DNA from: Pseudanabaena sp. lw0831
GTDB lineage: Bacteria; Cyanobacteriota; Cyanobacteriia; Pseudanabaenales; Pseudanabaenaceae
Reading direction: 5' to 3'
Length of the DNA: 64,000 nt
Assembly: GCF_016584665.1 (NCBI RefSeq)
Contig: NZ_BBJB01000012.1
Location: forward strand, 1 to 64,000
Of this stretch, positions 1 through 64,000 are shown one piece after another; position 1 is the first letter of the stretch; each line of letters opens with the position of its first letter. The notes under the pieces were generated by a model. That model worked only from the letters and a program-made list of their open reading frames with translations, searched no databases and was not told where the DNA came from. The translations under genes and the position numbers were made by a program.

Positions 1-1
1 C

Positions 2-196
2 TTGGTTGAATTAATTCAAATTGCGGCAGTTGAAGGTGAAGTTGTACAGGAGAGTAATACGAAATTTGGTAAGGAATATAAAGTAGATTGGGAAATCCCT
101 AATACAGGAGGTACTGAACTGAGAACTATTTGGGAAGTTAGTATTGAGGCTGGTTATCCGCGTTTGATTAGTGCTTTTTTGAAGAGAGAAAAATAA
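2..196 (+). CDS. DUF6883 domain protein, 5' end outside window
   Basis: Only the C-terminal 64 residues are visible; the frame is open to the window edge, so the true start lies upstream. The stretch FGKEYKVDWEIP followed by a conserved W, then YPRLISAFL, resembles DUF6883, a small family of unknown function often found next to DUF4926 proteins. The stop overlaps the next start by one base (TAATG), so the two are translationally coupled. The same pair in the same order recurs at 20366-20962 on the other strand. Family assignment is by pattern memory; function unknown. Confidence 0.6.
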   Translation: MVELIQIAAVEGEVVQESNTKFGKEYKVDWEIPNTGGTELRTIWEVSIEAGYPRLISAFLKREK

Positions 197-456
197 TGAA
201 AACTCCACAGTTACTTGATACGATCGCTATTCTAAAACCAATTTCTATAGATAGGCTTTCACTGATGGAAGCAGAATATGATTTTAATTCAGCTTTGCCA
301 GTGGGTTTGGTGGGTACGATTGTGGATATTCATCAGGATAATCAGGGAATTGACTATCTGGTGGAGTTTGCAGATTCTGATGGGTGTGAGTTTGCGATCG
401 CCTATTTGAAATCTAATGAATTTCTTACTTTGCAGTACGAGCTTGTGGCGGCTTAA
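196..456 (+). CDS. DUF4926 domain protein
   Basis: An 86-residue protein with the DUF4926 signature: an N-terminal LLDTIAILKP strand, then GLVGTIVDIHQD and YLVEFADSDG, an SH3-like small beta fold. It starts on the ATG that overlaps the stop of the DUF6883 gene, so the two form one unit. Function is not established; the tight coupling and accessory setting suggest a toxin-antitoxin-like or immunity-like pair, but this is inference. A paralogue lies at 20366-20611. Confidence 0.65.
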   Translation: MKTPQLLDTIAILKPISIDRLSLMEAEYDFNSALPVGLVGTIVDIHQDNQGIDYLVEFADSDGCEFAIAYLKSNEFLTLQYELVAA

Positions 457-467
457 GGTTTTTACGA

Positions 468-575
468 GATCGCCACTCATCACCCACAAACCCGATCTCC
501 TATTCCCTCAAATCAACCAGCGATCGCCCCTTATTACCAATACACCCGATCCCCTATTCTCTAACATCAAGCAGA
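468..575 (+). repeat. Two 54-bp tandem repeat units, degenerate
   Basis: Two adjacent 54-bp units (468-521 and 522-575), each starting GATCGCC and containing an ACCCGATC(T/C)CCTATT block at the same offset, followed by a third start GATCGCCTAC at 576. The unit boundaries fall on HIP1-like GATCGC sites. The rest of 457-719 shows no gene. Confidence 0.6.
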
Positions 576-719
576 GATCGCCTACAGCAAAACCTTTAGG
601 AGATAGATCGTTAAGGCGATCACGTTTGACTTAGAGTATGATCTACGATAATTTGTTCTTAACCTCAAAATTAAACCTTAGTTGCATTATGGCTCGTAGA
701 CTTTCTTCAAGTAAATCTT

Positions 720-1631
720 ATGTACGCAAATAAATACGGAAAAACAATAAAACTTTTTTTAATGGATTCAGACCCAGATGGAAGGATAATATGTGAATTA
801 TCTAATTGGACAGGAAAAGCTTACAGAATTCCTAGAGGCAAAGTAAAAGATTGCTCTGACAGAGAGGATCTTAGAAGCACAACAGTTTACTTGTTGTTTG
901 GAAGACCTGAAACGTCAACAGATAAGGCGAAAGTTTACATTGGTGAGGCTGAGAATGCTTATTCTAGACTTGTTTACCATGTTTCAGAAAAAGAATTTTG
1001 GAATGAAGCGGTCGTATTTATTAGTAAAGACGAGAACCTTAATAAAGCACATATAAAATATCTAGAGTCCAGGTTATTTGAAATTGCGAATATGGCATCT
1101 AGGTATGAGGTGCAAAACAGCAACATTCCAACAAAAAGCTCCATTTCAGAGTCTGATAAAGCAGAAATGGAGGAGTTTATTGAGTATATCAAAATTCTCA
1201 TAAATACGATGGGCTTTAAGGTTTTCGAGCCTCTTATAAAGCAAGAGCTAGCCAATAGCAATAATGATGAAAAACTATACATAAATGCAACTAGAGGTGC
1301 TAACGCAAAAGGCAAAAGAGCATCGGATGGATTTGTTGTTTTTCGCAATTCTGAGATTGCGACCGATACGGTTAAGTCATATCGTGAGAAAGGGCTTAAC
1401 AAGTTGAGGGATGAACTTATTGAGAATGAAATTATTGTTAAAGTCGAAGATAAACTTGTTTTTAAATCCGATTATTTGTTTAGTAGTCCATCAGCAGCAG
1501 CAATGGTAATAATGGGACGTAGTGCAAACGGTCTATTGGAATGGAAAGACTCTTCTGGCAAAGCATTGCGCGATATTGAGAAGCAAGAAATATCAAAAGC
1601 CAACAAACAAATTCAACTAGTAGATTCTTGA
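720..1631 (+). CDS. GIY-YIG nuclease family protein with C-terminal DUF4357
   Basis: A 303-residue protein. Residues about 55-120 carry a GIY-YIG-like core: the first motif strand is TVYLLFGR, the second VYIGEAEN, and a downstream helix has a conserved glutamate in KYLESRLFEIA. The C-terminus (SPSAAAMVIMGRSANGLLEWK) matches DUF4357, the usual partner of this domain. Such proteins are predicted DNA endonucleases of unknown target found in accessory regions; no methyltransferase or restriction partner is beside it. A lower G+C look than the neighbours suggests transfer. Confidence 0.75.
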   Translation: MYANKYGKTIKLFLMDSDPDGRIICELSNWTGKAYRIPRGKVKDCSDREDLRSTTVYLLFGRPETSTDKAKVYIGEAENAYSRLVYHVSEKEFWNEAVVFISKDENLNKAHIKYLESRLFEIANMASRYEVQNSNIPTKSSISESDKAEMEEFIEYIKILINTMGFKVFEPLIKQELANSNNDEKLYINATRGANAKGKRASDGFVVFRNSEIATDTVKSYREKGLNKLRDELIENEIIVKVEDKLVFKSDYLFSSPSAAAMVIMGRSANGLLEWKDSSGKALRDIEKQEISKANKQIQLVDS

Positions 1632-1705
1632 CCTTGCTAACAGACATCATCGCTAAACTTTCATTATGCTAACCTAAAAATACTTTGCATTCAGGAATGA
1701 TAAAG

Positions 1706-1966
1706 ATGTCCACTAATAACCCAAGCATATTTGTAGAAGAATTAGCCAATGAGCTAGACAAAATCCCTGAGCAATATTGGTCAAACCTTTTGCAGATTAT
1801 CCGTTTGTTTCGAGAAAGCGTTACGCCAGTGTCAGAAATCCATTCTCAAGATCCTGCAATTGTCGAAGCGATTGAAGATTTAGGGCTTGTCCATGCCATG
1901 CGAGAAGTCAAGGATGAAGAGCCTCTTAGTCTCCAAGAAGCACTTGCCGAACTGGAAAGAGAATGA
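1706..1966 (+). CDS. Putative antitoxin of a RelE/ParE-type pair
   Basis: An 86-residue acidic protein (from MSTNNPSIF) with a C-terminal DEEPLSLQEALAELERE segment typical of antitoxins that precede RelE/ParE toxins in cyanobacteria. Its stop overlaps the next start as ATGA. I chose ATG 1706 because AGGA sits about 10 bases upstream; in-frame alternatives are ATG 1697 and TTG 1685. The antitoxin role is inferred from position and size. Confidence 0.6.
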   Translation: MSTNNPSIFVEELANELDKIPEQYWSNLLQIIRLFRESVTPVSEIHSQDPAIVEAIEDLGLVHAMREVKDEEPLSLQEALAELERE

Positions 1967-2232
1967 ACGTTAATTATCTTCCAAGTTTTCTGAAAGAACT
2001 TAAAGCTCTCAGAAGTACCCCTTACTTCAAACCCATCAACAACCTTGTATTTGAGGAAATTCCCAAACTTGCTGGGTTGGCAGATATCAAAAATGTCAAA
2101 AAGCTACAGGGGTATGAAAATGCGTATCGAATCAAAGTAGGAGATTATCGAATTGGCGTGATCTTTGAAAACGAAACTGTTACATTTTGCAGAGTACTGC
2201 ATCGCAAAGAAATTTATCGTTATTTCCCATAA
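1963..2232 (+). CDS. RelE/ParE-family toxin
   Basis: An 89-residue protein with the RelE/ParE fold pattern: N-terminal FLKELKAL helix, KKLQGYENAYRIKVGDYRIGVIFE strands and a terminal VLHRKEIYRYFP. Family members are ribosome-dependent mRNA interferases or gyrase poisons; which one cannot be read from the sequence. It overlaps the antitoxin gene by four bases, the standard layout. Confidence 0.85.
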   Translation: MNVNYLPSFLKELKALRSTPYFKPINNLVFEEIPKLAGLADIKNVKKLQGYENAYRIKVGDYRIGVIFENETVTFCRVLHRKEIYRYFP

Positions 2233-2347
2233 GCTAACTCTCCCACCACTGATTCTCAAGAAATTGGCTGCTCTCCTAACCTTTCTGACTCAGCGATCGC
2301 CTCTAGAGCATCTTGCAAATCTAAACGATCTTCTAAATCAGTTTCTT

Positions 2348-2530
2348 CTAAAAATCCACCAATTCTCTAGGCGTAGTATCCAGAATCTTTGCCAGCGTGA
2401 AAATAGAAATCTGCGGCGTATCGTTGAAATAGAGCAAACTATGCAAATCTTCGCGCTTTAACCATGCCAAAAAGCGATCGGGCGTAGTTCCCAATACATC
2501 TGCTGAAGTTTCTAAATCAACAGTTAACAT
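2348..2530 (-). CDS. Small cyanobacterial protein, antitoxin-like
   Basis: Sixty residues from MLTVDLE. The N-terminus contains LGTTPDRFLAWLKRE and the C-terminus ISIFTLAKILDTTPRELVDF, which look like two short helical DNA-binding or antitoxin-type segments. Similar small proteins occur as orphan antitoxin-like ORFs in cyanobacteria (from memory). There is no partner toxin downstream. Start uncertain: ATG at 2530 is preferred because homologous proteins begin M-x-L-T-V; 2536 and 2578 are alternatives. Confidence 0.45.
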   Translation of the reverse strand: MLTVDLETSADVLGTTPDRFLAWLKREDLHSLLYFNDTPQISIFTLAKILDTTPRELVDF

Positions 2531-2653
2531 TGCCATAATTTTACTCAACGGGAAAAAGGTAAGGGGCATGAGTGCCATCTAGGTTTAATTTTACTCTAAA
2601 CCTTCATCATCATCGCCACGCACGAAAAAACGATCGCCTATCAAACCTTCAAC

Positions 2654-3853
2654 CTACAAATTCTCGTACAAATCAGCAATGACGATATCAGAAAATAACC
2701 AACCATCGGGAGAAACTAACATAATACGAACATCCTCAGACTGTTCCACAAACCTGACCCAATCCTTCTCACGATAGCGATCGAGAATCTGCAAGGCGCG
2801 ATCGCATAGTTCTTTCCCATAGGCTACTTGCAAAGCCTTCAAGCTCAAACCTTCCGCTAATCGTAAACCCTGCATGAGTGAATCCATTAACTCCTCCGCA
2901 GGTTCAATGATCGGAGCCGAAAAGCCAATTCCTGCACTTTGCCAGAGCGCGATCGCATCGAGATATTGGCGCATCTTTTGAGGGCGATCGATTCTTTGGC
3001 GATCGATGTAACTAGTTGCGCCCATACCCATTCCATAAAAAGGCTGATTGTGCCAATAGGTCAAATTATGTCTTGACTGATAACCAAATTGAGCATAATT
3101 CGAGATTTCATAATGTTCATAACCCGCAGATGGAAGTAACTCATGGGCGGATGTATACATCTCGACTGTATGGGATTCTGTTGGTAATGGATTGTCACCT
3201 GCTTGATAGCGCTTATTAAACGCAGTTCCCTCTTCAATCGTGAGGTCATAAATCGATAGATGTTTAGGTGCTAATGCGATCGCCTTCTGAAGCGAATCTT
3301 GCCAATCTGCCATCGATTGATGGGGTAGCCCTGCAATCAAATCTAAACTGAAGTTCTCAAAGCCAGCATTCTTAATTGCATCCACAGCTTCATAGATATC
3401 AGCAACGCTATGACCGCGCCCACAGACATCTAATAACTCTTGCTGAAAAGCCTGTGCACCCAGACTAATCCGATTTACACCCAAACTGCGATAACCTTGC
3501 AAACTCTCCAGACTCACTGTTCCTGCATTCGCTTCGAGAGAGATATCAACATTAGGAGCGATCGCGAAATTTTTTGCGATCGCTTCTAGAATTTGCTCAA
3601 GCTGCTTTACCGATAGCAAAGATGGCGTACCACCACCAAAAAAGATCGTTTGCAAAGCTTCCAATGGTGGAATCTCAGCGACAGTGAGCGCAATTTCTTG
3701 ACATAACACATCCACATATTGCTGCTTAAGATTCTCACCGCCAGTAGTAATCGCGAAGTCACAATAAAAACAGCGTCGCTTGCAAAAGGGAATATGTATA
3801 TATAGCGATTTAGGAAAGGTTTGGCTCAAGGTATCGATGCGGTAATTAATCAA
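2654..3853 (-). CDS. hemW: HemW-like radical SAM protein (coproporphyrinogen III oxidase-like)
   Basis: A 399-residue radical SAM protein. The 4Fe-4S motif is IPFCKRRCFYCDF (Cys24, Cys28, Cys31), followed by FFGGGTPSLL and the HemW features VNRISLGAQAFQ, LDLIAGLP and YEISNYA, with a C-terminal winged-helix-like domain. The CxxxCxxC spacing with F rather than C in the next motif position fits HemW, a heme chaperone, rather than HemN. There is no ATG before the core: the reading frame begins at TTG 3853 or TTG 3829, neither with a clear ribosome site. A long palindrome covers the upstream TTG. Confidence 0.9.
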   Translation of the reverse strand: MINYRIDTLSQTFPKSLYIHIPFCKRRCFYCDFAITTGGENLKQQYVDVLCQEIALTVAEIPPLEALQTIFFGGGTPSLLSVKQLEQILEAIAKNFAIAPNVDISLEANAGTVSLESLQGYRSLGVNRISLGAQAFQQELLDVCGRGHSVADIYEAVDAIKNAGFENFSLDLIAGLPHQSMADWQDSLQKAIALAPKHLSIYDLTIEEGTAFNKRYQAGDNPLPTESHTVEMYTSAHELLPSAGYEHYEISNYAQFGYQSRHNLTYWHNQPFYGMGMGATSYIDRQRIDRPQKMRQYLDAIALWQSAGIGFSAPIIEPAEELMDSLMQGLRLAEGLSLKALQVAYGKELCDRALQILDRYREKDWVRFVEQSEDVRIMLVSPDGWLFSDIVIADLYENL

Positions 3854-3883
3854 AGGTTGGCGCTTCGCGCCAACCTTTGATTA
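3847..3883. repeat. Long-arm palindrome at the hemW start
   Basis: Perfect 17-bp arms around a TTC triloop with core GGCGC-TTC-GCGCC. It lies in the divergent region between hemW and the Uma2 gene, so it does not sit at a gene 3' end. Member of the palindrome family described under findings. Confidence 0.85.
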
Positions 3884-3962
3884 TTGGATAAAGAGATTAT
3901 ATAATTAGATTTAGCTGCTTGGCGATCGCGAATTTATCAACCCCAAATACCGATCAAAAACT

Positions 3963-4634
3963 ATGACCAACACAATCTCCAAATTAGAAATCATCTATCC
4001 TAGTAGCGATGGGCAACCAAGTGCCGAAAGTACCGAGCATTATCAATGGATTGTCACGATTGAGGGTGGATTAGAGGCTCTTTTTAAAGACGACAATGAT
4101 GTATTCATCGCGGGAGATTTGCTTTGGTATCCTGTAGAAGGAAAGTCAGAAATTCGTCGCGCTCCTGATGTGATGGTCGTTTTTGGTAGACCAAAGGGCG
4201 CAAGAGGTTCTTACATTCAACACCTCGAAGAAGGAATTGCCCCTCAAGTAGTATTTGAGGTGTTATCTAGGGGGAATCGAATTTCGGAGATGGCGCGAAA
4301 GTTTGAGTTCTATCAAACCTATGGTGTTGAGGAATACTATGTTTACGATCATCTCGCCAATGATTTGGTAGGTTGGTTAAGAAATCATGACGATCATCAT
4401 CTCGAACCAATTGCCGATATTCAAAATTGGACAAGTCCTCGCTTAGGAATTCGTTTTGAACTCACCGATGAAACTCTCAAGATTTTTCAGCCTGATGGCA
4501 CTAGGTTTTTAACTTATCTCGAACAAGCTGAACAAGCTGCTACCGAAAAAATCGCCAAAGAACAAGCTCTAGATACGATCGCAAAATTTGCAGCTAAGCT
4601 CAGAGAAATGGGTGTTGATCCAGAAAATCTTTAA
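3963..4634 (+). CDS. Uma2 family (DUF820) putative endonuclease
   Basis: A 223-residue protein with the PD-(D/E)XK-type Uma2 core: RRAPDVMVVFG, then PQVVFEVLS, then KFEFYQTYGVEEYYVYD. Uma2 proteins are abundant in cyanobacteria and are predicted nucleases with no settled role. The C-terminal 40 residues are a charged, probably coiled tail (EQAEQAATEKIAKEQ). Starts at ATG 3963. A paralogue is at 57076-57828. Confidence 0.85.
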   Translation: MTNTISKLEIIYPSSDGQPSAESTEHYQWIVTIEGGLEALFKDDNDVFIAGDLLWYPVEGKSEIRRAPDVMVVFGRPKGARGSYIQHLEEGIAPQVVFEVLSRGNRISEMARKFEFYQTYGVEEYYVYDHLANDLVGWLRNHDDHHLEPIADIQNWTSPRLGIRFELTDETLKIFQPDGTRFLTYLEQAEQAATEKIAKEQALDTIAKFAAKLREMGVDPENL

Positions 4635-4635
4635 C

Positions 4636-4676
4636 AAAAAATGAGATCAGACGCTTTGCGTCTCATCTCATTTTTT
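4636..4676 (+). terminator. Hairpin terminator after the Uma2 gene
   Basis: Nineteen-base arms with one mismatch around a TTT loop, starting just after the stop codon and ending in a run of six T, as expected of a rho-independent terminator. Confidence 0.8.
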
Positions 4677-4804
4677 CATTTGAGTAATTCTACTCATTGA
4701 AAAATCTAGTTGAAAATTTTGCAAAACAACTGAAAAGAGTTGGCTTGCATCGGCTTTAATTAAAGGAGCGATCGCAAAAAAACAAAGGAATTCACGGCGG
4801 AAAT

Positions 4805-7027
4805 ATGGGGATTGCGCGGCGACAATTCTTACAAGCAGGACTGACTAGTCTGATCGGATGGCAATTTTTTACCCGCGATCGCGTGGCATTTGCCGCCGAG
4901 CAATATGTGCGTCAAACGACTGCATCAACACAACGTAAACGAGCGCTATTGATAGGGATTAATCAATATGACGCTAAAGAGGAAACGCAAAATTTATTGT
5001 CAGCAACTGCGAATGGATGGTTGCCTTTACATGGTTGCGTCAATGACGTGGAGTTACAAAAGGAATTACTAATTCATCGCTTTGGCTTTGCGACCCAAGA
5101 TATCGTGACGCTGACCGATCTCGACGCTACTCGCAGTAATATTGCCGATGCGATCGCGACCCATTTAGTTGCCCAGACTTTACCAGATGATTTGGTGATC
5201 GTGCACTTTAGCGGACATGGTTCGCGTCTCGGCAATTACAATACGCTTGTGCCTGTAGATAGTGGCTTGCCTCAAAATTTGGAAAACCTACTGGACATTA
5301 CGGAACAGGAATGGCAGGGGTGGCTGCAAGAGATCGCCACGGATCGGATTTTGAATATCATCGATGCAGGCTTTTACTATCCGAATGTATCGGCAATTGG
5401 CAATTTCCGTTTGCGATCGCGAGTTGGACTGAAAAACTGGCAACCACCGACTGTCAGTGAACCGAGCGAACAACCCATTGATCAGAAACTAATTGGCACA
5501 ACCCTACGCGCAGCATCGGGCGATATGCTCTGTGCCGATGCGCAGTGGTCGGGCTTTAGTAGTGGCGCATTTACCTACGCCCTAGTGCAGCAACTCTGGC
5601 AGAGCGTTCCTGCGACGAAGATCAATGTGGTGATGAGTGACTTGGCAACTACCCTCGATCGCCGTGCTTTGCACAATGACAATCTCACGATCGAGAAACA
5701 AGTTACGAATATGTGGGAAGTTGAAGCGGCGAAACAAAAGGCGATCGCTACTAGTACATTTGCCGAGATGTTACCAATTCCTGACTTTGGTTCCGATGGT
5801 GTGATTATTAATAGCAGTAGCGATCGCCATACGGCGGATGTCTATCTGGCGGGTTTACCAATCGCCGTTTTGAGTAATTACGCGGCTGGTGCAATTTTGA
5901 ATGTGGTGGCAGTCGCAAGCACTTCGACGACTTCTAATAAACCAGAAACAGAGTCTGTTCTCAAATCGATTCCAGCTAACCCACAAGCAACAGTTCAACT
6001 CAAATCGCGCAATGGATTTAACGGCAAAATTGAAGTTTTAACCGAGCACAGCATCAATCCCAAATTAGAAACAGGGCAATTACTTCAGGAAGTAATGCGA
6101 GCAATTTCGCACAATGTCAAATTAGCGATCGCCCTTGATGTCGGCTTGAGCAAAATTGAGCGCGTTGATGCCACCAGTGCCTTCTCGACTTTGCCGAATA
6201 TGTTTGGCGTAAATGCCAATGAACAATGCGCTGATTGTCTATTTGGAGTGCAGTCGGCAAGCTATGGTTTATTTACAGTCGGACATACACCGATTCTTGG
6301 CTCCTTTGGTTCCGTGGGTGAGTCGGTAGGTGTGGCGATTAAGCGCTTACAACCCTTCCTTGAAAGCCTACTCGCGGCAAAGCTAATCCGTACTACTGAA
6401 AATCAAGCCGCAACCCATCTCGATGTGCGTGTCACGCTCAAAGCGATGATCGGTGTCGATGAACGAGCTGTCACTGTGGCTAGTAAATTTGCGGCGCGGG
6501 CGGCGCTAATTCCAGTCAATGCCGCCAGCAATACAGTGCACACTAAACCCATTAATATCGGAGATCGCCTCGAATGTGAGATCGAAAACTTTAGCGATCG
6601 GCCTCTCTATATGCGAATTTTTTGCCTCGATCCGCGCAGTAAGATTCTCACACCTAACTTTATTGCCACTCCCTACGCCAACGATGGCATCATTCCACCA
6701 TCGGAAATTCTAACTATTCCCTATCCCAAAGCACCAATGAATTGGGCTGTCTCTGCTCCAAAAGGCATGGTCGATGTATATATTGTGATTAGCCGATCGC
6801 CACTTTTACAGGTTGCCAAAATTTTAGAAGCTTCTCAACGCCAAGCCTCATCTCTGAATGGATTAATTTCTATTCCCAATCCATTACAAGTCGCGCAATC
6901 TCTACTAGATGATCTCGATCGCGCAGGCAAGCCTTCAGAGTTTGGTAATGCCGCTAATATAAATGACACATGGATGTTAGATGTCCAACAATGGGCAACC
7001 TTTAACTTTAACTATCAAGTTGCATAA
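4805..7027 (+). CDS. Tat-exported caspase-like (C14) protein, catalytic Cys missing
   Basis: A 740-residue protein. The N-terminus IARRQFLQAG plus a hydrophobic stretch ending AFAA is a twin-arginine signal. Residues about 45-190 form a caspase/metacaspase p20-like fold: KRALLIGINQY, then the histidine motif VHFSGHGS with His138. The strand that should end in the catalytic D-x-C-H-S-G reads NIIDAGFYYPN, with Gly189 at the Cys position, so proteolytic activity is unlikely. The C-terminal region (about 590-690) resembles DUF4384, a surface or regulatory module. Only 24 bases separate its stop from the kinase ATG that follows, which suggests co-transcription and perhaps a signalling link (inference). 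Confidence 0.75.
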   Translation: MGIARRQFLQAGLTSLIGWQFFTRDRVAFAAEQYVRQTTASTQRKRALLIGINQYDAKEETQNLLSATANGWLPLHGCVNDVELQKELLIHRFGFATQDIVTLTDLDATRSNIADAIATHLVAQTLPDDLVIVHFSGHGSRLGNYNTLVPVDSGLPQNLENLLDITEQEWQGWLQEIATDRILNIIDAGFYYPNVSAIGNFRLRSRVGLKNWQPPTVSEPSEQPIDQKLIGTTLRAASGDMLCADAQWSGFSSGAFTYALVQQLWQSVPATKINVVMSDLATTLDRRALHNDNLTIEKQVTNMWEVEAAKQKAIATSTFAEMLPIPDFGSDGVIINSSSDRHTADVYLAGLPIAVLSNYAAGAILNVVAVASTSTTSNKPETESVLKSIPANPQATVQLKSRNGFNGKIEVLTEHSINPKLETGQLLQEVMRAISHNVKLAIALDVGLSKIERVDATSAFSTLPNMFGVNANEQCADCLFGVQSASYGLFTVGHTPILGSFGSVGESVGVAIKRLQPFLESLLAAKLIRTTENQAATHLDVRVTLKAMIGVDERAVTVASKFAARAALIPVNAASNTVHTKPINIGDRLECEIENFSDRPLYMRIFCLDPRSKILTPNFIATPYANDGIIPPSEILTIPYPKAPMNWAVSAPKGMVDVYIVISRSPLLQVAKILEASQRQASSLNGLISIPNPLQVAQSLLDDLDRAGKPSEFGNAANINDTWMLDVQQWATFNFNYQVA

Positions 7028-7051
7028 TTTTTAATTCAGTTGGTGAACGCA

Positions 7052-10000
7052 ATGCCAAACAAATTGCCTACGGATCGAGCAAGCAATCCATCCAAGTATC
7101 TATTAGCTACCAGAAATTTGTTTTGGGGTTTGGCGATCGCTTTAGTGGGCATATCTAGCGGTGGCTTTTGGGCTTTCCAATGGTTTGGGGCGCAAATACA
7201 ACGAAATACTGAAGAAAATTTATTGGCGATCGCCAAATTAAAATCACAGCAAATTGAACAATGGCTAAAGGAGCGCAAAGCCGATGTGAAGATTTTTGCT
7301 GGCAGACCAACGGTGCGAATCACCATAGAGGCGAATGTAAATCCTATTCAAGATGAAGCATCAAGAGTCTTTGCTGCCAACCTACAGCCTGCAATTATGT
7401 CTACAAAAACAGCCTATGGTTATCAAAAAATCATCTTGCTCGATCGCCAAGGCAGGACAGTTTGGAAGGCAGAATCGGATGAAAATTTACCTGAAACCGT
7501 AGCCAATACCTTTGCCCAAAAAATCAAATCTGTTCCTGATTTCATCGAGCCTGAATTGATTGATATCAATATGATCGAGACTAGCAAGGGCAAAAAAGTT
7601 GTCTATGGCATATTAGCTCCCGTCTACGATCAAAAAAAAGCTCTAATAGGAGCAGTTTACTTTGAGGCTGACCCGAATAATTATTTGATTCCGTTGCTAG
7701 ATTCTTGGCCAACATCTAGTCGCACTGCCGAAACTTTCCTAGTTAGGCAAGAAGATAATTTACTACGCTATCTCACTGCTCTACGTCACGACAATAGAAT
7801 TGTGTTGGAAGCTACGATATCCCTAGATAAATCTGATGTTTTTGCCGTACAGGCTATCAAATCTCAGGACTCGCCCTTCATCGCAAAATCCCTAGACTAC
7901 CGAAATGAGCCTGTAATTGCCGCAGCCCTCCGAGTCAATGGTACGCCTTGGTTAATGATTTCCAAAATTGACGTTAGCGAAGCAGATGCACATCTACAAC
8001 AATTAGCAATTACGATTAGCAGTCTTACGGTTATATTAATAGGATTTTTGCTGTATGTTACTTACCAAGTTAAAAAATCAGGGAAATTAGCCCTTAAATC
8101 CTTAGAACAAAGTTCAGAAGTGGAAAGATTAGCAATAATTGCCGAAAATACCTCACTTTATGCCACGGCGATCGACACTTCCCTTGATGGCTATGCCATG
8201 ATTGATAGCGATGGTAAATTTCTGGAAGTAAATGATTCCTTTGGGGCGATCTCAGGTTACAGTACCGATGAGTTATTGTCTTTGACTGTTTTTGATTTGG
8301 TCATTGGTGATGACTTTAAGCCTGAAGAATTTGTCGCCAATATCCTCGGCATGAAAAAACAGCGCTTACAGCAAAAATGGGAGCGTAAGAATGGCGATAT
8401 TATTGACGTGCAACTCGGTGTTTCGTATTTTGCCAAAAAAAATAATGGATGTTTTTTCATATTCGTTCAAAACTTAACGACTCTGTTCAAGATCCAATAT
8501 CAACTCGAACGCTCCACCAAACTCTATACCATTTTAAGTAAGGCTAATGAAGCGATCGTTCGCATTCAAGATATACAACAGCTATTGTCTGAAATTTGCC
8601 AAATTGCGATCGACTATGGTGGATTTCAATTAGCTTGGGTGGGTATTCCTAATCCTGAAACTCAGATCGTGGAAGTGGTAGCAGCCGCAGGTGAAGCGAT
8701 CGCCTATACCAAGGAAATTCAAATCTCTATCGATCCAACCTTGCCCATTGCTCACGGCCCAACAGGGCTTGCCATTAGAGAGAATAGAGTTGTCATCACT
8801 AATGACTATGCAAATAGTGAATGCACTTTGCCTTGGCAAGCGATCGTCCAAAAATATAATATTAAAGCTAATGCAACATTACCTTTATCACCTGAAGGTA
8901 AACCCATTGGTGCAATTATGTTTTATTCTGCTGGAGTAGGATTCTTTGATGATGATGTCGTAAAACTACTAGTCGAATTAACCGATGATATCTGTTTAGC
9001 ACTCCGCCTTGCTGAGTCCGAGAAACGTCGCAAACAAGCAGAAGCGACTCTATTGCAAAGTGAGGAGAGATTTCGCTTAGCGATCGTGAATGCACCATTT
9101 CCGATCGTTCTCTATTCAGGCAGTCTTAAGCCTTTGCAAATTAATCGCGCTTGGGTCGATCGCGCGGGATTCGCCGATCGCGACATTAGAGAAATAACTG
9201 CATGGACAGATCGATTCTGCAAGGAAAAATTACCAGCACTTAAGCCATTTGATGATAGTAATAGAATTAGCATAGAAGCAAAGGACATTGAGATTACCGT
9301 CGCAGATGGATCGTCGCACATTTGGAAGTTTGACTCGGCACTACTCTCACATATTAGCGATACGAAACAGATGTTCATTGGTATGGCTATGGATGTCACT
9401 GAACAAAAAAAGATGGAACTAGACCTCCAAGAAAGTGAAGAGAGAATGCGTAGAACCATTATTTCTGCTCCTTTTCCGATCATGGTTCATGCTGAAGGTG
9501 GACAGGTATTACAAATCAACGAGGCTTGGACTGAGTTGAGTGGCTATAGTATTGAAGATATCCCCACGATTGAAAACTGGACTTTTAAAGCCTATGAAAG
9601 CCAGCAATCAGATGTCCAAGATTACATCAATACTCTCTACGCTATGAATAAAAAGCATAAGGAAGGTGAATATAAAATCAAAGCAAAGGACGGATCTAAG
9701 AGGATTTGGGATTTTGCTTCGGCTCCTCTAGGACGGATTGCTGATGGCAGACGTACTGTCATCTCAATGGCAATGGATATCACCGATCGCAAAGCTAACG
9801 AGATTGCCCTTGCCAAAGCTAAGAAACAAGCAGAAGCTGCCAACCAAGCGAAAAGTGAATTTTTAGCTAGCATGAGCCATGAATTGCGGACACCCCTAAA
9901 CGGCATCTTGGGCTATGCTCAGATTCTGCAACGAGATCCTGATGCAACCGCCAAACAAATTGACGGCTTTAATGTCATTCAACAATGTGGTTCGCATTTA

Positions 10001-11278
10001 CTAGATTTAATTGCCGAGATTCTGGATTTATCAAAAATTGAGGCGAAAAAACTCGATCTTTTCCCCAAAGCGATCTTCTTGCCAAATCTGTTACTAGGAG
10101 TTGCCCAAATCTGCCGCATCAAAGCTGAAGAAAAGGATTTGATGTTTTTGTATGAATTTGCCGATCTCATTCCGACCCATGTTCTTGCCGACGAGCAAAG
10201 GTTGCGTCAAATCTTGCTAAATCTTTTAGGAAATGCGATCAAATTTACCGATAGCGGTCATGTGAAATTAAAAGTGGATTTAGTCCCAGCAAGCGCTCCA
10301 TTAGAGTCAGATAGTGTCGATGATGACACATTACCTAGATCGCCAAAAATTCGTTTTGCGATTACCGATACTGGCAAAGGTATTGCCCCCCAACATCTAA
10401 AAAAGATATTTCTTCCCTTTGAGCAGGTAGGCGATCGCAAAAACCGTCCTGAAGGCACTGGTTTGGGCTTAGCGATTTCTCAAAAATTAGTAGCAATGAT
10501 GGGTTCTACTCTCCAAGTCAAAAGTGAGCTAAATCAAGGGAGTTACTTTTGGTTTGATCTAGAGCTACCTGAAGTCGAGGCCATAAATTCTCCAATGAAT
10601 AATGGCAATACACCTAGCGATAGTTACGAACGAATTACAGGTTATCAAGGTCGAAAGTTAACAATTTTAACAGTCGATGATCGCTGGATCAATCGTGTCG
10701 TAATCAAGCATTTACTAGAGCCATTAGGCTTTATCGTCCTAGAAGCAGATAATGGTTATAGTGGTATAGAGATGGCGCAAACAAACTCTGTAGATGCGAT
10801 CATTACCGACTTAGTAATGCCTGAACTTGACGGGTTTGAAATGACGCGGAGATTAAGGATAATGACTGAATTTCAACACATCCCCATCATTGCTATCTCT
10901 GCTAGCGTTTTAGAGACAGAGAGGCTAAAAAGTAATGAAGCTGGTTGCAATGAATTTTTAGCAAAACCTATTGATTCAATTATTCTCTTAGATAAGCTGA
11001 AAGAACATCTGCAACTATCTTGGATTTGTGAGCATTCACTAACAATGTTGAATCCAGTCGTTAATAGTGATGATCACCTAGTGATACCACCAAACGCAGA
11101 GCTAGGAGAAATTTTTAAGGCTTTGGATGTTGGTGATTTCAATGCGATCGAGCAAGAAGCTCAGAGAATTAGCCAACTCGATCCTCAATACCAAGGTTTT
11201 GCGTATAGATTACTAGACCTAGCACAAGCCTTTGACGAACAGAGTATTTTGAAATTGTTAGGACTTACGCAAAACTGA
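7052..11278 (+). CDS. Hybrid sensor histidine kinase: Cache-PAS-GAF-PAS-PAS-HisKA-HATPase-REC
   Basis: A 1408-residue membrane kinase. TM1 is about 22-44, an extracytoplasmic double-Cache-like sensor follows, TM2 is about 317-342. Then PAS (365-480), GAF (490-650), PAS (670-785), PAS (795-915), HisKA with phospho-acceptor His943 in [16 protein letters not shown], HATPase with GTGLGLAI, and a receiver with Asp1253 in [13 protein letters not shown] roughly 80-residue C-terminal tail resembles the one on the kinase at 37809. ATG 7052 is preferred over TTG 7040 and GTG 7043; no strong ribosome site decides. It probably forms an operon with the caspase-like gene. The external ligand is unknown. 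Confidence 0.9.
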
Positions 11279-11301
11279 CCTGAAAACCCTATTTTACCGT
11301 G

Positions 11302-11326
11302 GGGGCAATTCATGAATTGACCCTAC
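11302..11326. repeat. Imperfect copy of a GGGGCAATTCATGAATTG palindrome
   Basis: Matches the core of the perfect palindrome at 27458-27491 with decay in one arm. It follows the kinase stop and is followed by a T-run at 11333-11341, so it may act as a terminator. The rest of 11279-11442 shows nothing else. Confidence 0.6.
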
Positions 11327-11442
11327 ATTTCGTTTTTTTTTCGTAAGTACTAATTGTTATAGAAATCAGCAAATAACCATCTTTATAGCTCTATAATTGC
11401 GATTATGTATAGGCTCATCAAGACCACTCTCAAGATTTAGAT

Positions 11443-14181
11443 ATGTCAATCTCAAAGCCACCAATTATCTTTATCGTTGATGATAATCCTGCAAATGTTA
11501 AGGTTTTAACCCATACCCTAGCATCGTTTGGTTATAAAACTTTGGTGGCAATGGATGGACTGAGTGGAATTCAGAAAATCACCAAATCCCTGCCAGATCT
11601 AATCTTGCTAGACATTCTCATGCCCGATCTAGACGGGTTTGAGACTTGCCAACAGCTCAAGCAATCGGAAATTACTCGCGATATTCCGATTATCTTTATG
11701 ACAGCTCTCGCTAGTACCGCAGACAAAGTTAAAGGACTGAGCTTAGGAGCCGTAGACTATATTACCAAACCATTCCAAGAAGAGGAATTGATCGCCAGAT
11801 TAGAGTTGCATTTAAGACTGCGTCGTCTCAGCCAAGATTTAGCCTCACAAAATCAACAACTTCAAATCGAAATCGCCCAACGTGAAAAAGCGGAGGAACA
11901 ACTCCAAATCCTTTCTAAGGTGTCAGAGCAAAGCCCTGCATCTATTATGATTACAAATATGCAAGGCAATATTGAATATGTAAACCCTAAATTTGAAGAA
12001 TTGACAGGCTATAGCCTAGAAGATGTAATTGGTCAAAATCCCCGTATTCTCCAATCTGGCAATACACCCGAACAGGAATATACACATCTCTGGGAAAATC
12101 TCACTAAAGGTCAAGAATGGTATGGCGAGTTTCACAATAAAAAGCGAGATGGCTCACTCTATTGGGAACTAGCTTCCATTTCACCAATCAGAAATGCTAA
12201 AAACGAAATCACCCATTTTGTTGCTGTCAAAGAAGATATTACGCTCCGTAAGCAAAATGAATTGGAATTACATCAGCAGTTAGAGCGCGAAAAAATCGTA
12301 GCTAGTCTGACCCTAAATATTCGCCAGTCCCTTGATCTGTCAGCAATCTTAAATACAGCAGTTACAGAACTAAGAAAGACTTTAAATGTAGATCGCATCT
12401 TGGCTTATCAAATATTTGCCGATGGCAGCGGTAAGGCAGTGGCGGAATCGGTGGATGATCAATTAAATAAAATATTAGAGATTCAATTCCCTTTAGAAAT
12501 ATTTCCCCGTGAGATTTATCAAAGCTACATTCAAGGCAAAGTCTATCTTGTCGATGATTGTGATCTCGATGAAATAACACCTTGCCTCAGAGATTTTCTG
12601 CACAGCCTTGGAGTCAGATCTAAACTGGTTGCGCCAATTATTGAAAATGAACGCCTCTGGGGTTTACTAGTTGCTCATAACCATAATCCACATTCTTGGC
12701 AGCCATGGGAATCTGATCTGTTTCATCAGGTTAGTAATCAGATGGCGATCGCGATTTTTCAAGCTAATCTCTATCAACAGTTACAAGTAGAACTAGCAGA
12801 AAAAATACAAGTAGAAAAAGCCCTACAAGTTCTAAATCAAGAATTAGAAGATCGGGTGGCACAGCGCACAGCCGACCTCAAACAAAGCGAGTTACAGGTA
12901 CAAATAGAACTAATAGAGCGCAAACAAATCGAATTACAACTGCAAAAAAACAACGAACAGTTAGCACTCACAAATATCGAATTAGCAAGAGCCACTCGCC
13001 TCAAGGACGAGTTTTTGGCAAATATGAGCCATGAATTACGCACCCCTCTCAATGCAATTTTAGGCATGTCAGAGACATTGCAAGAAGAGATTTTAGGGAA
13101 ATTGAGCGATCGGCAAAAGAAAGCAATTACGATGATCGAAAATGGTGGGCAGCATTTACTTGCCCTAATTACCGATATTCTCGATCTTGCCAAAATTGAA
13201 TCTGGCAAACTAGAGTTACACATCGAAAACATAGAGATCAAGAAACTCTGTAACGATAGTCTCATTTTTGTTAGGCAACTAGCACTCAAAAAAAATATTC
13301 AACTCATCTTCAATATTTCCGATCAGTTAAAGCAACCTCAATTTGCCTATATCCAAGTTGATGAATTACGAATACGTCAAGCACTAATCAATTTACTCAC
13401 CAATGCCGTAAAGTTCACTAACGATGGCGGCATGGTCACCTTAGAGGCTCAAATATCCGAAATTAGTCATGAAGAGACACAATCTAAGTTTTATATTGAT
13501 TTTTTGGTGACCGATACAGGTATTGGTATTGCTCAAGAAGATGTCGGTAAGATGTTCCAAACCTTTGTCCAAATTGACAGCGCCCTCAATCGTAAATATG
13601 CAGGTACGGGTTTAGGCTTATCTTTGGTGAAAAAGATTGCCGAAATGCATGGAGGCTCAGTTGATTTTGAAAGTGAATTGGGAAAAGGTAGCAAGTTTCG
13701 GATTAGGCTTCCCTATCAGCATGATCTAACTGCCAATGATAATCTTGAGAATCTATCCCCTGCAATGTCCAATAAAGTTATAGACATTGCAGCGAGAGAT
13801 ACTCCTTACACAGTTCTCATCGCTGAAGACGATCCCGCAAATATCGAAGCCATGCAGAGCTATCTGGAAAGTCGGGGATATAAACTGTTGCTAGCTTCAA
13901 ATGGCAAAATAGCTGTGGATATGGCGATCGCGCAAAAGCCCGATATTATTTTGATGGATATTCAAATGCCTGAAGTGGATGGACTGACAGCAATAAAACT
14001 AATTCGTGCTAATCCAGAAATACATAACATTCCGATTATTGCACTGACGGCTCTCGCCATGAGGGGCGATCGGGAAAAATGTATAGAAGCAGGTGCTGAT
14101 GAATATGCTAGCAAACCAGTGCGCCTAAGCAAGCTCACTGTGATTATTCAACAACTTTTGCAAGAAATAGCTAGCACATAA
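11443..14181 (+). CDS. Soluble hybrid histidine kinase: REC-PAS-GAF-HisKA-HATPase-REC
   Basis: A 912-residue cytoplasmic protein with no membrane segment. An N-terminal receiver (Asp57 in LLDILMPDLDG) is followed by a PAS domain (157-270), a phytochrome-type GAF (285-440), a coiled coil, HisKA with His530 in [16 protein letters not shown], HATPase with GTGLGLSL, and a second receiver with Asp839 in LMDIQMPEVDG. The GAF has Cys381 in TPCLRDFLHSLGV where cyanobacteriochromes carry the bilin Cys, but the usual following His is Leu. It lies 165 bases after the preceding kinase in the same orientation, and probably has its own promoter. Output target unknown. Confidence 0.9.
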   Translation: MSISKPPIIFIVDDNPANVKVLTHTLASFGYKTLVAMDGLSGIQKITKSLPDLILLDILMPDLDGFETCQQLKQSEITRDIPIIFMTALASTADKVKGLSLGAVDYITKPFQEEELIARLELHLRLRRLSQDLASQNQQLQIEIAQREKAEEQLQILSKVSEQSPASIMITNMQGNIEYVNPKFEELTGYSLEDVIGQNPRILQSGNTPEQEYTHLWENLTKGQEWYGEFHNKKRDGSLYWELASISPIRNAKNEITHFVAVKEDITLRKQNELELHQQLEREKIVASLTLNIRQSLDLSAILNTAVTELRKTLNVDRILAYQIFADGSGKAVAESVDDQLNKILEIQFPLEIFPREIYQSYIQGKVYLVDDCDLDEITPCLRDFLHSLGVRSKLVAPIIENERLWGLLVAHNHNPHSWQPWESDLFHQVSNQMAIAIFQANLYQQLQVELAEKIQVEKALQVLNQELEDRVAQRTADLKQSELQVQIELIERKQIELQLQKNNEQLALTNIELARATRLKDEFLANMSHELRTPLNAILGMSETLQEEILGKLSDRQKKAITMIENGGQHLLALITDILDLAKIESGKLELHIENIEIKKLCNDSLIFVRQLALKKNIQLIFNISDQLKQPQFAYIQVDELRIRQALINLLTNAVKFTNDGGMVTLEAQISEISHEETQSKFYIDFLVTDTGIGIAQEDVGKMFQTFVQIDSALNRKYAGTGLGLSLVKKIAEMHGGSVDFESELGKGSKFRIRLPYQHDLTANDNLENLSPAMSNKVIDIAARDTPYTVLIAEDDPANIEAMQSYLESRGYKLLLASNGKIAVDMAIAQKPDIILMDIQMPEVDGLTAIKLIRANPEIHNIPIIALTALAMRGDREKCIEAGADEYASKPVRLSKLTVIIQQLLQEIAST

Positions 14182-14337
14182 AACCCAAATAAATAAAGGG
14201 CGGTGCGAAGCGCCGCCCTTCATTTATTTGGGTTTTGATTTTTCCTAATATATAGCAATGTAAGAGATATATAGGAAAAATCAAAACCCAAAAGATGAGT
14301 GACGGTGCGAAGCACCGCCACTCATCTTTTGGGTTTT
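14180..14337. repeat. Compound palindrome: three consecutive hairpins
   Basis: Hairpin 1 is 14180-14236 (24-base arms, core GGGCGG..CCGCCC); hairpin 3 is 14283-14337 (26-base arms, core GGTGC-GAA-GCACC). Between them 14237-14282 forms a third palindrome with arms GATTTTTCCTA and TAGGAAAAATC. The right arm of the first and left arm of the third also pair with each other through GGGTTTTGATTTTTCCTA, so alternative cruciforms are possible. The first arm includes the stop codon of the preceding kinase. Confidence 0.85.
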
Positions 14338-14370
14338 ATGTCCTAAGCAAAGCTTAAATTGCTATAAATA

Positions 14371-14514
14371 TTCCTAGTGATTCAGGCGGCTATCCCTACG
14401 TTTTCAGTCTAGCGCTCGTAAACCATCATTTCTATAACGACCTTAGCAACAAATCTTAAAGTATAAAAAAATGGCTGTAAAAAAAGAAGACCCCAAGCGA
14501 TCGCGTGCTCGTTT
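14371..14514 (+). repeat. Direct duplication of the ftsH 5' region, copy 1
   Basis: A 144-bp copy of 15187-15330 with 8 mismatches by eye (about 94% identity). It covers the upstream region plus the first codons of ftsH. The two copies bracket the xisI/xisH cassette. Confidence 0.95.
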
Positions 14515-14554
14515 ATCAAGTCGCATGAAATATAGCTGTAGTCACTCTAGTTAA
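14471..14554 (+). pseudogene. ftsH 5' remnant (27 codons)
   Basis: Starts with the same 15 residues as FtsH ([15 protein letters not shown]), then diverges to a stop at 14552-14554. The full upstream sequence of ftsH is duplicated with it, so a 27-residue peptide could be made if the promoter lies in the repeat. Most likely a by-product of the insertion of the xisHI cassette. Confidence 0.85.
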
Positions 14555-14606
14555 GAAAAAAAGAGAGCTGCGGTGCTTCGCACCGCAGCTCTCTTTTTTT
14601 CTTAAC
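14550..14606 (-). terminator. Perfect 27-bp hairpin at the xisI 3' end
   Basis: Arms of 27 bases around a TTC loop, core GCGGTGC-TTC-GCACCGC, with an A-run on the left giving a T-run on the minus-strand transcript. The arm overlaps the xisI stop codon. Probable terminator and member of the palindrome family. Confidence 0.8.
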
Positions 14607-14943
14607 CTACTGCAAACTCGGTATCAGCACGCACTCTAAGAGGCTGAAATCCTAATACAATATCTTCCCTTGGTACGCCTAGCTTCAATAGTTCATAGGC
14701 AATACCACCCTCAGTCCCATCGTATTGAATCCAAATCTTTTCATCTTTGATATCTAGATGTAACAAACATCCATAATCTCTTATATCATTATGTTTCCAA
14801 CCTACATAAACTAACTGATAATGATCGCGCTCCACATCAAAAATAGTCTGAGCCTCGACTTCCTTTGAAGATTGCATAGATCGATGCGCTCTTGCTTGCA
14901 TTAGTTGTTGAATATATTGCCTATAGACATTTACTTTATCCAT
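14602..14943 (-). CDS. xisI: XisI-like protein (fdxN element excision controlling factor)
   Basis: A 113-residue protein with the typical length and motifs of XisI: DHYQLVYVGWK, GCLLHLDIKDEKIWIQYDGTEGGIA, ELLKLGVPREDIVLGFQP. XisH and XisI were named as controllers of the nitrogen-fixation fdxN element in Anabaena, but most copies lie far from such elements and their role is open. It is coupled to the xisH remnant, overlapping it by 13 bases. The cassette lies upstream of ftsH on the opposite strand. Confidence 0.9.
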   Translation of the reverse strand: MDKVNVYRQYIQQLMQARAHRSMQSSKEVEAQTIFDVERDHYQLVYVGWKHNDIRDYGCLLHLDIKDEKIWIQYDGTEGGIAYELLKLGVPREDIVLGFQPLRVRADTEFAVG

Positions 14944-15116
14944 TGTTCAATAATCTCCTTCTCTAAGTCATAAACCAAAAGCTTAAGTTGACTGCGCTGC
15001 ACAACTCTATACATTTCAACTCCACCTACACGCAATTCATAGGGATCATGAGTTATTTCCCACCCATCTTTCTCAAGGGCGTGTTTAACGAGATCGTGAT
15101 ATAAATCTTTTGTCAT
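14931..15116 (-). pseudogene. xisH: XisH with large in-frame internal deletion
   Basis: Only 61 residues, versus about 138 in full-length XisH. The N-terminal part (KDLYHDLVKHALEKDGWEIT, then HDPYELRVGGVEMY) matches the XisH start and the C-terminal part (QRSQLKLLVYDLEKEIIEQWI) matches its end. The roughly 75 residues between them, which in XisH hold the endonuclease-like core (LGAE...EIKSF), are missing and the frame is kept. It may survive as an interaction partner of XisI, but nuclease activity should be lost. Confidence 0.85.
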
Positions 15117-15186
15117 ACATAATTATTTCATATCAAATCGTAGATAACTAAAAAGTCGCACAAGGCGCTGCTTTTTGGTGTTTATC

Positions 15187-15330
15187 TTCCTAGCGATACA
15201 GGCGGCTATCCCTACGTTTTCAGTCTAGCGCGAGTAAACCATCATTTCTATAATGACTTCAGCAACAAATCTTAAAGTATAAAAAAATGGCTGTAAAAAA
15301 AGAAGACCCCAAGCGATCGCGCGCTCGTTT
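15187..15330 (+). repeat. Direct duplication of the ftsH 5' region, copy 2 (functional)
   Basis: The copy attached to the intact ftsH gene; it includes the presumed promoter, leader and first 15 codons. Partner of 14371-14514. Confidence 0.95.
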
Positions 15331-17152
15331 GATTGGCAATGTCCTATTGCTGATCGGTGCAGGATTGCTCATTATAAATATATTTTTACCAAACTTATTT
15401 GCACCTCCAGTGGCGCGTGTTCCCTATAGCCTCTTCGTGCATGAAATCGAAGAAGGACATGTAGCGCGTGTATATATCGGGCAAGACCAAATCACCTATC
15501 AATTAAAAGGTGTCACCCCTGATATCCTTGGTGATGTGATTTCCACCACCCCAATTTTTGACTTAAATCTTCCCGAACGCCTCGAAAAGAGTGGTGTAGA
15601 ATTTGCAGCCGCGCCTGTACAGAAATCGGGCTGGTTCGGTACATTGCTTAGCTGGGTAATTCCCCCATTAATCTTTGTGGGTATCTTCCAACTCTTTAGT
15701 CGTAACGGTGGCGGTGGCGGTGCACCTGGTGGCTTGCAAATTGGTAAGAGCAAAGCCAAGGTCTATGTCGAAGGCGAAGCGACCAAAACTATGTTTACCG
15801 ATGTTGCAGGTGTCGATGAAGCGAAACTAGAACTCCAAGAAATTGTGCAGTTCCTCAAGACTCCAGAGAAGTACACCAAAATCGGCGCAAGGATTCCTAA
15901 AGGCGTATTGCTCGTTGGCCCCCCAGGTACTGGTAAAACTTTGCTGGCTAAGGCAGTTGCTGGTGAAGCAGGTGTTCCCTTCTTCAGCATTTCTGGTTCT
16001 GAATTTGTGGAACTCTTTGTCGGTGTTGGTTCTTCACGAGTACGCGATTTGTTTGAGCAAGCCAAAAAACAATCGCCTTGTATCATTTTTATCGATGAAC
16101 TTGATGCGATCGGTAAGGCTCGCTCTAGCGGCGGTATGTATGGCGGTAACGATGAACGCGAACAAACTCTCAATCAGTTGCTCACGGAAATGGATGGCTT
16201 TGGTGTTGATGGAACGACAGTGATCGTTCTCGCTGCAACTAACCGCCCAGAGACCCTTGACCAAGCACTATTACGTCCAGGTCGTTTCGATCGCCAAGTC
16301 CTAGTCGATCGCCCTGACAAGAGCGGACGCTTAGAAATTCTTAAAATCCACGCTGCGAAAGTCACTCTCGACAAGAGTGTTGACCTAGAGACGATCGCAA
16401 CACGTACTTCAGGTTTTGCGGGTGCTGACCTTGCTAACCTCGTGAATGAAGCGGCGCTACTTGCGGCTCGTGCTGGACGTGAAACTGTCTTGCTTGAAGA
16501 CTTTGCCGAAGCTGTAGAACGGGTTGTCGCGGGTCTAGAAAAGAAGAGTCGCGTTCTCAATGAGAACGAGAAGCGGATTGTTGCCTATCACGAAGTTGGT
16601 CATGCTCTAGTAGGAGCGCTTAACTCTAGTAGCGGTAAAGTTGAGAAAATCTCCATCGTGCCTCGCGGTATGGCAGCTCTCGGTTACACCTTGCAACTCC
16701 CAACAGAAGATCGCTTCTTGTTGAGCAAAGAAGAAATCGAAGCCCAAATTGCGACTCTACTCGGTGGGCGATCGGCGGAAGAAATCATCTTTGGTAGCAT
16801 CACCACTGGTGCATCCAATGACCTCCAACGCGCTACTGATCTCGCTGACAAGATGGTGACTAGCTACGGCATGAGTAAAGTTTTGGGGCCACTTGCCTAC
16901 CAAAAGCAACAAAATCAATTCCTCGGCGGTATGGAGATGGCTCGCAATGTTAGCCCTGCCACTTCGGAAGCGATCGACAAGGAAATCAAAAGCATTGTCG
17001 AGAATGCCCATGCAAAGGCGCTAGCGATTCTCAATGCTAATCGCGATCTACTAGAGTCGATCTCTGAGAAGCTTTTAGAAACAGAAGTTATCGAGGGTGA
17101 TTTCCTGACTGGTTTGCTATCTCAAGTCAAGCCTGCTGAAGTTAACGTATAA
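15287..17152 (+). CDS. ftsH: ATP-dependent zinc metalloprotease FtsH
   Basis: A 621-residue membrane AAA+ protease, full length. TM1 is about 16-34 and TM2 about 117-137, enclosing a periplasmic or lumenal domain. The AAA module has Walker A GPPGTGKT (211-218), Walker [12 protein letters not shown] and the SRH region [20 protein letters not shown]; the zinc site is HEVGH (435-439). It degrades membrane proteins, in cyanobacteria including damaged photosystem subunits. Sequence style is closer to the FtsH1/FtsH3 class than to the thylakoid FtsH2 (an impression, not a tree). Its upstream region is duplicated at 14371-14514. A strong terminator follows. Confidence 0.97.
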
Positions 17153-17168
17153 AAATCTCGTTACATCA

Positions 17169-17199
17169 CCAAAAAGCCGCGCAATGCGCGGCTTTTTGG
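17169..17199 (+). terminator. Terminator of ftsH
   Basis: Perfect 14-base arms, CCAAAAAGCCGCGC with loop AAT, followed by T-rich sequence, 16 bases after the ftsH stop. Confidence 0.9.
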
Positions 17200-17237
17200 T
17201 TTCTTAAAGACTTTGTAACCGCTTTACTGCTTAGCAA

Positions 17238-17552
17238 ATGGTGCTGATCGCGCAGACCCTTTCCACAGGCAAAGTCAAGCGAAATATGCCTGATCCCATT
17301 CCTGTGATGATTATTGGACGTTTAGCAGTCGATCTCAATTGGCAGGGTAAGAGAATTGGCAAAGCCTTACTAAGGGATGCGATACTTCGCACTTTACAGG
17401 CTTCTGAAATTGCGAGAATTAGAGCGATTTTAGTGGAAGCAATTTCTGAAGAGGCAAAGCAATTTTATGAGAAGTGTGGTTTTACGGTTTCGCCTATTGC
17501 GCCGATGACCGTGATGATTACGATCAACGATGCAATTTCATCTTTAACGTAA
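17238..17552 (+). pseudogene. N-terminally truncated GNAT acetyltransferase
   Basis: The 104 residues begin close to the acetyl-CoA-binding core: PVMIIGRLAVDLNWQGKRIGKALLRDA is the GNAT motif A (R/Q-x-x-G-x-G/A), and AKQFYEKCGF is motif B. TacT-like GNAT toxins of this type have about 60 more residues at the N-terminus, and no DUF1778 antitoxin is present. The upstream sequence is the ftsH terminator, so the 5' part was lost. Some fold could remain, so a short functional form cannot be excluded. Confidence 0.65.
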
Positions 17553-17667
17553 ATAAATCAAGCAATTTTGGGATATTACTGACCTATCTTAAACTGGTAT
17601 ATAGATAAACATCATCCATTTCCCTGTGTTAGACTTTGACTAGCTTATTGCTTAAAAAGAGGCAAAT

Positions 17668-17898
17668 ATGAACTACCGAAACATTATTACAATTGAGGCG
17701 GATAAACGAGGTGGTAAGCCTTGTATTCGTCGAATGCGTATTACTGTATATGATGTTTTGGGTTGGTTAGCATCTGGAATGTCTCATGCTGAAATCTTAG
17801 ATGATTTCCCAGAATTGACAGAGCAAGATATCAGGGCTTGTTTGGAGTTTGCTGCTGATCGAGAACATAGATTGATGGCTGTTGTGGGTGCTGCGTGA
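17668..17898 (+). CDS. DUF433 antitoxin-like protein
   Basis: A 76-residue DUF433 protein: GGKPCIRRMRITVYDVLGWLASG, then EILDDFPELTEQDIRACLEFAAD, a winged-helix DNA-binding fold. DUF433 proteins pair with DUF5615 PIN-like toxins (VapBC-like arrangement). Overlaps the toxin gene by four bases (GTGA). A second such pair lies at 37084-37776. Confidence 0.88.
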   Translation: MNYRNIITIEADKRGGKPCIRRMRITVYDVLGWLASGMSHAEILDDFPELTEQDIRACLEFAADREHRLMAVVGAA

Positions 17899-18227
17899 GA
17901 TTACTATTCGATCAAAACTTGAGTCGTAAGCTCGTGGGGAGATTGGTCGATCTTTTCCCAAACTGTAGCCATGTTCAGTTTCATGATTTGGCAGATAAAA
18001 CTGATACGGAGATATGGGAGTTTGCAAAGAATAGTGGTTTCTGCATTGTGACTCAAGATGCAGATTTTGCGGAGAGAAGTCGTTTGTATGGTTCTCCTCC
18101 TAAAGTGATTTGGTTGCGCTGTGGAAATGTTCCCACAAGCCAGATTGAGAAAATACTACGTTCTGGATTAGAAGTAATTCAGGAATTAAGAAACAGTTCA
18201 AATATAGATTGCCTTGAGATTTATTAG
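17895..18227 (+). CDS. DUF5615 PIN-like toxin
   Basis: A 110-residue PIN-like protein with the acidic residues typical of the family: LLFDQNLS at the N-terminus, DKTDTEIWEFAKNSGFCIVTQDADF and a final PPKVIWLRCGN. PIN toxins are RNases acting on tRNA, rRNA or mRNA. Starts at GTG inside the DUF433 stop overlap. Confidence 0.88.
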   Translation: MRLLFDQNLSRKLVGRLVDLFPNCSHVQFHDLADKTDTEIWEFAKNSGFCIVTQDADFAERSRLYGSPPKVIWLRCGNVPTSQIEKILRSGLEVIQELRNSSNIDCLEIY

Positions 18228-18335
18228 ATCCGATCACTCAGTTTCTAAATCTGATCACTCAACACACTAAAAATCCAATAAATTTATTCATTGTAAATAA
18301 AATAATAACTCAGTAAGTTTTTCATTAGAAAACTA

Positions 18336-18363
18336 TTGACAATAAGCTTGCTCATGTTATAGT
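18336..18363 (+). promoter_or_regulatory. Strong sigma70-type promoter ahead of the hnh-rnc leader
   Basis: Consensus -35 TTGACA (18336-18341) and -10 TATAGT (18358-18363) with a 16-base spacer. The predicted start near 18370 lies just before the long hairpin at 18376-18632. No terminator is seen before hnh, so the transcript probably runs into hnh and rnc. Confidence 0.8.
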
Positions 18364-18375
18364 CAAATTATGCAA

Positions 18376-18632
18376 GCGAATATCAGTAGCTTGGGTGTAC
18401 GTCTTAAGTACACTACGCGCATTTCTCGGTTTAACGCATGGTTTATGTTTTGAACTAGCATTTCTGAGGAATCGGTAGTCTACTATTCTTAAAGCGATAT
18501 TGATTCAATGCATAGAATATGCGTTAAATCCAGAGGTTCGCGTAGTGTTCTTAAGACGTTTACCAACATGCATAATTGCTCTTTCTACATTTGTTGGAAG
18601 GAATATTTTGCATAACTAAACTGATATTTTGC
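18376..18632 (+). ncRNA. Long imperfect hairpin RNA (leader or separate ncRNA)
   Basis: Three successive arm pairs nest in order: 18376-18388 with 18618-18632, 18391-18419 with 18539-18566 (including ACGTCTTAAG and ACACTACGCG with their complements), and 18425-18439 with 18519-18535 (core TTTAACGCAT). The result is a rod-like RNA of roughly 260 nt right behind a consensus promoter. No coding frame is seen. It could be the 5' leader of the hnh-rnc operon, an independent RNA such as a 6S-like rod, or a large palindromic element. The first option suggests an RNase III target (inference). Confidence 0.6.
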
Positions 18633-18668
18633 TGCTAATTAAACACTAGCTAACAAAATAAACAAATT

Positions 18669-18965
18669 ATGAATAAGAAAAAAATGCGTCGTGAAATTGC
18701 CCACCGTGACGGTTCTTGTTGTTGTTATTGTGGTTGGTTTCTACCTACTCATGGAACCATTGAGCATTACTTTGTGCCTAAAAGTTTAGGTGGAACTGAC
18801 CATATCGACAATTTGAAAATTGCTTGTAAGCCATGTAATCACGATCGTGGTAATAACCCCGTACCACCACCACTAAAGAAGCCATCTAGTTTCCCTCAAG
18901 GCAATAGTTCATTCCCTGCCCCACAAAAGTATAGAAATTCCTCTTTAAATAACTCTGGCAAATAG
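18669..18965 (+). CDS. Small HNH endonuclease
   Basis: A 98-residue HNH protein. Zinc-binding pairs are CYCG and CKPC, and the HNH core is IEHYFVPKSLGG...NLKIACKPCNHDRG. It has no other domain; the C-terminal 30 residues are proline- and serine-rich and look disordered. It is the first gene after the hairpin leader and 85 bases upstream of rnc, same strand. Stand-alone HNH proteins of this size are common in cyanobacteria with unknown targets. Confidence 0.88.
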   Translation: MNKKKMRREIAHRDGSCCCYCGWFLPTHGTIEHYFVPKSLGGTDHIDNLKIACKPCNHDRGNNPVPPPLKKPSSFPQGNSSFPAPQKYRNSSLNNSGK

Positions 18966-19050
18966 CTTTTGCTCAACTAAAATCTAGATTTTATATTTAG
19001 GTTTTAGTTGATTTAAACAACTATATTTCTAACAAATAAACCCAATAAAA

Positions 19051-19734
19051 ATGCATAAACTTTTGATTTTTAATGACGAAAAATTACTTCGTCGTGCGCT
19101 TACTCATCGCTCTTTTGTTAATGAAAACTTTGATGAATCTGGACATAATGAAAGACTAGAATTTCTTGGCGATGCCATTCTCAATTTCATTAGTGGGGAG
19201 TACCTTTATGGACAAAATCCTGAAATGGCTGAAGATGAAATGACTCGAAGACGTTCTGCACTTGTGGATGAAAAGCAACTCGCTCGTTTTGCTACTGAAG
19301 TTGGACTAGATTTTAGAATCCGCTTGGGAGAAGGGGCAAAAAGAGAAGGCGGTTTTACCAATCCAAATATTCTGAGCAGTACATTTGAAGCAGTTGTTGG
19401 TGCTTATTACTTAGATAATAATCGTAATATCGAAACACTTCGTCCTTTGATAGAGCAACTGTTTGAGTCTGTACCAAAAGATGTCATGGTTGTTCGCTCA
19501 AGTATAGATTCCAAAAATAAACTTCAGGAATTTGTGCAAGCAAATGGAGCAACGACTCCTCCAACGTATGACACTGAACAGGTTGGCGGAATGTCTCATA
19601 CTCCAGAATTTCTAGCAAAAGTCTACGTTAATGGCAAAATTTGTGGTGAAGGCAAAGGTCGTAACAAGAAAGATGCCGAAAAAGAAGCTGCTGCTGATGC
19701 ACTGGCTAAACTGAAAAAACGAGGATTGCTTTAA
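19051..19734 (+). CDS. rnc: Ribonuclease III
   Basis: A 227-residue enzyme. The N-terminal catalytic domain has the signature NERLEFLGDAIL and the downstream acidic FEAVVGAYYLD; the C-terminal double-stranded RNA-binding domain spans about 152-225 (SKNKLQEFVQ, GEGKGRNKKDAEKEAAADAL). It cleaves double-stranded RNA in rRNA processing and mRNA turnover. Cyanobacteria often have two or more rnc paralogues; which one this is cannot be told. A consensus promoter and a long hairpin lie upstream of the preceding gene. Confidence 0.95.
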   Translation: MHKLLIFNDEKLLRRALTHRSFVNENFDESGHNERLEFLGDAILNFISGEYLYGQNPEMAEDEMTRRRSALVDEKQLARFATEVGLDFRIRLGEGAKREGGFTNPNILSSTFEAVVGAYYLDNNRNIETLRPLIEQLFESVPKDVMVVRSSIDSKNKLQEFVQANGATTPPTYDTEQVGGMSHTPEFLAKVYVNGKICGEGKGRNKKDAEKEAAADALAKLKKRGLL

Positions 19735-19760
19735 ATCCTCAATTCCAAACACAATTGGCA

Positions 19761-19791
19761 TTTTGATTGACTTGAGTATCTTGGCGATCGC
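19761..19791. repeat. HIP1-linked short repeat, copy 1
   Basis: TTTTGATTGACTTGA followed by GGCGATCGC; related to 21051-21090 and 21621-21662. These copies punctuate the toxin-antitoxin modules between 19.7 and 21.7 kb. Confidence 0.6.
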
Positions 19792-19873
19792 TTTTACTTC
19801 GTTAACCTATAGTAGACTAAGGCAATAAGCTGAAAGCAATTTAGGCAAATCAAGATAAGCGAGTTAGTCAAAA

Positions 19874-20089
19874 ATGATTAGAGAATTTAACGTAGTCATC
19901 GAAAAGGACTCTGACGGGTATTTTGTCGCCTCGATTCCTAACTTAAAAGGCTGCCATACCCAAGCAAAATCTCTTGATATTCTCATGGTACGCATTCAAG
20001 AGGCAGCAGAAATATGCCTAGAATTTGAGAATCAAGACAGTCCATCCACAGAATTTGTAGGCATACAGAAAATTGTAGTAGAAGTATGA
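19874..20089 (+). CDS. hicB: HicB-family antitoxin
   Basis: A 71-residue HicB protein with the partial RNase H-like fold: FNVVIEKDSDGYFVASIPNLKGCHTQA then IQEAAEICLE. HicB neutralises the HicA mRNA interferase and often represses its operon. The order hicB-hicA is used here, with an ATGA overlap into a hicA that carries a nonsense codon, so the antitoxin appears to persist without an active toxin. Confidence 0.88.
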   Translation: MIREFNVVIEKDSDGYFVASIPNLKGCHTQAKSLDILMVRIQEAAEICLEFENQDSPSTEFVGIQKIVVEV

Positions 20090-20310
20090 GCAAGCTACCA
20101 AGTTTGACAGGAAACCAACTAATCAAAGCTCTACAGAAAATTGGCTTTGATGTGGCGTGAGTAAAAGGTAGTCATCATATTCTTATTCATGCTGATGGTA
20201 GACGCACAGTAGTTCCAGTTCATTCTGGTGAAGATATTGGAACTGGACTACTTTCACAAATTATAAGAGATTGTCAGATCACAAGAGATGAACTTAGAGA
20301 CTTGCTGTAA
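20086..20310 (+). pseudogene. hicA: hicA toxin gene with in-frame TGA
   Basis: The 75-codon frame reads as a complete HicA: SLTGNQLIKALQKIGFDVA, stop, VKGSHHILIHADGRRTVVPVHSG, and a normal C-terminus. The TGA at 20158-20160 replaces a residue usually Arg or Gln just before the catalytic GSHH; a CGA to TGA change explains it. The active histidine is downstream of the stop, so no functional toxin should be made unless the stop is read through. Confidence 0.9.
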
Positions 20311-20327
20311 ATCGCTGTTTTGAATTT

Positions 20328-20359
20328 TGCGATCGCAATTGGTTATTGGATGGGGAAAT
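20328..20359. repeat. Direct repeat flanking the DUF6883/DUF4926 cassette, left copy
   Basis: TGCGATCGCAATTGGTTATT followed by GGATGGGGAAAT. The near-identical right copy is at 21020-21050. Confidence 0.85.
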
Positions 20360-20365
20360 TCGATC

Positions 20366-20611
20366 TTATGCAGCGCTAGCCATTAGCCTTATTGCAGGTC
20401 TATCCGCACGAGTTGGCAAACGGAAATAACTCATCGGCAAAGTGACAACTGAAACTGTATTACCAAGCATATCGAAAAACTCAACACTATAACCAGTTTC
20501 CAAACCAATTACATCATGCCGTTCTACCACCGTTCCAATATCCCCAGCATAAATACATTCTTCAGGTAGATTAGTTAATAGAATGACATCCGAGTAAAGT
20601 GAAAAATTCAT
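20366..20611 (-). CDS. DUF4926 domain protein
   Basis: An 81-residue DUF4926 protein (YSDVILLTNLPEE, GDIGTVVERHD, YSVEFFDMLGN). ATG 20611 is preferred because GGAGG lies eight bases upstream; the longer TTG start has no such site. It follows the DUF6883 gene with an 18-base gap, the same order as the pair at the left end of the window. Role unknown. Confidence 0.7.
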   Translation of the reverse strand: MNFSLYSDVILLTNLPEECIYAGDIGTVVERHDVIGLETGYSVEFFDMLGNTVSVVTLPMSYFRLPTRADRPAIRLMASAA

Positions 20612-20629
20612 AGCAGCCTCCAAATATTG

Positions 20630-20962
20630 CTAATCGGGAACCAAAGTAATTAAGCGAGCAAAATCTGTACCTTTATCGATTTGCCAGACTGTCTTAACAA
20701 ATAACTGCCTGTTTATCGGAGTCAGCAGATTTGCGCTGATTTCATATCTCACACCATATATAGTTTCTTTAACTACATTAGCATCTACAACAAGATGAAA
20801 TCTACGAATATCTGATTCTAACTGTTGCCAATTTTCTATTGAATATCCATACTGAATCAACAATTTAGCTTTTGAACCACCTCGCTTATGCTCACTATTG
20901 AGTAGATATTCAGTGATCTTTGACGGCTCAATAACTGCACGATCGCTATTCGGGATTTTCAT
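20630..20962 (-). CDS. DUF6883 domain protein
   Basis: A 110-residue protein: AVIEPSKITEYLLNSEHKRGGSKAKLL is the N-terminal half of DUF6883, and the C-terminal half has YGVRYEISANLL, W and a final FARLITLVPD, matching the fragment at 2-196. In other genomes such proteins accompany DUF4926 or nuclease-like modules. It is upstream of and probably co-transcribed with the DUF4926 gene. Function unknown. Confidence 0.7.
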   Translation of the reverse strand: MKIPNSDRAVIEPSKITEYLLNSEHKRGGSKAKLLIQYGYSIENWQQLESDIRRFHLVVDANVVKETIYGVRYEISANLLTPINRQLFVKTVWQIDKGTDFARLITLVPD

Positions 20963-21019
20963 ATGCTTCAGCGTCTATCACTTTATTTGAGCCTAGCATA
21001 ATCAATGTGTATCAATGTG

Positions 21020-21050
21020 TGCGATCGCAATTGGTTATTGGATGGGAAAT
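21020..21050. repeat. Direct repeat flanking the DUF6883/DUF4926 cassette, right copy
   Basis: Matches 20328-20359 except for one deleted G. The two copies enclose the whole cassette. Confidence 0.85.
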
Positions 21051-21090
21051 GCGATCGCAGTTTTGAGTGACTTGAGGATTTTTGCGATCA
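21051..21090. repeat. HIP1-linked short repeat, copy 2
   Basis: GCGATCGCAGTTTTGAGTGA then CTTGAGGATTTTTGCGATC; it aligns with 21621-21662. It lies at the 3' side of the RelE toxin gene. Confidence 0.75.
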
Positions 21091-21095
21091 TTTGT

Positions 21096-21356
21096 CTAAT
21101 CATAAATTTCCCTGCGATGTCCAATCTGATGGATCGTGACGCTTTTTTGTGATTGTGCGATCGCGTAAATAACTCGATAATCTCCAACACGCAGCTTAAA
21201 AAAGCTTGATAAATTGCCAGTAAGCGATAGAGGCGTAATTTGTTCAAAATTTTCACCTAACCACTTGATTTTACGGGCTATCCGTATTTGATTGGTGCGA
21301 TCAATTTTCGCAAGATCGGCGATCGCCTCAGAAGTAAAATCAATGCTATAGCTCAT
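21096..21356 (-). CDS. RelE/ParE-family toxin
   Basis: An 86-residue toxin with FTSEAIADLAKIDR, LSSFFKLRVGDYRVIYAI and IHQIGHRREIYD, the standard RelE-type strands and C-terminal basic segment. It overlaps the antitoxin gene by 11 bases. Distinct from the pair at 1706-2232. Confidence 0.92.
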   Translation of the reverse strand: MSYSIDFTSEAIADLAKIDRTNQIRIARKIKWLGENFEQITPLSLTGNLSSFFKLRVGDYRVIYAIAQSQKSVTIHQIGHRREIYD

Positions 21357-21555
21357 CCCAATTAAGCCCTAATGCTTGCATAGCTTGACCAGCAGGGATA
21401 ACAATTGATTGCTGTTGTTGTCGCAATAAACGTTCCACAACTGCTTTTTTTAACTTCTTCCCTTCATCTAGATCAATATATTCTTCTAGTACTTCAATCA
21501 CAGCTTCACGAACCAGCAAGCGAAACTGTTCGGTAGTGAGTTCTTTTATTTGCAT
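21346..21555 (-). CDS. RelB-like antitoxin
   Basis: A 69-residue helical protein (IKELTTEQFRLLVREAVIEVLEEYID) immediately upstream of and overlapping the RelE toxin. The amphipathic N-terminal helices and position mark it as the antitoxin, a type common in cyanobacteria. HIP1-linked repeats lie on both sides of the pair. Confidence 0.8.
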   Translation of the reverse strand: MQIKELTTEQFRLLVREAVIEVLEEYIDLDEGKKLKKAVVERLLRQQQQSIVIPAGQAMQALGLNWDEL

Positions 21556-21620
21556 AACATTACGTCTCTACTACTTGTTTTTAATTAATTCTAACGTAGT
21601 CGTCAATATAAATTAGTAAG

Positions 21621-21662
21621 GCGATCGCAGTTTTGATTAACTTGAAACTTTTCGCGATCGCA
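21621..21662. repeat. HIP1-linked short repeat, copy 3
   Basis: GCGATCGCAGTTTTGATTAA then CTTGAAACTTTTCGCGATCG; aligned with 21051-21090 and 19761-19791. Confidence 0.75.
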
Positions 21663-21729
21663 ATCGGAACAAAAACAAACCTTGGTTAGTCTATCTAGAT
21701 AGAACTTATGGGCATCCCCTGAGGCATTT

Positions 21730-22464
21730 ATGAATGCTAAACATATTTCAAAATTAGCAGCTATTTCGTCGGTAAGTATGGCAATTAGCATAGCTGCCAC
21801 TTCTTTGCTAATTGCGAGTCCAAGTGTCGCATCTTCAAGGCGATCGCAGGATAAGTCTCAAGCAAAGATAACCCAAACCAGATTTTCTAATCCTCAAGCT
21901 GAACAAACTCAAGCTCCTCAAAACCAAGTTGCTCAATTGTTTCGCTCGACTTTGAGTTTACCTGCTGGTCAAGCGATCGCTACCAAAATTAATCGCCAAG
22001 ATACCCTTTACATTGCCAAGGGCGAAACTGTCGCGGCAAGTCTCTTAGTTGCTCAAGATATCGCCGCAAACAATGGCACAGTGTTGATTCCTGCGGGGGC
22101 AGTGATCGAGGGACAATTTGTACCTGCGGAAGGTGGTTCTAGGTTTGTCGCCCAAAAGTTTACCAGTCGTGGTGCGACCGTTAGGCTTCAAGCTGAATCT
22201 GATTTGATTAATGACATCAAAGATCCTCGCGAAACTGGTGTAGGTGCAATTTTGACTGATGCTGGTATCGGTGGAGCCGCAGGAGCTGTCCTCGGTGGTG
22301 TACTGCGTGGCAATGTCCAGATTATCGATATTCTTGGTGGTGCGGCTGCCTCAGTGTTAGTTGGTAACGTGACAGCTCCACAGGTGACCGTGATTGAACC
22401 CAATACTGTAATTAATGTAGTGACGAAGCAAACGATTACGTTTGCTGTTAGAGACGATTATTAG
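21730..22464 (+). CDS. Secreted protein of unknown function with glycine-zipper segment
   Basis: A 244-residue protein with an N-terminal signal sequence (about 1-35, ending VASS), a Gln-rich linker, and a conserved-looking domain from 75 (LPAGQAIATKI...TVLIPAGAVIEGQFVPAEGG), followed by a glycine-zipper membrane-inserting stretch (IGGAAGAVLGGVLRG). The beta-rich domain recalls TrbI/VirB10-like outer-membrane scaffolds, but there are no conjugation genes nearby. It is probably an envelope protein. Confidence 0.6.
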   Translation: MNAKHISKLAAISSVSMAISIAATSLLIASPSVASSRRSQDKSQAKITQTRFSNPQAEQTQAPQNQVAQLFRSTLSLPAGQAIATKINRQDTLYIAKGETVAASLLVAQDIAANNGTVLIPAGAVIEGQFVPAEGGSRFVAQKFTSRGATVRLQAESDLINDIKDPRETGVGAILTDAGIGGAAGAVLGGVLRGNVQIIDILGGAAASVLVGNVTAPQVTVIEPNTVINVVTKQTITFAVRDDY

Positions 22465-22475
22465 ATATTCGATAA

Positions 22476-22514
22476 AGAGCAAAAAGGGGGCGCGAAGCGC
22501 CCCCTTTTTGCTCT
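22476..22514 (+). terminator. Palindromic terminator
   Basis: Perfect 18-base arms around GAA, core GGGGGCGC-GAA-GCGCCCCC, with flanking A and T runs, just after the preceding stop. Confidence 0.85.
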
Positions 22515-22627
22515 GTTTATGATAACCATAGAGAAAAAATGATAGCTTTGCCTATTTTCATTTAGAGATATCTTTGCAATAATCATAGAAATTTAATTAT
22601 GATCTTTTGTAAATAGATAGACTTAAT

Positions 22628-24463
22628 ATGATAAATAACTGGCTGGATACGATCTGGCTGATTCCCTGCTATTCCCTGATAGGAGCAATGCTATCGATCA
22701 TCTGGTTTCCCAGCATCACGCGCAAAACGGGACCCAGACCAGCAGGCTACATCAATATTTTCATGACTCTCTGCTCATTAGTTCATGCGATCGCCGCTTT
22801 GACTGTAGCTTGGGGACAGCCAGCACATTTATTATCTTTTCCTTGGCTAACGGTCGGAGGTCTAGACTTTACAATCGACCTACAGGTTTCAGCGATCACT
22901 ATTGGTGCGATCGTTTTGATCTCTGGGATTAACCTGCTCGCCGAGATTTATGCTGTCGGTTACATGGAAATGGATTGGGGCTGGGGGCGCTTTTATGCAC
23001 TACTAGCAATGTTTGAAGCAGGGATGTGTTCCTTGGTTCTATGTGATTCCCTATTTTTTAGCTATGTCATTCTTGAAATTTTGACTCTTGGAACTTACCT
23101 GCTTGTAGGAATTTGGTACAACCAATCGTTAGTAGTGACAGGGGCGCGAGATGCTTTTTTGACTAAGCGAGTTGGAGATTTATTCTTATTAGTAGGCGTA
23201 GTTGGTTTACTGCCCTTAGCTGGGTCTTGGAATTTTACTGAGCTAGCCGAATGGGCTGAGACTACAGATGTTAACCCAACGACCATAACCCTAGTCACCC
23301 TAGCTCTGATGGTTGGTCCGATGGGGAAATGCGCCCAATTCCCCTTACATCTTTGGTTAGATGAGGCGATGGAAGGCCCCCTGCCAAGTACTGTCTTGCG
23401 TAATTCGGTAGTTGTCGCCACAGGTGCTTGGGTGCTGATAAAGTTACAGCCTCTTTTTGCGCTTTCACCCTTCACACAGCAGGTAATCATTGCAGTCGGT
23501 GCGGCAACAGCATTAGGTGCAACCCTAATTGCGATCGCGCAGATTGACGTGAAGCGATCGCTGTCTTATCTAACCAGCGCATTTATGGGGCTAATCTTTA
23601 TCGCCGTTGGTACTGGCGATACTCATAGTGCCTATATTTTGATTTTGTCTCATGCTTTAGCGATCGCCTTATTGCTCATGTCTGTGGGTAGCATAATTTC
23701 CAATAGCGTCAGCCAAGACTTGACCCTAATGGGCGGTTTATGGAGCCGTCGTCCGATTTCGGGAATCTGCTTTTTAGTAGGTGCAATTGGATTGATTGGA
23801 TTTCCACCCTTGGGTGGATTCTGGGCTATGGTCGATTTGATTTCCTATCTCTGGCAAGACAATCCCGCTTTAGCCGAATTGCTGCTATTGATTAATGGCT
23901 TGATGGCGTTCAGTCTGATGCGTGTGTTCGGATTGATTTGGGGTGGTAAACCCAAGCAAATGACGGAAAGATCCGTAGAACCTCTATGGCTGATTGTCTT
24001 ACCAATGACCGTAATGGCAGGTGTAGTCTTGCATGTTCCTCAAATGCTGATCGCTTGGGGAGTTATCTCTGATTGGGCGCTGATATTTAGTCCTGATGCG
24101 CTGATTCTAGGCGGTTCAAGTTTTGCAGGGCTTGCTACAGGTGGATATCTATACCTCAATCAGCAAGTTCCTAAACCTGTAACTCTTCCTTGGCAGGGCT
24201 TACAAAAATTCTTCGCCAATGATTTCTACACACCAAAACTCTACAAAGTCACGATTGTGGGACTAGTGGATGGTGTATCGAGAGGGATGTGTTGGTTTGA
24301 TCGCTTTTTTGTTGATGGCGTTGGCAATTTCTTTGGATTAGCGACTCTATTTAGCGGTCAAAATCTCCGCTACAGCACCTTTGGTCAGTTACAACTCTAT
24401 ACCCTGACGATCATGGTCGGCATTGGAGTTCTACTTTTATTACTGTTCAATCAGACATTATAA
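22628..24463 (+). CDS. ndhF3: NDH-1MS subunit NdhF3 (CO2 uptake)
   Basis: A 611-residue polytopic membrane protein of the NuoL/NdhF family with about 15-16 segments. The proton-channel signatures are visible: KCAQFPLHLWLDEAMEGPLP and DVKRSLSYLTSAFMGL. Its place in front of ndhD3, cupA and cupS identifies it as NdhF3 of the low-CO2-inducible NDH-1MS complex, which couples cyclic electron flow in thylakoids to CO2 hydration. The operon is normally controlled by the LysR regulator NdhR/CcmR; no regulator gene is here. The gap to ndhD3 carries repeats. Confidence 0.95.
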   Translation: MINNWLDTIWLIPCYSLIGAMLSIIWFPSITRKTGPRPAGYINIFMTLCSLVHAIAALTVAWGQPAHLLSFPWLTVGGLDFTIDLQVSAITIGAIVLISGINLLAEIYAVGYMEMDWGWGRFYALLAMFEAGMCSLVLCDSLFFSYVILEILTLGTYLLVGIWYNQSLVVTGARDAFLTKRVGDLFLLVGVVGLLPLAGSWNFTELAEWAETTDVNPTTITLVTLALMVGPMGKCAQFPLHLWLDEAMEGPLPSTVLRNSVVVATGAWVLIKLQPLFALSPFTQQVIIAVGAATALGATLIAIAQIDVKRSLSYLTSAFMGLIFIAVGTGDTHSAYILILSHALAIALLLMSVGSIISNSVSQDLTLMGGLWSRRPISGICFLVGAIGLIGFPPLGGFWAMVDLISYLWQDNPALAELLLLINGLMAFSLMRVFGLIWGGKPKQMTERSVEPLWLIVLPMTVMAGVVLHVPQMLIAWGVISDWALIFSPDALILGGSSFAGLATGGYLYLNQQVPKPVTLPWQGLQKFFANDFYTPKLYKVTIVGLVDGVSRGMCWFDRFFVDGVGNFFGLATLFSGQNLRYSTFGQLQLYTLTIMVGIGVLLLLLFNQTL

Positions 24464-24560
24464 AAACCCTAACCCCCCAGCCCCCTCTCCCATAGGGAGA
24501 GGGGGAGTAAGAAAATCTTGTTCCCCTCTCCCATAGGGAGAGGGGCTAGGGATGAGGGCA
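24464..24560. repeat. CCCTCTCCCATAGGGAGAGGG hairpin repeats, tandem
   Basis: Two consecutive hairpins with CCCTCTCCC/GGGAGAGGG arms and flanking CCCTAACCCC and GGGATGAGGGC ends. It belongs to a family of dispersed repeats also present at 31484-31770. It lies inside the NDH-1MS operon between ndhF3 and ndhD3. Confidence 0.8.
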
Positions 24561-24584
24561 TAACCTTTAATTTAGAAAAAAACT

Positions 24585-26123
24585 ATGCTCAGTGCTTTAA
24601 TTTGGTTGCCAGTGATCGGGGCTTTAGCGATCGCATTTCTGCCGCAAACTCAAGTCAAAAAAGGATCGGCGATTATTGCGACGGCGATCTTAATTCTTGA
24701 TTTCATCCTCTTGCGTCAATTCGATATCAAGATTTCCACTTTCCAATTATCTGAGAATCTACCTTGGTTGGAAAATCTGGGCTTAAACTATAGCCTCGGT
24801 GTGGATGGTTTATCTCTGCCCCTCGTAGTTCTCAATGGTTTACTCACTTGGTTGATCGTTTGTTTTTGCGATCGGCAAATCAAAGAGCGCAATACACTTT
24901 TTCATATATTAATGCTCTTGATTCATGCTGGTGTAAGTGGCGCAATTCTCTCCACTAATACGCTGCTATTTGTACTTTTTTATGAAATAGAACTCATTCC
25001 CCTCTATCTAGTCATAGCAGTTTGGGGTGGCGCACAACGCAGTTATGCAGCGACGAAGTTCTTGATTTTCACTGCCATTTCAGGAATTCTCGTTTTAGTC
25101 GGATTCCTTGCCTTAGGATGGCTCACGGCAAACCCTACGCCAGTTTTTGACTACGATACCTTGCGAACTCTTTCATTGCCGATTGAGGTTCAATTCACGC
25201 TTCTAGTTGTATTGCTCCTAGGCTTTACGATTAAAGCTCCTTTCGTACCATTCCACACATGGCTCCCAGATGCCTATGTAGAATCGACAACCCCAACGGT
25301 AATGATGCTCGGAGGCATTGTTGCCAAATTAGGAACCTACGGTTTATTTCGCTTTTGTGTAGGTTTATTCACCGATGCTTGGGCTTTACTCTCACCTTGG
25401 ATTGCAGTTTGGGCAGGCTTAGGAATTCTCTATGGCGCAATGGTTGCGATCGCGCAAAAGGATATCAAACGCATGGTCGCCTATAGCTCCATCGGTCATA
25501 TGAGCTATATTCTCCTTGCCGCTGCTGCCGCTACACCTCTGAGCATGGTTGGCGGTATCATTCAAATGGTGAGTCATGGCTTAGTGCTGGCGCTACTGTT
25601 CTATTTGGTCGGCGTGATCGAAGAGAAAGTCGGCACAAGAGATTTAGATGTTCTGAATGGCTTACTTAATCCCATACGCGGTTTGCCTTCTACCAGTGCC
25701 TTACTAATCTTAGGCGGTATGGCGAGTGCGGGTATTCCTGGGTTGGTTGGGTTCATTTCTGAATTCTTGATTTTCCAAGGTAGCTTTAGTAAGTTCCCAA
25801 TCCCCACAATCTTCTCGATTATCGGTACGGGACTTACCGCCGTTTATTTCGTGATTCTACTCAATCGGACTTGTTTCGGTAAGTTGGATAACAAAACCGC
25901 TTACTATCCTAAAGTTAGTGGGCTAGAGCAATTGCCAGCGTTGATTTTGACAGCATTAATTGTGATTTTAGGTGTGCAGCCATCGTGGTTAGTGCGTTGG
26001 AGTGAAGTAAGTGCGATTCAGATTATTGCCCGCGTTCCTGAAACTGCGATCGTCGCAAGTCTGAGCAATTACGAAGATGTTGCCTTGCCAGAAACAAATT
26101 CAGAATTAGATACAGAGGAATAA
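24585..26123 (+). CDS. ndhD3: NDH-1MS subunit NdhD3 (CO2 uptake)
   Basis: A 512-residue NuoM/NdhD-family antiporter-like subunit with about 14 membrane segments. Signatures: FYEIELIPLYLVIAVWGG, KAPFVPFHTWLPDAYVESTTP, DIKRMVAYSSIGHMSYILL and GFISEFLIFQG. It occupies the distal membrane arm of NDH-1MS beside NdhF3 and anchors CupA. Starts at ATG 24585; cupA begins three bases after its stop. Confidence 0.95.
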   Translation: MLSALIWLPVIGALAIAFLPQTQVKKGSAIIATAILILDFILLRQFDIKISTFQLSENLPWLENLGLNYSLGVDGLSLPLVVLNGLLTWLIVCFCDRQIKERNTLFHILMLLIHAGVSGAILSTNTLLFVLFYEIELIPLYLVIAVWGGAQRSYAATKFLIFTAISGILVLVGFLALGWLTANPTPVFDYDTLRTLSLPIEVQFTLLVVLLLGFTIKAPFVPFHTWLPDAYVESTTPTVMMLGGIVAKLGTYGLFRFCVGLFTDAWALLSPWIAVWAGLGILYGAMVAIAQKDIKRMVAYSSIGHMSYILLAAAAATPLSMVGGIIQMVSHGLVLALLFYLVGVIEEKVGTRDLDVLNGLLNPIRGLPSTSALLILGGMASAGIPGLVGFISEFLIFQGSFSKFPIPTIFSIIGTGLTAVYFVILLNRTCFGKLDNKTAYYPKVSGLEQLPALILTALIVILGVQPSWLVRWSEVSAIQIIARVPETAIVASLSNYEDVALPETNSELDTEE

Positions 26124-26126
26124 ATA

Positions 26127-27443
26127 ATGACCGCCACTTTAATCGCACCATCTACCAAATTACCGCCTTCCACGCATCCTTATGCGGAGGTGATCCATCG
26201 ACTCGAAGCAGGTGGCTCTATGCTGCCTGATACGCCCGAAAATCTCATGCAGATCATTGGACTTTATAAAGCATATGCTGTACCAATGGATTTCTATTGG
26301 AGGGATTTACTATACATAGCTGAACAAGTATTTTTAGAGCCAATTCCTGCCTTTAAATATTTTCTTCCTCAAGAGTATTTAGACTTGCCTAATCACTATG
26401 CTGGAGATGATGCCGATTTGCGGCTCTGGCGTGGTTATGCAACGGCGCATCAGGAATTATTAGACTTCATGGATAAAGGGGAACTCAAAGCGAAAATCCC
26501 TAAGATTTTCCATCATCTCTATCACGATCGCATCAATATGGAGTTCGCGGAAGAATGTATGCGGGCGATGCTCTGGCATCGTGGCATGGGCGGCGAGTTA
26601 GAGCCTTACATGGATTCTGAGGAATACAAGCAGAATGCCGATCGCGCCATTCGCGCTTTCTTTAAAAATAATCCTGTGATGTTGGGACTATATAAGCTTT
26701 TTCCCGATCTGTTCTTAGAGCAATGTCGTCAGTCAACTATGACTTCGGTGCTTGGGCTATTTTGGGAAGTCATGGCTCCCGTATTCTTTGAGATGTCCGA
26801 TATTTACGATGAGGGTGGCTTTAAGGGCGTTCCCGATGCGATGGACTTTTTGGTGAATGGTATCTTTGCGATCGCAGGTCGTCCCATTTATCACCGCGTG
26901 AAGATTGGCGATGAATGGATTGATATTGTTCCTAAATCCAAGGGATTTACTTGGCTCTATGAAGCCGCTTTCCCCTATGTGGAGGCTGTGTTTTACCGCA
27001 CTTCGCCTTTCCGTGGCACAAAGTCCTACAATGCCCAAGCCCACGAAATTCCTAACGATCAGAATGATTTTCACTATGGAATTTTATATGCGGATAAGTT
27101 CCCTGTTGGTTCCGCAGGTATTCCGCCCACATTGCTGCATCAAGACATGTACCACTTCTTGCCGCAATATCTCGTTGACTATTACAAGCAGCATTGTCGC
27201 GGTGAAGATGACATGCTAATTCAGTTAGCTGTCAGTTTTCAGCGATCGATGTACAACGTTACCTCGGCAGTAATTCAGGCAGGAAGGGCTGCGTTACTCT
27301 ATCCATTAGATGATCCTAATCCTAAGCATCTTTTGGCAAATCGCCATTATTTTGAAGGTCAATTGAATCGCTTCTGTAATCCAAAATATGGCATGGATAA
27401 AGCTGCGAGACTAGCCATGATTCAGGATCAGAATTATCGGTGA
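26127..27443 (+). CDS. cupA: CO2 hydration protein CupA (ChpY)
   Basis: A 438-residue soluble protein of the cyanobacterial ChpX/ChpY family: HPYAEVIHRLEAGGSMLPDTPENL near the start, DFYWRDLLYIAEQVFLEP, and FHYGILYADKFPVGSAGIPPTLLHQD near the end. CupA sits on the NDH-1MS membrane arm and catalyses light-driven CO2 hydration to bicarbonate. Length and position right after ndhD3 fit CupA rather than the constitutive CupB. Confidence 0.95.
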   Translation: MTATLIAPSTKLPPSTHPYAEVIHRLEAGGSMLPDTPENLMQIIGLYKAYAVPMDFYWRDLLYIAEQVFLEPIPAFKYFLPQEYLDLPNHYAGDDADLRLWRGYATAHQELLDFMDKGELKAKIPKIFHHLYHDRINMEFAEECMRAMLWHRGMGGELEPYMDSEEYKQNADRAIRAFFKNNPVMLGLYKLFPDLFLEQCRQSTMTSVLGLFWEVMAPVFFEMSDIYDEGGFKGVPDAMDFLVNGIFAIAGRPIYHRVKIGDEWIDIVPKSKGFTWLYEAAFPYVEAVFYRTSPFRGTKSYNAQAHEIPNDQNDFHYGILYADKFPVGSAGIPPTLLHQDMYHFLPQYLVDYYKQHCRGEDDMLIQLAVSFQRSMYNVTSAVIQAGRAALLYPLDDPNPKHLLANRHYFEGQLNRFCNPKYGMDKAARLAMIQDQNYR

Positions 27444-27457
27444 TCACCTACTGTGAA

Positions 27458-27491
27458 TTTGTAGGGGCAATTCATGAATTGCCCCTACAAA
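27458..27491. repeat. Perfect 34-bp palindrome between cupA and cupS
   Basis: TTTGTAGGGGCAATTCA is followed by its exact reverse complement with no loop. Such GGGGCAATTCATGAATTGCCCC elements are dispersed in cyanobacterial genomes (from memory); a decayed copy is at 11302-11326. Confidence 0.9.
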
Positions 27492-27547
27492 ATTATTCTT
27501 TAAAATACTCGCTTTGAAAAATCTTATAACAAATAAAAGAACCAACC

Positions 27548-28000
27548 ATGACCACAATTGTTGATATTGCCGTTAGTAACGAATCATTCTCCACACTAGT
27601 CACCGCTGTCTCTGCTGCGAGCTTAGTGGAAGCCTTACAAAGTTCAGGTCCTTTTACTGTGTTTGCACCCACTAATGATGCTTTTGCTAAATTACCTGAT
27701 GGGACAATTACCACATTAGTCCAAAATATTCCTCAACTAGCAAGGATCTTGATCTTCCATGTTGTCTCAGGAAAATATAAAAAAGAAGATTTAATTGGTG
27801 TGAAATCTTTAATTTCTCTGGAAGGTACACAAATTGATATTTATGTCTCTGAGGATAGCTTTGAGGCAAATAATGCCACGGTGATTGCTGCCGATATTGA
27901 AGCTGATAATGGGGTGATTCATGTAATTGATAACGTCATGCTGATGCGTCCTCATTGGTTTTATCCAATTATGGAATCTGGCAAAGTCGGTGTAGTGTGA
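27548..28000 (+). CDS. cupS: CupS, fasciclin-domain subunit of NDH-1MS
   Basis: A 150-residue protein consisting of one fasciclin (FAS1) domain: [17 protein letters not shown] (H1 box) and [14 protein letters not shown] (H2 box), with no signal peptide. Position as the fourth gene after ndhF3-ndhD3-cupA identifies it as CupS, the small soluble NDH-1MS subunit with a fasciclin fold that binds CupA. A free-standing fasciclin protein would usually be secreted, which is not the case here. Confidence 0.9.
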
Positions 28001-28002
28001 AC

Positions 28003-28053
28003 GCAAAAACAAGTTACAAATCTTGCTCAGCATGATTTGTAACTTGTTTTTGC
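28003..28053 (+). terminator. Terminator of the NDH-1MS operon
   Basis: Perfect 20-base arms GCAAAAACAAGTTACAAATC and complement around an 11-base loop, starting two bases after the cupS stop. Confidence 0.85.
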
Positions 28054-28166
28054 TGGAATCTAACTTCACTTACAGAAACCTGCAAAAAACTTACGTGCGA
28101 TCGCTATATCTTTTAGAATTGCAGACTTTACCGACACAATCATACAGATAAGTTCAAATAAAATCT

Positions 28167-28205
28167 AGAAATGAGAAGCGGCGCATCGCGCCGCTTCTCA
28201 TTTCT
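28167..28205. terminator. Palindromic hairpin at the 3' side of the VOC gene
   Basis: Eighteen-base arms, core AGCGGCGC-ATC-GCGCCGCT. It lies between converging units (cupS and the VOC gene) and could terminate the minus-strand unit. Confidence 0.75.
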
Positions 28206-28244
28206 GGGTTTAATCTGTAGTCAGACCTTCGGGAATTAGTATAA

Positions 28245-28655
28245 CTAGGCAGCCAGATCGCAGTTAATCATCCATGGAGTACCAAAGCGATCGACAAGCA
28301 TCCCAAAACGAGCAGCCCAGAAGGTTTCTTGGATTGGCATTTGCACTGTTCCATTTTCTGCCAAAGCATTAAAAATCCGCTCTGCTTCATCAGGATCGTT
28401 TAATACGAGCGATACAGAGAAACCCTGTGGTTTTTCAAAGTAATTAGGTGGAGCATCGGAACCCATTAGTACCGTATCACCCACGGTCAGGGAGGCATGC
28501 ATGATTTTATCAAGCTTTTCAGGTGGCGTTTGCTCCGCCATAGGCGAATCTCCGTAGGTCATCATCGCGTCGATTTTGCCATCTAGGCACTGTTCGTAGA
28601 ACTTAAACGCAGCTTCGCATTCATCGTTGAAAGAGAGATATGGACTTAATTTCAT
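28245..28655 (-). CDS. VOC family protein (PhnB-like)
   Basis: A 136-residue PhnB/VOC-fold protein: LSPYLSFNDECEAAFKFYEQCLDG, then MMTYGDSP, HASLTVGDTVLMGSD, and FGMLVDRFGTPWMIN at the end. Such proteins are glyoxalase-like with unknown substrates and are regular members of ECF-DGPF gene sets. An AAGGAG site fixes the start. A predicted ECF42-type promoter lies about 100 bases upstream (28758-28784). Confidence 0.88.
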   Translation of the reverse strand: MKLSPYLSFNDECEAAFKFYEQCLDGKIDAMMTYGDSPMAEQTPPEKLDKIMHASLTVGDTVLMGSDAPPNYFEKPQGFSVSLVLNDPDEAERIFNALAENGTVQMPIQETFWAARFGMLVDRFGTPWMINCDLAA

Positions 28656-28757
28656 GATGGACTCCTTTGTTTTATTTGTTAATTTTTCTGTGGAGTTGAG
28701 ATCCCAAGCAAGATTTCGGTTTAGCTAACCAAGTTTTAATCATCGCTCAACAATCTA

Positions 28758-28784
28758 GTCGAACTGGAGTTTGTGCGATCGACA
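28758..28784 (-). promoter_or_regulatory. Putative ECF42 promoter P1
   Basis: On the minus strand TGTCGA (28784-28779), 17 bases, CGAC (28761-28758). The same boxes with the same spacing occur at 29900-29926 and 31411-31437. Drives the VOC gene at 28245-28655. Confidence 0.75.
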
Positions 28785-28851
28785 GCTAGAATAAACTGTT
28801 TCTATGAATTTGTATGTATTGATCGCACATGGATTTCTTGAAATACACACT

Positions 28852-29283
28852 TTAGGAATTCTTGATTTTCTCAGCCTCAGCACGGATGCGTTCTTCCTGC
28901 TCTCTAAGTTCAGGTGTAAATTCGTCGCCAAAGTCTGATGCCTCAAAGAGTGGACGAATCTCAATCTCTGACTCTGATGGCATTGGATTAGGACAGCGTT
29001 TGACCCATGCGATCGCCTCTTCCATCGACTGTACTTGCCAGATCCAGAAGCCCGCAACCAGTTCTTTTGTTTCTGTGAAAGGACCATCAATTACGCTGCG
29101 CGAAGTTCCTGAGAATCTCACCCGCACTCCTTTTGAACTAGGATGTAGACCCTCTCCAGCCAGTAAAATACCAGCTTTGACCAGTTCTTCGTTGAAGTTA
29201 CCCATATCAGTCATCAGTTGCTCGCTAGGCATCACACCAGCCTCTGAGTCTACGGTCGCTTTGACCATCACAATCACTTTCAT
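28852..29283 (-). CDS. YCII-related (DGPF) protein
   Basis: A 143-residue YCII-domain protein with the DGPF motif in SVIDGPFTETKELVAGFWI and a C-terminal charged extension (REQEERIRAEAEKIKNS). The function of DGPF proteins is unknown; they are the hallmark partners of ECF42 sigma factors. GGAGG lies upstream of ATG 29283. It is the second gene after promoter P2, 35 bases behind the VOC gene at 29319. Confidence 0.88.
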   Translation of the reverse strand: MKVIVMVKATVDSEAGVMPSEQLMTDMGNFNEELVKAGILLAGEGLHPSSKGVRVRFSGTSRSVIDGPFTETKELVAGFWIWQVQSMEEAIAWVKRCPNPMPSESEIEIRPLFEASDFGDEFTPELREQEERIRAEAEKIKNS

Positions 29284-29318
29284 CTTTCAACCTCCTTTTA
29301 TAAATAATTCCTGAAATA

Positions 29319-29807
29319 CTATCCAGCATAAGCCCGTTCTAGTTCAGCGATGTCAATCTTCTTCATTTGCAGCATTGTTGAGAAAACCCTTTGAGATTTT
29401 TCATGCTCGGAATCGATCATCATCTCCATCAAAACGCGGGGAATAATTTGCCATGAAGCACCGAATTTATCCTTGAGCCAACCGCACTGCTGAGCCTTTT
29501 CATCTCCGTTCTCAGACAGTTTCTCCCAGAAATAGTCTACTTCTGCCTGTGTCTCGCAAGTGACTTGGAATGAAATCGCCTCGTTGAATTTGAAGATTGG
29601 ACCTCCGTTGAGTGCCGTAAACTTCTGCCCATCAAGCTCAAATGCTACGGTCATTACCGTTCCCGATGCTTTTCCGTGAGTTTCATATCCAGCCTCTCCA
29701 TAGCGGGCAATGTTTAAGATCTTTGAATTCTTAAAAATAGCTGTATAAAACTCAGCAGCCTGTTCTGCTTGATCATCAAACCACAAACACGGGGTAATTT
29801 TTTGCAT
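29319..29807 (-). CDS. VOC family protein (3-demethylubiquinone methyltransferase-like fold)
   Basis: A 162-residue protein: ITPCLWFDDQAEQAAEFYTAIFKNSKI, FELDGQKFTALNGGP, FNEAISFQVTCETQAEVDYFW, CGWLKDKFGASWQIIPRVL. Databases often label this family as 3-demethylubiquinone-9 3-methyltransferase, but it is a VOC-fold protein without SAM motifs. AAGGAG precedes the ATG. First gene behind promoter P2. Confidence 0.88.
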   Translation of the reverse strand: MQKITPCLWFDDQAEQAAEFYTAIFKNSKILNIARYGEAGYETHGKASGTVMTVAFELDGQKFTALNGGPIFKFNEAISFQVTCETQAEVDYFWEKLSENGDEKAQQCGWLKDKFGASWQIIPRVLMEMMIDSEHEKSQRVFSTMLQMKKIDIAELERAYAG

Positions 29808-29899
29808 ATATACTCCTTTAGTTTTTTGTCAAAGGGTTCTGTTCTAAGCAGGATTTCGGTTTTAGTTAACCGAGTTTAAATCCTCGCTCTACATATTTA

Positions 29900-29926
29900 G
29901 TCGAACTGATGTTCATGAGATCGACA
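29900..29926 (-). promoter_or_regulatory. Putative ECF42 promoter P2
   Basis: On the minus strand TGTCGA (29926-29921), 17 bases, CGAC (29903-29900). Its flanks also resemble P1 (both have CAGTTCGACTA at the -10 side). Drives the VOC and YCII genes 29807-28852. Confidence 0.78.
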
Positions 29927-30002
29927 GGTTTAACAAACTTTTTCTGGAATTTTTTGTAAGTGTCGATCTCATCATTCATGCTATAGGCGCTATCGATCGC
30001 AA

Positions 30003-30362
30003 CTATTTGTCAGCTGGCAGACCTGATAGCTCTAGAATCGGGCGAATTTCAACTGTGCCTTTGTGGACTGTGGGAATACGTTCGGCGATCGCGATCGCTT
30101 CATCGAGGTTTATAGCGTCGATTAAAAAGTAGCCGCCAAGTTGTTCCCTTGTTTCAGCAAAGGGACCATCGGTTACTAGTCGTTTGCCGTCACGAATCCT
30201 CACACTAGTTGCTTTGGCAACAGATTGTAGTGGTGAAGCGCCCAAGTATTGACCTTTTGAGTTTAGATCTTGGGTGAGCTGCACCGACTTTGCATAACAA
30301 TCTTCCATCTCGCCCTCAGTCCATGCATTCTCATCGCTGTAAATGAGCAACATATATTTCAT
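30003..30362 (-). CDS. YCII-related (DGPF) protein
   Basis: A 119-residue YCII protein: KYMLLIYSDENAWTEGE at the start, LVTDGPFAETREQLGGYFLIDA, and GTVEIRPILELSG at the end. Third gene of the unit beginning at 31364; I see no TGTCGA box directly upstream, so it likely shares promoter P3. Confidence 0.88.
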   Translation of the reverse strand: MKYMLLIYSDENAWTEGEMEDCYAKSVQLTQDLNSKGQYLGASPLQSVAKATSVRIRDGKRLVTDGPFAETREQLGGYFLIDAINLDEAIAIAERIPTVHKGTVEIRPILELSGLPADK

Positions 30363-30464
30363 GATTGATCCTCTAGAGTTATGATTATTGCACGGTAATC
30401 ATAACTCAATCTATAAATGAGCTACATATTATTTCAGGATCGATCGCGAAATATTTGCTACGAG

Positions 30465-30944
30465 CTAATGATTGCGACGATAATGCGCTGTCATAAACTG
30501 CTGCCAGTTGCCATCATCACCAAGAATCTGCGATCGCATGATCCGATGGTCATCACTAACAAACTCTATGATGTCCTGATACTTGGCGATCGCACTCTGG
30601 CTAAAGTTTAGTCCTTCAGTGTCTAATGTGAGAATCTTTTCAGACTCATCAAGAGCGCCATTGTAAATCCAGAGATGCGTCATCATTGAGCCGATAAACG
30701 TTCCCACATACCGATTGATTTTTGGGTCATAGCCCAACGTCATGATGGTCTTGCCACGATTACCATCTGGCATCTCACACTCACCTTCTGCCAACACCCA
30801 AAGCCCGCCAAGCGATCGTACTATTTCAGTTCCTTGTGTCTTCGATGGTGGTTGGTCAGCGCCCATAATACATTCGACTTCAGAAATCCATTCGCCAACA
30901 AATTTATCGAGCCAATGATGTTCTTTTTGAGGTTCAGCGTCCAT
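30465..30944 (-). CDS. DUF1579 family protein
   Basis: A 159-residue protein: LDKFVGEWISEVECIMG, GTEIVRSLGGLWVLAEGECEMPDG, MTLGYDPKINRYVGTFIGSMMTHLWIYNG. DUF1579 proteins have a lipocalin-like barrel and frequently accompany DGPF genes; no activity is established. Lies between two YCII genes. Confidence 0.85.
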   Translation of the reverse strand: MDAEPQKEHHWLDKFVGEWISEVECIMGADQPPSKTQGTEIVRSLGGLWVLAEGECEMPDGNRGKTIMTLGYDPKINRYVGTFIGSMMTHLWIYNGALDESEKILTLDTEGLNFSQSAIAKYQDIIEFVSDDHRIMRSQILGDDGNWQQFMTAHYRRNH

Positions 30945-30986
30945 GTTTTTCTCCTAAATGGTTAATCAAGTTTTTCAAGTCTTCAC

Positions 30987-31364
30987 TTACAGATCTCTCG
31001 CGGCAACCATTGCGTTGATCTGCTCATCAGCGCCTCGAATCTCAAAAGGTCCGTTGCGAACTCCAGGATGTTGGGACATCAACTGAATCGCGTGGTTCAG
31101 ATCTCTAGCTTCGAGAAATAGGATGCCGCCCAGATGTTCCTTCGTTTCAGCGTAGGGGCCATCTGTAATCGTGACCTTACCGTTTTGATAGCGCAGTGTT
31201 GCTGCATTGCGGATGCTTTGAAGGGCTTCGCCACCAACAAAATGTCCACCTCGGCGTAGTTCGTCGTCATAGGCGAAACATTCCTCCATCAGCGCTGTGC
31301 GATCGCTTGCGGTCATCTGATCCCATTGCGCCTCATCCATGTATCCAAGGCATATAAATTTCAT
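30987..31364 (-). CDS. YCII-related (DGPF) protein
   Basis: A 125-residue YCII protein: [55 protein letters not shown]. First gene behind promoter P3 (31411-31437), followed by DUF1579 and a further YCII gene. Confidence 0.88.
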
Positions 31365-31410
31365 GGTTGCCTCCAGAGTTTAATATAAAATTAGTTGCCT
31401 TTATCTAGTA

Positions 31411-31437
31411 GTCGTTCGGTGAAGCGGTAAATCGACA
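31411..31437 (-). promoter_or_regulatory. Putative ECF42 promoter P3
   Basis: On the minus strand TGTCGA (31437-31432), 17 bases, CGAC (31414-31411), about 47 bases upstream of the YCII start at 31364. Third exact match to the P1/P2 layout. Confidence 0.78.
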
Positions 31438-31483
31438 ACGCGGTAAAATATTTTTTTGTTTGATCTGATGTTACGTGGAACCC

Positions 31484-31770
31484 TCATCCCCCAACCCCTT
31501 CTCCCGCAGGAGAAGGGGAGCAAAACCAATATTTTTTCTTATCCCCCTCTCCTGCGGGAGCTACCGTGTACACACAAGTCATAAAACCCAGTCAAGTCAA
31601 CAATTAATCGCCCCCTAGCCCCCAATTCTGGGGGAACAAGAAAATAAAACTCTTTCAAAGTCCCCCAGAATTGGGGGATTTAGGGGGCTTAGAAAAATCG
31701 AAACGTAGACAGTTAGACTTGTGTGTACACGGTAGCCTGCGGGAGTGGGGCTAGGGGTGAGGGCTGTAGA
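31484..31770. repeat. Dispersed CCCTCATCCCC...GGGGTGAGGG repeat, interrupted by a MITE
   Basis: Two hairpins with CTTCTCCCGCAGGAGAAGG and CTCTCCTGCGGGAG arms, the same family as 24464-24560. The right part is displaced by the 175-bp element at 31561-31735; the continuation GTGGGGCTAGGGGTGAGGG is at 31746-31764. Confidence 0.8.
31561..31735. mobile_element. 175-bp MITE with perfect 20-bp terminal inverted repeats
   Basis: Ends are CTACCGTGTACACACAAGTC and its exact complement at 31716-31735. The 10-bp flank CCTGCGGGAG is present on both sides (31551-31560 and 31736-31745), a target-site duplication. There is no coding capacity; a second inverted repeat (31610-31634 with 31661-31688, CCCCCAATTCTGGGGG-like) sits inside. 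A non-autonomous DNA transposon relic, possibly moved by an IS4-type transposase (inference from the 10-bp duplication). Confidence 0.93.
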
Positions 31771-31789
31771 AACCCACGTATCACCAGTT

Positions 31790-31830
31790 AGATATCTAGA
31801 GGTGGCGCAAAGCGCCGCCTCTAGATATCT
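31790..31830 (-). terminator. Palindromic hairpin overlapping the sigma factor 3' end
   Basis: Nineteen-base arms with one G-T pair, core GTGGCGC-AAA-GCGCCGC. The arm contains the last codons and stop of the sigma gene, so coding and hairpin share bases. Confidence 0.8.
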
Positions 31831-33077
31831 TTTTGATTTAGTGCTTGGAGGCGCTTTTCGAGAAATCGACGCTCTGGTTCTTGCTTCACGAGTGCAAGGG
31901 CGCGTTGGTAGGATTCTCTTGCCTCGGTTACTCTGCCCAAGCGCCGACAGAGATCGGCTTTTGCAGCATGGGCTAAGTGGTAATCAGCTAAATCACCTTG
32001 CGATAAAATGGTATCGATCCGTTGCAATCCCGCCAGAAATCCATCGCGCATCGCTACTGCCACGGCTCTATTTAAATCAACCACTGGTGATGGCTCTGCG
32101 CGCATGAGTAGGTCATACAAGGCGACAATCTGTGGCCAGTCCGTTGCCTCAGCACTTGTGGCTTCAGAATGCACTGCGGCGATCGCCGCCTGAATTGTGT
32201 AAGAGCCGAACTGTAGAGATGATAGCGCTTGCCGCACAAGTACCCTGCCTTCCGCAATATATGCTTGGTTCCAGAGCGATCGATCCTGATCTTCTAGAAG
32301 AATTAGATCGCCTGTAAGAGATGTACGAGCAGTACGTCGCGATTCTTGCATGAGCATCATTGCTAACAATCCGATCGCTTCCGCATCGGGTAATAGCTCC
32401 ACTACTAGTCGCCCTAAGCGAATTGCTTCTTCTGAAAGCTCGGTTCTTGTCAGTACTGTCCCTGATGAAGCGGCGTATCCTTCGTTAAACACTAAGTAGA
32501 TCGTTTGCAGTACGGTGTCTAAGCGATAGGGTAGTTCGGCGATCTCTGGCACTTGATAGGGAATCCGTGCATCGCGGATCTTGGCTTTGGCGCGGACAAT
32601 TCGCTGTGCCAATGTGGGAGGCGCGATCAGAAAAGCGCTGGCAATTTCTTCGGTGGTGAGTCCGCAGACCTCCCTTAGTGTCAATGCTACTTGTGCTTCT
32701 CGCGATAGAGATGGATGGCAGCAGGTGAAAATCAGGCGGAGGCGATCGTCTTCGACATCTTCCTCTTCTGTAATGTTGGTATCGCTTGTGTTGAGATGTT
32801 GAGACAGTTCTGCTAAAGATGCATCGAAGCGAGTACGGCGGCGGATTGTATCAATTGCTTTGAAGCGTCCAACTGAAACAAGCCACGCTTTAGGATTGGC
32901 GGGTATGCCATCACGAAGCCATTGCTTTATAGCCACGGCAAAGGCTTCATGCATTGCCTCTTCTGCGAGATCAAAGTCTCCGATTAAGCGAATCAGGGTG
33001 GCGAAAATACTACGCGATTCTTTACAGTAAATATCGTTAACGAGATCGCGGATCTGGCTGGCAATGTTCTCATTCAT
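31821..33077 (-). CDS. ECF42-type RNA polymerase sigma factor (DUF6596)
   Basis: A 418-residue sigma factor. Region 2 is about 10-80 (DFDLAEEAMHEAFAVAIKQWL, NPKAWLVSVGRFKAIDTIRRR); region 4 is about 120-180 (REAQVALTLREVCGLTTEEIASAFLI); the long C-terminal part (LVFNEGYAASSG onward) is the DUF6596/TPR-like extension that marks the ECF42 group. These sigma factors lack a classical anti-sigma gene, and the extension itself is needed for activity. Its neighbours are DGPF, VOC and DUF1579 genes, the expected targets. It overlaps the upstream DUF1772 gene by eight bases. Confidence 0.92.
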   Translation of the reverse strand: MNENIASQIRDLVNDIYCKESRSIFATLIRLIGDFDLAEEAMHEAFAVAIKQWLRDGIPANPKAWLVSVGRFKAIDTIRRRTRFDASLAELSQHLNTSDTNITEEEDVEDDRLRLIFTCCHPSLSREAQVALTLREVCGLTTEEIASAFLIAPPTLAQRIVRAKAKIRDARIPYQVPEIAELPYRLDTVLQTIYLVFNEGYAASSGTVLTRTELSEEAIRLGRLVVELLPDAEAIGLLAMMLMQESRRTARTSLTGDLILLEDQDRSLWNQAYIAEGRVLVRQALSSLQFGSYTIQAAIAAVHSEATSAEATDWPQIVALYDLLMRAEPSPVVDLNRAVAVAMRDGFLAGLQRIDTILSQGDLADYHLAHAAKADLCRRLGRVTEARESYQRALALVKQEPERRFLEKRLQALNQKDI

Positions 33078-33561
33078 GGAGCGCGATTGTAATTGCTGCT
33101 GATGCTAAAAGTGCTGATATAGTCCGAATATGGTTCCACATTGTCCAGTTGGTAAGATAGCTAGCCCATAGACTCTCACCGTTAGCACTATCTGGAGCGG
33201 CGATCGCTAGCGCATCATTTAGAGGCACATTGAACATAATTGTCACGCCCAATGTACCAACAAGATAGAACAGACTCCCGATGAGAAGGTAAACTGCACG
33301 GGGTTGATACCAATCTAACAGAGAAGATCCAGCTAGAAAGACACAAGCCGCAGCTGTTCCTAAAAATATTCCCATAAATAAAGGATTGATAGCCGTAATA
33401 TTTATGGATTGCATAGCGGTAATACCCTGCTTTGGGTGGAGTCTGGCAAGAGCATTCATTACAAAAGTTGAGAAAGCGAAGAAGACTCCAGCTATCAGTC
33501 CGCAGCCCAGTGCTGAGAAAAGCTTTAAAGCGAAATAATGTTGTTGAGTGAATTGCAGCAT
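33070..33561 (-). CDS. DUF1772 membrane protein (anthrone oxygenase-like)
   Basis: A 163-residue protein with four predicted membrane segments, HPKQGITAMQSIN after the first, and NVPLNDALA before the last, matching DUF1772. Some relatives are called anthrone oxygenases, but the bacterial role is unknown. ATG 33561 preferred over TTG 33576. First gene of the operon with the sigma factor. No TGTCGA box is seen upstream. Confidence 0.75.
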   Translation of the reverse strand: MLQFTQQHYFALKLFSALGCGLIAGVFFAFSTFVMNALARLHPKQGITAMQSINITAINPLFMGIFLGTAAACVFLAGSSLLDWYQPRAVYLLIGSLFYLVGTLGVTIMFNVPLNDALAIAAPDSANGESLWASYLTNWTMWNHIRTISALLASAAITIALHE

Positions 33562-33584
33562 TATCCTACGTTCCAATCAGTTAA

Positions 33585-33643
33585 GCGATTTTATCCCAAT
33601 TTTGAAAATGGCAACGCCATTTTCAAAATTGGGATAAAATCGC
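33585..33643. repeat. Perfect 28-bp-arm palindrome in a divergent region
   Basis: Twenty-eight-base perfect arms around AAC, starting 24 bases upstream of the DUF1772 ATG. Core ATGGC-AAC-GCCAT, less GC-rich than others. Both flanking genes point away from it, so it cannot be a terminator for either. Confidence 0.9.
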
Positions 33644-33655
33644 CAATCAAGTCGG

Positions 33656-33718
33656 AAAACAAAACCCAAAAGAGAGTTGTGGCGCTTTGCGCCGCAACTC
33701 TCTTTTGGGTTTTGTTTT
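33656..33718. repeat. Palindrome with 30-base arms in a divergent region
   Basis: Thirty-base arms with one G-T pair around TTT, core GTTGTGGCGC-TTT-GCGCCGCAAC. The inner 18 bases of each arm are almost identical to those of 52312-52375, showing a shared family. Confidence 0.9.
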
Positions 33719-33790
33719 TATCTGGCTATAGCTATATAAAGCGCTTGAAAGGCTACCCCTCTCAACTTGGCTTTGCACTGTTTATACTAG

Positions 33791-36142
33791 ATGTTGAATG
33801 CAAATACTCTCTCACTTCAGAGCTATATGGATACGATTCAGCAGCCTCGACCCAAGATCGGTGCATTTGATAAATTGCGAAAAGCTTCAGAATTTACGAT
33901 CGCGGGAGTTGAAGATTCGATTCCGTTGCGAGTATTGGTGCAAATCTTTGTATTTATAAGTATTGGGGCGATGGACTCAGTGGCGAGTTCGGGGAATAGT
34001 GCTTGGGCAATTCCGCTAAGCGCGATCGCAGGAGTCTGGGCATGGTATGCGCGACGCAAACGCAATGTGATCGTGAAATTATTCATCGCGATCGCGATGA
34101 TTGGCATGTTGGTCGTATTCCTTAGAGATCTGGTGGGGAATACGGAGGAAACGCGGCTATTACTAGCGAGATTGTTGATTCAGCTACAGGTTTTGCATAG
34201 TTTTGACTTACCGCGCCGCAAAGATTTGGGCTATTCGATTGTGATCGGATTGATCTTGATGGCTTTGGCAGCGACTTTAAGCCAAACCATGGTTTTCGCA
34301 CTGTGGCTGATCGCCTTTTTATTGGTGGGGATTCCGATTTTATTACTCGACCACCGCTCTCGTCTGGGTGTGCAAACTAGCGGGTTTCAACCAGAAAAAA
34401 TGGGTATCTCGCTGATACCTCTGTCAGGACTACTAGCGATCGTGTTGGTATTAGGGCTGACGATTTTTGCCTTTTTGCCCCGCTTACCAGGTTTTCAGCT
34501 ACGCAACTTTCCTGTCAGCGTAAATCTCTCAGTGAAGCGAGAGATGTCCAAAGGCGATATTTTAACGCGGCAGCAACAAAGTCAGCAGCAACAGGCTGGC
34601 ACAAATGGCACTGGTGCAAATGGTACTGGTGCAAATAGTGGTAATAAAGAGCAAGAAACCTTGCCGCCATTGTTTGCGCCTGAGATTGACACGGTTTCTG
34701 GGACTAAACAGAATAATCAGCGCAAACCTGAATTGGTGATGCGGGTGCGATCGCAAGCAGAGCTATTTTGGCGTGTAATGGCATATGACGAATTTACAGG
34801 AAAGGGCTGGCGTATTTCTCGCAATGATCCCAAACAAATCCGCACAATTAAACGTAACCCGCTCAATTATGAATTTTTTGTTGCAATGCCGCCCTATGCA
34901 TCGATTGGCTTCACTAAAAAAATACAGCCCATTGAGAGCCGAGAGGTAGTCCAGACCTATACGATTACATCGCCTAACTTTCCTAACCTTGTACCTGCGG
35001 CATCTTTACCGAAACAGATCTTTTTTCCTAGTGAAGAGTTGGATATTGATCCAGAAGGGATGATTCGTGGACCTGGCCCTTTACCCGAAGATCTTACCTA
35101 TACAGTGATTTCCAGCGTGGTTGCCCGCAATCCTCAACAACTGCGGCAAATGCCCAACCAATACCCGAAATCAGTTCGGGATTATTATTTGCAAGTTCCG
35201 ACTAATTTATCGTCTGAAGTTCGCAGTACAGCAATAAGTCTGGTTTCCAGTGCCAAAGATATTAACGGCAAGTTGATCGCTCTCGATAATGTCTACGATG
35301 TCGTGATACAAATCGCCCAGAGCATCAAGCAAAACTACGCTATTAAACCGCTAAAGTTTGATGAGTCTAAGGGCGATCTCGTATCACAGTTTATTGAGCA
35401 AGGCGGCGGTGAAGAGAGCCATTTTGTCTCAACGATGGCGGTGATGCTGCGATCGCTGGGCATTCCTACTCGCTACGTGGTTGGTTTTGCCCCTGGCAAA
35501 TTCAACCCATTTACAGGGTTGTACGAGGTTCAGAACATTGATACACAGTCAATGGTCGAAGTTTTCTTCCCTGCCTATGGTTGGGTTGCCTTTGATCCTG
35601 TGCCAAATCGTCCTCTGTTTCCACCATCGATTGAGGAAAATCGGACATTTGGCGTGATGCAGACCTTTTGGAATTGGATCGCGCAATTTTTGCCGAGTCC
35701 TGTCAATAACTTTTTTGCATCGCTATTTGACAGTATTGGTAAGTTTGTGGGCGATTTGGTGAATTGGCTGATTGAAATGGGCTGGATTGGTATTGCTTTT
35801 GGCTTAGCGATCTCCTTTGGCTTTTGCCTCGGTGGCTGGGCGTTGTGGCAATTTGCGATCTGGTGGTGGCAATTGCAACGCTTGCAAAAAATGCCGATCC
35901 CGCAGCGCACCTATCAGCAAATGTTGCAATGGCTATCAGAACAAGGAAAACCTAAACCTTCTTGCCAAACCCCTCAAGAATATGTAGCTAGTCTGGGTGA
36001 TCGCGTCTCCGAGAAACAAGCATCTGCGATCGCTCAAATTACGCAGATCTATCAAGACTGGCGCTATGGCGATCGGGCGATCGGCTATAGCCTTGCCACA
36101 GAGTTAAAAATGTTGCTCAAGCAGCTAAAAGCCAAAATATAA
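33791..36142 (+). CDS. TgpA/DUF3488-type membrane transglutaminase-like protein
   Basis: A 783-residue protein. About six N-terminal membrane segments (45-240) precede an external domain of about 400 residues with the transglutaminase-like core at 545-615: HFVSTMAVMLRSLGIPTRYVVGFAPG, NIDTQSMVEVFFPAYGWVAFDPVP. The catalytic Cys expected just before HF (CEHF in the general family) is absent (EESHF), while His- and Asp-site regions look kept. A last membrane helix (about 655-680) and a cytoplasmic tail follow. Start could also be ATG 33827. Role probably at the envelope. Confidence 0.85.
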   Translation: MLNANTLSLQSYMDTIQQPRPKIGAFDKLRKASEFTIAGVEDSIPLRVLVQIFVFISIGAMDSVASSGNSAWAIPLSAIAGVWAWYARRKRNVIVKLFIAIAMIGMLVVFLRDLVGNTEETRLLLARLLIQLQVLHSFDLPRRKDLGYSIVIGLILMALAATLSQTMVFALWLIAFLLVGIPILLLDHRSRLGVQTSGFQPEKMGISLIPLSGLLAIVLVLGLTIFAFLPRLPGFQLRNFPVSVNLSVKREMSKGDILTRQQQSQQQQAGTNGTGANGTGANSGNKEQETLPPLFAPEIDTVSGTKQNNQRKPELVMRVRSQAELFWRVMAYDEFTGKGWRISRNDPKQIRTIKRNPLNYEFFVAMPPYASIGFTKKIQPIESREVVQTYTITSPNFPNLVPAASLPKQIFFPSEELDIDPEGMIRGPGPLPEDLTYTVISSVVARNPQQLRQMPNQYPKSVRDYYLQVPTNLSSEVRSTAISLVSSAKDINGKLIALDNVYDVVIQIAQSIKQNYAIKPLKFDESKGDLVSQFIEQGGGEESHFVSTMAVMLRSLGIPTRYVVGFAPGKFNPFTGLYEVQNIDTQSMVEVFFPAYGWVAFDPVPNRPLFPPSIEENRTFGVMQTFWNWIAQFLPSPVNNFFASLFDSIGKFVGDLVNWLIEMGWIGIAFGLAISFGFCLGGWALWQFAIWWWQLQRLQKMPIPQRTYQQMLQWLSEQGKPKPSCQTPQEYVASLGDRVSEKQASAIAQITQIYQDWRYGDRAIGYSLATELKMLLKQLKAKI

Positions 36143-36201
36143 AGCCCAAAAAACTGTACCACCCGCGCAGCGGGCGGTACAGTTTTTTGGGCTTTATATT
36201 T
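36135..36201 (+). terminator. Long palindromic terminator after the transglutaminase-like gene
   Basis: Thirty-two-base arms with one mismatch around GCA, core ACCACCCGC-GCA-GCGGGCGGT. The left arm includes the stop codon. Confidence 0.85.
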
Positions 36202-36219
36202 AATTGGGCTTAGATACTT

Positions 36220-36260
36220 AACCGAAAAATAGAGTTGCGCCGCAACTCTATTTTTCGGTT
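36220..36260. repeat. Palindrome upstream of apcD
   Basis: Perfect 20-base arms AACCGAAAAATAGAGTTGCG and complement around a single C, 19 bases after the previous hairpin and about 100 bases before the apcD start. Confidence 0.85.
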
Positions 36261-36357
36261 GTGATTGTAAAGATTTGTGATTTTATTACAAATTCTTGGC
36301 GGATTCACCGCTTTTGGTAGACTAGATGGCGAATATATTAAATTTTTTATTTTAATT

Positions 36358-36843
36358 ATGAGTGTAGTTAGTCAAGTTTTAGAAAGAGCCGACGAAGAAC
36401 TCCGCTATCCCAGCATTTCTGAGTTGCAAAGTGTGCAAAACTTTCTCGCCACTGGTGCTCAAAGGGTTCGCATTGCCACAGTATTGGCCGAAAGCGAAGA
36501 TAAAATCGTCAAGAAAGCCACCGAAGAACTATTTAGAATTCATCCTGATTACATCTCCCCAGGTGGTAATGCCTATGGTCAAAAGCAACGCAGCCAATGT
36601 CTAAGAGATTTCACATGGTACGTTCGCCTCACGACCTACGGAGTATTGGCAGGCGATAAAGACCCAATCGAAAAAATCGGCATCATCGGTGTCCGTGAAA
36701 TGTACAGCTCCCTTGGTGTGCCTTTGGTAGGTATGGCTGATGCAGTTCGCTGCCTCAAGAATGCATCTTTAGCATTACTCAGCAAGGATGATGCGGCGAC
36801 CACTGAGCCTTACTTTGATTACATCATTCAAGCAATGTCTTAG
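36358..36843 (+). CDS. apcD: Allophycocyanin-B alpha-type subunit
   Basis: A 161-residue phycobiliprotein beginning [19 protein letters not shown], with the chromophore site [20 protein letters not shown] (Cys81) and ending [11 protein letters not shown]. This is ApcD, a terminal emitter of the phycobilisome core that passes energy to photosystems, notably photosystem I. The longer open frame from 36277 is not used, because ApcD homologues begin at MSVVSQ. It stands alone, as apcD normally does. Confidence 0.95.
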
Positions 36844-36844
36844 G

Positions 36845-36879
36845 AAATAGAAGGGGGCGCATCGCGCCCCCTTCTATTT
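36845..36879 (+). terminator. Terminator of apcD
   Basis: Perfect 16-base arms around ATC, core GGGGGCGC-ATC-GCGCCCCC, two bases after the stop. Confidence 0.9.
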
Positions 36880-36892
36880 ATTGGATTTGTAG

Positions 36893-36941
36893 CTCTAAAA
36901 ATTCCCGAATTCGTTTGATTTGAAACTCGCGATCATAGTCT
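36893..36941 (-). pseudogene. Remnant of a hybrid kinase 3' end
   Basis: A 49-bp stretch that matches 37836-37884 with about seven differences. On the minus strand it encodes DYDREFQIKRIREFLEL, versus DYAREFQIKRIREFLES at the C-terminus of the kinase at 37809. Together the two copies bracket the DUF433/PIN pair as direct repeats. Confidence 0.85.
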
Positions 36942-37000
36942 GATTGGAATTAAATGCAGGATAGGTTAGCGATCTCGTAACCCATAATTTTCGACTAATT

Positions 37001-37026
37001 GATGCGTTACGTTGCACTAACGCATC
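37001..37026. repeat. GATGCGTTA...TAACGCATC short palindrome
   Basis: Ten-base arms around a short loop. This GCGTTACG...TAACGCATCC element is dispersed widely in cyanobacteria (from memory). Confidence 0.65.
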
Positions 37027-37083
37027 CTACAAAACTTAAGCCTTCCTACTTATAATTGATGATAGTTGTTGAAGTTGAAATCT

Positions 37084-37416
37084 ATGACACTAACAATTGC
37101 AGTTGAATCTGCACCCTTAGAGACTGATTTTGATGGTATTGTCCGAGTTGGCAAAACTCGCGTAACCCTAGATACGGTTGTTACAGCTTTTCTTGAAGGT
37201 GCAACAGTAGAGGAAATAGGGGCGCAGTACACATCGCTTGAACTTTCTGATATTTATTCAGCTATTGGCTATTACTTGAAACATAAAGTTGAGGTTGATG
37301 CATATCTTTTGGAACGCCAACTAAAATCTGCATTGATTCGTCAGCAAGTGGAGCAACGTTTTAATCCAGTGGGGATACGTGAGCGGTTATTGGCTAGACG
37401 AGATGGGCGTGGGTAA
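37084..37416 (+). CDS. DUF433 antitoxin-like protein
   Basis: A 110-residue DUF433 protein: GIVRVGKTRVTLDTVVTAFLEGATVEEIGAQY, then SDIYSAIGYYLKHKVEVDAYL. ATG 37084 is used rather than TTG 37066. Followed after six bases by a PIN-like toxin. A different subtype from the 76-residue copy at 17668. Confidence 0.85.
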   Translation: MTLTIAVESAPLETDFDGIVRVGKTRVTLDTVVTAFLEGATVEEIGAQYTSLELSDIYSAIGYYLKHKVEVDAYLLERQLKSALIRQQVEQRFNPVGIRERLLARRDGRG

Positions 37417-37422
37417 TTAAGC

Positions 37423-37776
37423 ATGACCCGATTTCTTGCTGATGAGAATTTTAATAATCACATTGTGCGTGGTATTTTACAGCAAAGTCGTGATGTCGAT
37501 ATTTTGCGCGTTCAAGATGTTGGCTTGTCAGGAAAAGATGACCCGACTGTTTTAGAATGGGCTGCACAGCATGGGCGAGTGGTATTAACTCATGATGTTG
37601 CAACGATGATCACCTTTGCTTACAAACGAATTGAAGCAGAGTTGACTATGACTGGATTGTTTGAAGTGAGTCGTCGAGTTGCAGTAGGTTTAGCGATCGA
37701 GGAAATTATACTGATTGCTGAGTGTAGTCTTGAGGGGGAGTGGGAAGGGCAAGTAAGGTTTCTTCCTCTACGATAA
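37423..37776 (+). CDS. DUF5615 PIN-like toxin
   Basis: A 117-residue protein: RFLADENFNNHIVRGIL, DVGLSGKDDPTVLEWAAQHGRVVLTHD, with PIN-type acidic residues (Asp and Glu in ADEN, Asp in THD). Predicted RNase toxin paired with the preceding DUF433 gene. The pair is bracketed by copies of the downstream kinase 3' end. Confidence 0.85.
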   Translation: MTRFLADENFNNHIVRGILQQSRDVDILRVQDVGLSGKDDPTVLEWAAQHGRVVLTHDVATMITFAYKRIEAELTMTGLFEVSRRVAVGLAIEEIILIAECSLEGEWEGQVRFLPLR

Positions 37777-37808
37777 TTTAAGTGTTAATTATAGTATTAG
37801 ACTAAAAA

Positions 37809-40800
37809 TTATGCTAAAATTCCCTGTCTATGGGATTCTAGAAATTCGCGAATCCGTTTGATTTGAAACTCACGGGCATAGTCTAGTACTTGATTTGCAA
37901 AGGGGCTAAACGTGGAATCAGTTTCTTGTAGAAGTACGACTTCATCTTGAATCGCGATAATATCCCCCATCTTTGCAAGTTGTAGCAATCTCTCGACCGT
38001 AAAGCTTGGTGGCGCAATCATAGGTTGTGCGATCGCATCTATCTTGACATTGCTAATACTTATGTCAGTATCATCGTAGATATTACTATCATCGTATTCC
38101 CATTCCAAATTGAGTAGCGATCGCATTGTATAAAACAAGGTGTCAGGAGCAATTGGCTTAGCGATAAAATCATTACATCCAACAGCGATGCTCAGACTGC
38201 GATCTTGATTGAACGCACTGGCGGAAACCATGACGATCGCCGTTTTCTGAAACATCGGTAACTGACGTAACTGCTTTGTGGTTTCATGCCCATCTAGTTG
38301 TGGCATGACCATATCCAGTAAAATTAAATCTGGCTCAAAGCTTTGGGCTTGAGTGAGACAATCATATCCATCGATCGCTTCCGCAACAATAAAGCCGAGC
38401 GGTGTGAGTAAATCATTCAATACCATGCGATTTTCGGTCTTGTCATCGACAATCAAAATTTTGCGTCGATCCCCTAAGTAACCTGTAATCGTACGACTAT
38501 CGATCAATATCGGTTGAATATGATTAGGAACTTCAGTTAACTCAATTTCAAACCAGAAAGTACTGCCTTCAGTTAATCTACTCTCCACATGCAGTTGTCC
38601 TCCCATCATCTCCACAATCTTTTGACAGATCGGCAAGCCCAAACCTGTACCAGAATAGCGACGAGCGCGATCACCAGCCTGCTGAAATGGTAAAAAGATA
38701 TCTTCTAATTTGTCGGGATCGATGCCTACGCCCGTATCAGTGATCGCAAACCGAACTTTGTAGTTGTGGTTAGGTTCACATGGTTTAACATTGACGGTCA
38801 GAGATACACTGCCGCGATCTGTAAACTTCACAGCATTCCCAAACAAATTAATCAGCACTTGGCGCAGACGTTTTTCATCACCATACATAGTCGTAGGTAA
38901 TGTGGTCAGAGGTTGATAGATTAACTCAACATCCTTAGCACGTACTTGCAATTGGAAAATATCTGTAATGCTCTGCAACAGCTTGGGAAGATCAAATTCA
39001 CTAGGATTGAGTTCTAGCTTTTTAGCTTCAATTTTAGAAAGATCGAGAATGTCATTGAGTAAGGTCAGCAAATGTTCGCCACTACGCTGAATGATTTCTA
39101 AGCCTGCTTTATGCTTGTCGGGGTCGTAACTGCGCTTGAGGATTTGAGCATAGCCAAGGATGCCATTTAAGGGAGTGCGTAACTCATGACTCATGTTTGC
39201 AAGAAATTCACTTTTAGCGCGGTTAGCCGTATCGGCAACTTCTTTAGCTGATTGTAGTTCCTTTTCGGCTTGTTTGCGATCGGTGATATCTGTCCCTACC
39301 GACAGAATTTCGATTAACTTTCCTTGATCGTCATAAATCGGCTTGTTTGACCAAGTCACCCATACACGCCGACCATCTTTGCAGATATTCTCATTCTCAT
39401 TGAGTTGATATTTTTCGGGAGCACAACATATTTCGGCAATCATGTTGCGGAGGTCTTCTCCTGATACATCTTTGGTTGAGACAACTGTATCTAATACATA
39501 GGAGCCAATGATATCTTCTACTTGATAGCCAAAAAACCTCAATCCATAATCATTCAAGAAACAAATTCGACCTTGTGTATCCCAACGGAGAATGATGCAG
39601 TTGGCTGATTCCACTAGATCTCGATATTTCTTTTCACTCTTTTTAATATTTTCTTCGATGATTTTGCGATCGCTAATATCTTTGACAGCGTAGATCGCAA
39701 AAACATTACCGCCAAACTCAATCGTTTCGGAAGAGATTAACCCCGTGAATTTTTTCCCTTCCTTAGTCACAAAGTTCGCTTCGTAGTTAAATACTCGCCC
39801 TTCAACCGCTAAAATCGCTAACATGCGATCTCGTTCTTCTAAATCAACCCACAGATTTAAATCTGAAGGAGCTGCCCCGATCGCTTCTTCACGGCTATAG
39901 CCCGTAATTTCTGTCCATTTATTATTGACATCAATATGTTTATATGTGTCATTGGACAGCAAAGCCATCCCGTCAGGACTTGAACGAAAGGCTTTAGCGA
40001 ATTTTTCTTCCGATTCTCGCAGAGCCGCTTCAGTGAATTCATGTTCAAGAATTTCCTGTTGTAATGCATAGGTACGTTCATCTACTTTCTCCACCAAAAG
40101 CTGTGAATATTCCTCTAGCCGCGTATGGGATCTTTTCATCTGTCGGCTCATCTGATTAAACGAATTCGCCAAAATCGCTAATTCTTCAATCGCACAAGAA
40201 TATTCCACTTTTTGATCGAGATTACCATTTGCGATCGATTGACTTGCTTGACTCAGTTGGGCGATGGGGCGACTGATGCGGCGGGCGGCGATGATTCCCA
40301 AGATGGCATTCAATCCAAGGGCGATCAGACATAGCATCCCCGTTGACATTGTATTTTCTTTAATCTGCAACATAAAGTCAGATGCAGGTACAGCAACAAC
40401 AACGCGCCAATTTAAGCCACTTAACCCAGAGTCATTTTTCAATTCTCCAACTTGGAGAAAGTATTGCTCCCCCTCAAAATTGATTCTTGACTGCTGAATT
40501 TCATTGTTATTCTCTACAGGCTGAGATTTCAGCCATTCAGCCACGGTGCGAGTTAATTTGTCCTGACTTTGGGTTGCGAAAATTCGCTCTGATTTATTCC
40601 CCTGAGCAGAGATTTCTACATCTGAGTTAGAAGTGGCTACTAATTTACCAGAAGGTTCAACAATGAATGTTTTTCCATGTTCGCTAACTTTTGTGTTCTG
40701 CAAAAACTGATTGATGTCACCCAAAAGCATTGATATGCCTAGAACCCCTTGGAGATCACCATTCTCTTTATAAATAGGTCTAATCGCAGTGATGGCTGGC

Positions 40801-41453
40801 TCTTCGGTCATTGAATCTGTATATACTTCAGTCCAAATACTTTGTCTGGTCTCAACTACAGTTTTATACCAAGGGCGATCGCTTAAATTAAAGCTATTTT
40901 TTGCCATCAATAATGTTTGAGGTCGCCCAAAATTATCGGTCATAAAAGTCGAGTTGGAATTTTCGATCGCAAATCGATCTTTGATTCGTCTTACTCCACA
41001 GTATTTGCCAGAAGTAGTAGCAACATAAATATTACTGATACGGGGGAAGTTTTGCAGTTGTTTCCAAAAGTGAGCTTGAACCCTTATTTCATCATTTGGC
41101 TCTATTTGCCCTAATTCAATGCTATTGGCATTAAGTTGATTAAGAGTATAGGGAAGCTCTAAATAGGAATGTAGACGATCTTGAACTTGTTCGGTAACTT
41201 TGCGATGGAACTGATTAGCGAGCAAAAGAATTGCATGATGTCCATTCCGAAAGGATAACCACCCGATCAAGCCAACGATGCCAAAGGTGTTTAACAAAAA
41301 CGGTACAGTAATCAATAAGCTTAGAGGTATTCTAAAGCCTTTGCTTTTACAACGATTTGTTGGCGTAGGAATGAATCCTGTTGATACAGTGTCTACGTTA
41401 GTGGCAGGATGATTGATCGGTGGTGTGGTCATGGGCTTTTTGTTCTGTTGCAT
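37809..41453 (-). CDS. Hybrid histidine kinase: Cache-HAMP-PAS-PAS-HisKA-HATPase-REC
   Basis: A 1214-residue membrane kinase. TM1 about 40-62, a double-Cache sensor (65-365, with RPWYKTV and ITAIRPIYKENGDLQGVLGISM), TM2 about 370-392, HAMP, PAS (485-600), PAS (605-725), HisKA with His756 in [16 protein letters not shown], HATPase with GTGLGLPI, and a receiver with Asp1047 in LILLDMVMPQLDG. The C-terminal tail is shared with the kinase at 7052. It starts nine bases after the TPR gene and is likely co-transcribed with it. The ligand is unknown; Cache domains bind small metabolites outside the membrane. Confidence 0.92.
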   Translation of the reverse strand: MQQNKKPMTTPPINHPATNVDTVSTGFIPTPTNRCKSKGFRIPLSLLITVPFLLNTFGIVGLIGWLSFRNGHHAILLLANQFHRKVTEQVQDRLHSYLELPYTLNQLNANSIELGQIEPNDEIRVQAHFWKQLQNFPRISNIYVATTSGKYCGVRRIKDRFAIENSNSTFMTDNFGRPQTLLMAKNSFNLSDRPWYKTVVETRQSIWTEVYTDSMTEEPAITAIRPIYKENGDLQGVLGISMLLGDINQFLQNTKVSEHGKTFIVEPSGKLVATSNSDVEISAQGNKSERIFATQSQDKLTRTVAEWLKSQPVENNNEIQQSRINFEGEQYFLQVGELKNDSGLSGLNWRVVVAVPASDFMLQIKENTMSTGMLCLIALGLNAILGIIAARRISRPIAQLSQASQSIANGNLDQKVEYSCAIEELAILANSFNQMSRQMKRSHTRLEEYSQLLVEKVDERTYALQQEILEHEFTEAALRESEEKFAKAFRSSPDGMALLSNDTYKHIDVNNKWTEITGYSREEAIGAAPSDLNLWVDLEERDRMLAILAVEGRVFNYEANFVTKEGKKFTGLISSETIEFGGNVFAIYAVKDISDRKIIEENIKKSEKKYRDLVESANCIILRWDTQGRICFLNDYGLRFFGYQVEDIIGSYVLDTVVSTKDVSGEDLRNMIAEICCAPEKYQLNENENICKDGRRVWVTWSNKPIYDDQGKLIEILSVGTDITDRKQAEKELQSAKEVADTANRAKSEFLANMSHELRTPLNGILGYAQILKRSYDPDKHKAGLEIIQRSGEHLLTLLNDILDLSKIEAKKLELNPSEFDLPKLLQSITDIFQLQVRAKDVELIYQPLTTLPTTMYGDEKRLRQVLINLFGNAVKFTDRGSVSLTVNVKPCEPNHNYKVRFAITDTGVGIDPDKLEDIFLPFQQAGDRARRYSGTGLGLPICQKIVEMMGGQLHVESRLTEGSTFWFEIELTEVPNHIQPILIDSRTITGYLGDRRKILIVDDKTENRMVLNDLLTPLGFIVAEAIDGYDCLTQAQSFEPDLILLDMVMPQLDGHETTKQLRQLPMFQKTAIVMVSASAFNQDRSLSIAVGCNDFIAKPIAPDTLFYTMRSLLNLEWEYDDSNIYDDTDISISNVKIDAIAQPMIAPPSFTVERLLQLAKMGDIIAIQDEVVLLQETDSTFSPFANQVLDYAREFQIKRIREFLESHRQGILA

Positions 41454-41462
41454 TCATAAGCT

Positions 41463-42992
41463 TTAATCAAAACCAAGTCTTCTCAACGCAATTTTACGAT
41501 TTTGCCAAACCTGTGTTTCTTGTGGTGATATCTGGATTGCTTGATCGTAGGCGGCGATCGCTTCTTCGAGCATTCCTAGTCCGCTGAGGGCATTGCCACG
41601 ACTATACCAAGCAAAATGATCGTCAGGATTGATTTCTAAGGCTCGATCGTGACTAGCGATCGCATCTTCATAAAGTTCTAGTTTGCTCAGGGCAAGACCA
41701 CGATTGTTCCATGCGTAATAGTCATCGGGGCGTAGTTCTATAGCTTGATCGTAACTGGCGATCGCTTCGGTATAATTTCCCCATTGCTCAAGAGCTTTGG
41801 CGCGGCTATACCAAATTTGATGATCGAGAGGCTTGTACTCTAAGGCGCGATCGTAACTTGCTACGGCTTCTGCATATTTTCCGAGGCTTTCGAGGGCATA
41901 GGCGCGACTAAACCAACCCTGTACATAGTCAGGTCTAATGGCTAGTGCTTTTTCACAATGATCGATCGCTTCTTCATATTTGCCGAGCACACCACAAACT
42001 AAGCCTTTGCCACCGTAGGAATAATAATAATCAGGTTTGTGTTTGAGGGCGAGATTGTAGCTATTGATCGCTTCTTCGTAGCGTCCTAACATGCTCAATG
42101 AAGTGCCAAGATTGTGCCAAGCCGCATAAAAATCTTCTTTATAGGCGATCGCTTGACGATAATTTTGCACAGCCTCTTCATGATGACTGGATAGGTCTAA
42201 AGCCACGGCGCGGTTATACAAAGCCAAATGATTGTCGGCACGAATTTGCAAAGCAAGATCGCAATTGGCGATCGCCTCTTGGCAACGATTGCCAGCTACT
42301 AATAATCCCCCTTGCTCTAGCAATAGCTCAACGCGGCGCTCAGAAATTAAGGGCTGAGCGGCGATGAGTTTTTGCAGATCCTCATATTTGCGATCGCGTT
42401 CTTCTTCACTGATTTGAGCATAGGCTTCATAGCGATCGCCACTGACCCAGCGAAAAGTCTCTTGTCGCATCAACTCCATGTCAGTGGGAAACTCAAATAC
42501 CTCAACGTTGTCGTTAAAAAATTCGGGATAGCTGTCAATAAAAAATTTGAGTGCAAATAATGGCAGTAAAAATACAAAACAGATCGGAAAACTCTCTTTG
42601 AGTTTAGATTGCAGCAGGATCAGGTGGGCGAGTGGACGTGGAATATGGGTCAACTTTTCGCCTAAATCACGATCAGCGAGATCGATGATCTTATTTTCTA
42701 AAAATTCTTCTATGCCTGTTATAAACAGTAGGTTTGCTTCGTGTAAATCTGCCTCGTTTACTAACATTTCATAAAAATCGACAATCGGGCGGTCTAGCCT
42801 TAATACACGAATTATTCGATTCGATGCATCAGCCTTTGTCCTTTTAATAATCTGCTCGCCTTCCGAAGGCGAACAACGCACAAACAGCATTTCAAAATCT
42901 TTCTTGGTTCTTAATAAACCCAATAGGTGCTGATATTCTGTCTCTGGATTTTTTAGAGCGTCTTTATCCCAAACGTTTCCAGTGTGTTGCAT
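41463..42992 (-). CDS. Tetratricopeptide-repeat protein
   Basis: A 509-residue protein. Residues 1-200 form a globular domain I do not recognise with confidence (contains RIIRVLRLDRPIVDFYEMLV and LLFITGIEEFLE; it has the look of an NTPase-derived domain but no Walker A). Residues about 215-505 are eight TPR units of 34 residues (EEAIASYDQALEI type). The gene is the first of an operon with the membrane kinase downstream, so it may act as a scaffold or regulator of that kinase (inference). Confidence 0.8.
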   Translation of the reverse strand: MQHTGNVWDKDALKNPETEYQHLLGLLRTKKDFEMLFVRCSPSEGEQIIKRTKADASNRIIRVLRLDRPIVDFYEMLVNEADLHEANLLFITGIEEFLENKIIDLADRDLGEKLTHIPRPLAHLILLQSKLKESFPICFVFLLPLFALKFFIDSYPEFFNDNVEVFEFPTDMELMRQETFRWVSGDRYEAYAQISEEERDRKYEDLQKLIAAQPLISERRVELLLEQGGLLVAGNRCQEAIANCDLALQIRADNHLALYNRAVALDLSSHHEEAVQNYRQAIAYKEDFYAAWHNLGTSLSMLGRYEEAINSYNLALKHKPDYYYSYGGKGLVCGVLGKYEEAIDHCEKALAIRPDYVQGWFSRAYALESLGKYAEAVASYDRALEYKPLDHQIWYSRAKALEQWGNYTEAIASYDQAIELRPDDYYAWNNRGLALSKLELYEDAIASHDRALEINPDDHFAWYSRGNALSGLGMLEEAIAAYDQAIQISPQETQVWQNRKIALRRLGFD

Positions 42993-43113
42993 GGTTCTCC
43001 CATATTGACTGAATACTCAAACCAATCATACCAAAATTGTAAAATTCTGTTCAACCCCATCAAAATTATACCAATTCTCAAAATGGCGTTATTTTCATCT
43101 CACATAAGACGTA

Positions 43114-43531
43114 ATGACAAACATCGTGCCGCAAGCACTCGATAACAACCAAGGAGGATGGGAAAAGTTAGAAAGCTGAAAGCTCGTAAGTTGGCTAACC
43201 AAGGCAAAGAACTCTATTATAGTTGCAGGTGGCTTTGGCACTGGTGGCGAAGGCAGCAATATTGCTGTTTCTCAGTTGAGGGCAAAATCACTGTACCTGA
43301 AACCATGTGGAAAGTAATCTTCTTTCTTGACGACCCCACAAAAGGTTTAGCAGGTGTAACCGCTAGCACTCGCACGATCGCTGTGCTTATGCCGAACAAG
43401 TAAGGACGCAACAATAAGTGGCAAGATTTTTGCTTGTCGGTTGATGATGTTGAAAAATTAACAGGCGATGACTTTTTTCCAATGTGCCGCCTGATATTCA
43501 AGAGCTGATAGAGTCAAAGAAAGGTTGTTAG
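43114..43531 (+). pseudogene. Decayed DNA/RNA non-specific endonuclease (NucA-type), 3' half
   Basis: Reading across frames recovers a nuclease C-terminal half: TNIVPQALDNNQGGWEKLE, ARKLANQGKELY, IVAGGFGTGGEGSNIAVSQ, KITVPETMWKVIFFLDDP, TRTIAVLMPNK, QGRNNKWQDF, and a closing VPPDIQELIESKKGC. At least three frameshifts and a CAA to TAA change (after PNK) break it, and the N-terminal half with the catalytic DRGH motif is gone. It ends against the convergent nuiA gene. Confidence 0.88.
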
Positions 43532-43917
43532 GTTTCAATAACTTTAATTTTTAATCCAACAAGGTCTTGTCCGATCTCGCCAACAATAAAAACGTCGATC
43601 TCGACTTTGCCAAGGGGAAATACTTGGGCATTTTCTAAGGTAGCGATCGCAGTTTGAAGATCACGAAAGCGTTGAGCAATTTCACGATCTTCATCTTCAA
43701 ACCATTCTTCATCGGTGACAATGGGCGCAAAAAATTCTTCTAAGGCGATCTCTTCGATCGGTGTTTTCGCGGGTTTACCCGCTTGGGGCAGGATGGTTTT
43801 ACGATTTAGGGTTGTCGATTTCCAAGTGAAAGGCTCTAGAGGATATTCGGACTCACTTGGAAATAGCAAACCTGTGGAGAGTTTAGTGATGAGATCGGTA
43901 ATTTCTTTAACAGTCAT
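43528..43917 (-). CDS. nuiA: Nuclease A inhibitor NuiA-like protein
   Basis: A 129-residue protein with the NuiA pattern: LSTGLLFPSESEYPLEPFTW, FFAPIVTDEEWFEDED, and GKVEIDVFIVGEIGQDLVGLKIKVIET. In Anabaena NuiA binds and blocks the nuclease NucA. Here the inhibitor is intact while the adjacent nuclease gene is a relic, and the two overlap tail to tail. The frame has no damage, so it may act against another nuclease or be recently orphaned. Confidence 0.88.
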   Translation of the reverse strand: MTVKEITDLITKLSTGLLFPSESEYPLEPFTWKSTTLNRKTILPQAGKPAKTPIEEIALEEFFAPIVTDEEWFEDEDREIAQRFRDLQTAIATLENAQVFPLGKVEIDVFIVGEIGQDLVGLKIKVIET

Positions 43918-44384
43918 CGGTGTAGTTAATTTCGTATGCTAGGACATACTGCGATTTTTGGATCTGGTGGTGTTACAAAGTGCGATCGCACACATGAATA
44001 TCGAGATCGTTGTTTAGTATAGAAAATTATTGGAAGAATCTGCTGCGCGGACTCTATAGAGGGAGCTTAATTCTTCTACTACCAAGTCATTTCATTGAAA
44101 GTGAATAGACAAAACATATCAAGTAAAAGTTAGTGTCTTTAATTTTTTGCCACTTGCAAAATGCCATTTTGGAAGGCTCTTGCTGTAAGGCTTTAAAAAA
44201 TCGAGTTTCTTGGTGGCGAATAAATAATGAAACTAACAAGTAAAACGTTTATGACACATAAACAGTAGCTTCTAAACCTACGCCTCCAAAGAAAAAACTA
44301 CATCTTAATTTTGTAGAGACTTTGGGTGAATTTGCAAGAATTCGTAAACTTTGCAAATACTGTCTCAATAAGCTGGAAAATGCT
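43918..44384. other. Gene-free stretch
   Basis: About 470 bases with no convincing reading frame, tRNA fold or repeat. One HIP1 site is at 43981-43988. The right part is AT-rich like the genes that follow. Confidence 0.6.
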
Positions 44385-45014
44385 TTATCTTAGAGGATCG
44401 CGCTTTATCAAATGATTTGAAGCGGCGATCTTGATCTCGAATAACTGCCCAAAATAAAAACTTGTAATTGATAGAATAATCCCACCGATGACATCAGGGG
44501 TATGATGTTGCTTGATAAGAACAGTGGATAGAATAATCAGGAAAACGAAAGTCCCCATTATGATTTTTACTTTAGGAAAACTTTTTTGCCAAAGTAGAAA
44601 AGAAAGGATAGACAGAGAAACGTGGAGACTCGGAAAACAATTATAGGGCTTATCATTTGCATAGATAAACAAAACAACATTTGAAAAAAAATCTATTTCT
44701 GTAATACTGGGTCTAATGATAGTTGTTTGGTAAAAAGCATAGAATAAAAAAGATATCAGAAAACAAAATACAAAAGAAAAACCTGCATGACTAAAGTTTC
44801 TACTAAAAAACATGAAATACAATAAAGTTACAAAAAGAAACGGAATATAAAGAATATAGAAGATACTAAAAAATGGGATGAAAGGAATCCAGCTATCAAT
44901 AGATAATTTGAGTATATGAATTACTTGATTTCCTTGATTTAAGACAGGGTACAAAAAAAAGCAAGTATTAATACAGAGGAAATAAAAAAATCTTCTAGCT
45001 ACATTTAAATTCAT
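44385..45014 (-). CDS. PAP2-superfamily membrane phosphatase
   Basis: A 209-residue protein with six membrane segments. The PAP2 motifs are visible: CFPSLHVSLS (C2) and STVLIKQHHTPDVIGG (C3), close to the Aur1/Ipt1-like subgroup of lipid phosphatases or phosphotransferases. The substrate is unknown. Composition is markedly AT-rich compared with neighbours, as for the divergent gene at 45084, which suggests transfer. Confidence 0.82.
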   Translation of the reverse strand: MNLNVARRFFYFLCINTCFFLYPVLNQGNQVIHILKLSIDSWIPFIPFFSIFYILYIPFLFVTLLYFMFFSRNFSHAGFSFVFCFLISFLFYAFYQTTIIRPSITEIDFFSNVVLFIYANDKPYNCFPSLHVSLSILSFLLWQKSFPKVKIIMGTFVFLIILSTVLIKQHHTPDVIGGIILSITSFYFGQLFEIKIAASNHLIKRDPLR

Positions 45015-45083
45015 ATCTAAAATTTGTTGGAGACAATGACAAAAATAACTACAATCAGTCTACTACAAACACTTTGATGAGAA

Positions 45084-45785
45084 ATGAAGCAATCAAATAA
45101 TTTTCTAACTGTAATTTTTTTGTTTAGCTTAATTGCTGTATTACTAATTTCAACAATTAATACTGAACGATACTACAGCATTCCATATAAAAGTGATATG
45201 ACTGAAGGACCGAAATGGGAGGAAGTAAAAAACAGATCTGAGCAGAACATATACAAACATATACGATATATCTATGTTTATGCTTCAACCTCAACTGGTC
45301 TACCATATGAATGTTGTGCCGATGCAAAAGAGTTAGACGAAATAGCACAAACTCATATAAGAGAAGAGAAACGAAGTCATTATGGACAGAGGAAATGGTA
45401 TTGGAAGTCTTTACCTGTTAGCAAAAATGAATATGTAATATTAATCTGGTATGATCTTAAGCAAAAAAATTATGACTGGATTGCTGTTAAGGATACTCCT
45501 GCTTTTTGGTACACGATCAGAAAAGATGGAAAGAAAAATCTGGTGATAGATGGACAACAATTAGTTTGTTCATGGTACTCCAACAAAAAATATATAGAGA
45601 TAAGGGTGAAAAATCCTCTGAATATAAAAGGAACGACTCCATTAGATTTTTGGTATAGTTTTGCGGATGATGACATCAAATTCACCAATAAGCAAATAGG
45701 CTCAGTCTCATGGATATCCGATTTCATTGACAATACTTGTCATGCTGAAGCAGGTCATGAATTTGAAGAAAGGTTAACAAAATGA
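45084..45785 (+). CDS. Membrane-anchored protein of unknown function
   Basis: A 233-residue protein with one N-terminal hydrophobic segment (8-25), then an external-looking domain rich in Tyr and Trp (KWYWKSLPVSKNEYVILIWYDLKQ) with several Cys that could form disulfides (YECCADAK, VCSWY, NTCHAEAGHEFEE). I recognise no family. It is 24 bases upstream of the pentapeptide-repeat gene in the same direction, so the two may be one unit. Confidence 0.65.
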   Translation: MKQSNNFLTVIFLFSLIAVLLISTINTERYYSIPYKSDMTEGPKWEEVKNRSEQNIYKHIRYIYVYASTSTGLPYECCADAKELDEIAQTHIREEKRSHYGQRKWYWKSLPVSKNEYVILIWYDLKQKNYDWIAVKDTPAFWYTIRKDGKKNLVIDGQQLVCSWYSNKKYIEIRVKNPLNIKGTTPLDFWYSFADDDIKFTNKQIGSVSWISDFIDNTCHAEAGHEFEERLTK

Positions 45786-45809
45786 TCGTCCTAACCTATG
45801 TGATCAAAT

Positions 45810-47972
45810 ATGTTCAAGTATAAAGATTTTTCTAATCAAAATATTCAAGGGCGTTCCTTCAAAGGCGAAAATCTCTTTCATGCGAATTTTAGTAATGCCA
45901 ATGTTCGAGGTGCGAATTTTAGTAATGCCGATATTCGAGGTACGAATTTTAGTAATGCAAATCTAACTGATACAAAATTCATAAGTTCTAAGGCTGGTTT
46001 ACAACAGAAATGGATTGTTGTCTTAACAGTCGTTGCGTTATTTTTGTCATCATTATCAGGATTCTGTTCAGCAGTTGCGGGCGCTTGGACTGGGTTCTTA
46101 CTTACTTCCATTTCTAACAACCTAGTCGCAGTATTAATTATAATAACAAGCTTTTTAACTTTCATTGCAATTATTTTAGATCATGGGATTTTAGCAGTTC
46201 CCAAAGCTTTGGGAACTGCTGGAGTAATTGTTGGGATTCTTGCTTTAGTTGGGGCAATTACTGGTAACATCTCACTGTCTGTATCTGTAATGGCAGGCTT
46301 GTCTGGAGTTATCGTCGGAACCTTGGGTGGGATTGCCACAATGGTTTTGACTCTAGTCGTGATTACGAGCAATGCAATTTTTGTTGCTTGGGCTGGGGCT
46401 GTTGCTGGGGGGGTGATTTTAGCTTTAGCTGTAAGTATATCTGTTACAGCATCCGTAATTGGTTCTTTTTCAGTTGATTTCTTAGTCGGAACGGGAGGTT
46501 TTGGTATAGCCTTAATTACGGGAGTAATGAGTGCTTATATAGGTCAGCAAGCCATAGATGGCAATGAGAAATATGCTTTTATTCTTGAAATAGCTGTTGA
46601 CTTTGCGACTATAGGTGGAACTAGGTTTTGTGGGGCTAACTTGACTGATGCAGACTTCACTAAGGCTATGCTCAAAAGTATTGACTTTAGGCAAGCTAAC
46701 TTGACCCGTATCCGCCTATACGATTCCTTAATGCTAGATCGCGTTAGATCGGAAACGACATACCTAAAAAATGCACAAGTTAGACAATTGCTTACTACAA
46801 GACAGGGGCAGGGATTGAACTTTGATCATCAAGATCTTCGGGGGATCAACTTGCAAGAAGCTAACCTGTCAGATGCTAGCTTCATTGGTGCTGACCTCAG
46901 TTACGCTGATCTCCGAAATGCCATTTTAGTAAGATCTAAGCTTATACAAACTCAACTAGATGGTTGTAATTTGACTCAAGCGAACTTGACAGGGGCATTT
47001 ATTCAGGATTGGGGAATTACCGCCAAAACTGAGTTTGAGAACGTTCAATGTGAATATGTTTTCATGCGCTTACCGACAAAAGAAAATCCCAACCCTTTAA
47101 GGAAACCAGATAATCTGAGAGAAACTTTTGCTGATGGAGAATTCTCTGATTTTGTCAAGCCTTTTATCGATACACTGGATTTATACCACAGACAAGATTT
47201 TGACCCTCGTGCAATTTCAATTGCCCTCAAGAATCTATCAGCCAACCATCCAGATGAGGAGCTGAAGTTTGTAGCAATTGAGCGGCGTGGGGATAATGGG
47301 TTGAATTTAAGGTACATAACTGCACAGAGTGCAAACAAATCTGAGTTAAGTAATGAATACTTTACCGATTACGATCGAATTAGGAGAGAATTACCAATGT
47401 CCTTTCAGATGAAGCTAGCTGAGAAGGATGCTGAAATTCGCTCCATGCAGGGTATGATAGAAAAATTTATCCAGACTGGAATACATAATACAACAGTTAG
47501 AGCGGACATCATTCACGTTATTCAAGCAGGAGCGATCATGACAGAGAATAAGGGCATCAATATTAATGCAAGTGGTAACATTGGTGATATCAGTGGCTTA
47601 GTAGGTGGGGATGTGAGTGGGGTTGTTAACCTTGGCTCTATTAATGGAAATGTAACTAATGCGATTAATCAGTTGCCAGATACTACTAAATCAGATGAAC
47701 CTAGTCTTAAAGAACTTTTGACTCAACTACAACAAGCTATTCAAAACGATAAGGAACTGCCTGACCCAGACAAAGCTGATTTGCTAGAGCAAGTTCAAGC
47801 CCTAGCTGAGGCAAAACATGTTGAGGAACCTACAAAAAAAGAAGGATTAACACGAAAGGCAATGAAAATGTTCAGTGCAACTCTAAAAAGCCTTCCTGAC
47901 ACTGCAAAGATAGTAGATTCGTGTAGTAAGCTACTACCATTGGTATTGAAGGCTTTAGGTTTTGCTAGTTAA
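45810..47972 (+). CDS. Pentapeptide-repeat protein with a polytopic membrane core
   Basis: A 720-residue protein of unusual layout. Residues 1-55 are pentapeptide repeats (A-N-F-S-N), 70-250 hold about seven glycine-rich hydrophobic segments, 265-395 is a second pentapeptide block (CGANLTDADFTKAMLKSIDF), 395-545 a globular region, then a short coiled coil, the repeat-like NASGNIGDISGLVGGDVSGV, and a helical C-terminus (PSLKELLTQLQQAIQND). Related proteins occur in cyanobacteria, and similar C-terminal modules are found on putative conflict-system proteins (from memory). Function unknown. Confidence 0.8.
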   Translation: MFKYKDFSNQNIQGRSFKGENLFHANFSNANVRGANFSNADIRGTNFSNANLTDTKFISSKAGLQQKWIVVLTVVALFLSSLSGFCSAVAGAWTGFLLTSISNNLVAVLIIITSFLTFIAIILDHGILAVPKALGTAGVIVGILALVGAITGNISLSVSVMAGLSGVIVGTLGGIATMVLTLVVITSNAIFVAWAGAVAGGVILALAVSISVTASVIGSFSVDFLVGTGGFGIALITGVMSAYIGQQAIDGNEKYAFILEIAVDFATIGGTRFCGANLTDADFTKAMLKSIDFRQANLTRIRLYDSLMLDRVRSETTYLKNAQVRQLLTTRQGQGLNFDHQDLRGINLQEANLSDASFIGADLSYADLRNAILVRSKLIQTQLDGCNLTQANLTGAFIQDWGITAKTEFENVQCEYVFMRLPTKENPNPLRKPDNLRETFADGEFSDFVKPFIDTLDLYHRQDFDPRAISIALKNLSANHPDEELKFVAIERRGDNGLNLRYITAQSANKSELSNEYFTDYDRIRRELPMSFQMKLAEKDAEIRSMQGMIEKFIQTGIHNTTVRADIIHVIQAGAIMTENKGININASGNIGDISGLVGGDVSGVVNLGSINGNVTNAINQLPDTTKSDEPSLKELLTQLQQAIQNDKELPDPDKADLLEQVQALAEAKHVEEPTKKEGLTRKAMKMFSATLKSLPDTAKIVDSCSKLLPLVLKALGFAS

Positions 47973-48180
47973 CATTTTATTTATATTCTATAAACAGAAT
48001 TCCGCGATCGCCTATCTTTACAAGTGGATTGGTTATCGTGACAAATCATAAAACCAATACTCAAAATGCCTGACTGCGATCAATGCCTTAATGTCCATTA
48101 CGCCTAATGTGATTCTGATTGATCACTATCGGTTACAAAATGCAATCGCTAGAATTAGTTATTGTATTCTGCTGAAACCA

Positions 48181-48219
48181 AACAAACAAAAGCTTTGCTC
48201 AGCAAAGCTTTTGTTTGTT
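48181..48219. terminator. Bidirectional hairpin between pentapeptide gene and topA
   Basis: Perfect 19-base arms AACAAACAAAAGCTTTGCT and complement, A-rich on one side and T-rich on the other, between convergent genes. The rest of 47973-48241 shows nothing else. Confidence 0.8.
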
Positions 48220-48241
48220 ATTACTGTAAACCGATCGCTGA

Positions 48242-50941
48242 TTACTTAGTTGCAGCAGCTTTTTTGGTAGTTGTCGCCTTTTTAGTTGTTTTTGCGGCGG
48301 TTTTGGTTGTTGCGGCTTTAGTTGCTGTGGATTTTTTCGTGGTGGTTTTCTTGGTGTCACTAGAAGTTGACTTAGTGCGCTTACTAGTACTTTTGCCAGA
48401 CTTACTTGCCAACATCGACAGAGCCTCCTCTAAGGTCAGCCCTTCGACGGTCTGCTCCTTAGTTAGCGACACATTTACCTTGCCATGCTTCACGTATGCG
48501 CCATACTTACCATCGAGAATCTCGATCGCATCATCATCATCGGGATGTTTGCCGAGGGATTTCAAAACCTTGGCAGCGGAGGCTCCACGTAGAGTTTTGG
48601 GTTGGGCGAGCAATTCTAAACCACGTTCAAAGGTGATCGTGTAGGGATCATCAGTGGACTTTAGCGATCTATTGTCGTCCTTGTCTCCGTTGCCTTTGGT
48701 ATGGCAAACATAGGGGCCAAATCTACCCGTATTTACAAACACGCGATTACCAGTATCGGGATGAGCGCCCAAAGTGCGCGGCAAAGCTAGTAACTTGACC
48801 GCAATATCGACGGTGACATTTTCTGGCTGCATTCCCTTTGGCAATGAAGCGCGTTTAGGTTTGGGAACAGCATCCGTGGCTTGACCTAACTGCACATAGG
48901 GGCCATATTGACCCATCATCATGAAGATTGGCTCATTCAGTTCTGGATGGATACCAACTTGATCTGGCCCTTCGAGCTTCTGTTTGAGCAGAAGTTCAAT
49001 CTTTTCGGGAACTAGATCGGAAGGAGTCAGGTTTTGAGGAATGGAAGAATTAACCGTGCGATCGCCTTCTCCAACTTGGATATATGCGCCGAACTTACCG
49101 ATTTTAACCTTGACATCATCATCTAAACCTTCTAGCCGCACAGTTCTTGCTGATTCTCCATCGATCAGACTATCGCGAGACTTCACCTGTCCGCTCAATC
49201 CCTGCTCTCCTGAGTAGAATTTCTTGAGGTAGGGAAGCCATTCCACCGTACCCATCGAAATGTCATCAAGGGTTTGTTCCATTTTGGAAGTGAAACTAGG
49301 ATCGACGAGATTGGGGAAATGCTCTTCTAATAAACTGGTGACCGCAAAAGCAGTAAAGCTAGGAATTAGGGCATTATTTACAAGCTGCACATAGCCGCGA
49401 TCGCAGATTGTGCCGATAATGCTGGCATAGGTACTGGGGCGACCAATGCCTTCACTTTCGAGCATCTTCACAAGAGCCGCTTCGGTAAATCGCGCAGGCG
49501 GTTGAGTTTCATGTCCGACCGTATTTAATTCACGGCAGACTGGATGATCCCCAACTTTGAGCGGAGGCAACATTACCTCTTTTTCTTCAAGCGCTGCATC
49601 GGGATCATCGGAGCCTTCAACATAGGCGCGGAAAAATCCTGCGAAATCAATACGCTTGCCCGATGCACGGAATAAAGCATCCTCAACGGTCAATTGCACG
49701 CTAAGCATCGTCAGTCGAGCATCCTCCATCTGTGAGGCAACGGTACGCTTCCAAATCAGGTCATAGAGTGCTAACTCACGTCCTGACAGCCCTGTGGCTT
49801 GAGGAGTGCGGAAAGTCTCACCTGCGGGACGGATTGCCTCGTGGGCTTCCTGTGCGCCCTTGGATTTGGTCACATATTGGCGTGGCTCTTTGCTGAGGAA
49901 GTTATTGCCATACATACTTGTCACGCATTGACGCGCCGCCGTGATCGCCTGTTGCGACAGATGCACCGAGTCAGTCCGCATATAGGTAATAAAGCCCTGC
50001 TCGTACAAAGCTTGCGCCACACGCATCGAATCCCGTGCCGACAAGCGCAGTTTGCGGTTAGCTTCTTGTTGCAATGTCGAGGTGGTGAAAGGTGGGGATG
50101 GTTTGCGGATGGTGGGGCGTTCATCAAGATTGCTCACAGACCAGACTTTGCCATTTAGTTTTTGTTGCAGTGCGATCGCTGCTGTTTCATCCAACAATAA
50201 AACTTTGCGTCCTTTGGCAATTTTGCCCGTCGCCTCATCAAAATCTTTGCCAGTGGCAACATTCACGCCGCCAACTGAGACTAGCTGCACAGGAAATTCT
50301 TGTTTTGGCGCAAACAAATTTGCTTTCAAGTCCCAATAACTACCAGATTTAAAAGCACGGCGTTCACGTTCACGGTTGACGATTACGCGCACGGCTACGG
50401 ACTGGACTCGTCCAGCTGACAAGCCCCATGCAATTTTTTTCCAAAGCAGAGGCGAAAGCGTGTAACCCACAAGGCGATCAAGTATGCGGCGGGTTTCTTG
50501 GGCATGGACTAGGCGATCGTCGATTTGGCGGCAATCTTTTAGCGCCGCTTTGATCGCCTCAGAGGTGATCTCATGGAATACCATGCGTTTGATCGGCACT
50601 TTTGGCTGCAAGATTTGCAACAAATGCCAAGAAATACTCTCGCCTTCACGGTCTTCGTCAGTCGCTAGTATCAGTTCCTTAACACCTTTTAGCGCTGACT
50701 TCAGTTCCCGGACGATCTTTTTCTTGTCGTCTGGTACGATGTACAGTGGCTCAAAGTCAGCATCAACATTTACGCCGAGCTTCGCCCATTCCGTACCCTT
50801 TAGTTCGGCAGGAATATCACTAGCTGATTGTGGCAAATCGCGCACATGCCCCATTGATGCCTCTACTCGATATCCAGCAGGCAAAAAATTCCGAATGGTG
50901 CGTGCCTTAGTGGGCGATTCGACAATGACAAGAGTAGACAT
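48242..50941 (-). CDS. topA: DNA topoisomerase I
   Basis: An 899-residue type IA topoisomerase that relaxes negative supercoils. TOPRIM domain at the start (LVIVESPTKARTI, LATDEDREGESISWHL), catalytic Tyr320 in FITYMRTDSVHLS, and RPSTYASIIGTICDRGYV. The C-terminal part has several repeats of the GPYVQLG type with no zinc-finger cysteines, followed by a 60-residue Lys/Thr/Ala-rich tail typical of cyanobacterial TopA. Start at ATG 50941; the upstream in-frame TTG is not needed. Confidence 0.96.
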   Translation of the reverse strand: MSTLVIVESPTKARTIRNFLPAGYRVEASMGHVRDLPQSASDIPAELKGTEWAKLGVNVDADFEPLYIVPDDKKKIVRELKSALKGVKELILATDEDREGESISWHLLQILQPKVPIKRMVFHEITSEAIKAALKDCRQIDDRLVHAQETRRILDRLVGYTLSPLLWKKIAWGLSAGRVQSVAVRVIVNRERERRAFKSGSYWDLKANLFAPKQEFPVQLVSVGGVNVATGKDFDEATGKIAKGRKVLLLDETAAIALQQKLNGKVWSVSNLDERPTIRKPSPPFTTSTLQQEANRKLRLSARDSMRVAQALYEQGFITYMRTDSVHLSQQAITAARQCVTSMYGNNFLSKEPRQYVTKSKGAQEAHEAIRPAGETFRTPQATGLSGRELALYDLIWKRTVASQMEDARLTMLSVQLTVEDALFRASGKRIDFAGFFRAYVEGSDDPDAALEEKEVMLPPLKVGDHPVCRELNTVGHETQPPARFTEAALVKMLESEGIGRPSTYASIIGTICDRGYVQLVNNALIPSFTAFAVTSLLEEHFPNLVDPSFTSKMEQTLDDISMGTVEWLPYLKKFYSGEQGLSGQVKSRDSLIDGESARTVRLEGLDDDVKVKIGKFGAYIQVGEGDRTVNSSIPQNLTPSDLVPEKIELLLKQKLEGPDQVGIHPELNEPIFMMMGQYGPYVQLGQATDAVPKPKRASLPKGMQPENVTVDIAVKLLALPRTLGAHPDTGNRVFVNTGRFGPYVCHTKGNGDKDDNRSLKSTDDPYTITFERGLELLAQPKTLRGASAAKVLKSLGKHPDDDDAIEILDGKYGAYVKHGKVNVSLTKEQTVEGLTLEEALSMLASKSGKSTSKRTKSTSSDTKKTTTKKSTATKAATTKTAAKTTKKATTTKKAAATK

Positions 50942-51172
50942 ATTAGCCTGCAAGGTTCGCGGTAATCAAAAGAAACTGGAAGATTAATAAGCGCAAAATC
51001 AAGGGCTTATTAAATACCTTCTTAACCTATATACAATGTTTATGCAGAAAATTACTATTTTTTAGTAGGACGGTAACTACACTAACAAGTTTCCCGAAAC
51101 TACTAGTTGCAAATTTAGCTATTTAGTGCATTGGACTCAATTAATGCATGTAAAGCCAGATCACGCAAGATC

Positions 51173-51215
51173 AAAAGAGTTTAAGGTGGCGCTTCGCGCC
51201 GCCTTAAACTCTTTT
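51173..51215 (-). terminator. Palindromic hairpin after the thioredoxin-like gene
   Basis: Twenty-base arms with one G-T pair around TTC, core GGTGGCGC-TTC-GCGCCGCC, just downstream of the thioredoxin-like gene on the minus strand. Confidence 0.8.
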
Positions 51216-51224
51216 CCAGCATAC

Positions 51225-51662
51225 TTACAAGTTGCCACGATATTTTGAGAAGTTAGCAATGCTCTCTAGGGAGTGATTTCCTGGATAGAGTTTGCCGTTG
51301 ATCTCCCATGTGGGATAAGCTCGCACTTTCTTGTCGCGGCAAAGTTGGGTTTGAGGATTGACACCGCGCTGATCGCATTCAACCACTTCTAACTGTTTTA
51401 CAGCCTCCTTCCCAAAGCGCTGTTTTTGGCTATGACAATGGGGACACCAATAGGCGGTGTATAGCTTTGCTCCTATTTTACGCAAATGCTTGGCTAAGGT
51501 GATCTCTTTAGCGCTTGATGTAGTCGTGACATCTGGTGCAGCGTCTTGGGCGATCGCAGTCTCAGTCATGTGCGGAAAAATTGTTAATGCTGAGAGGCTG
51601 GCAAGACTAGCGATCGCTAGCCCCAAAGAGGCTAATGTAGAAGCAGTTCGGTGAAACTTCAT
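51225..51662 (-). CDS. Exported thioredoxin-like protein (VKOR-partner type)
   Basis: A 145-residue protein with a signal peptide (about 1-39, ending AIAQ) and a short thioredoxin fold: YWCPHC active site (Cys73, Cys76), a second Cys pair (VVECDQ, QLCRDKK) and the cis-Pro loop AYPTWEINGK. This is the type of thioredoxin domain that is fused to, or works with, VKOR in cyanobacteria, in oxidative folding of exported proteins. VKOR itself is not in the window. Confidence 0.82.
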   Translation of the reverse strand: MKFHRTASTLASLGLAIASLASLSALTIFPHMTETAIAQDAAPDVTTTSSAKEITLAKHLRKIGAKLYTAYWCPHCHSQKQRFGKEAVKQLEVVECDQRGVNPQTQLCRDKKVRAYPTWEINGKLYPGNHSLESIANFSKYRGNL

Positions 51663-51785
51663 AAATCAGGTGAGTTCAACGTTGCTATTTTAACCATAAT
51701 TCTCTCTGCGCCAAATACTCTAAAATCAGTATTTTTTCTTTACCCTGACATACAATACAAATTATAGTCATCTTACTAAAACGCG

Positions 51786-52025
51786 ATGAACGCCATCAAA
51801 TACAAAGCCATAGTAAAAAATGGCAGACTAGATATGCCGATCATCAATCTTCCTGAAGGAACTATTGTGGAAGCTATCTTGTTAATTGAGCAAGAATCAC
51901 AAATAGATATTGACGAAACAGCATATTTACTCTCCACAGAAGCTAATCGCCGCAATCTAATTGAAGGCTTGGAAGAATTAAAACAACCACAGAACTATAT
52001 CTACGTTGACATTGCTGCATTATGA
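51786..52025 (+). CDS. Antitoxin of a YoeB-type pair
   Basis: A 79-residue protein with an N-terminal AbrB-like beta segment (YKAIVKNGRLDMPIINLPEGTIVEAIL) and a C-terminal helical tail (TEANRRNLIEGLEELKQ) like that of Phd/YefM antitoxins. Overlaps the toxin gene as ATGA. Confidence 0.78.
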   Translation: MNAIKYKAIVKNGRLDMPIINLPEGTIVEAILLIEQESQIDIDETAYLLSTEANRRNLIEGLEELKQPQNYIYVDIAAL

Positions 52026-52279
52026 GAAAAGTAGCATTTTTAGCTCGTGGATTCGATGAATTTAACCAATGGGCAACGCAAGACAAGAAAATTTACAGCA
52101 AAATCGTCACTCTCATCAAAGATATCCATCGCGATCCTTTCACTGGATTAGGTAAGCCCGAAGCATTAAAGCATGAGCTGTCAGGCTTGTGGTCGAGACG
52201 CATTACAGATGAACATCGCCTAGTGTATAGGGTAACAGACGAGGAGATCGCCATTATATCTTGTAAGTTTCACTATTAA
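52022..52279 (+). CDS. Txe/YoeB-family toxin
   Basis: An 85-residue YoeB toxin with all family landmarks: ARGFDEFNQWATQDKKIYSKI, DPFTGLGKPEALKHELSGLWSRRITDEHRLVYRV and the C-terminal SCKFHY. It is a ribosome-dependent mRNA interferase. The catalytic residues (Glu in KPEALKHE, Arg in SRRI, terminal His-Tyr) are present, so it looks active. Confidence 0.92.
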   Translation: MRKVAFLARGFDEFNQWATQDKKIYSKIVTLIKDIHRDPFTGLGKPEALKHELSGLWSRRITDEHRLVYRVTDEEIAIISCKFHY

Positions 52280-52311
52280 ACAACATAGCTATAGCCACTT
52301 ATGTTAGGACA

Positions 52312-52375
52312 AGATAAAAGCTCAAAAGAGAGTTGCGGCGCTTTGCGCCGCAACTCTCTTTTGAGCTTTTTATCT
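52312..52375. repeat. Long-arm palindrome upstream of the glycosyltransferase
   Basis: Thirty-base arms with one bulged A around TTT, core AGTTGCGGCGC-TTT-GCGCCGCAACT. It lies between two genes on the same strand, 33 bases after the YoeB stop and 52 before the glycosyltransferase ATG. Near twin of 33656-33718 in its inner part. Confidence 0.9.
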
Positions 52376-52426
52376 TTATATCAAAACAATCTTCGTGAAA
52401 ACTGTGAATTTGGTCTTAACTTAATC

Positions 52427-53566
52427 ATGTCAGAACTCGAACATTTACGAATTGCGATCGTCCATGAATGGTTTGTGACCTATGCAGGATCGGAGCGCGT
52501 AGTTGAGCAAATTTTAAATTTATTTCCCCATGCCGATCTGTTTGCGATCGTGGATTTTCTCAATGATTCTCAACGGGGCTTTATTCAAAACAAAAAAGTT
52601 ACAACTACTTTTATTCAAAAGCTTCCTTTCGCCAAAACGAAGTTTCGCCAATATTTGCCGCTTATGCCCTTAGCGATCGAGCAGCTAGATTTGTCAGCAT
52701 ATGACCTCATTATTTCTAGTTCCCATGCTGTAGCTAAAGGAGTTCTGACAGCACCGCATCAATTACATATTTCCTATGTGCATTCACCAATTCGCTATGC
52801 TTGGGATTTGCAACATCAATATTTAAAAGAGTCAAATTTAGAACGAGGTATTAAAAGCTGGATTGCGAGATGGATTTTGCATCAAATTAGGATGTGGGAT
52901 ACACGCACAGCCAACGGTGTTGATCTATTTATTGCTAATTCCAAATTTATTGCTCGTCGGATTCAGAAAGTCTATCGACGATCTTCAGAAGTAATCTATC
53001 CACCCGTGGATTTGCAAAATTATACACTTTGCGAACAAAAGCAGGATTTCTATCTCACCGCTTCACGGTTAGTTCCCTATAAACGGATTGATCTAATTGT
53101 GGAAGCATTTTCGCAAATGGGCGATCGCCAATTAATTGTGATTGGTGATGGCGAACAGATGGCAAAAATTCGCGCCAAATCAAGCAGTAATATCAAGTTC
53201 CTTGGGCATTTAGAGCCAGATTTATTACGTGGATACATGCAAAATGCTAAAGCCTTTGTATTTGCGTCCGAGGAGGATTTTGGGATTACGCCCGTAGAAG
53301 CTCAAGCTTGCGGTACGCCTGTAATTGCCTATGGTCGAGGTGGCGTGAGCGAATCAGTACGTGGCTTAGACTACGATCGCCCTACAGGTGTATTTTTTGC
53401 AGAACAGACGGTGATAAGTATCCGTGAAGCCGTGCTTGAGTTTGAAGAAAATAGCGATCTCATTTTACCTGCGACTTGTCACGAAAATGCGATGCGCTTC
53501 TCAACGGAGAAATTTCAAACAGAGTTTTTAGAATTTGTAGAACAGGCTTGGTGCGATCGCTCATAA
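52427..53566 (+). CDS. GT4-family glycosyltransferase
   Basis: A 379-residue GT-B enzyme: RIAIVHEWFVTYAGSERVVEQ at the N-terminus, SYVHSPIRYAWDL, YLTASRLVPYKRIDLIVEAF, and the EDFGITPVEAQACGTPVIAYGRGG donor-site loop (E-x7-E). Similar proteins transfer mannose or other sugars in polysaccharide or glycolipid synthesis. The ATG at 52427 is chosen because the longer frame from 52301 runs through the palindrome. No other polysaccharide genes are adjacent. Confidence 0.9.
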   Translation: MSELEHLRIAIVHEWFVTYAGSERVVEQILNLFPHADLFAIVDFLNDSQRGFIQNKKVTTTFIQKLPFAKTKFRQYLPLMPLAIEQLDLSAYDLIISSSHAVAKGVLTAPHQLHISYVHSPIRYAWDLQHQYLKESNLERGIKSWIARWILHQIRMWDTRTANGVDLFIANSKFIARRIQKVYRRSSEVIYPPVDLQNYTLCEQKQDFYLTASRLVPYKRIDLIVEAFSQMGDRQLIVIGDGEQMAKIRAKSSSNIKFLGHLEPDLLRGYMQNAKAFVFASEEDFGITPVEAQACGTPVIAYGRGGVSESVRGLDYDRPTGVFFAEQTVISIREAVLEFEENSDLILPATCHENAMRFSTEKFQTEFLEFVEQAWCDRS

Positions 53567-53593
53567 AAAAGGGCGCATTGCGCCCCTTTTTAT
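53563..53593. terminator. Bidirectional terminator between glycosyltransferase and prk
   Basis: Fourteen-base arms with one mismatch around ATT, core GGGCGC-ATT-GCGCCC, touching the stop codons of both convergent genes. Confidence 0.85.
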
Positions 53594-54499
53594 CTATGAT
53601 TTCAGCTTTTTCGATTCAATCAGCATTGAATCGATGAGTGGCTGGAGAATCAACTCCATCGCAAAGCCCATTTTGCCGCCAGGGACAACCAAAGTCGTAT
53701 GACGAGACATAAATGAATCATGGATCATATCGAGTAAGTATGGGAAATCAATCTTGAACTTCTCATGGAAGCAACGATTGGTATGGATGATCACGAAGCT
53801 TTCATCAAGGGTAGGAATATCGCGGCAGATGAAAGGATTGGAAGTATCAACGGTCGGAACACGCTGGAAGTTGATATGAGTATTGGAGAACTGAGGCGCG
53901 ATGTAGTTTACATAATCGGGCATCCGGCGCAAAATCGTATCAACGATCGCTTCTGCACTATAGCCACGTTCAGCATTATCACGATGAATTTTTTGAATCC
54001 ATTCCAAATTCACAATGGGAACTACACCCACCAATAAATCAACATACTTAGATACGTCAATATCTTTGGCAGCGATACCACCATGCAAACCTTCATAGAA
54101 AAGCATGTCTGTGCCAGATTCGATGCTTTCCCAAGGCGTGAATTCCCCAGGTTTTGCCTCAGTACCTAAACGACCATTGTGATGCTCGGCTTCCTCGGTA
54201 CTGTGGAGGTAGTAACGTCTTTGACCATTACCTGTCTCGCCATATTCTTTGAAGAGTGCTTCTAGTTTATCTAACACATTTGCTTCTAAGCCGAAGTGAC
54301 TCATGTTGCGCCCTTCAGCCGCAGCTTTTTTCATGACTTCACGCATCTCTAGACGGTTATATTTGTGATAGCTATCGCCTTCCACGATCGCTGCCTTAAT
54401 ATTTTCCAGCAAGAAGATATGTTCAAAAGCACGTTTAACGGTACTAGTACCAGCCCCTGACGAGCCTGTTACAGAAATAACTGGATGTTTTTTAGACAA
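53594..54499 (-). CDS. Phosphoribulokinase, proteobacterial (class I) type
   Basis: A 301-residue kinase that phosphorylates ribulose 5-phosphate in the Calvin cycle. The P-loop is SVTGSSGAGTSTVKRAF, followed by EGDSYHKYNRLEMRE, LFYEGLHGG, IGVVPI-like VGVVPIVNLEWIQKIHRD and PTVDTSNPF, all class I (CbbP/PrkA) hallmarks. The usual cyanobacterial enzyme is class II with a GDSGCGKSTF loop and regulatory cysteines, which are absent here. Start: TTG 54499 with AAGGAG seven bases upstream; the longer frame from 54619 has no such site. Probably acquired by transfer or serving as a second isoenzyme. Confidence 0.88.
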   Translation of the reverse strand: MSKKHPVISVTGSSGAGTSTVKRAFEHIFLLENIKAAIVEGDSYHKYNRLEMREVMKKAAAEGRNMSHFGLEANVLDKLEALFKEYGETGNGQRRYYLHSTEEAEHHNGRLGTEAKPGEFTPWESIESGTDMLFYEGLHGGIAAKDIDVSKYVDLLVGVVPIVNLEWIQKIHRDNAERGYSAEAIVDTILRRMPDYVNYIAPQFSNTHINFQRVPTVDTSNPFICRDIPTLDESFVIIHTNRCFHEKFKIDFPYLLDMIHDSFMSRHTTLVVPGGKMGFAMELILQPLIDSMLIESKKLKS

Positions 54500-54661
54500 A
54501 TTTTTTCTCCTTAATTTTATTTGATTTATGTGCTTTTTTATTAGCGTGAGTGCGATCGCTCGTAGACGAAGAGTCACAAAAAATCTTAAAACTACTATAC
54601 CTTTGTATATAGCGCCCAAGAAAGCAAAAAATGATCAACTTTTAGGGCAAAATTTGCAGAC

Positions 54662-55735
54662 ATGATTTCTGGTCTATCAAAATTACCGCAAAAATATGCT
54701 GAACCTTTAACTGTTGGCAATGTCATCCTCAAAAGTCGGGTGCTGCAATCGCCATTGTCAGGGGTGACGGATTTGGTATTTCGGCGGTTAGTAAGACGCT
54801 ATGCTCCCGATTCAATGCTATATACCGAGATGATCAGCGCTACGGATTTGCATCACAGGTCGGCTTTGCCAAAATTGATGGAAATCGATCGCCATGAAAC
54901 ACCAATTAGCATTCAGCTTTTTGATTGTCGCCCTGATTTCTTAGCAGAGGCGGCGCAAAAGGCAGTTGCCGAGGGTGCAGACACCGTAGACATTAATATG
55001 GGTTGCCCCGTCAATAAAATTACCAAAAAGGGCGGTGGCTCGTCTTTATTGCGTCAGCCTGAACTTGCCGCCCAAATTGTGCGATCGGTAGTTGGGGCTG
55101 TCGATATTCCTGTCACTGTAAAAACTCGTATCGGTTGGGACGATGCCGAAATTACGATTTTGGATTTTGCTAAGCGGATGGAGGATGCAGGTGCAAAGAT
55201 GATCACTGTCCACGCGAGGACGCGATCGCAGGGCTATACAGGTAACGCCAAGTGGGAATGGATTCGTAAGGTTAAAGAGGTACTGACGATTCCTGTAATT
55301 GCCAATGGTGATATTTTTTCAGTGGAGGCTGCGATCGCTTGTTTAGTGCAGACGGGCGCGGATGGGGTGATGTGTTCGCGGGGGACTTTGGGCTATCCGT
55401 TTTTGGTCGGCGAGGTCGATCATTTTTTGAAAACGGGTGAATATTTGCCGAAGCCAACTGCGATCAAATGTTTACAAGTGGCTAAAGAACATTTACAGGG
55501 GCTTTGGGACTACAAAGGTATACGCGGTATTCGTCAATCCCGTAAGCATATGACTTGGTATGCGAAGGGTTTTGTCGGTGCGGCGGCTTTGCGCGATCGC
55601 CTTTGTCGGATTGAGTCGGTGCAGGATGGCTTTGATTGTCTTGATGCTGCGATCGAGCAAATTGCTAATTTTCAAGGTGAGTTTCAGGCGATCTCACCTG
55701 AAGATATGGCAGAAATGATCGCCATGCAGCAATAA
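54662..55735 (+). CDS. dus: tRNA-dihydrouridine synthase
   Basis: A 357-residue FMN enzyme that reduces uridines in tRNA D-loops. Motifs: LQSPLSGVTDLVFRRLVRR, IQLFDCRPDFLAEAA, the catalytic Cys115 in DINMGCPVNKITKKGGGS, VKTRIGWDD, HARTRSQGYTG and MCSRGTLGYPFL. It is closest to the DusB type. Divergent from the phosphoribulokinase gene. Confidence 0.94.
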   Translation: MISGLSKLPQKYAEPLTVGNVILKSRVLQSPLSGVTDLVFRRLVRRYAPDSMLYTEMISATDLHHRSALPKLMEIDRHETPISIQLFDCRPDFLAEAAQKAVAEGADTVDINMGCPVNKITKKGGGSSLLRQPELAAQIVRSVVGAVDIPVTVKTRIGWDDAEITILDFAKRMEDAGAKMITVHARTRSQGYTGNAKWEWIRKVKEVLTIPVIANGDIFSVEAAIACLVQTGADGVMCSRGTLGYPFLVGEVDHFLKTGEYLPKPTAIKCLQVAKEHLQGLWDYKGIRGIRQSRKHMTWYAKGFVGAAALRDRLCRIESVQDGFDCLDAAIEQIANFQGEFQAISPEDMAEMIAMQQ

Positions 55736-55743
55736 TAAAAATC

Positions 55744-55797
55744 AAGAATCATTTTTTGTGAGGGCGGCTTTGCCGCCCTTACAAAAAATGGATTCTT
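55744..55797. terminator. Palindromic terminator after dus
   Basis: Arms of about 24 bases around TTT, core GAGGGCGGC-TTT-GCCGCCCTT, starting nine bases after the dus stop. Confidence 0.85.
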
Positions 55798-55846
55798 TCA
55801 CTGTGCGAAGCACGGCGCAAATCACCTAACTTTATCAAGAAGCATC

Positions 55847-56977
55847 ATGCAACAAATATTTAGCCGTCGTAATTTGCGCCTGTTTATCACCATCTTTGTA
55901 GCAACAGTGCTGTTGTTTGCGTTGGGATGGTTTATATTTTTGCGACCCTCCGTCACAAGCCTCAATAAAACTGCTCAAACGGCTGGTTCTAGCCTTCAGA
56001 ATATTACCCTCACTGAATTTGATGCTAATGGGAAGCTGCTCTGGGAAATTCAAGCTAAACGTGCTACCTATCGAGAAGATCGCAAAATTGCTGATGTCGA
56101 AGATGTAAAAGGGAAATTTTATCGTGATGGTGAACCACTTATGGAAGCAACTGGCAATAAAGGCACTATTGACCAAGCCAGTAAAGCAATTTCGCTTGAG
56201 GGAAATATTAGGGCGATCGCAGTTCAAGAAAAGATCAATATGAAAGCCGATCGCATGGTCTGGCAATCAGAGGAAGATCTGCTCAAGGCTACTGGCAATA
56301 TCCAAATTGATAAACCTGAAGACAAGCTGACCATGACGGGCAAGGAATTAACAGCTAAACCCAGTGTCAATCTGTATAGCATGGAGAAGCAAGTAGTTGT
56401 GGTTGCGGTAGAGCCACCTTTAGAAATGAAGAGTGAGAAAGTTACTTGGGATGCGAAGCGCGATCGCGTGTTTACTGATGTTCCTATTTCTGTGATCCAA
56501 GTCAAAGATAAATTGCAACTAACTGCAAAAAAAGGTGATTGGGATATTCAGAAAAAGGAAGTTACTTTCACTGGTGATATCAAAGCCAAAGATCCAAAAC
56601 TAGATGTTGACCTTGAGGCTGCTCAGGCAGTTTGGAATCTTGAGAAAAAGTTGGTAACTCTACCAGTTCCTTTTACAGGAACGAGTAAGAGTCGTGGGAT
56701 TGTCGTCAAGGCTCAGAAAGGAGAAGCCCAAGTAGAAAAAGAGCAGATTAATCTCATCGGGGAAGTATCTGCAAGTTTTAGTTCTACTCAAGGTGTGGTT
56801 AATGCCGATAAGGTGGAATGGTTGATTCCGACGAAAATGATTACGGCTAATGGCAATATCGTCTATCAACAGCCCGATAAAAATCTCAATGTGAGAGGCG
56901 ATCGCGCTGTAGCAAATCTCGAATTGCAGACTGTCACGGTCACAGGAGCAAATGTCCTTTCAACATTAAATCCTTAA
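55847..56977 (+). CDS. lptC: LptC/LptA-like lipopolysaccharide export protein
   Basis: A 376-residue protein with one N-terminal membrane anchor (LFITIFVATVLLFALGWFIF) and a long periplasmic part of OstA/LptC beta-jellyroll repeats (TEFDANGKLLWEIQAKRA, then several GNIQIDKPEDKLTMTGKEL-type units). Cyanobacterial LptC is longer than the roughly 190-residue proteobacterial form and may span much of the periplasm. It takes LPS from LptBFG to LptA/D. No other lpt genes are adjacent. Confidence 0.85.
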   Translation: MQQIFSRRNLRLFITIFVATVLLFALGWFIFLRPSVTSLNKTAQTAGSSLQNITLTEFDANGKLLWEIQAKRATYREDRKIADVEDVKGKFYRDGEPLMEATGNKGTIDQASKAISLEGNIRAIAVQEKINMKADRMVWQSEEDLLKATGNIQIDKPEDKLTMTGKELTAKPSVNLYSMEKQVVVVAVEPPLEMKSEKVTWDAKRDRVFTDVPISVIQVKDKLQLTAKKGDWDIQKKEVTFTGDIKAKDPKLDVDLEAAQAVWNLEKKLVTLPVPFTGTSKSRGIVVKAQKGEAQVEKEQINLIGEVSASFSSTQGVVNADKVEWLIPTKMITANGNIVYQQPDKNLNVRGDRAVANLELQTVTVTGANVLSTLNP

Positions 56978-57075
56978 GAAACATTTACAGCGATTTGCTA
57001 CGATCCTCCCAGCCCTTACAGCGCTTTGCGCTCAAACCCAGACCAAAATCTCTTGTGGTTCGTTTAACCACGCCC

Positions 57076-57828
57076 CTACAAAATCGTTTCAACGTCATTA
57101 TCTGTAGACTCAACTCCTAATTGACGCAACTTTTCGGCGAGGCGATCGGCTCTGGCTTTTTCCACTTGCGCCCTTTGCTCGGCTTCTTGAGCTTGTTTAT
57201 TGGCTTCTTTAGCTTGTTTAGTTGCTTCCTGCGAAGCTAGTAGTAACTCATCAGGAGTGAGCAATTTTTGATTGTTATCTAATCGATAAATGCCGATCAA
57301 ATAGCCTTCTGCTTGAAATCGCAACTGTAGAACTTCGCTACAATTATCTGTAATCGGTCTATATAAGCCTTCGTCACTGAGTCGATAGCCACGCAACTGT
57401 TCAGCAATCCAATCGCCATAGGGGTCAAACATCCAATATTCCTTGACTCCTAGCTGCTCATACAACATCTTTTTAAAGTTCCAATCAGTTTCTTTAGTAC
57501 CTGCGGAGGTCATCTCAAAAATGATGGCAGGAGTTTGTTGACCTTCCCATAGTTTGTAGTTGCCATAGAGCTTTACTGGAATGTCGAAGACCACCATCAC
57601 ATCAGGCGCGACTCTCGCCATGGGCTTTTTTTCGATGTAATAAAAAAACTGATTCGCAAAAACAACAGCTTGTTTGCCTGTCAGATATTGCGAGAAAATA
57701 CTCAGGGTAGTTAAGATTGCCCAAATATGTTCCTGTGTTTCTGCCAAGGGTTCACCGTCTGATGTGGGATAGGTTATCTCTGCGTCTATTGATTTGGCAA
57801 GCGATCTCTGCTCTGTGATGGCTACCAT
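57076..57828 (-). CDS. Uma2 family (DUF820) putative endonuclease
   Basis: A 250-residue protein with the Uma2 core (MARVAPDVMVVFDIP, TPAIIFEMTSAGTK, KKMLYEQLGVKEYWMFDPYGDW) and a C-terminal coiled coil built from heptads of K-Q-A-x-E-A (200-240). Shares the PTSDGEPLAETQEH-type N-terminus with the copy at 3963. Predicted nuclease, role unknown. Confidence 0.85.
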   Translation of the reverse strand: MVAITEQRSLAKSIDAEITYPTSDGEPLAETQEHIWAILTTLSIFSQYLTGKQAVVFANQFFYYIEKKPMARVAPDVMVVFDIPVKLYGNYKLWEGQQTPAIIFEMTSAGTKETDWNFKKMLYEQLGVKEYWMFDPYGDWIAEQLRGYRLSDEGLYRPITDNCSEVLQLRFQAEGYLIGIYRLDNNQKLLTPDELLLASQEATKQAKEANKQAQEAEQRAQVEKARADRLAEKLRQLGVESTDNDVETIL

Positions 57829-57984
57829 GGTTATTGCCTCAATGAGGATGTACTAGGATTATAGGCTATTAGCTTTTCACTTTGAGGAGATTAGGAGTTT
57901 CTTTCTGCATTTCTGCCGCGCACCGCTAATTATTAGCTCGACAACACCTATTCATCTGGTGGGAAGGGAATAACCTCTATCTGT

Positions 57985-60900
57985 CTACAGTCCATTCCCG
58001 ATCGCAAAAAATGCTGACCAGTAGAAAGGATGATTATATTGGGGTGATTTGATCAGAGCAACTTGCGCTCTATGTAGAGCCTCAGTGGATGTAACATCGC
58101 CTTTTTTGAGTTCATCATAAAAAGCTGCCATTAATGCTTGAGTTCCATCATCATCAACTTTCCAAAGAGAGGCGATCGCATTTTTTGCTCCTGCTTTCTG
58201 GACTTGATAGCCAAATCCCAATATTTCTACTCCATCGCCAAGCTTACCAACTCCAGTCTCACAAGCACTCAACATAATCAAATCTATATTCGGAATCTGC
58301 CATTCAGAAATTTCATTGAGCTTGATTTTGTCGCCATTGCCAAAAATGATGAATGAATTGTCGGGTGTACCTGTGTTAAACGATGCATGGGTAGCAAGGT
58401 GAAGAATATTATGATTTTTGAATTGAGATTCGATCTCTTGGCGACTAAAACCTTCTTCGGTTAAGATGACTGAGTTTTGAAATGAATTTGCGATCGCTTG
58501 AACTTCTATAAGTGTGGCAGGTAAGGGCTTTTGTCGAAACTTTTCCTCGCCTGCTTTGCCGCCAAATGCTCCTGCGAGGATGTTGGGTTGAGTATTTAGC
58601 TTTGGTGAAAAGTCGAAGAGGCTGTAGGCGATCAGATTACTAATGCGGTATTTCTCTGCTAGCCATTGTTTCCCGTCATAGAGTGCGGCAAGGGGAATAT
58701 AGCGCAAGATGCCATCGGGTGCGTAGAGAATTGTGGTAGTTTTGGCTTGGGTGAGGTCGGCTTCGATGGGTTTAATCAGCAATTTGTAGAGTTGCGTCGC
58801 AGGTTCTTTGACATCTTCGGAACCAGCATCAAGGAGTCCAGATCTAAAATCAATCACTGGGGTTTCTAGTTCTTTTTGCGAGATTTTGACGGTGCGGCTG
58901 ATGGGGATGGTGTTGGGTGAGAAGAGGATGATTTCTATGCGATCGCTAAGAATCAACGGATAAAGTAAGACTGTTCCTTGAGGGATTTTTTGGAGATAGT
59001 CGGGTACTTTATTGATTTCAGATTTGGGAAGTTGTTGTATCTGCTTAGCAAGTTGGCTGTTAATTTCAGGGCTATTCTCAAAGTTAACTGCTAACAGCTT
59101 ATCGCTAATAGATTTCTCTGGTTCTAAAAGTCGGACACCTTGCGCCGATCTCTCACTGCCTTTGATGTTTTTGAGATAGTCTTCGAGTTCTTGGACTTTG
59201 AGGAGATCGAGGACTTGCAGGGCTTCGATGATGCGGTCTTGTTGGAGGAGGAGGTTTGCGAGGTTGCGATAGCGTTTTGCTACGGTATCTAAATAGGATT
59301 TTTGTTCTTCTTTGTTAAGTCCGCGTATGTCTTTGCGGATGGATTCAGTAACGTTGATGGATTGTTTGTAAGAGAGAATAGCTAGTTCGGGTTGGTTAAG
59401 TTTATTAAAGGATATGCCCAGATTATTGAGCGATATTGCTTCACCACTGCGATCACCGATTTGCTTTGTGATCGCTAAGGATTGCTGATAGAAATTAATG
59501 GCTCTTTGGGACTGTCCGAGTTTTCTGTATACGCTACCCAGATTATTGAGTGACCTTGCTTCAACATTGCGATCTCCGATTTGCTTTAGAATTACTAAAG
59601 ACTTCTGATAGAGATCAATGGCTTTCTGGTAGTGTCCGAGACTATCGTATGCACTTCCCAGATTATTGAGAGATGTAGCTTCACCATTGCGATCGCCGAT
59701 TTGTTTTTTGATCGCTAAGGATTGCTGATAGAAATCAATGGCTTTCTGGTACTGTCCGAGGCTGTCGTATGCAAGTCCCAAATTATTGAGTGATCTTGCT
59801 TCACCATTGCGATCACCGATTTGCTTTTGGATTGCTAAGGATTGCTGATAGAAATCAATGGCTTTCTGGTACTGTCCGAGACTGTCGTATGTAAGTCCTA
59901 AATTATTGAGTGATTTTGCTTCACCATTGCGATCGCCGATTTGCTTTTGGATTGCTAAGGATTGCTGATAGAAATCAATTGCCTTCTGATACTGTCCAAG
60001 ATTGTTGTATGCACCACCCAGACTATTGAGCGATGTAGCTTCACCATTACGATCGCCAATTTGCTTTTGGAGCGCTAAGGATTGCTGATAGAAATCAATT
60101 GCCTTCTGGTACTGGCCAAGGCTGTTGTATGCAAGTCCCAAATTATTGAGAGATGTAGCTTCACCATTGCGATTACCGATTTGCTTTGTGAGCACTAAGG
60201 ATTGCTGATAGAAATCAATAGCTTTCTGGTACTGTCCGAGAGCGCTGTATGCAGCACCCAGATTATTGAGTGACGATGCTTCACCATTGAGATCGCCGAT
60301 TTGCTTTTTGATCGCTAAGGATTGCTGATAGAAATCAATTGCTTTCTGGTACTGTCCGAGATTATCGTATGCATTCCCCAGATTATTGATTGATGTAGCT
60401 TCACCATTGCGATCGCCGATTTGTATTTTGAGCACTAAGGATTGCTGATAGAAATCAATTGCTTTCTGGTATTGTCCAAGATAGTTGTATGCAAGTCCTA
60501 GATTATTGAGCGACGTAGCTTCACCATTGCGGTTACCGATTTGCTTTAGGATCGCTAAGGATTGCTGATAGAAATCAATTGCCTTCTGGTACTGTCCGAG
60601 ATTCCTGTATGCAAGTCCCAAATTATTGAGCGACGTAGCTTCACCATTGCGGTTACCGATTTGCTTTAGGATCGCTAAGGATTGCTGATAGAAATCAATT
60701 GCTTTCTGGTACTGTCCAAGACTGCCGTATACAGCACCCAAATTATTGAGTGACCCTGCTTCACCATTGCGATCACCGATTTGCTTTGTGATCACTAAAG
60801 ATTGCTGATAGAGGTCAATTGCTTTCTGATACCCTCCAAGACTGTCGTATACACTTCCTAAATTATTGAGTAACGTTGTCTCACCATTGCGATCTTTAAT

Positions 60901-61110
60901 TTCTCGATAAATTTGTAAGGCTTGCTCCAATGATTGAAAGGCTTCTCTATATTGACTCTTGTAATATTGCTGATTCCCTAACTTCATTAGCCGATCTGCT
61001 TCTGCTTTACGGGCTTGTGTTGTTTGCGCTTGGACGCTATCACTCATCACTATCTGCACTTGCCCACAAGCCAAAAAAGTCAACATCGCAATACCGACAA
61101 CCTTATTCAT
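57985..61110 (-). CDS. TPR-CHAT protein (exported caspase-family peptidase)
   Basis: A 1041-residue protein. A signal peptide (1-29, ending VQAQ) is followed by 14 TPR units of exactly 40 residues (34-593), of the kinesin light-chain type with the repeated NNLG...LGQYQKAIDFYQQSL. The C-terminal CHAT domain (about 720-1040) has the caspase dyad His908 (LHLATHAS) and Cys950 (LSACETGVG), both intact. CHAT proteins are proteases, some activated by partner binding to the TPRs. Export sets this one apart from cytoplasmic defence caspases. The repeats are nearly identical at DNA level. Confidence 0.93.
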   Translation of the reverse strand: MNKVVGIAMLTFLACGQVQIVMSDSVQAQTTQARKAEADRLMKLGNQQYYKSQYREAFQSLEQALQIYREIKDRNGETTLLNNLGSVYDSLGGYQKAIDLYQQSLVITKQIGDRNGEAGSLNNLGAVYGSLGQYQKAIDFYQQSLAILKQIGNRNGEATSLNNLGLAYRNLGQYQKAIDFYQQSLAILKQIGNRNGEATSLNNLGLAYNYLGQYQKAIDFYQQSLVLKIQIGDRNGEATSINNLGNAYDNLGQYQKAIDFYQQSLAIKKQIGDLNGEASSLNNLGAAYSALGQYQKAIDFYQQSLVLTKQIGNRNGEATSLNNLGLAYNSLGQYQKAIDFYQQSLALQKQIGDRNGEATSLNSLGGAYNNLGQYQKAIDFYQQSLAIQKQIGDRNGEAKSLNNLGLTYDSLGQYQKAIDFYQQSLAIQKQIGDRNGEARSLNNLGLAYDSLGQYQKAIDFYQQSLAIKKQIGDRNGEATSLNNLGSAYDSLGHYQKAIDLYQKSLVILKQIGDRNVEARSLNNLGSVYRKLGQSQRAINFYQQSLAITKQIGDRSGEAISLNNLGISFNKLNQPELAILSYKQSINVTESIRKDIRGLNKEEQKSYLDTVAKRYRNLANLLLQQDRIIEALQVLDLLKVQELEDYLKNIKGSERSAQGVRLLEPEKSISDKLLAVNFENSPEINSQLAKQIQQLPKSEINKVPDYLQKIPQGTVLLYPLILSDRIEIILFSPNTIPISRTVKISQKELETPVIDFRSGLLDAGSEDVKEPATQLYKLLIKPIEADLTQAKTTTILYAPDGILRYIPLAALYDGKQWLAEKYRISNLIAYSLFDFSPKLNTQPNILAGAFGGKAGEEKFRQKPLPATLIEVQAIANSFQNSVILTEEGFSRQEIESQFKNHNILHLATHASFNTGTPDNSFIIFGNGDKIKLNEISEWQIPNIDLIMLSACETGVGKLGDGVEILGFGYQVQKAGAKNAIASLWKVDDDGTQALMAAFYDELKKGDVTSTEALHRAQVALIKSPQYNHPFYWSAFFAIGNGL
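59332..61011 (-). repeat. Fourteen tandem 120-bp units encoding TPRs
   Basis: Period exactly 120 bp; the central ten units share most bases (for example AAGGATTGCTGATAGAAATC recurs). The outermost units are more diverged. Such homogeneity points to recent unequal recombination or selection for uniformity. Confidence 0.9.
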
Positions 61111-61209
61111 CGCCCAAACCTCACATTTACATCAAAACCCGCAGTTACCTACCAGCCAGAATAAAGCGATATTCCCTAAAACAGGGACTCGTTTCAAAAA
61201 ATATAACCA
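61103..61209. repeat. Direct repeat copy A at the TPR-CHAT start
   Basis: Begins at the TPR-CHAT start codon region (TTATTCATCG) and includes CACATTTACATCAAAACCCG. The part from 61115 matches 61297-61390, and the part 61103-61141 matches 62281-62322. Confidence 0.85.
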
Positions 61210-61296
61210 AATATTCACCAATTCCCCGTAGGGGTGTAGCATTTCCGCCACCATTTACGCATATCGACGCAATTAGCGATCGGTATTGCGATCGCT

Positions 61297-61390
61297 CAAA
61301 CCTCACATTTACATCAAAATCCGCAATGACATACCAGCCAGAATAAAGCAATATTCCCCAAACAGGTATTCGGTACAAAAAGCATAACCA
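61297..61390. repeat. Direct repeat copy B
   Basis: About 94 bp, close to 61115-61209 (shared CTCACATTTACATCAAAA and ACCAGCCAGAATAAAGC). The rest of the 61111-61431 gap holds a 32-bp segment (61235-61266) that recurs at 62323-62361 and no gene. Confidence 0.85.
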
Positions 61391-61431
61391 ACCCAAAATG
61401 ATATATTCATTTGAAATGATCAAACCCAGCA

Positions 61432-62271
61432 ATGATCGATAACGTCTGTAAATTCCTCGCAGAGAGCTACTCCAGCGACTTTGCCAGTTGGCTACTAGGC
61501 AAACCCATCACCCTAACCAAAATCGAACAATCAGAACTCGCAGTCGAGCCAATTCGTGCCGACTCCGTGATATTTCTCGAATCAGTCGAAATCATCCTGC
61601 ACATCGAATTTCAGACCGAACCCAATCAAAACATCCCCTTCCGCATGACCGACTATCGACTGCGGCTATATCGTAAATACCCCGAAAGAAAAGTCCATCA
61701 AGTCGTCATCTATCTCAGCCCCTCGAGATCTCAGCTAGTTCATGAAACCACATTTAACCTTGGAGAATTAATCCATAACTTCAACGTGATCAGGCTATGG
61801 GAGCAGCCAACAGAAATATTTCAGCAATATCAAGGACTATTACCCTTTGCCACCCTATCTCAAACCAACGCCCCAGAAGAAACCTTAAGACAAGTGGCGA
61901 GGCAAATCGAAAATATTGCCGACAAGCAACTCCAAAGTAACGTAGCCGCCTCGACCGCTATAATATCTGGTATAGCCCTAAGCAAAGAAATCATCAAAAG
62001 ATTACTCAGGAGCGACATCATGAAAGAATCAGTAATTTATCAAGAAATATTACACGAAGGCTTAGCTGAAGGTGAAGCTAGAGGTTTAGCCAAAGGCAAA
62101 GCTGAAGGTTTAGCCAAAGGCAAAGCTGAAGAAAGAAATCAAATTGCTCTCAATATGCTGCGTTCTAACATTTCTGTAGATGTCGTAGCACAACTGACTG
62201 GATTAACAGCTAAGCAAGTGCAAAAACTGCAAAATTTATTTGCGAAAAAGTCCCAGAAGCCGAAAAAGTAG
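61432..62271 (+). CDS. Rpn-family recombination-promoting nuclease
   Basis: A 279-residue protein of the Rpn/PD-(D/E)XK transposase-like family as found in cyanobacteria. The nuclease core is ADSVIFLESVEIILHIEFQTEP (with Asp44, Glu in HIEFQTE), followed by FRMTDYRLRLYRKYP and VIYLSPS. The C-terminus has a GLAKGKAE tandem repeat (225-245) and a short helix-turn-helix-like end (VAQLTGLTAKQVQKLQNL). Such proteins cut DNA and may aid recombination or their own spread. It lies between repeats of the TPR-CHAT upstream region. Confidence 0.82.
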   Translation: MIDNVCKFLAESYSSDFASWLLGKPITLTKIEQSELAVEPIRADSVIFLESVEIILHIEFQTEPNQNIPFRMTDYRLRLYRKYPERKVHQVVIYLSPSRSQLVHETTFNLGELIHNFNVIRLWEQPTEIFQQYQGLLPFATLSQTNAPEETLRQVARQIENIADKQLQSNVAASTAIISGIALSKEIIKRLLRSDIMKESVIYQEILHEGLAEGEARGLAKGKAEGLAKGKAEERNQIALNMLRSNISVDVVAQLTGLTAKQVQKLQNLFAKKSQKPKK

Positions 62272-62280
62272 TAGCGATCG

Positions 62281-62361
62281 CATTATTCATCGTCCAAATC
62301 TTCACATTTACATCAAAACCCGTGTAGCGGCGCAGCATTACCGCCACCATTTATGCATATC
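62281..62361. repeat. Direct repeat copy C, right side of the Rpn gene
   Basis: Joins a copy of 61103-61141 to a copy of 61235-61266, with the middle deleted. It contains an echo of the TPR-CHAT start region although no such gene follows. Confidence 0.85.
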
Positions 62362-62415
62362 ACTGCGATCGCAAAACGGTAATCCTGCGCCCCTACCTCA
62401 CAACGCGATCGCAAA

Positions 62416-62464
62416 GGAACCAATTTTTGTGGCGCGGCTTCGCCGCGCCACAAAAATTGGTTCC
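62416..62464. terminator. Palindrome between convergent genes
   Basis: Perfect 23-base arms around TTC, core GTGGCGCGGC-TTC-GCCGCGCCAC, just 3' of the gene at 62475. Family member. Confidence 0.85.
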
Positions 62465-62474
62465 CTTTTCCTTG

Positions 62475-63110
62475 TCAAGGATGAACTTGCCCTAAGATTG
62501 CACCGAGGCGATCGTAGTCATCTTTTAATAAAATGCTGAGCTTGCGTCCAGCTTGAACTAACCAATTGCGATCGCATTTTCTCACTTGATAGACATTGCG
62601 TAATACTGCCGCAATTAGCTCATCCACAGGTGCATTGGTCATCTGGACTAAAGTTCTGATAAAATTTAACTCTTCTGTAAAGTTCTCAATTTCTGAGTCT
62701 TCACAGCCATATACGGCTTGATGGATTTGAGGAGGTTGTGAAGGTAGATGTTGATAGATATTGCCAACAGAACTAAAGCCTAGTAGTACAACTTTAATTT
62801 CAGAACGGAGCATTGCGAAAATTTGGGGCTGTTGTTCGCGTAACTCTTGTAGGCTCAAACCTAGAGCCACCGCACGATGAACAGAATCAATCGGGGCTGT
62901 TGTCGCATGATAGACCACACCATAGGCAATAACCTCGCTGTTCTCATCCTGTTGAGACTTTACCCAACTACCAAAAGCTGGCATCAATGGAAAATCTAAA
63001 TTGTCAGGTTCAAGACATTGAGCAAGAAACTCAGTCGTGGAAGTTGCTATAACTTCAGCAAGATGTTTGGGATGGCGATCGCGGCTAGATGGAGCCAAAG
63101 GTAAAAACAT
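62475..63110 (-). CDS. Conserved cyanobacterial protein, HAS-barrel-like
   Basis: A 211-residue cytoplasmic protein. The N-terminal half (LAEVIATSTTEFLAQC, FGSWVKSQQDENSEVIAYGVVYHATTAPID) resembles the HAS-barrel domain seen at the start of HerA-type proteins (from memory, moderate confidence); the C-terminal half is helical (NFIRTLVQMTNAPVDELIAAVLRNVY). Downstream of two YbjN-like genes on the same strand with a 14-base gap to the nearest, so probably one operon. Confidence 0.6.
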   Translation of the reverse strand: MFLPLAPSSRDRHPKHLAEVIATSTTEFLAQCLEPDNLDFPLMPAFGSWVKSQQDENSEVIAYGVVYHATTAPIDSVHRAVALGLSLQELREQQPQIFAMLRSEIKVVLLGFSSVGNIYQHLPSQPPQIHQAVYGCEDSEIENFTEELNFIRTLVQMTNAPVDELIAAVLRNVYQVRKCDRNWLVQAGRKLSILLKDDYDRLGAILGQVHP

Positions 63111-63124
63111 GAACTGGTAGTCTC

Positions 63125-63574
63125 TTAAATATCAAACAGACCATCTGCGGCTCTGCGTCCACCCCAGCGTTGCACGATCAGATCGTCATAGCGATCGGCA
63201 CTTTCTAGCACTTCAGTCAGAGCAAGTTTAAATTCATTTTGTTGGCAAGAAGTACCCAGCAAAGTTACATGAAACCTGATATCTCCGTCATCAACCATGC
63301 TAAAGCCGCCAAAACGGAAAACATCATTTTGTTTGAGCAAATAGAGCATTAGTTCATCACTAACTTCTACATCTGTCGCCACATATGCCCAAATATAAAT
63401 AACGGATTCTGATTCACGAAAGGGTCTGATCTCCACAAGCACAGTTGCGGAGCCGAACTGCAAACTAAAGATTGGGTTGCCAGCAACAGGATTGGAAATG
63501 CGATCGCAAATATCGGGCAGCCAATTAGCTACTTTTTGATAACAGTTTTGTTGTGCTTCTGATTGAAAATTCAC
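63125..63574 (-). CDS. YbjN-like (sensory/chaperone fold) protein
   Basis: A 149-residue protein with a GTG start. The pattern NPIFSLQFGSATVLVEIRPF, IYIWAYVATDVEVSDELMLYLLKQN, FGGFSMVDDGDIRFHVTLLG fits the YbjN family (type III secretion chaperone-like fold). About 40% similar by eye to the partial gene upstream. Function unknown; possibly a small chaperone. Confidence 0.65.
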   Translation of the reverse strand: MNFQSEAQQNCYQKVANWLPDICDRISNPVAGNPIFSLQFGSATVLVEIRPFRESESVIYIWAYVATDVEVSDELMLYLLKQNDVFRFGGFSMVDDGDIRFHVTLLGTSCQQNEFKLALTEVLESADRYDDLIVQRWGGRRAADGLFDI

Positions 63575-63623
63575 GACTGCAAATTACCATTTACTTAAAA
63601 CCTCTAAGAGTTTACCGCATAAT

Positions 63624-64000
63624 TTACAGACTTCGCTCTAAAGCTCTCTCGCCGCCCCATGCTGCCACGATCGCATCGTCGTATTTATCAGCGGTCTGGA
63701 GGACTGAGGATACTGAGGTTTGTAATTCGTCGCGATCGCAAGTGGAGCCAACTAAGGTTGTATGAAAACGAATATCACCATCATCATCAATACTGAAGAC
63801 CCCAAATTGCATCTCAGAATTTTTTTTGAGTAAGAATTTCAGCAGATCTTGAGTGATTTCTGCTCCTGTAACTACATAAGACCAAGTCGAAATGATTGCC
63901 TCTGTATTTCCCCAAGGTAAAACTTCAACAGTTGCTGTTGCCGATCCGAGGGGTAAGACAAATACAGGCATATCGTAGGGCGGCGAATAGACATTTTCGT
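63624..64000 (-). CDS. YbjN-like protein, 5' end outside window
   Basis: The open frame runs off the right edge; an internal Met at 63971 is not the start, since upstream codons (ENVYSPPYD) continue the alignment to the paralogue at 63125. Shared features: LGSATATVEVLPWG, TWSYVVTGAEITQDLLKFLLKKN, DDDGDIRFHTTLVG. A tandem duplicate, 49 bases upstream of its paralogue. Confidence 0.65.
   Translation of the reverse strand, partial: ENVYSPPYDMPVFVLPLGSATATVEVLPWGNTEAIISTWSYVVTGAEITQDLLKFLLKKNSEMQFGVFSIDDDGDIRFHTTLVGSTCDRDELQTSVSSVLQTADKYDDAIVAAWGGERALERSL

Follow-up and report, generated by a model that had tools for sequence, protein, structure and literature searches.

The window, that is, the whole analysed stretch of 64,000 nucleotides from Pseudanabaena sp. 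lw0831, contains a promoter motif, a strongly folded leader, a small nuclease gene and an RNase III gene (rnc) in this order. The features are:

18336–18363, plus strand: sigma-70-type promoter TTGACA-N16-TATAGT (-35 box TTGACA at 18336–18341, -10 box TATAGT at 18358–18363, 16-nt spacer)
18372–18387, plus strand: closing stem P1, 5' strand (15 bp, pairs with 18620–18635)
18394–18564, plus strand: P2, the long rod (73 bp; arms 18394–18477 and 18481–18564, loop 18478–18480)
18568–18613, plus strand: P3, small junction hairpin (17 bp; arms 18568–18588 and 18593–18613)
18620–18635, plus strand: closing stem P1, 3' strand (partner of 18372–18387)
18669–18965, plus strand: HNH nuclease ORF, 98 aa (PF14279/PF01844), the exchangeable position of the module
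18973–19011, plus strand: A+T-rich inverted repeat in the gap between HNH and rnc (17 bp)
19051–19734, plus strand: accessory RNase III ORF, 227 aa (nuclease domain and dsRBD; TIGR02191, Pfam/NCBIfam)

The promoter postulated in the preliminary description was found at 18336–18363. It carries an extended TG, agrees with the consensus at 11 of 12 positions and is the best promoter-like site of the region. Judged from this motif, the start site would lie near 18370, and the leader (18370–18668, 299 nt) would be a 5' UTR. The leader folded with a minimum free energy of -105.8 kcal/mol, compared with -61 ± 4.9 kcal/mol in shuffled sequences (z -9.2), and none of 200 shuffles folded as stably. The long rod-like hairpin described earlier is real; its 'three nested arm pairs' form, more precisely, a three-way junction of P1, P2 (the long rod) and P3. 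Most pairs of P1 were preserved in the aligned Pseudanabaena relatives. The conserved base of P2 reads CGTCTTA...TTAAGACG in the window. The genome itself contains one copy of the rod, and the next best DNA matches there spanned 15–36 nt. A second very stable hairpin lies in the window at 31538–31755. It has 76 bp and nested terminal inverted repeats (CTACCGTGTACACACAAGTC / GACTTGTGTGTACACGGTAG) and is MITE-like.

Both ORFs were confirmed by Pfam/NCBIfam, and no plus-strand terminator-like site was found between HNH and rnc, in agreement with the earlier reading. The inverted repeat in the gap recurs, with altered sequence, in most of the Pseudanabaena copies and is possibly a second processing site. 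The operon is flanked by DUF433/DUF5615, hicB and parE-type genes and thus lies in a stretch rich in toxin-antitoxin genes. Behind hicB, a hicA-like frame (20087–20310) carries a premature in-frame stop (TGA near 20160).

The RNase III of the window scored 219 bits against TIGR02191 (cut-off: 166) and keeps the catalytic Glu/Asp of the motifs NERLEFLGD and FEA. At the position that we take, by E. coli numbering, to correspond to D114, the whole cyanobacterial clade has Ser or Cys, the 55% identical paralogue included. Of the six conserved acidic residues in E. coli RNase III, the clade preserves all but this one. With Ser or Cys at the D114 position, full activity of these enzymes is assumed here. 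The other RNase III genes of the same genome, C116 and C30, are 55% and ~24% identical to that of the window. Among 26 genomes of the genus, the window-type rnc occurred in about half and the 55% type in nearly all. In the tree, the window RNase III belongs to a clade spanning many cyanobacterial families. The RNase III of G281 and G264 has an N-terminal extension without the HEPN motif and no rod upstream.

The proposal of a functional leader had depended on conserved pairing in relatives, and this was strong. Nine Pseudanabaena leaders showed double changes at 28 of the 73 predicted pairs. When 22 rod cores from several genera were aligned, compensatory (double) changes occurred at 31 of 48 pairs, and 95.5% of the cells were paired, compared with 28–43% when the partner was slid. 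The observed values were matched by none of 500 shuffles. The paired cells of the rod alignment comprised 132 GU and 12 AC, which argues that selection acts on pairing within the plus-strand RNA rather than on a DNA cruciform. Moreover, some 1x1 mismatches were preserved (e.g. columns 16/161, 58/118 and 63/113). Across loci, the base motif reads CGTCTYA...TRAGACG.

The rod core is nearly constant (155–159 nt) in most HNH-type loci. Where an NYN gene takes the place of HNH, single-sequence folds often gave longer rods. In L125 (Argonema antarcticum) and L133, the predicted leader duplexes 5' of NYN and rnc reach 154 and 138 bp. The promoter, the rod and the order rod–nuclease–rnc are kept in other genera. 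In 54 of 57 rows, some of them near-duplicates, a TTGAC[AG] -35 box precedes the rod base by 63–95 nt (mostly 64). By these sequence comparisons, different cyanobacterial genera share the rod as a conserved RNA.

Rods were detected by z-scores together with the base motif. The pair count of the longest hairpin was dropped as a detector because hairpins of 70 or more pairs also arise in random stretches of the window. A regex-based rod finder also produced false matches far upstream (e.g. L109 and L040), so its output was used just for nuclease assignments and a few individual rods.

We scanned 390 genomes of the class with a covariance model of the rod (R1) and obtained matches in 33. All strong matches, whose placement was compared with RNase III positions or read directly, were found on the same strand and at most about 1.6 kb 5' of an RNase III gene of the window-type clade; the exception was G330. 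In that genome, the rod (L210, G330:C349) occurs without nuclease or RNase III, a transposase gene follows directly 3', and the copy is apparently disrupted. The rod is thus bound to rnc operons genome-wide, and the promoter would put the 5' end at the P1 stem, both of which favour the earlier idea of a leader acting in cis. The base motif was found at none of the 16 loci of the two other RNase III types that were searched. Four of these 16 upstream stretches passed a z threshold of -4.1 with other structures. Pseudanabaena sp. FACHB-1998 has two complete modules in one genome (L105 and L107), with differing rod/HNH alleles and with RNase III genes 92–93% identical to that of the window.

At the Rfam gathering score, neither the window nor eight related loci gave a match. 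The 6S RNA suggested earlier as a search target, and any other Rfam family, were therefore rejected. The permissive search returned chance hairpins alone, among them the plant microRNA MIR2606 (E 0.002 and 0.0098 on the two strands, far below its cut-off), which is a generic hairpin effect.

The gene between rod and rnc is exchangeable. In distinct loci, it was HNH (29), NYN (20), YoeB (one) or HEPN-like (one). The YoeB toxin (L088 = G020) matched PF06769 with E 1e-16 and scored above the NCBIfam cut-off. The middle protein of L152 is termed HEPN-like by its RNTYIAH motif alone; Pfam, NCBIfam and PADLOC gave nothing for it. Several HNH, YoeB and HEPN-like middle proteins share a similar lysine-rich N-terminus. 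The HNH gene is under purifying selection, with dN/dS mostly 0.08–0.2 (about 0.16 against the G003 copy). When HNH relatives were collected from 291 genomes, 26 of the 28 best matches adjoined rnc; the weaker matches included orphans, and some of the more distant HNH genes (46–58% identity) have no rnc beside them. All of the seven best NYN matches adjoin rnc.

Rod and nuclease were strongly associated. A strongly folded leader (z ≤ -4.1, a threshold chosen after the data had been seen) was present at 51 of 54 nuclease loci and at 1 of 18 nuclease-less loci (distinct loci of the clade, nuclease fragments counted; Fisher p 1.4e-12, which ignores phylogenetic non-independence). The three nuclease loci without a rod (L145, L150 and L204) are degenerate or partial, and the sole nuclease-less locus with a stable hairpin (L118) does not have the base motif. 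With 1 of 18 nuclease-less loci, the rod does not follow rnc irrespective of the other genes. Since nuclease-less rnc genes of the same clade have no rod, self-regulation of RNase III alone fails to explain the distribution.

Individual comparisons pointed in the same direction. L127 and L128 have almost identical RNase III genes, and NYN and rod are present in L127 only. Compared with G004, the window shows 93% identity in the upstream DUF433/DUF5615 region, 91% across rnc and 90% in the downstream flank, with no detectable similarity in the leader and most of HNH. Conversely, leader and HNH of the window are 81–86% identical to one copy in G003, the upstream flank of which is unrelated. By these comparisons, gain, loss and swapping involve rod and nuclease jointly.

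The E. coli rncO element is short, and era and recO follow rnc in that operon. E. coli RNase III cleaves its own 5' UTR, which leads to rapid decay of the rnc mRNA (PMC5371410, in a passage citing Matsunaga 1996 and Bardwell 1989). Like the window leader, rncO is a stable duplex located 5' of the coding region in an operon that encodes RNase III; cleavage by the encoded enzyme with ensuing mRNA decay (PMC5371410) may by analogy be proposed for the cyanobacterial leader. Unlike rncO, the cyanobacterial duplex has 60–150 bp, sits in a three-way junction and is unrelated in structure. Its operon also has a nuclease gene ahead of rnc, the RNase III is an accessory paralogue, and loss affects rod and nuclease jointly.

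The leader has two of the properties of an rncO-type element, namely a duplex in what would be the 5' UTR of an RNase III operon and conserved pairing on the plus strand. We consider it fairly probable that 18370–18668 forms a structured 5' leader to an operon of two genes, with autogenous control through RNase III cleavage as the most likely mechanism. The transcript would begin at the P1 stem, and its 5' end would be held in the three-way junction with a near-continuous duplex of 73 bp. The co-encoded RNase III (or the housekeeping RNase III) would cut the rod. The protective 5' structure would then be gone, and the nuclease–rnc message would decay. If RNase III were scarce or titrated, the message would survive. 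Several members of the RNase III clade have rnc without a rod, which counts against autoregulation, as does the Ser or Cys at the D114 position. The self-regulation suggested in the preliminary description is supported as far as the cis-leader is concerned, but the rnc in question is an accessory paralogue next to two more copies, and the rod tracks the nuclease. Since the rod goes along with a nuclease that is itself exchangeable, the nuclease, held low by RNase III, is probably the output whose regulation matters. A single RNase III cut needs far less duplex than ~75 bp. Because the full length of ~75 bp is nevertheless conserved, cleavage may not be the whole role of the rod.

The tie between rod and nuclease suggests that RNase III guards a toxin-like module. 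Such a toxin-antitoxin-like or abortive-infection module would consist of a nuclease toxin, RNase III as post-transcriptional antitoxin and the rod as sensor. A working RNase III would cut the rod and the nuclease message would decay; if RNase III were inhibited, lost or titrated by foreign dsRNA, the nuclease would be made. This model contains autoregulation and adds a purpose to it. Hence, the two readings overlap, and the confidences placed in them are not exclusive. Plain autoregulation is the best supported, and the guarded toxin is a serious, more novel extension, to which we give considerable weight without quite favouring it. The middle genes fit it (HNH, an NYN RNase, YoeB above its curated cut-off or a protein with RNTYIAH), as do the joint loss of rod and nuclease where rnc stays (L127 and L128), the swapped rod and HNH allele between flanks and rnc that are ~90% identical in window and G004, the patchy distribution and the neighbouring DUF433/DUF5615, HicB and ParE families. 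The layout, an operon of few genes in which a toxin-type gene is exchanged and its partner stays the same, is one expected of a toxin-antitoxin module. B. subtilis RNase III is, moreover, known to silence toxin mRNAs (PMC3531473). Against the model, PADLOC gave no system match, just weak HNH/NYN domain matches, and the more distant HNH genes mentioned above are apart from rnc. The HNH gene shows purifying selection and not fast diversification, and its toxicity is presumed. Relatives of the module were found in neither viral contigs nor plasmids, which also speaks against it; an origin from phage or plasmid was rejected on the same result.

The rod could instead give rise, through processing by the adjacent RNase III, to a small RNA that acts in trans or to a nuclease guide (microRNA- or omega-RNA-like). 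Its shape resembles a pri-miRNA, its length is near-constant (155–159 nt) in the HNH type, and the best NCBIfam match of the HNH domain is the HNH part of IscB. This match to IscB/IshB-type RNA-guided HNH proteins reached 42.7 bits, far below the cut-off of 175, and was limited to the HNH region. The leader had no Rfam match, omega-RNA (HEARO) included. The own genome has neither a second copy nor a long complementary target, and the rod occurs solely upstream of rnc. Unrelated nucleases (NYN, YoeB) in the place of HNH would not be expected for an RNA-guided HNH. We therefore regard this explanation as unlikely. More remote still is the reading as a MITE or transposon end, a DNA element located 5' of the genes by chance. 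MITE-like repeats do occur in the same genome, one of them at 31538–31755, but this reading of the rod is already contradicted by its single copy per genome, its fixed position and promoter distance, its compensatory changes and its GU excess.

The proposed control of the nuclease by RNase III has partial parallels in known systems. RNase III is essential in B. subtilis because it silences toxin mRNAs (PMC3531473). In the prophage systems txpA/RatA and yonT, the enzyme likewise acts on a duplex that includes the toxin message, but there an antisense RNA supplies the second strand, and rnc is not linked to the locus (PMC3531473). The duplex of the cyanobacterial module would instead form within one transcript, whose operon also encodes the RNase III. 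Cyanobacterial HEPN–RNase III–dsRBD fusions were predicted by comparative genomics and also couple a toxin-type nuclease to RNase III; they are fusion proteins, and the section describing them mentions no structured leader, whereas the present module has separate genes and an RNA leader (PMC3710099). Accessory RNase III genes of cyanobacteria are reviewed in PMC10989914. Synechococcus 7002 A2542, for example, is an extra full-length RNase III besides the rRNA-maturing one, as is the enzyme studied here; the passage on such genes mentions no leader RNA or nuclease partner (PMC10989914). In the open-access literature searched, no description of the leader or of such a nuclease–RNase III operon was found; a 2006 survey of NYN domains, outside that scope, may note an NYN–RNase III neighbourhood.

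Taken to its furthest, the guarded-toxin model describes a new class of self-guarding cyanobacterial module. It would comprise an mRNA with a 60–150-bp sensor, an interchangeable nuclease toxin (HNH/NYN/YoeB/HEPN) and an RNase III that cuts the message, and interference with RNase III (phage dsRNA or an inhibitor) would free the nuclease. We put this forward only tentatively.

The rod represents an undescribed, strongly covarying RNA family of many cyanobacterial genera that is larger than typical cis-regulatory leaders. It is linked to an accessory RNase III of a distinct kind, and with it the question of why several RNase III genes are retained in cyanobacteria can be tested directly. Should the nuclease be toxic, a general dsRNA-cutting enzyme would serve as an antitoxin through an intramolecular duplex.
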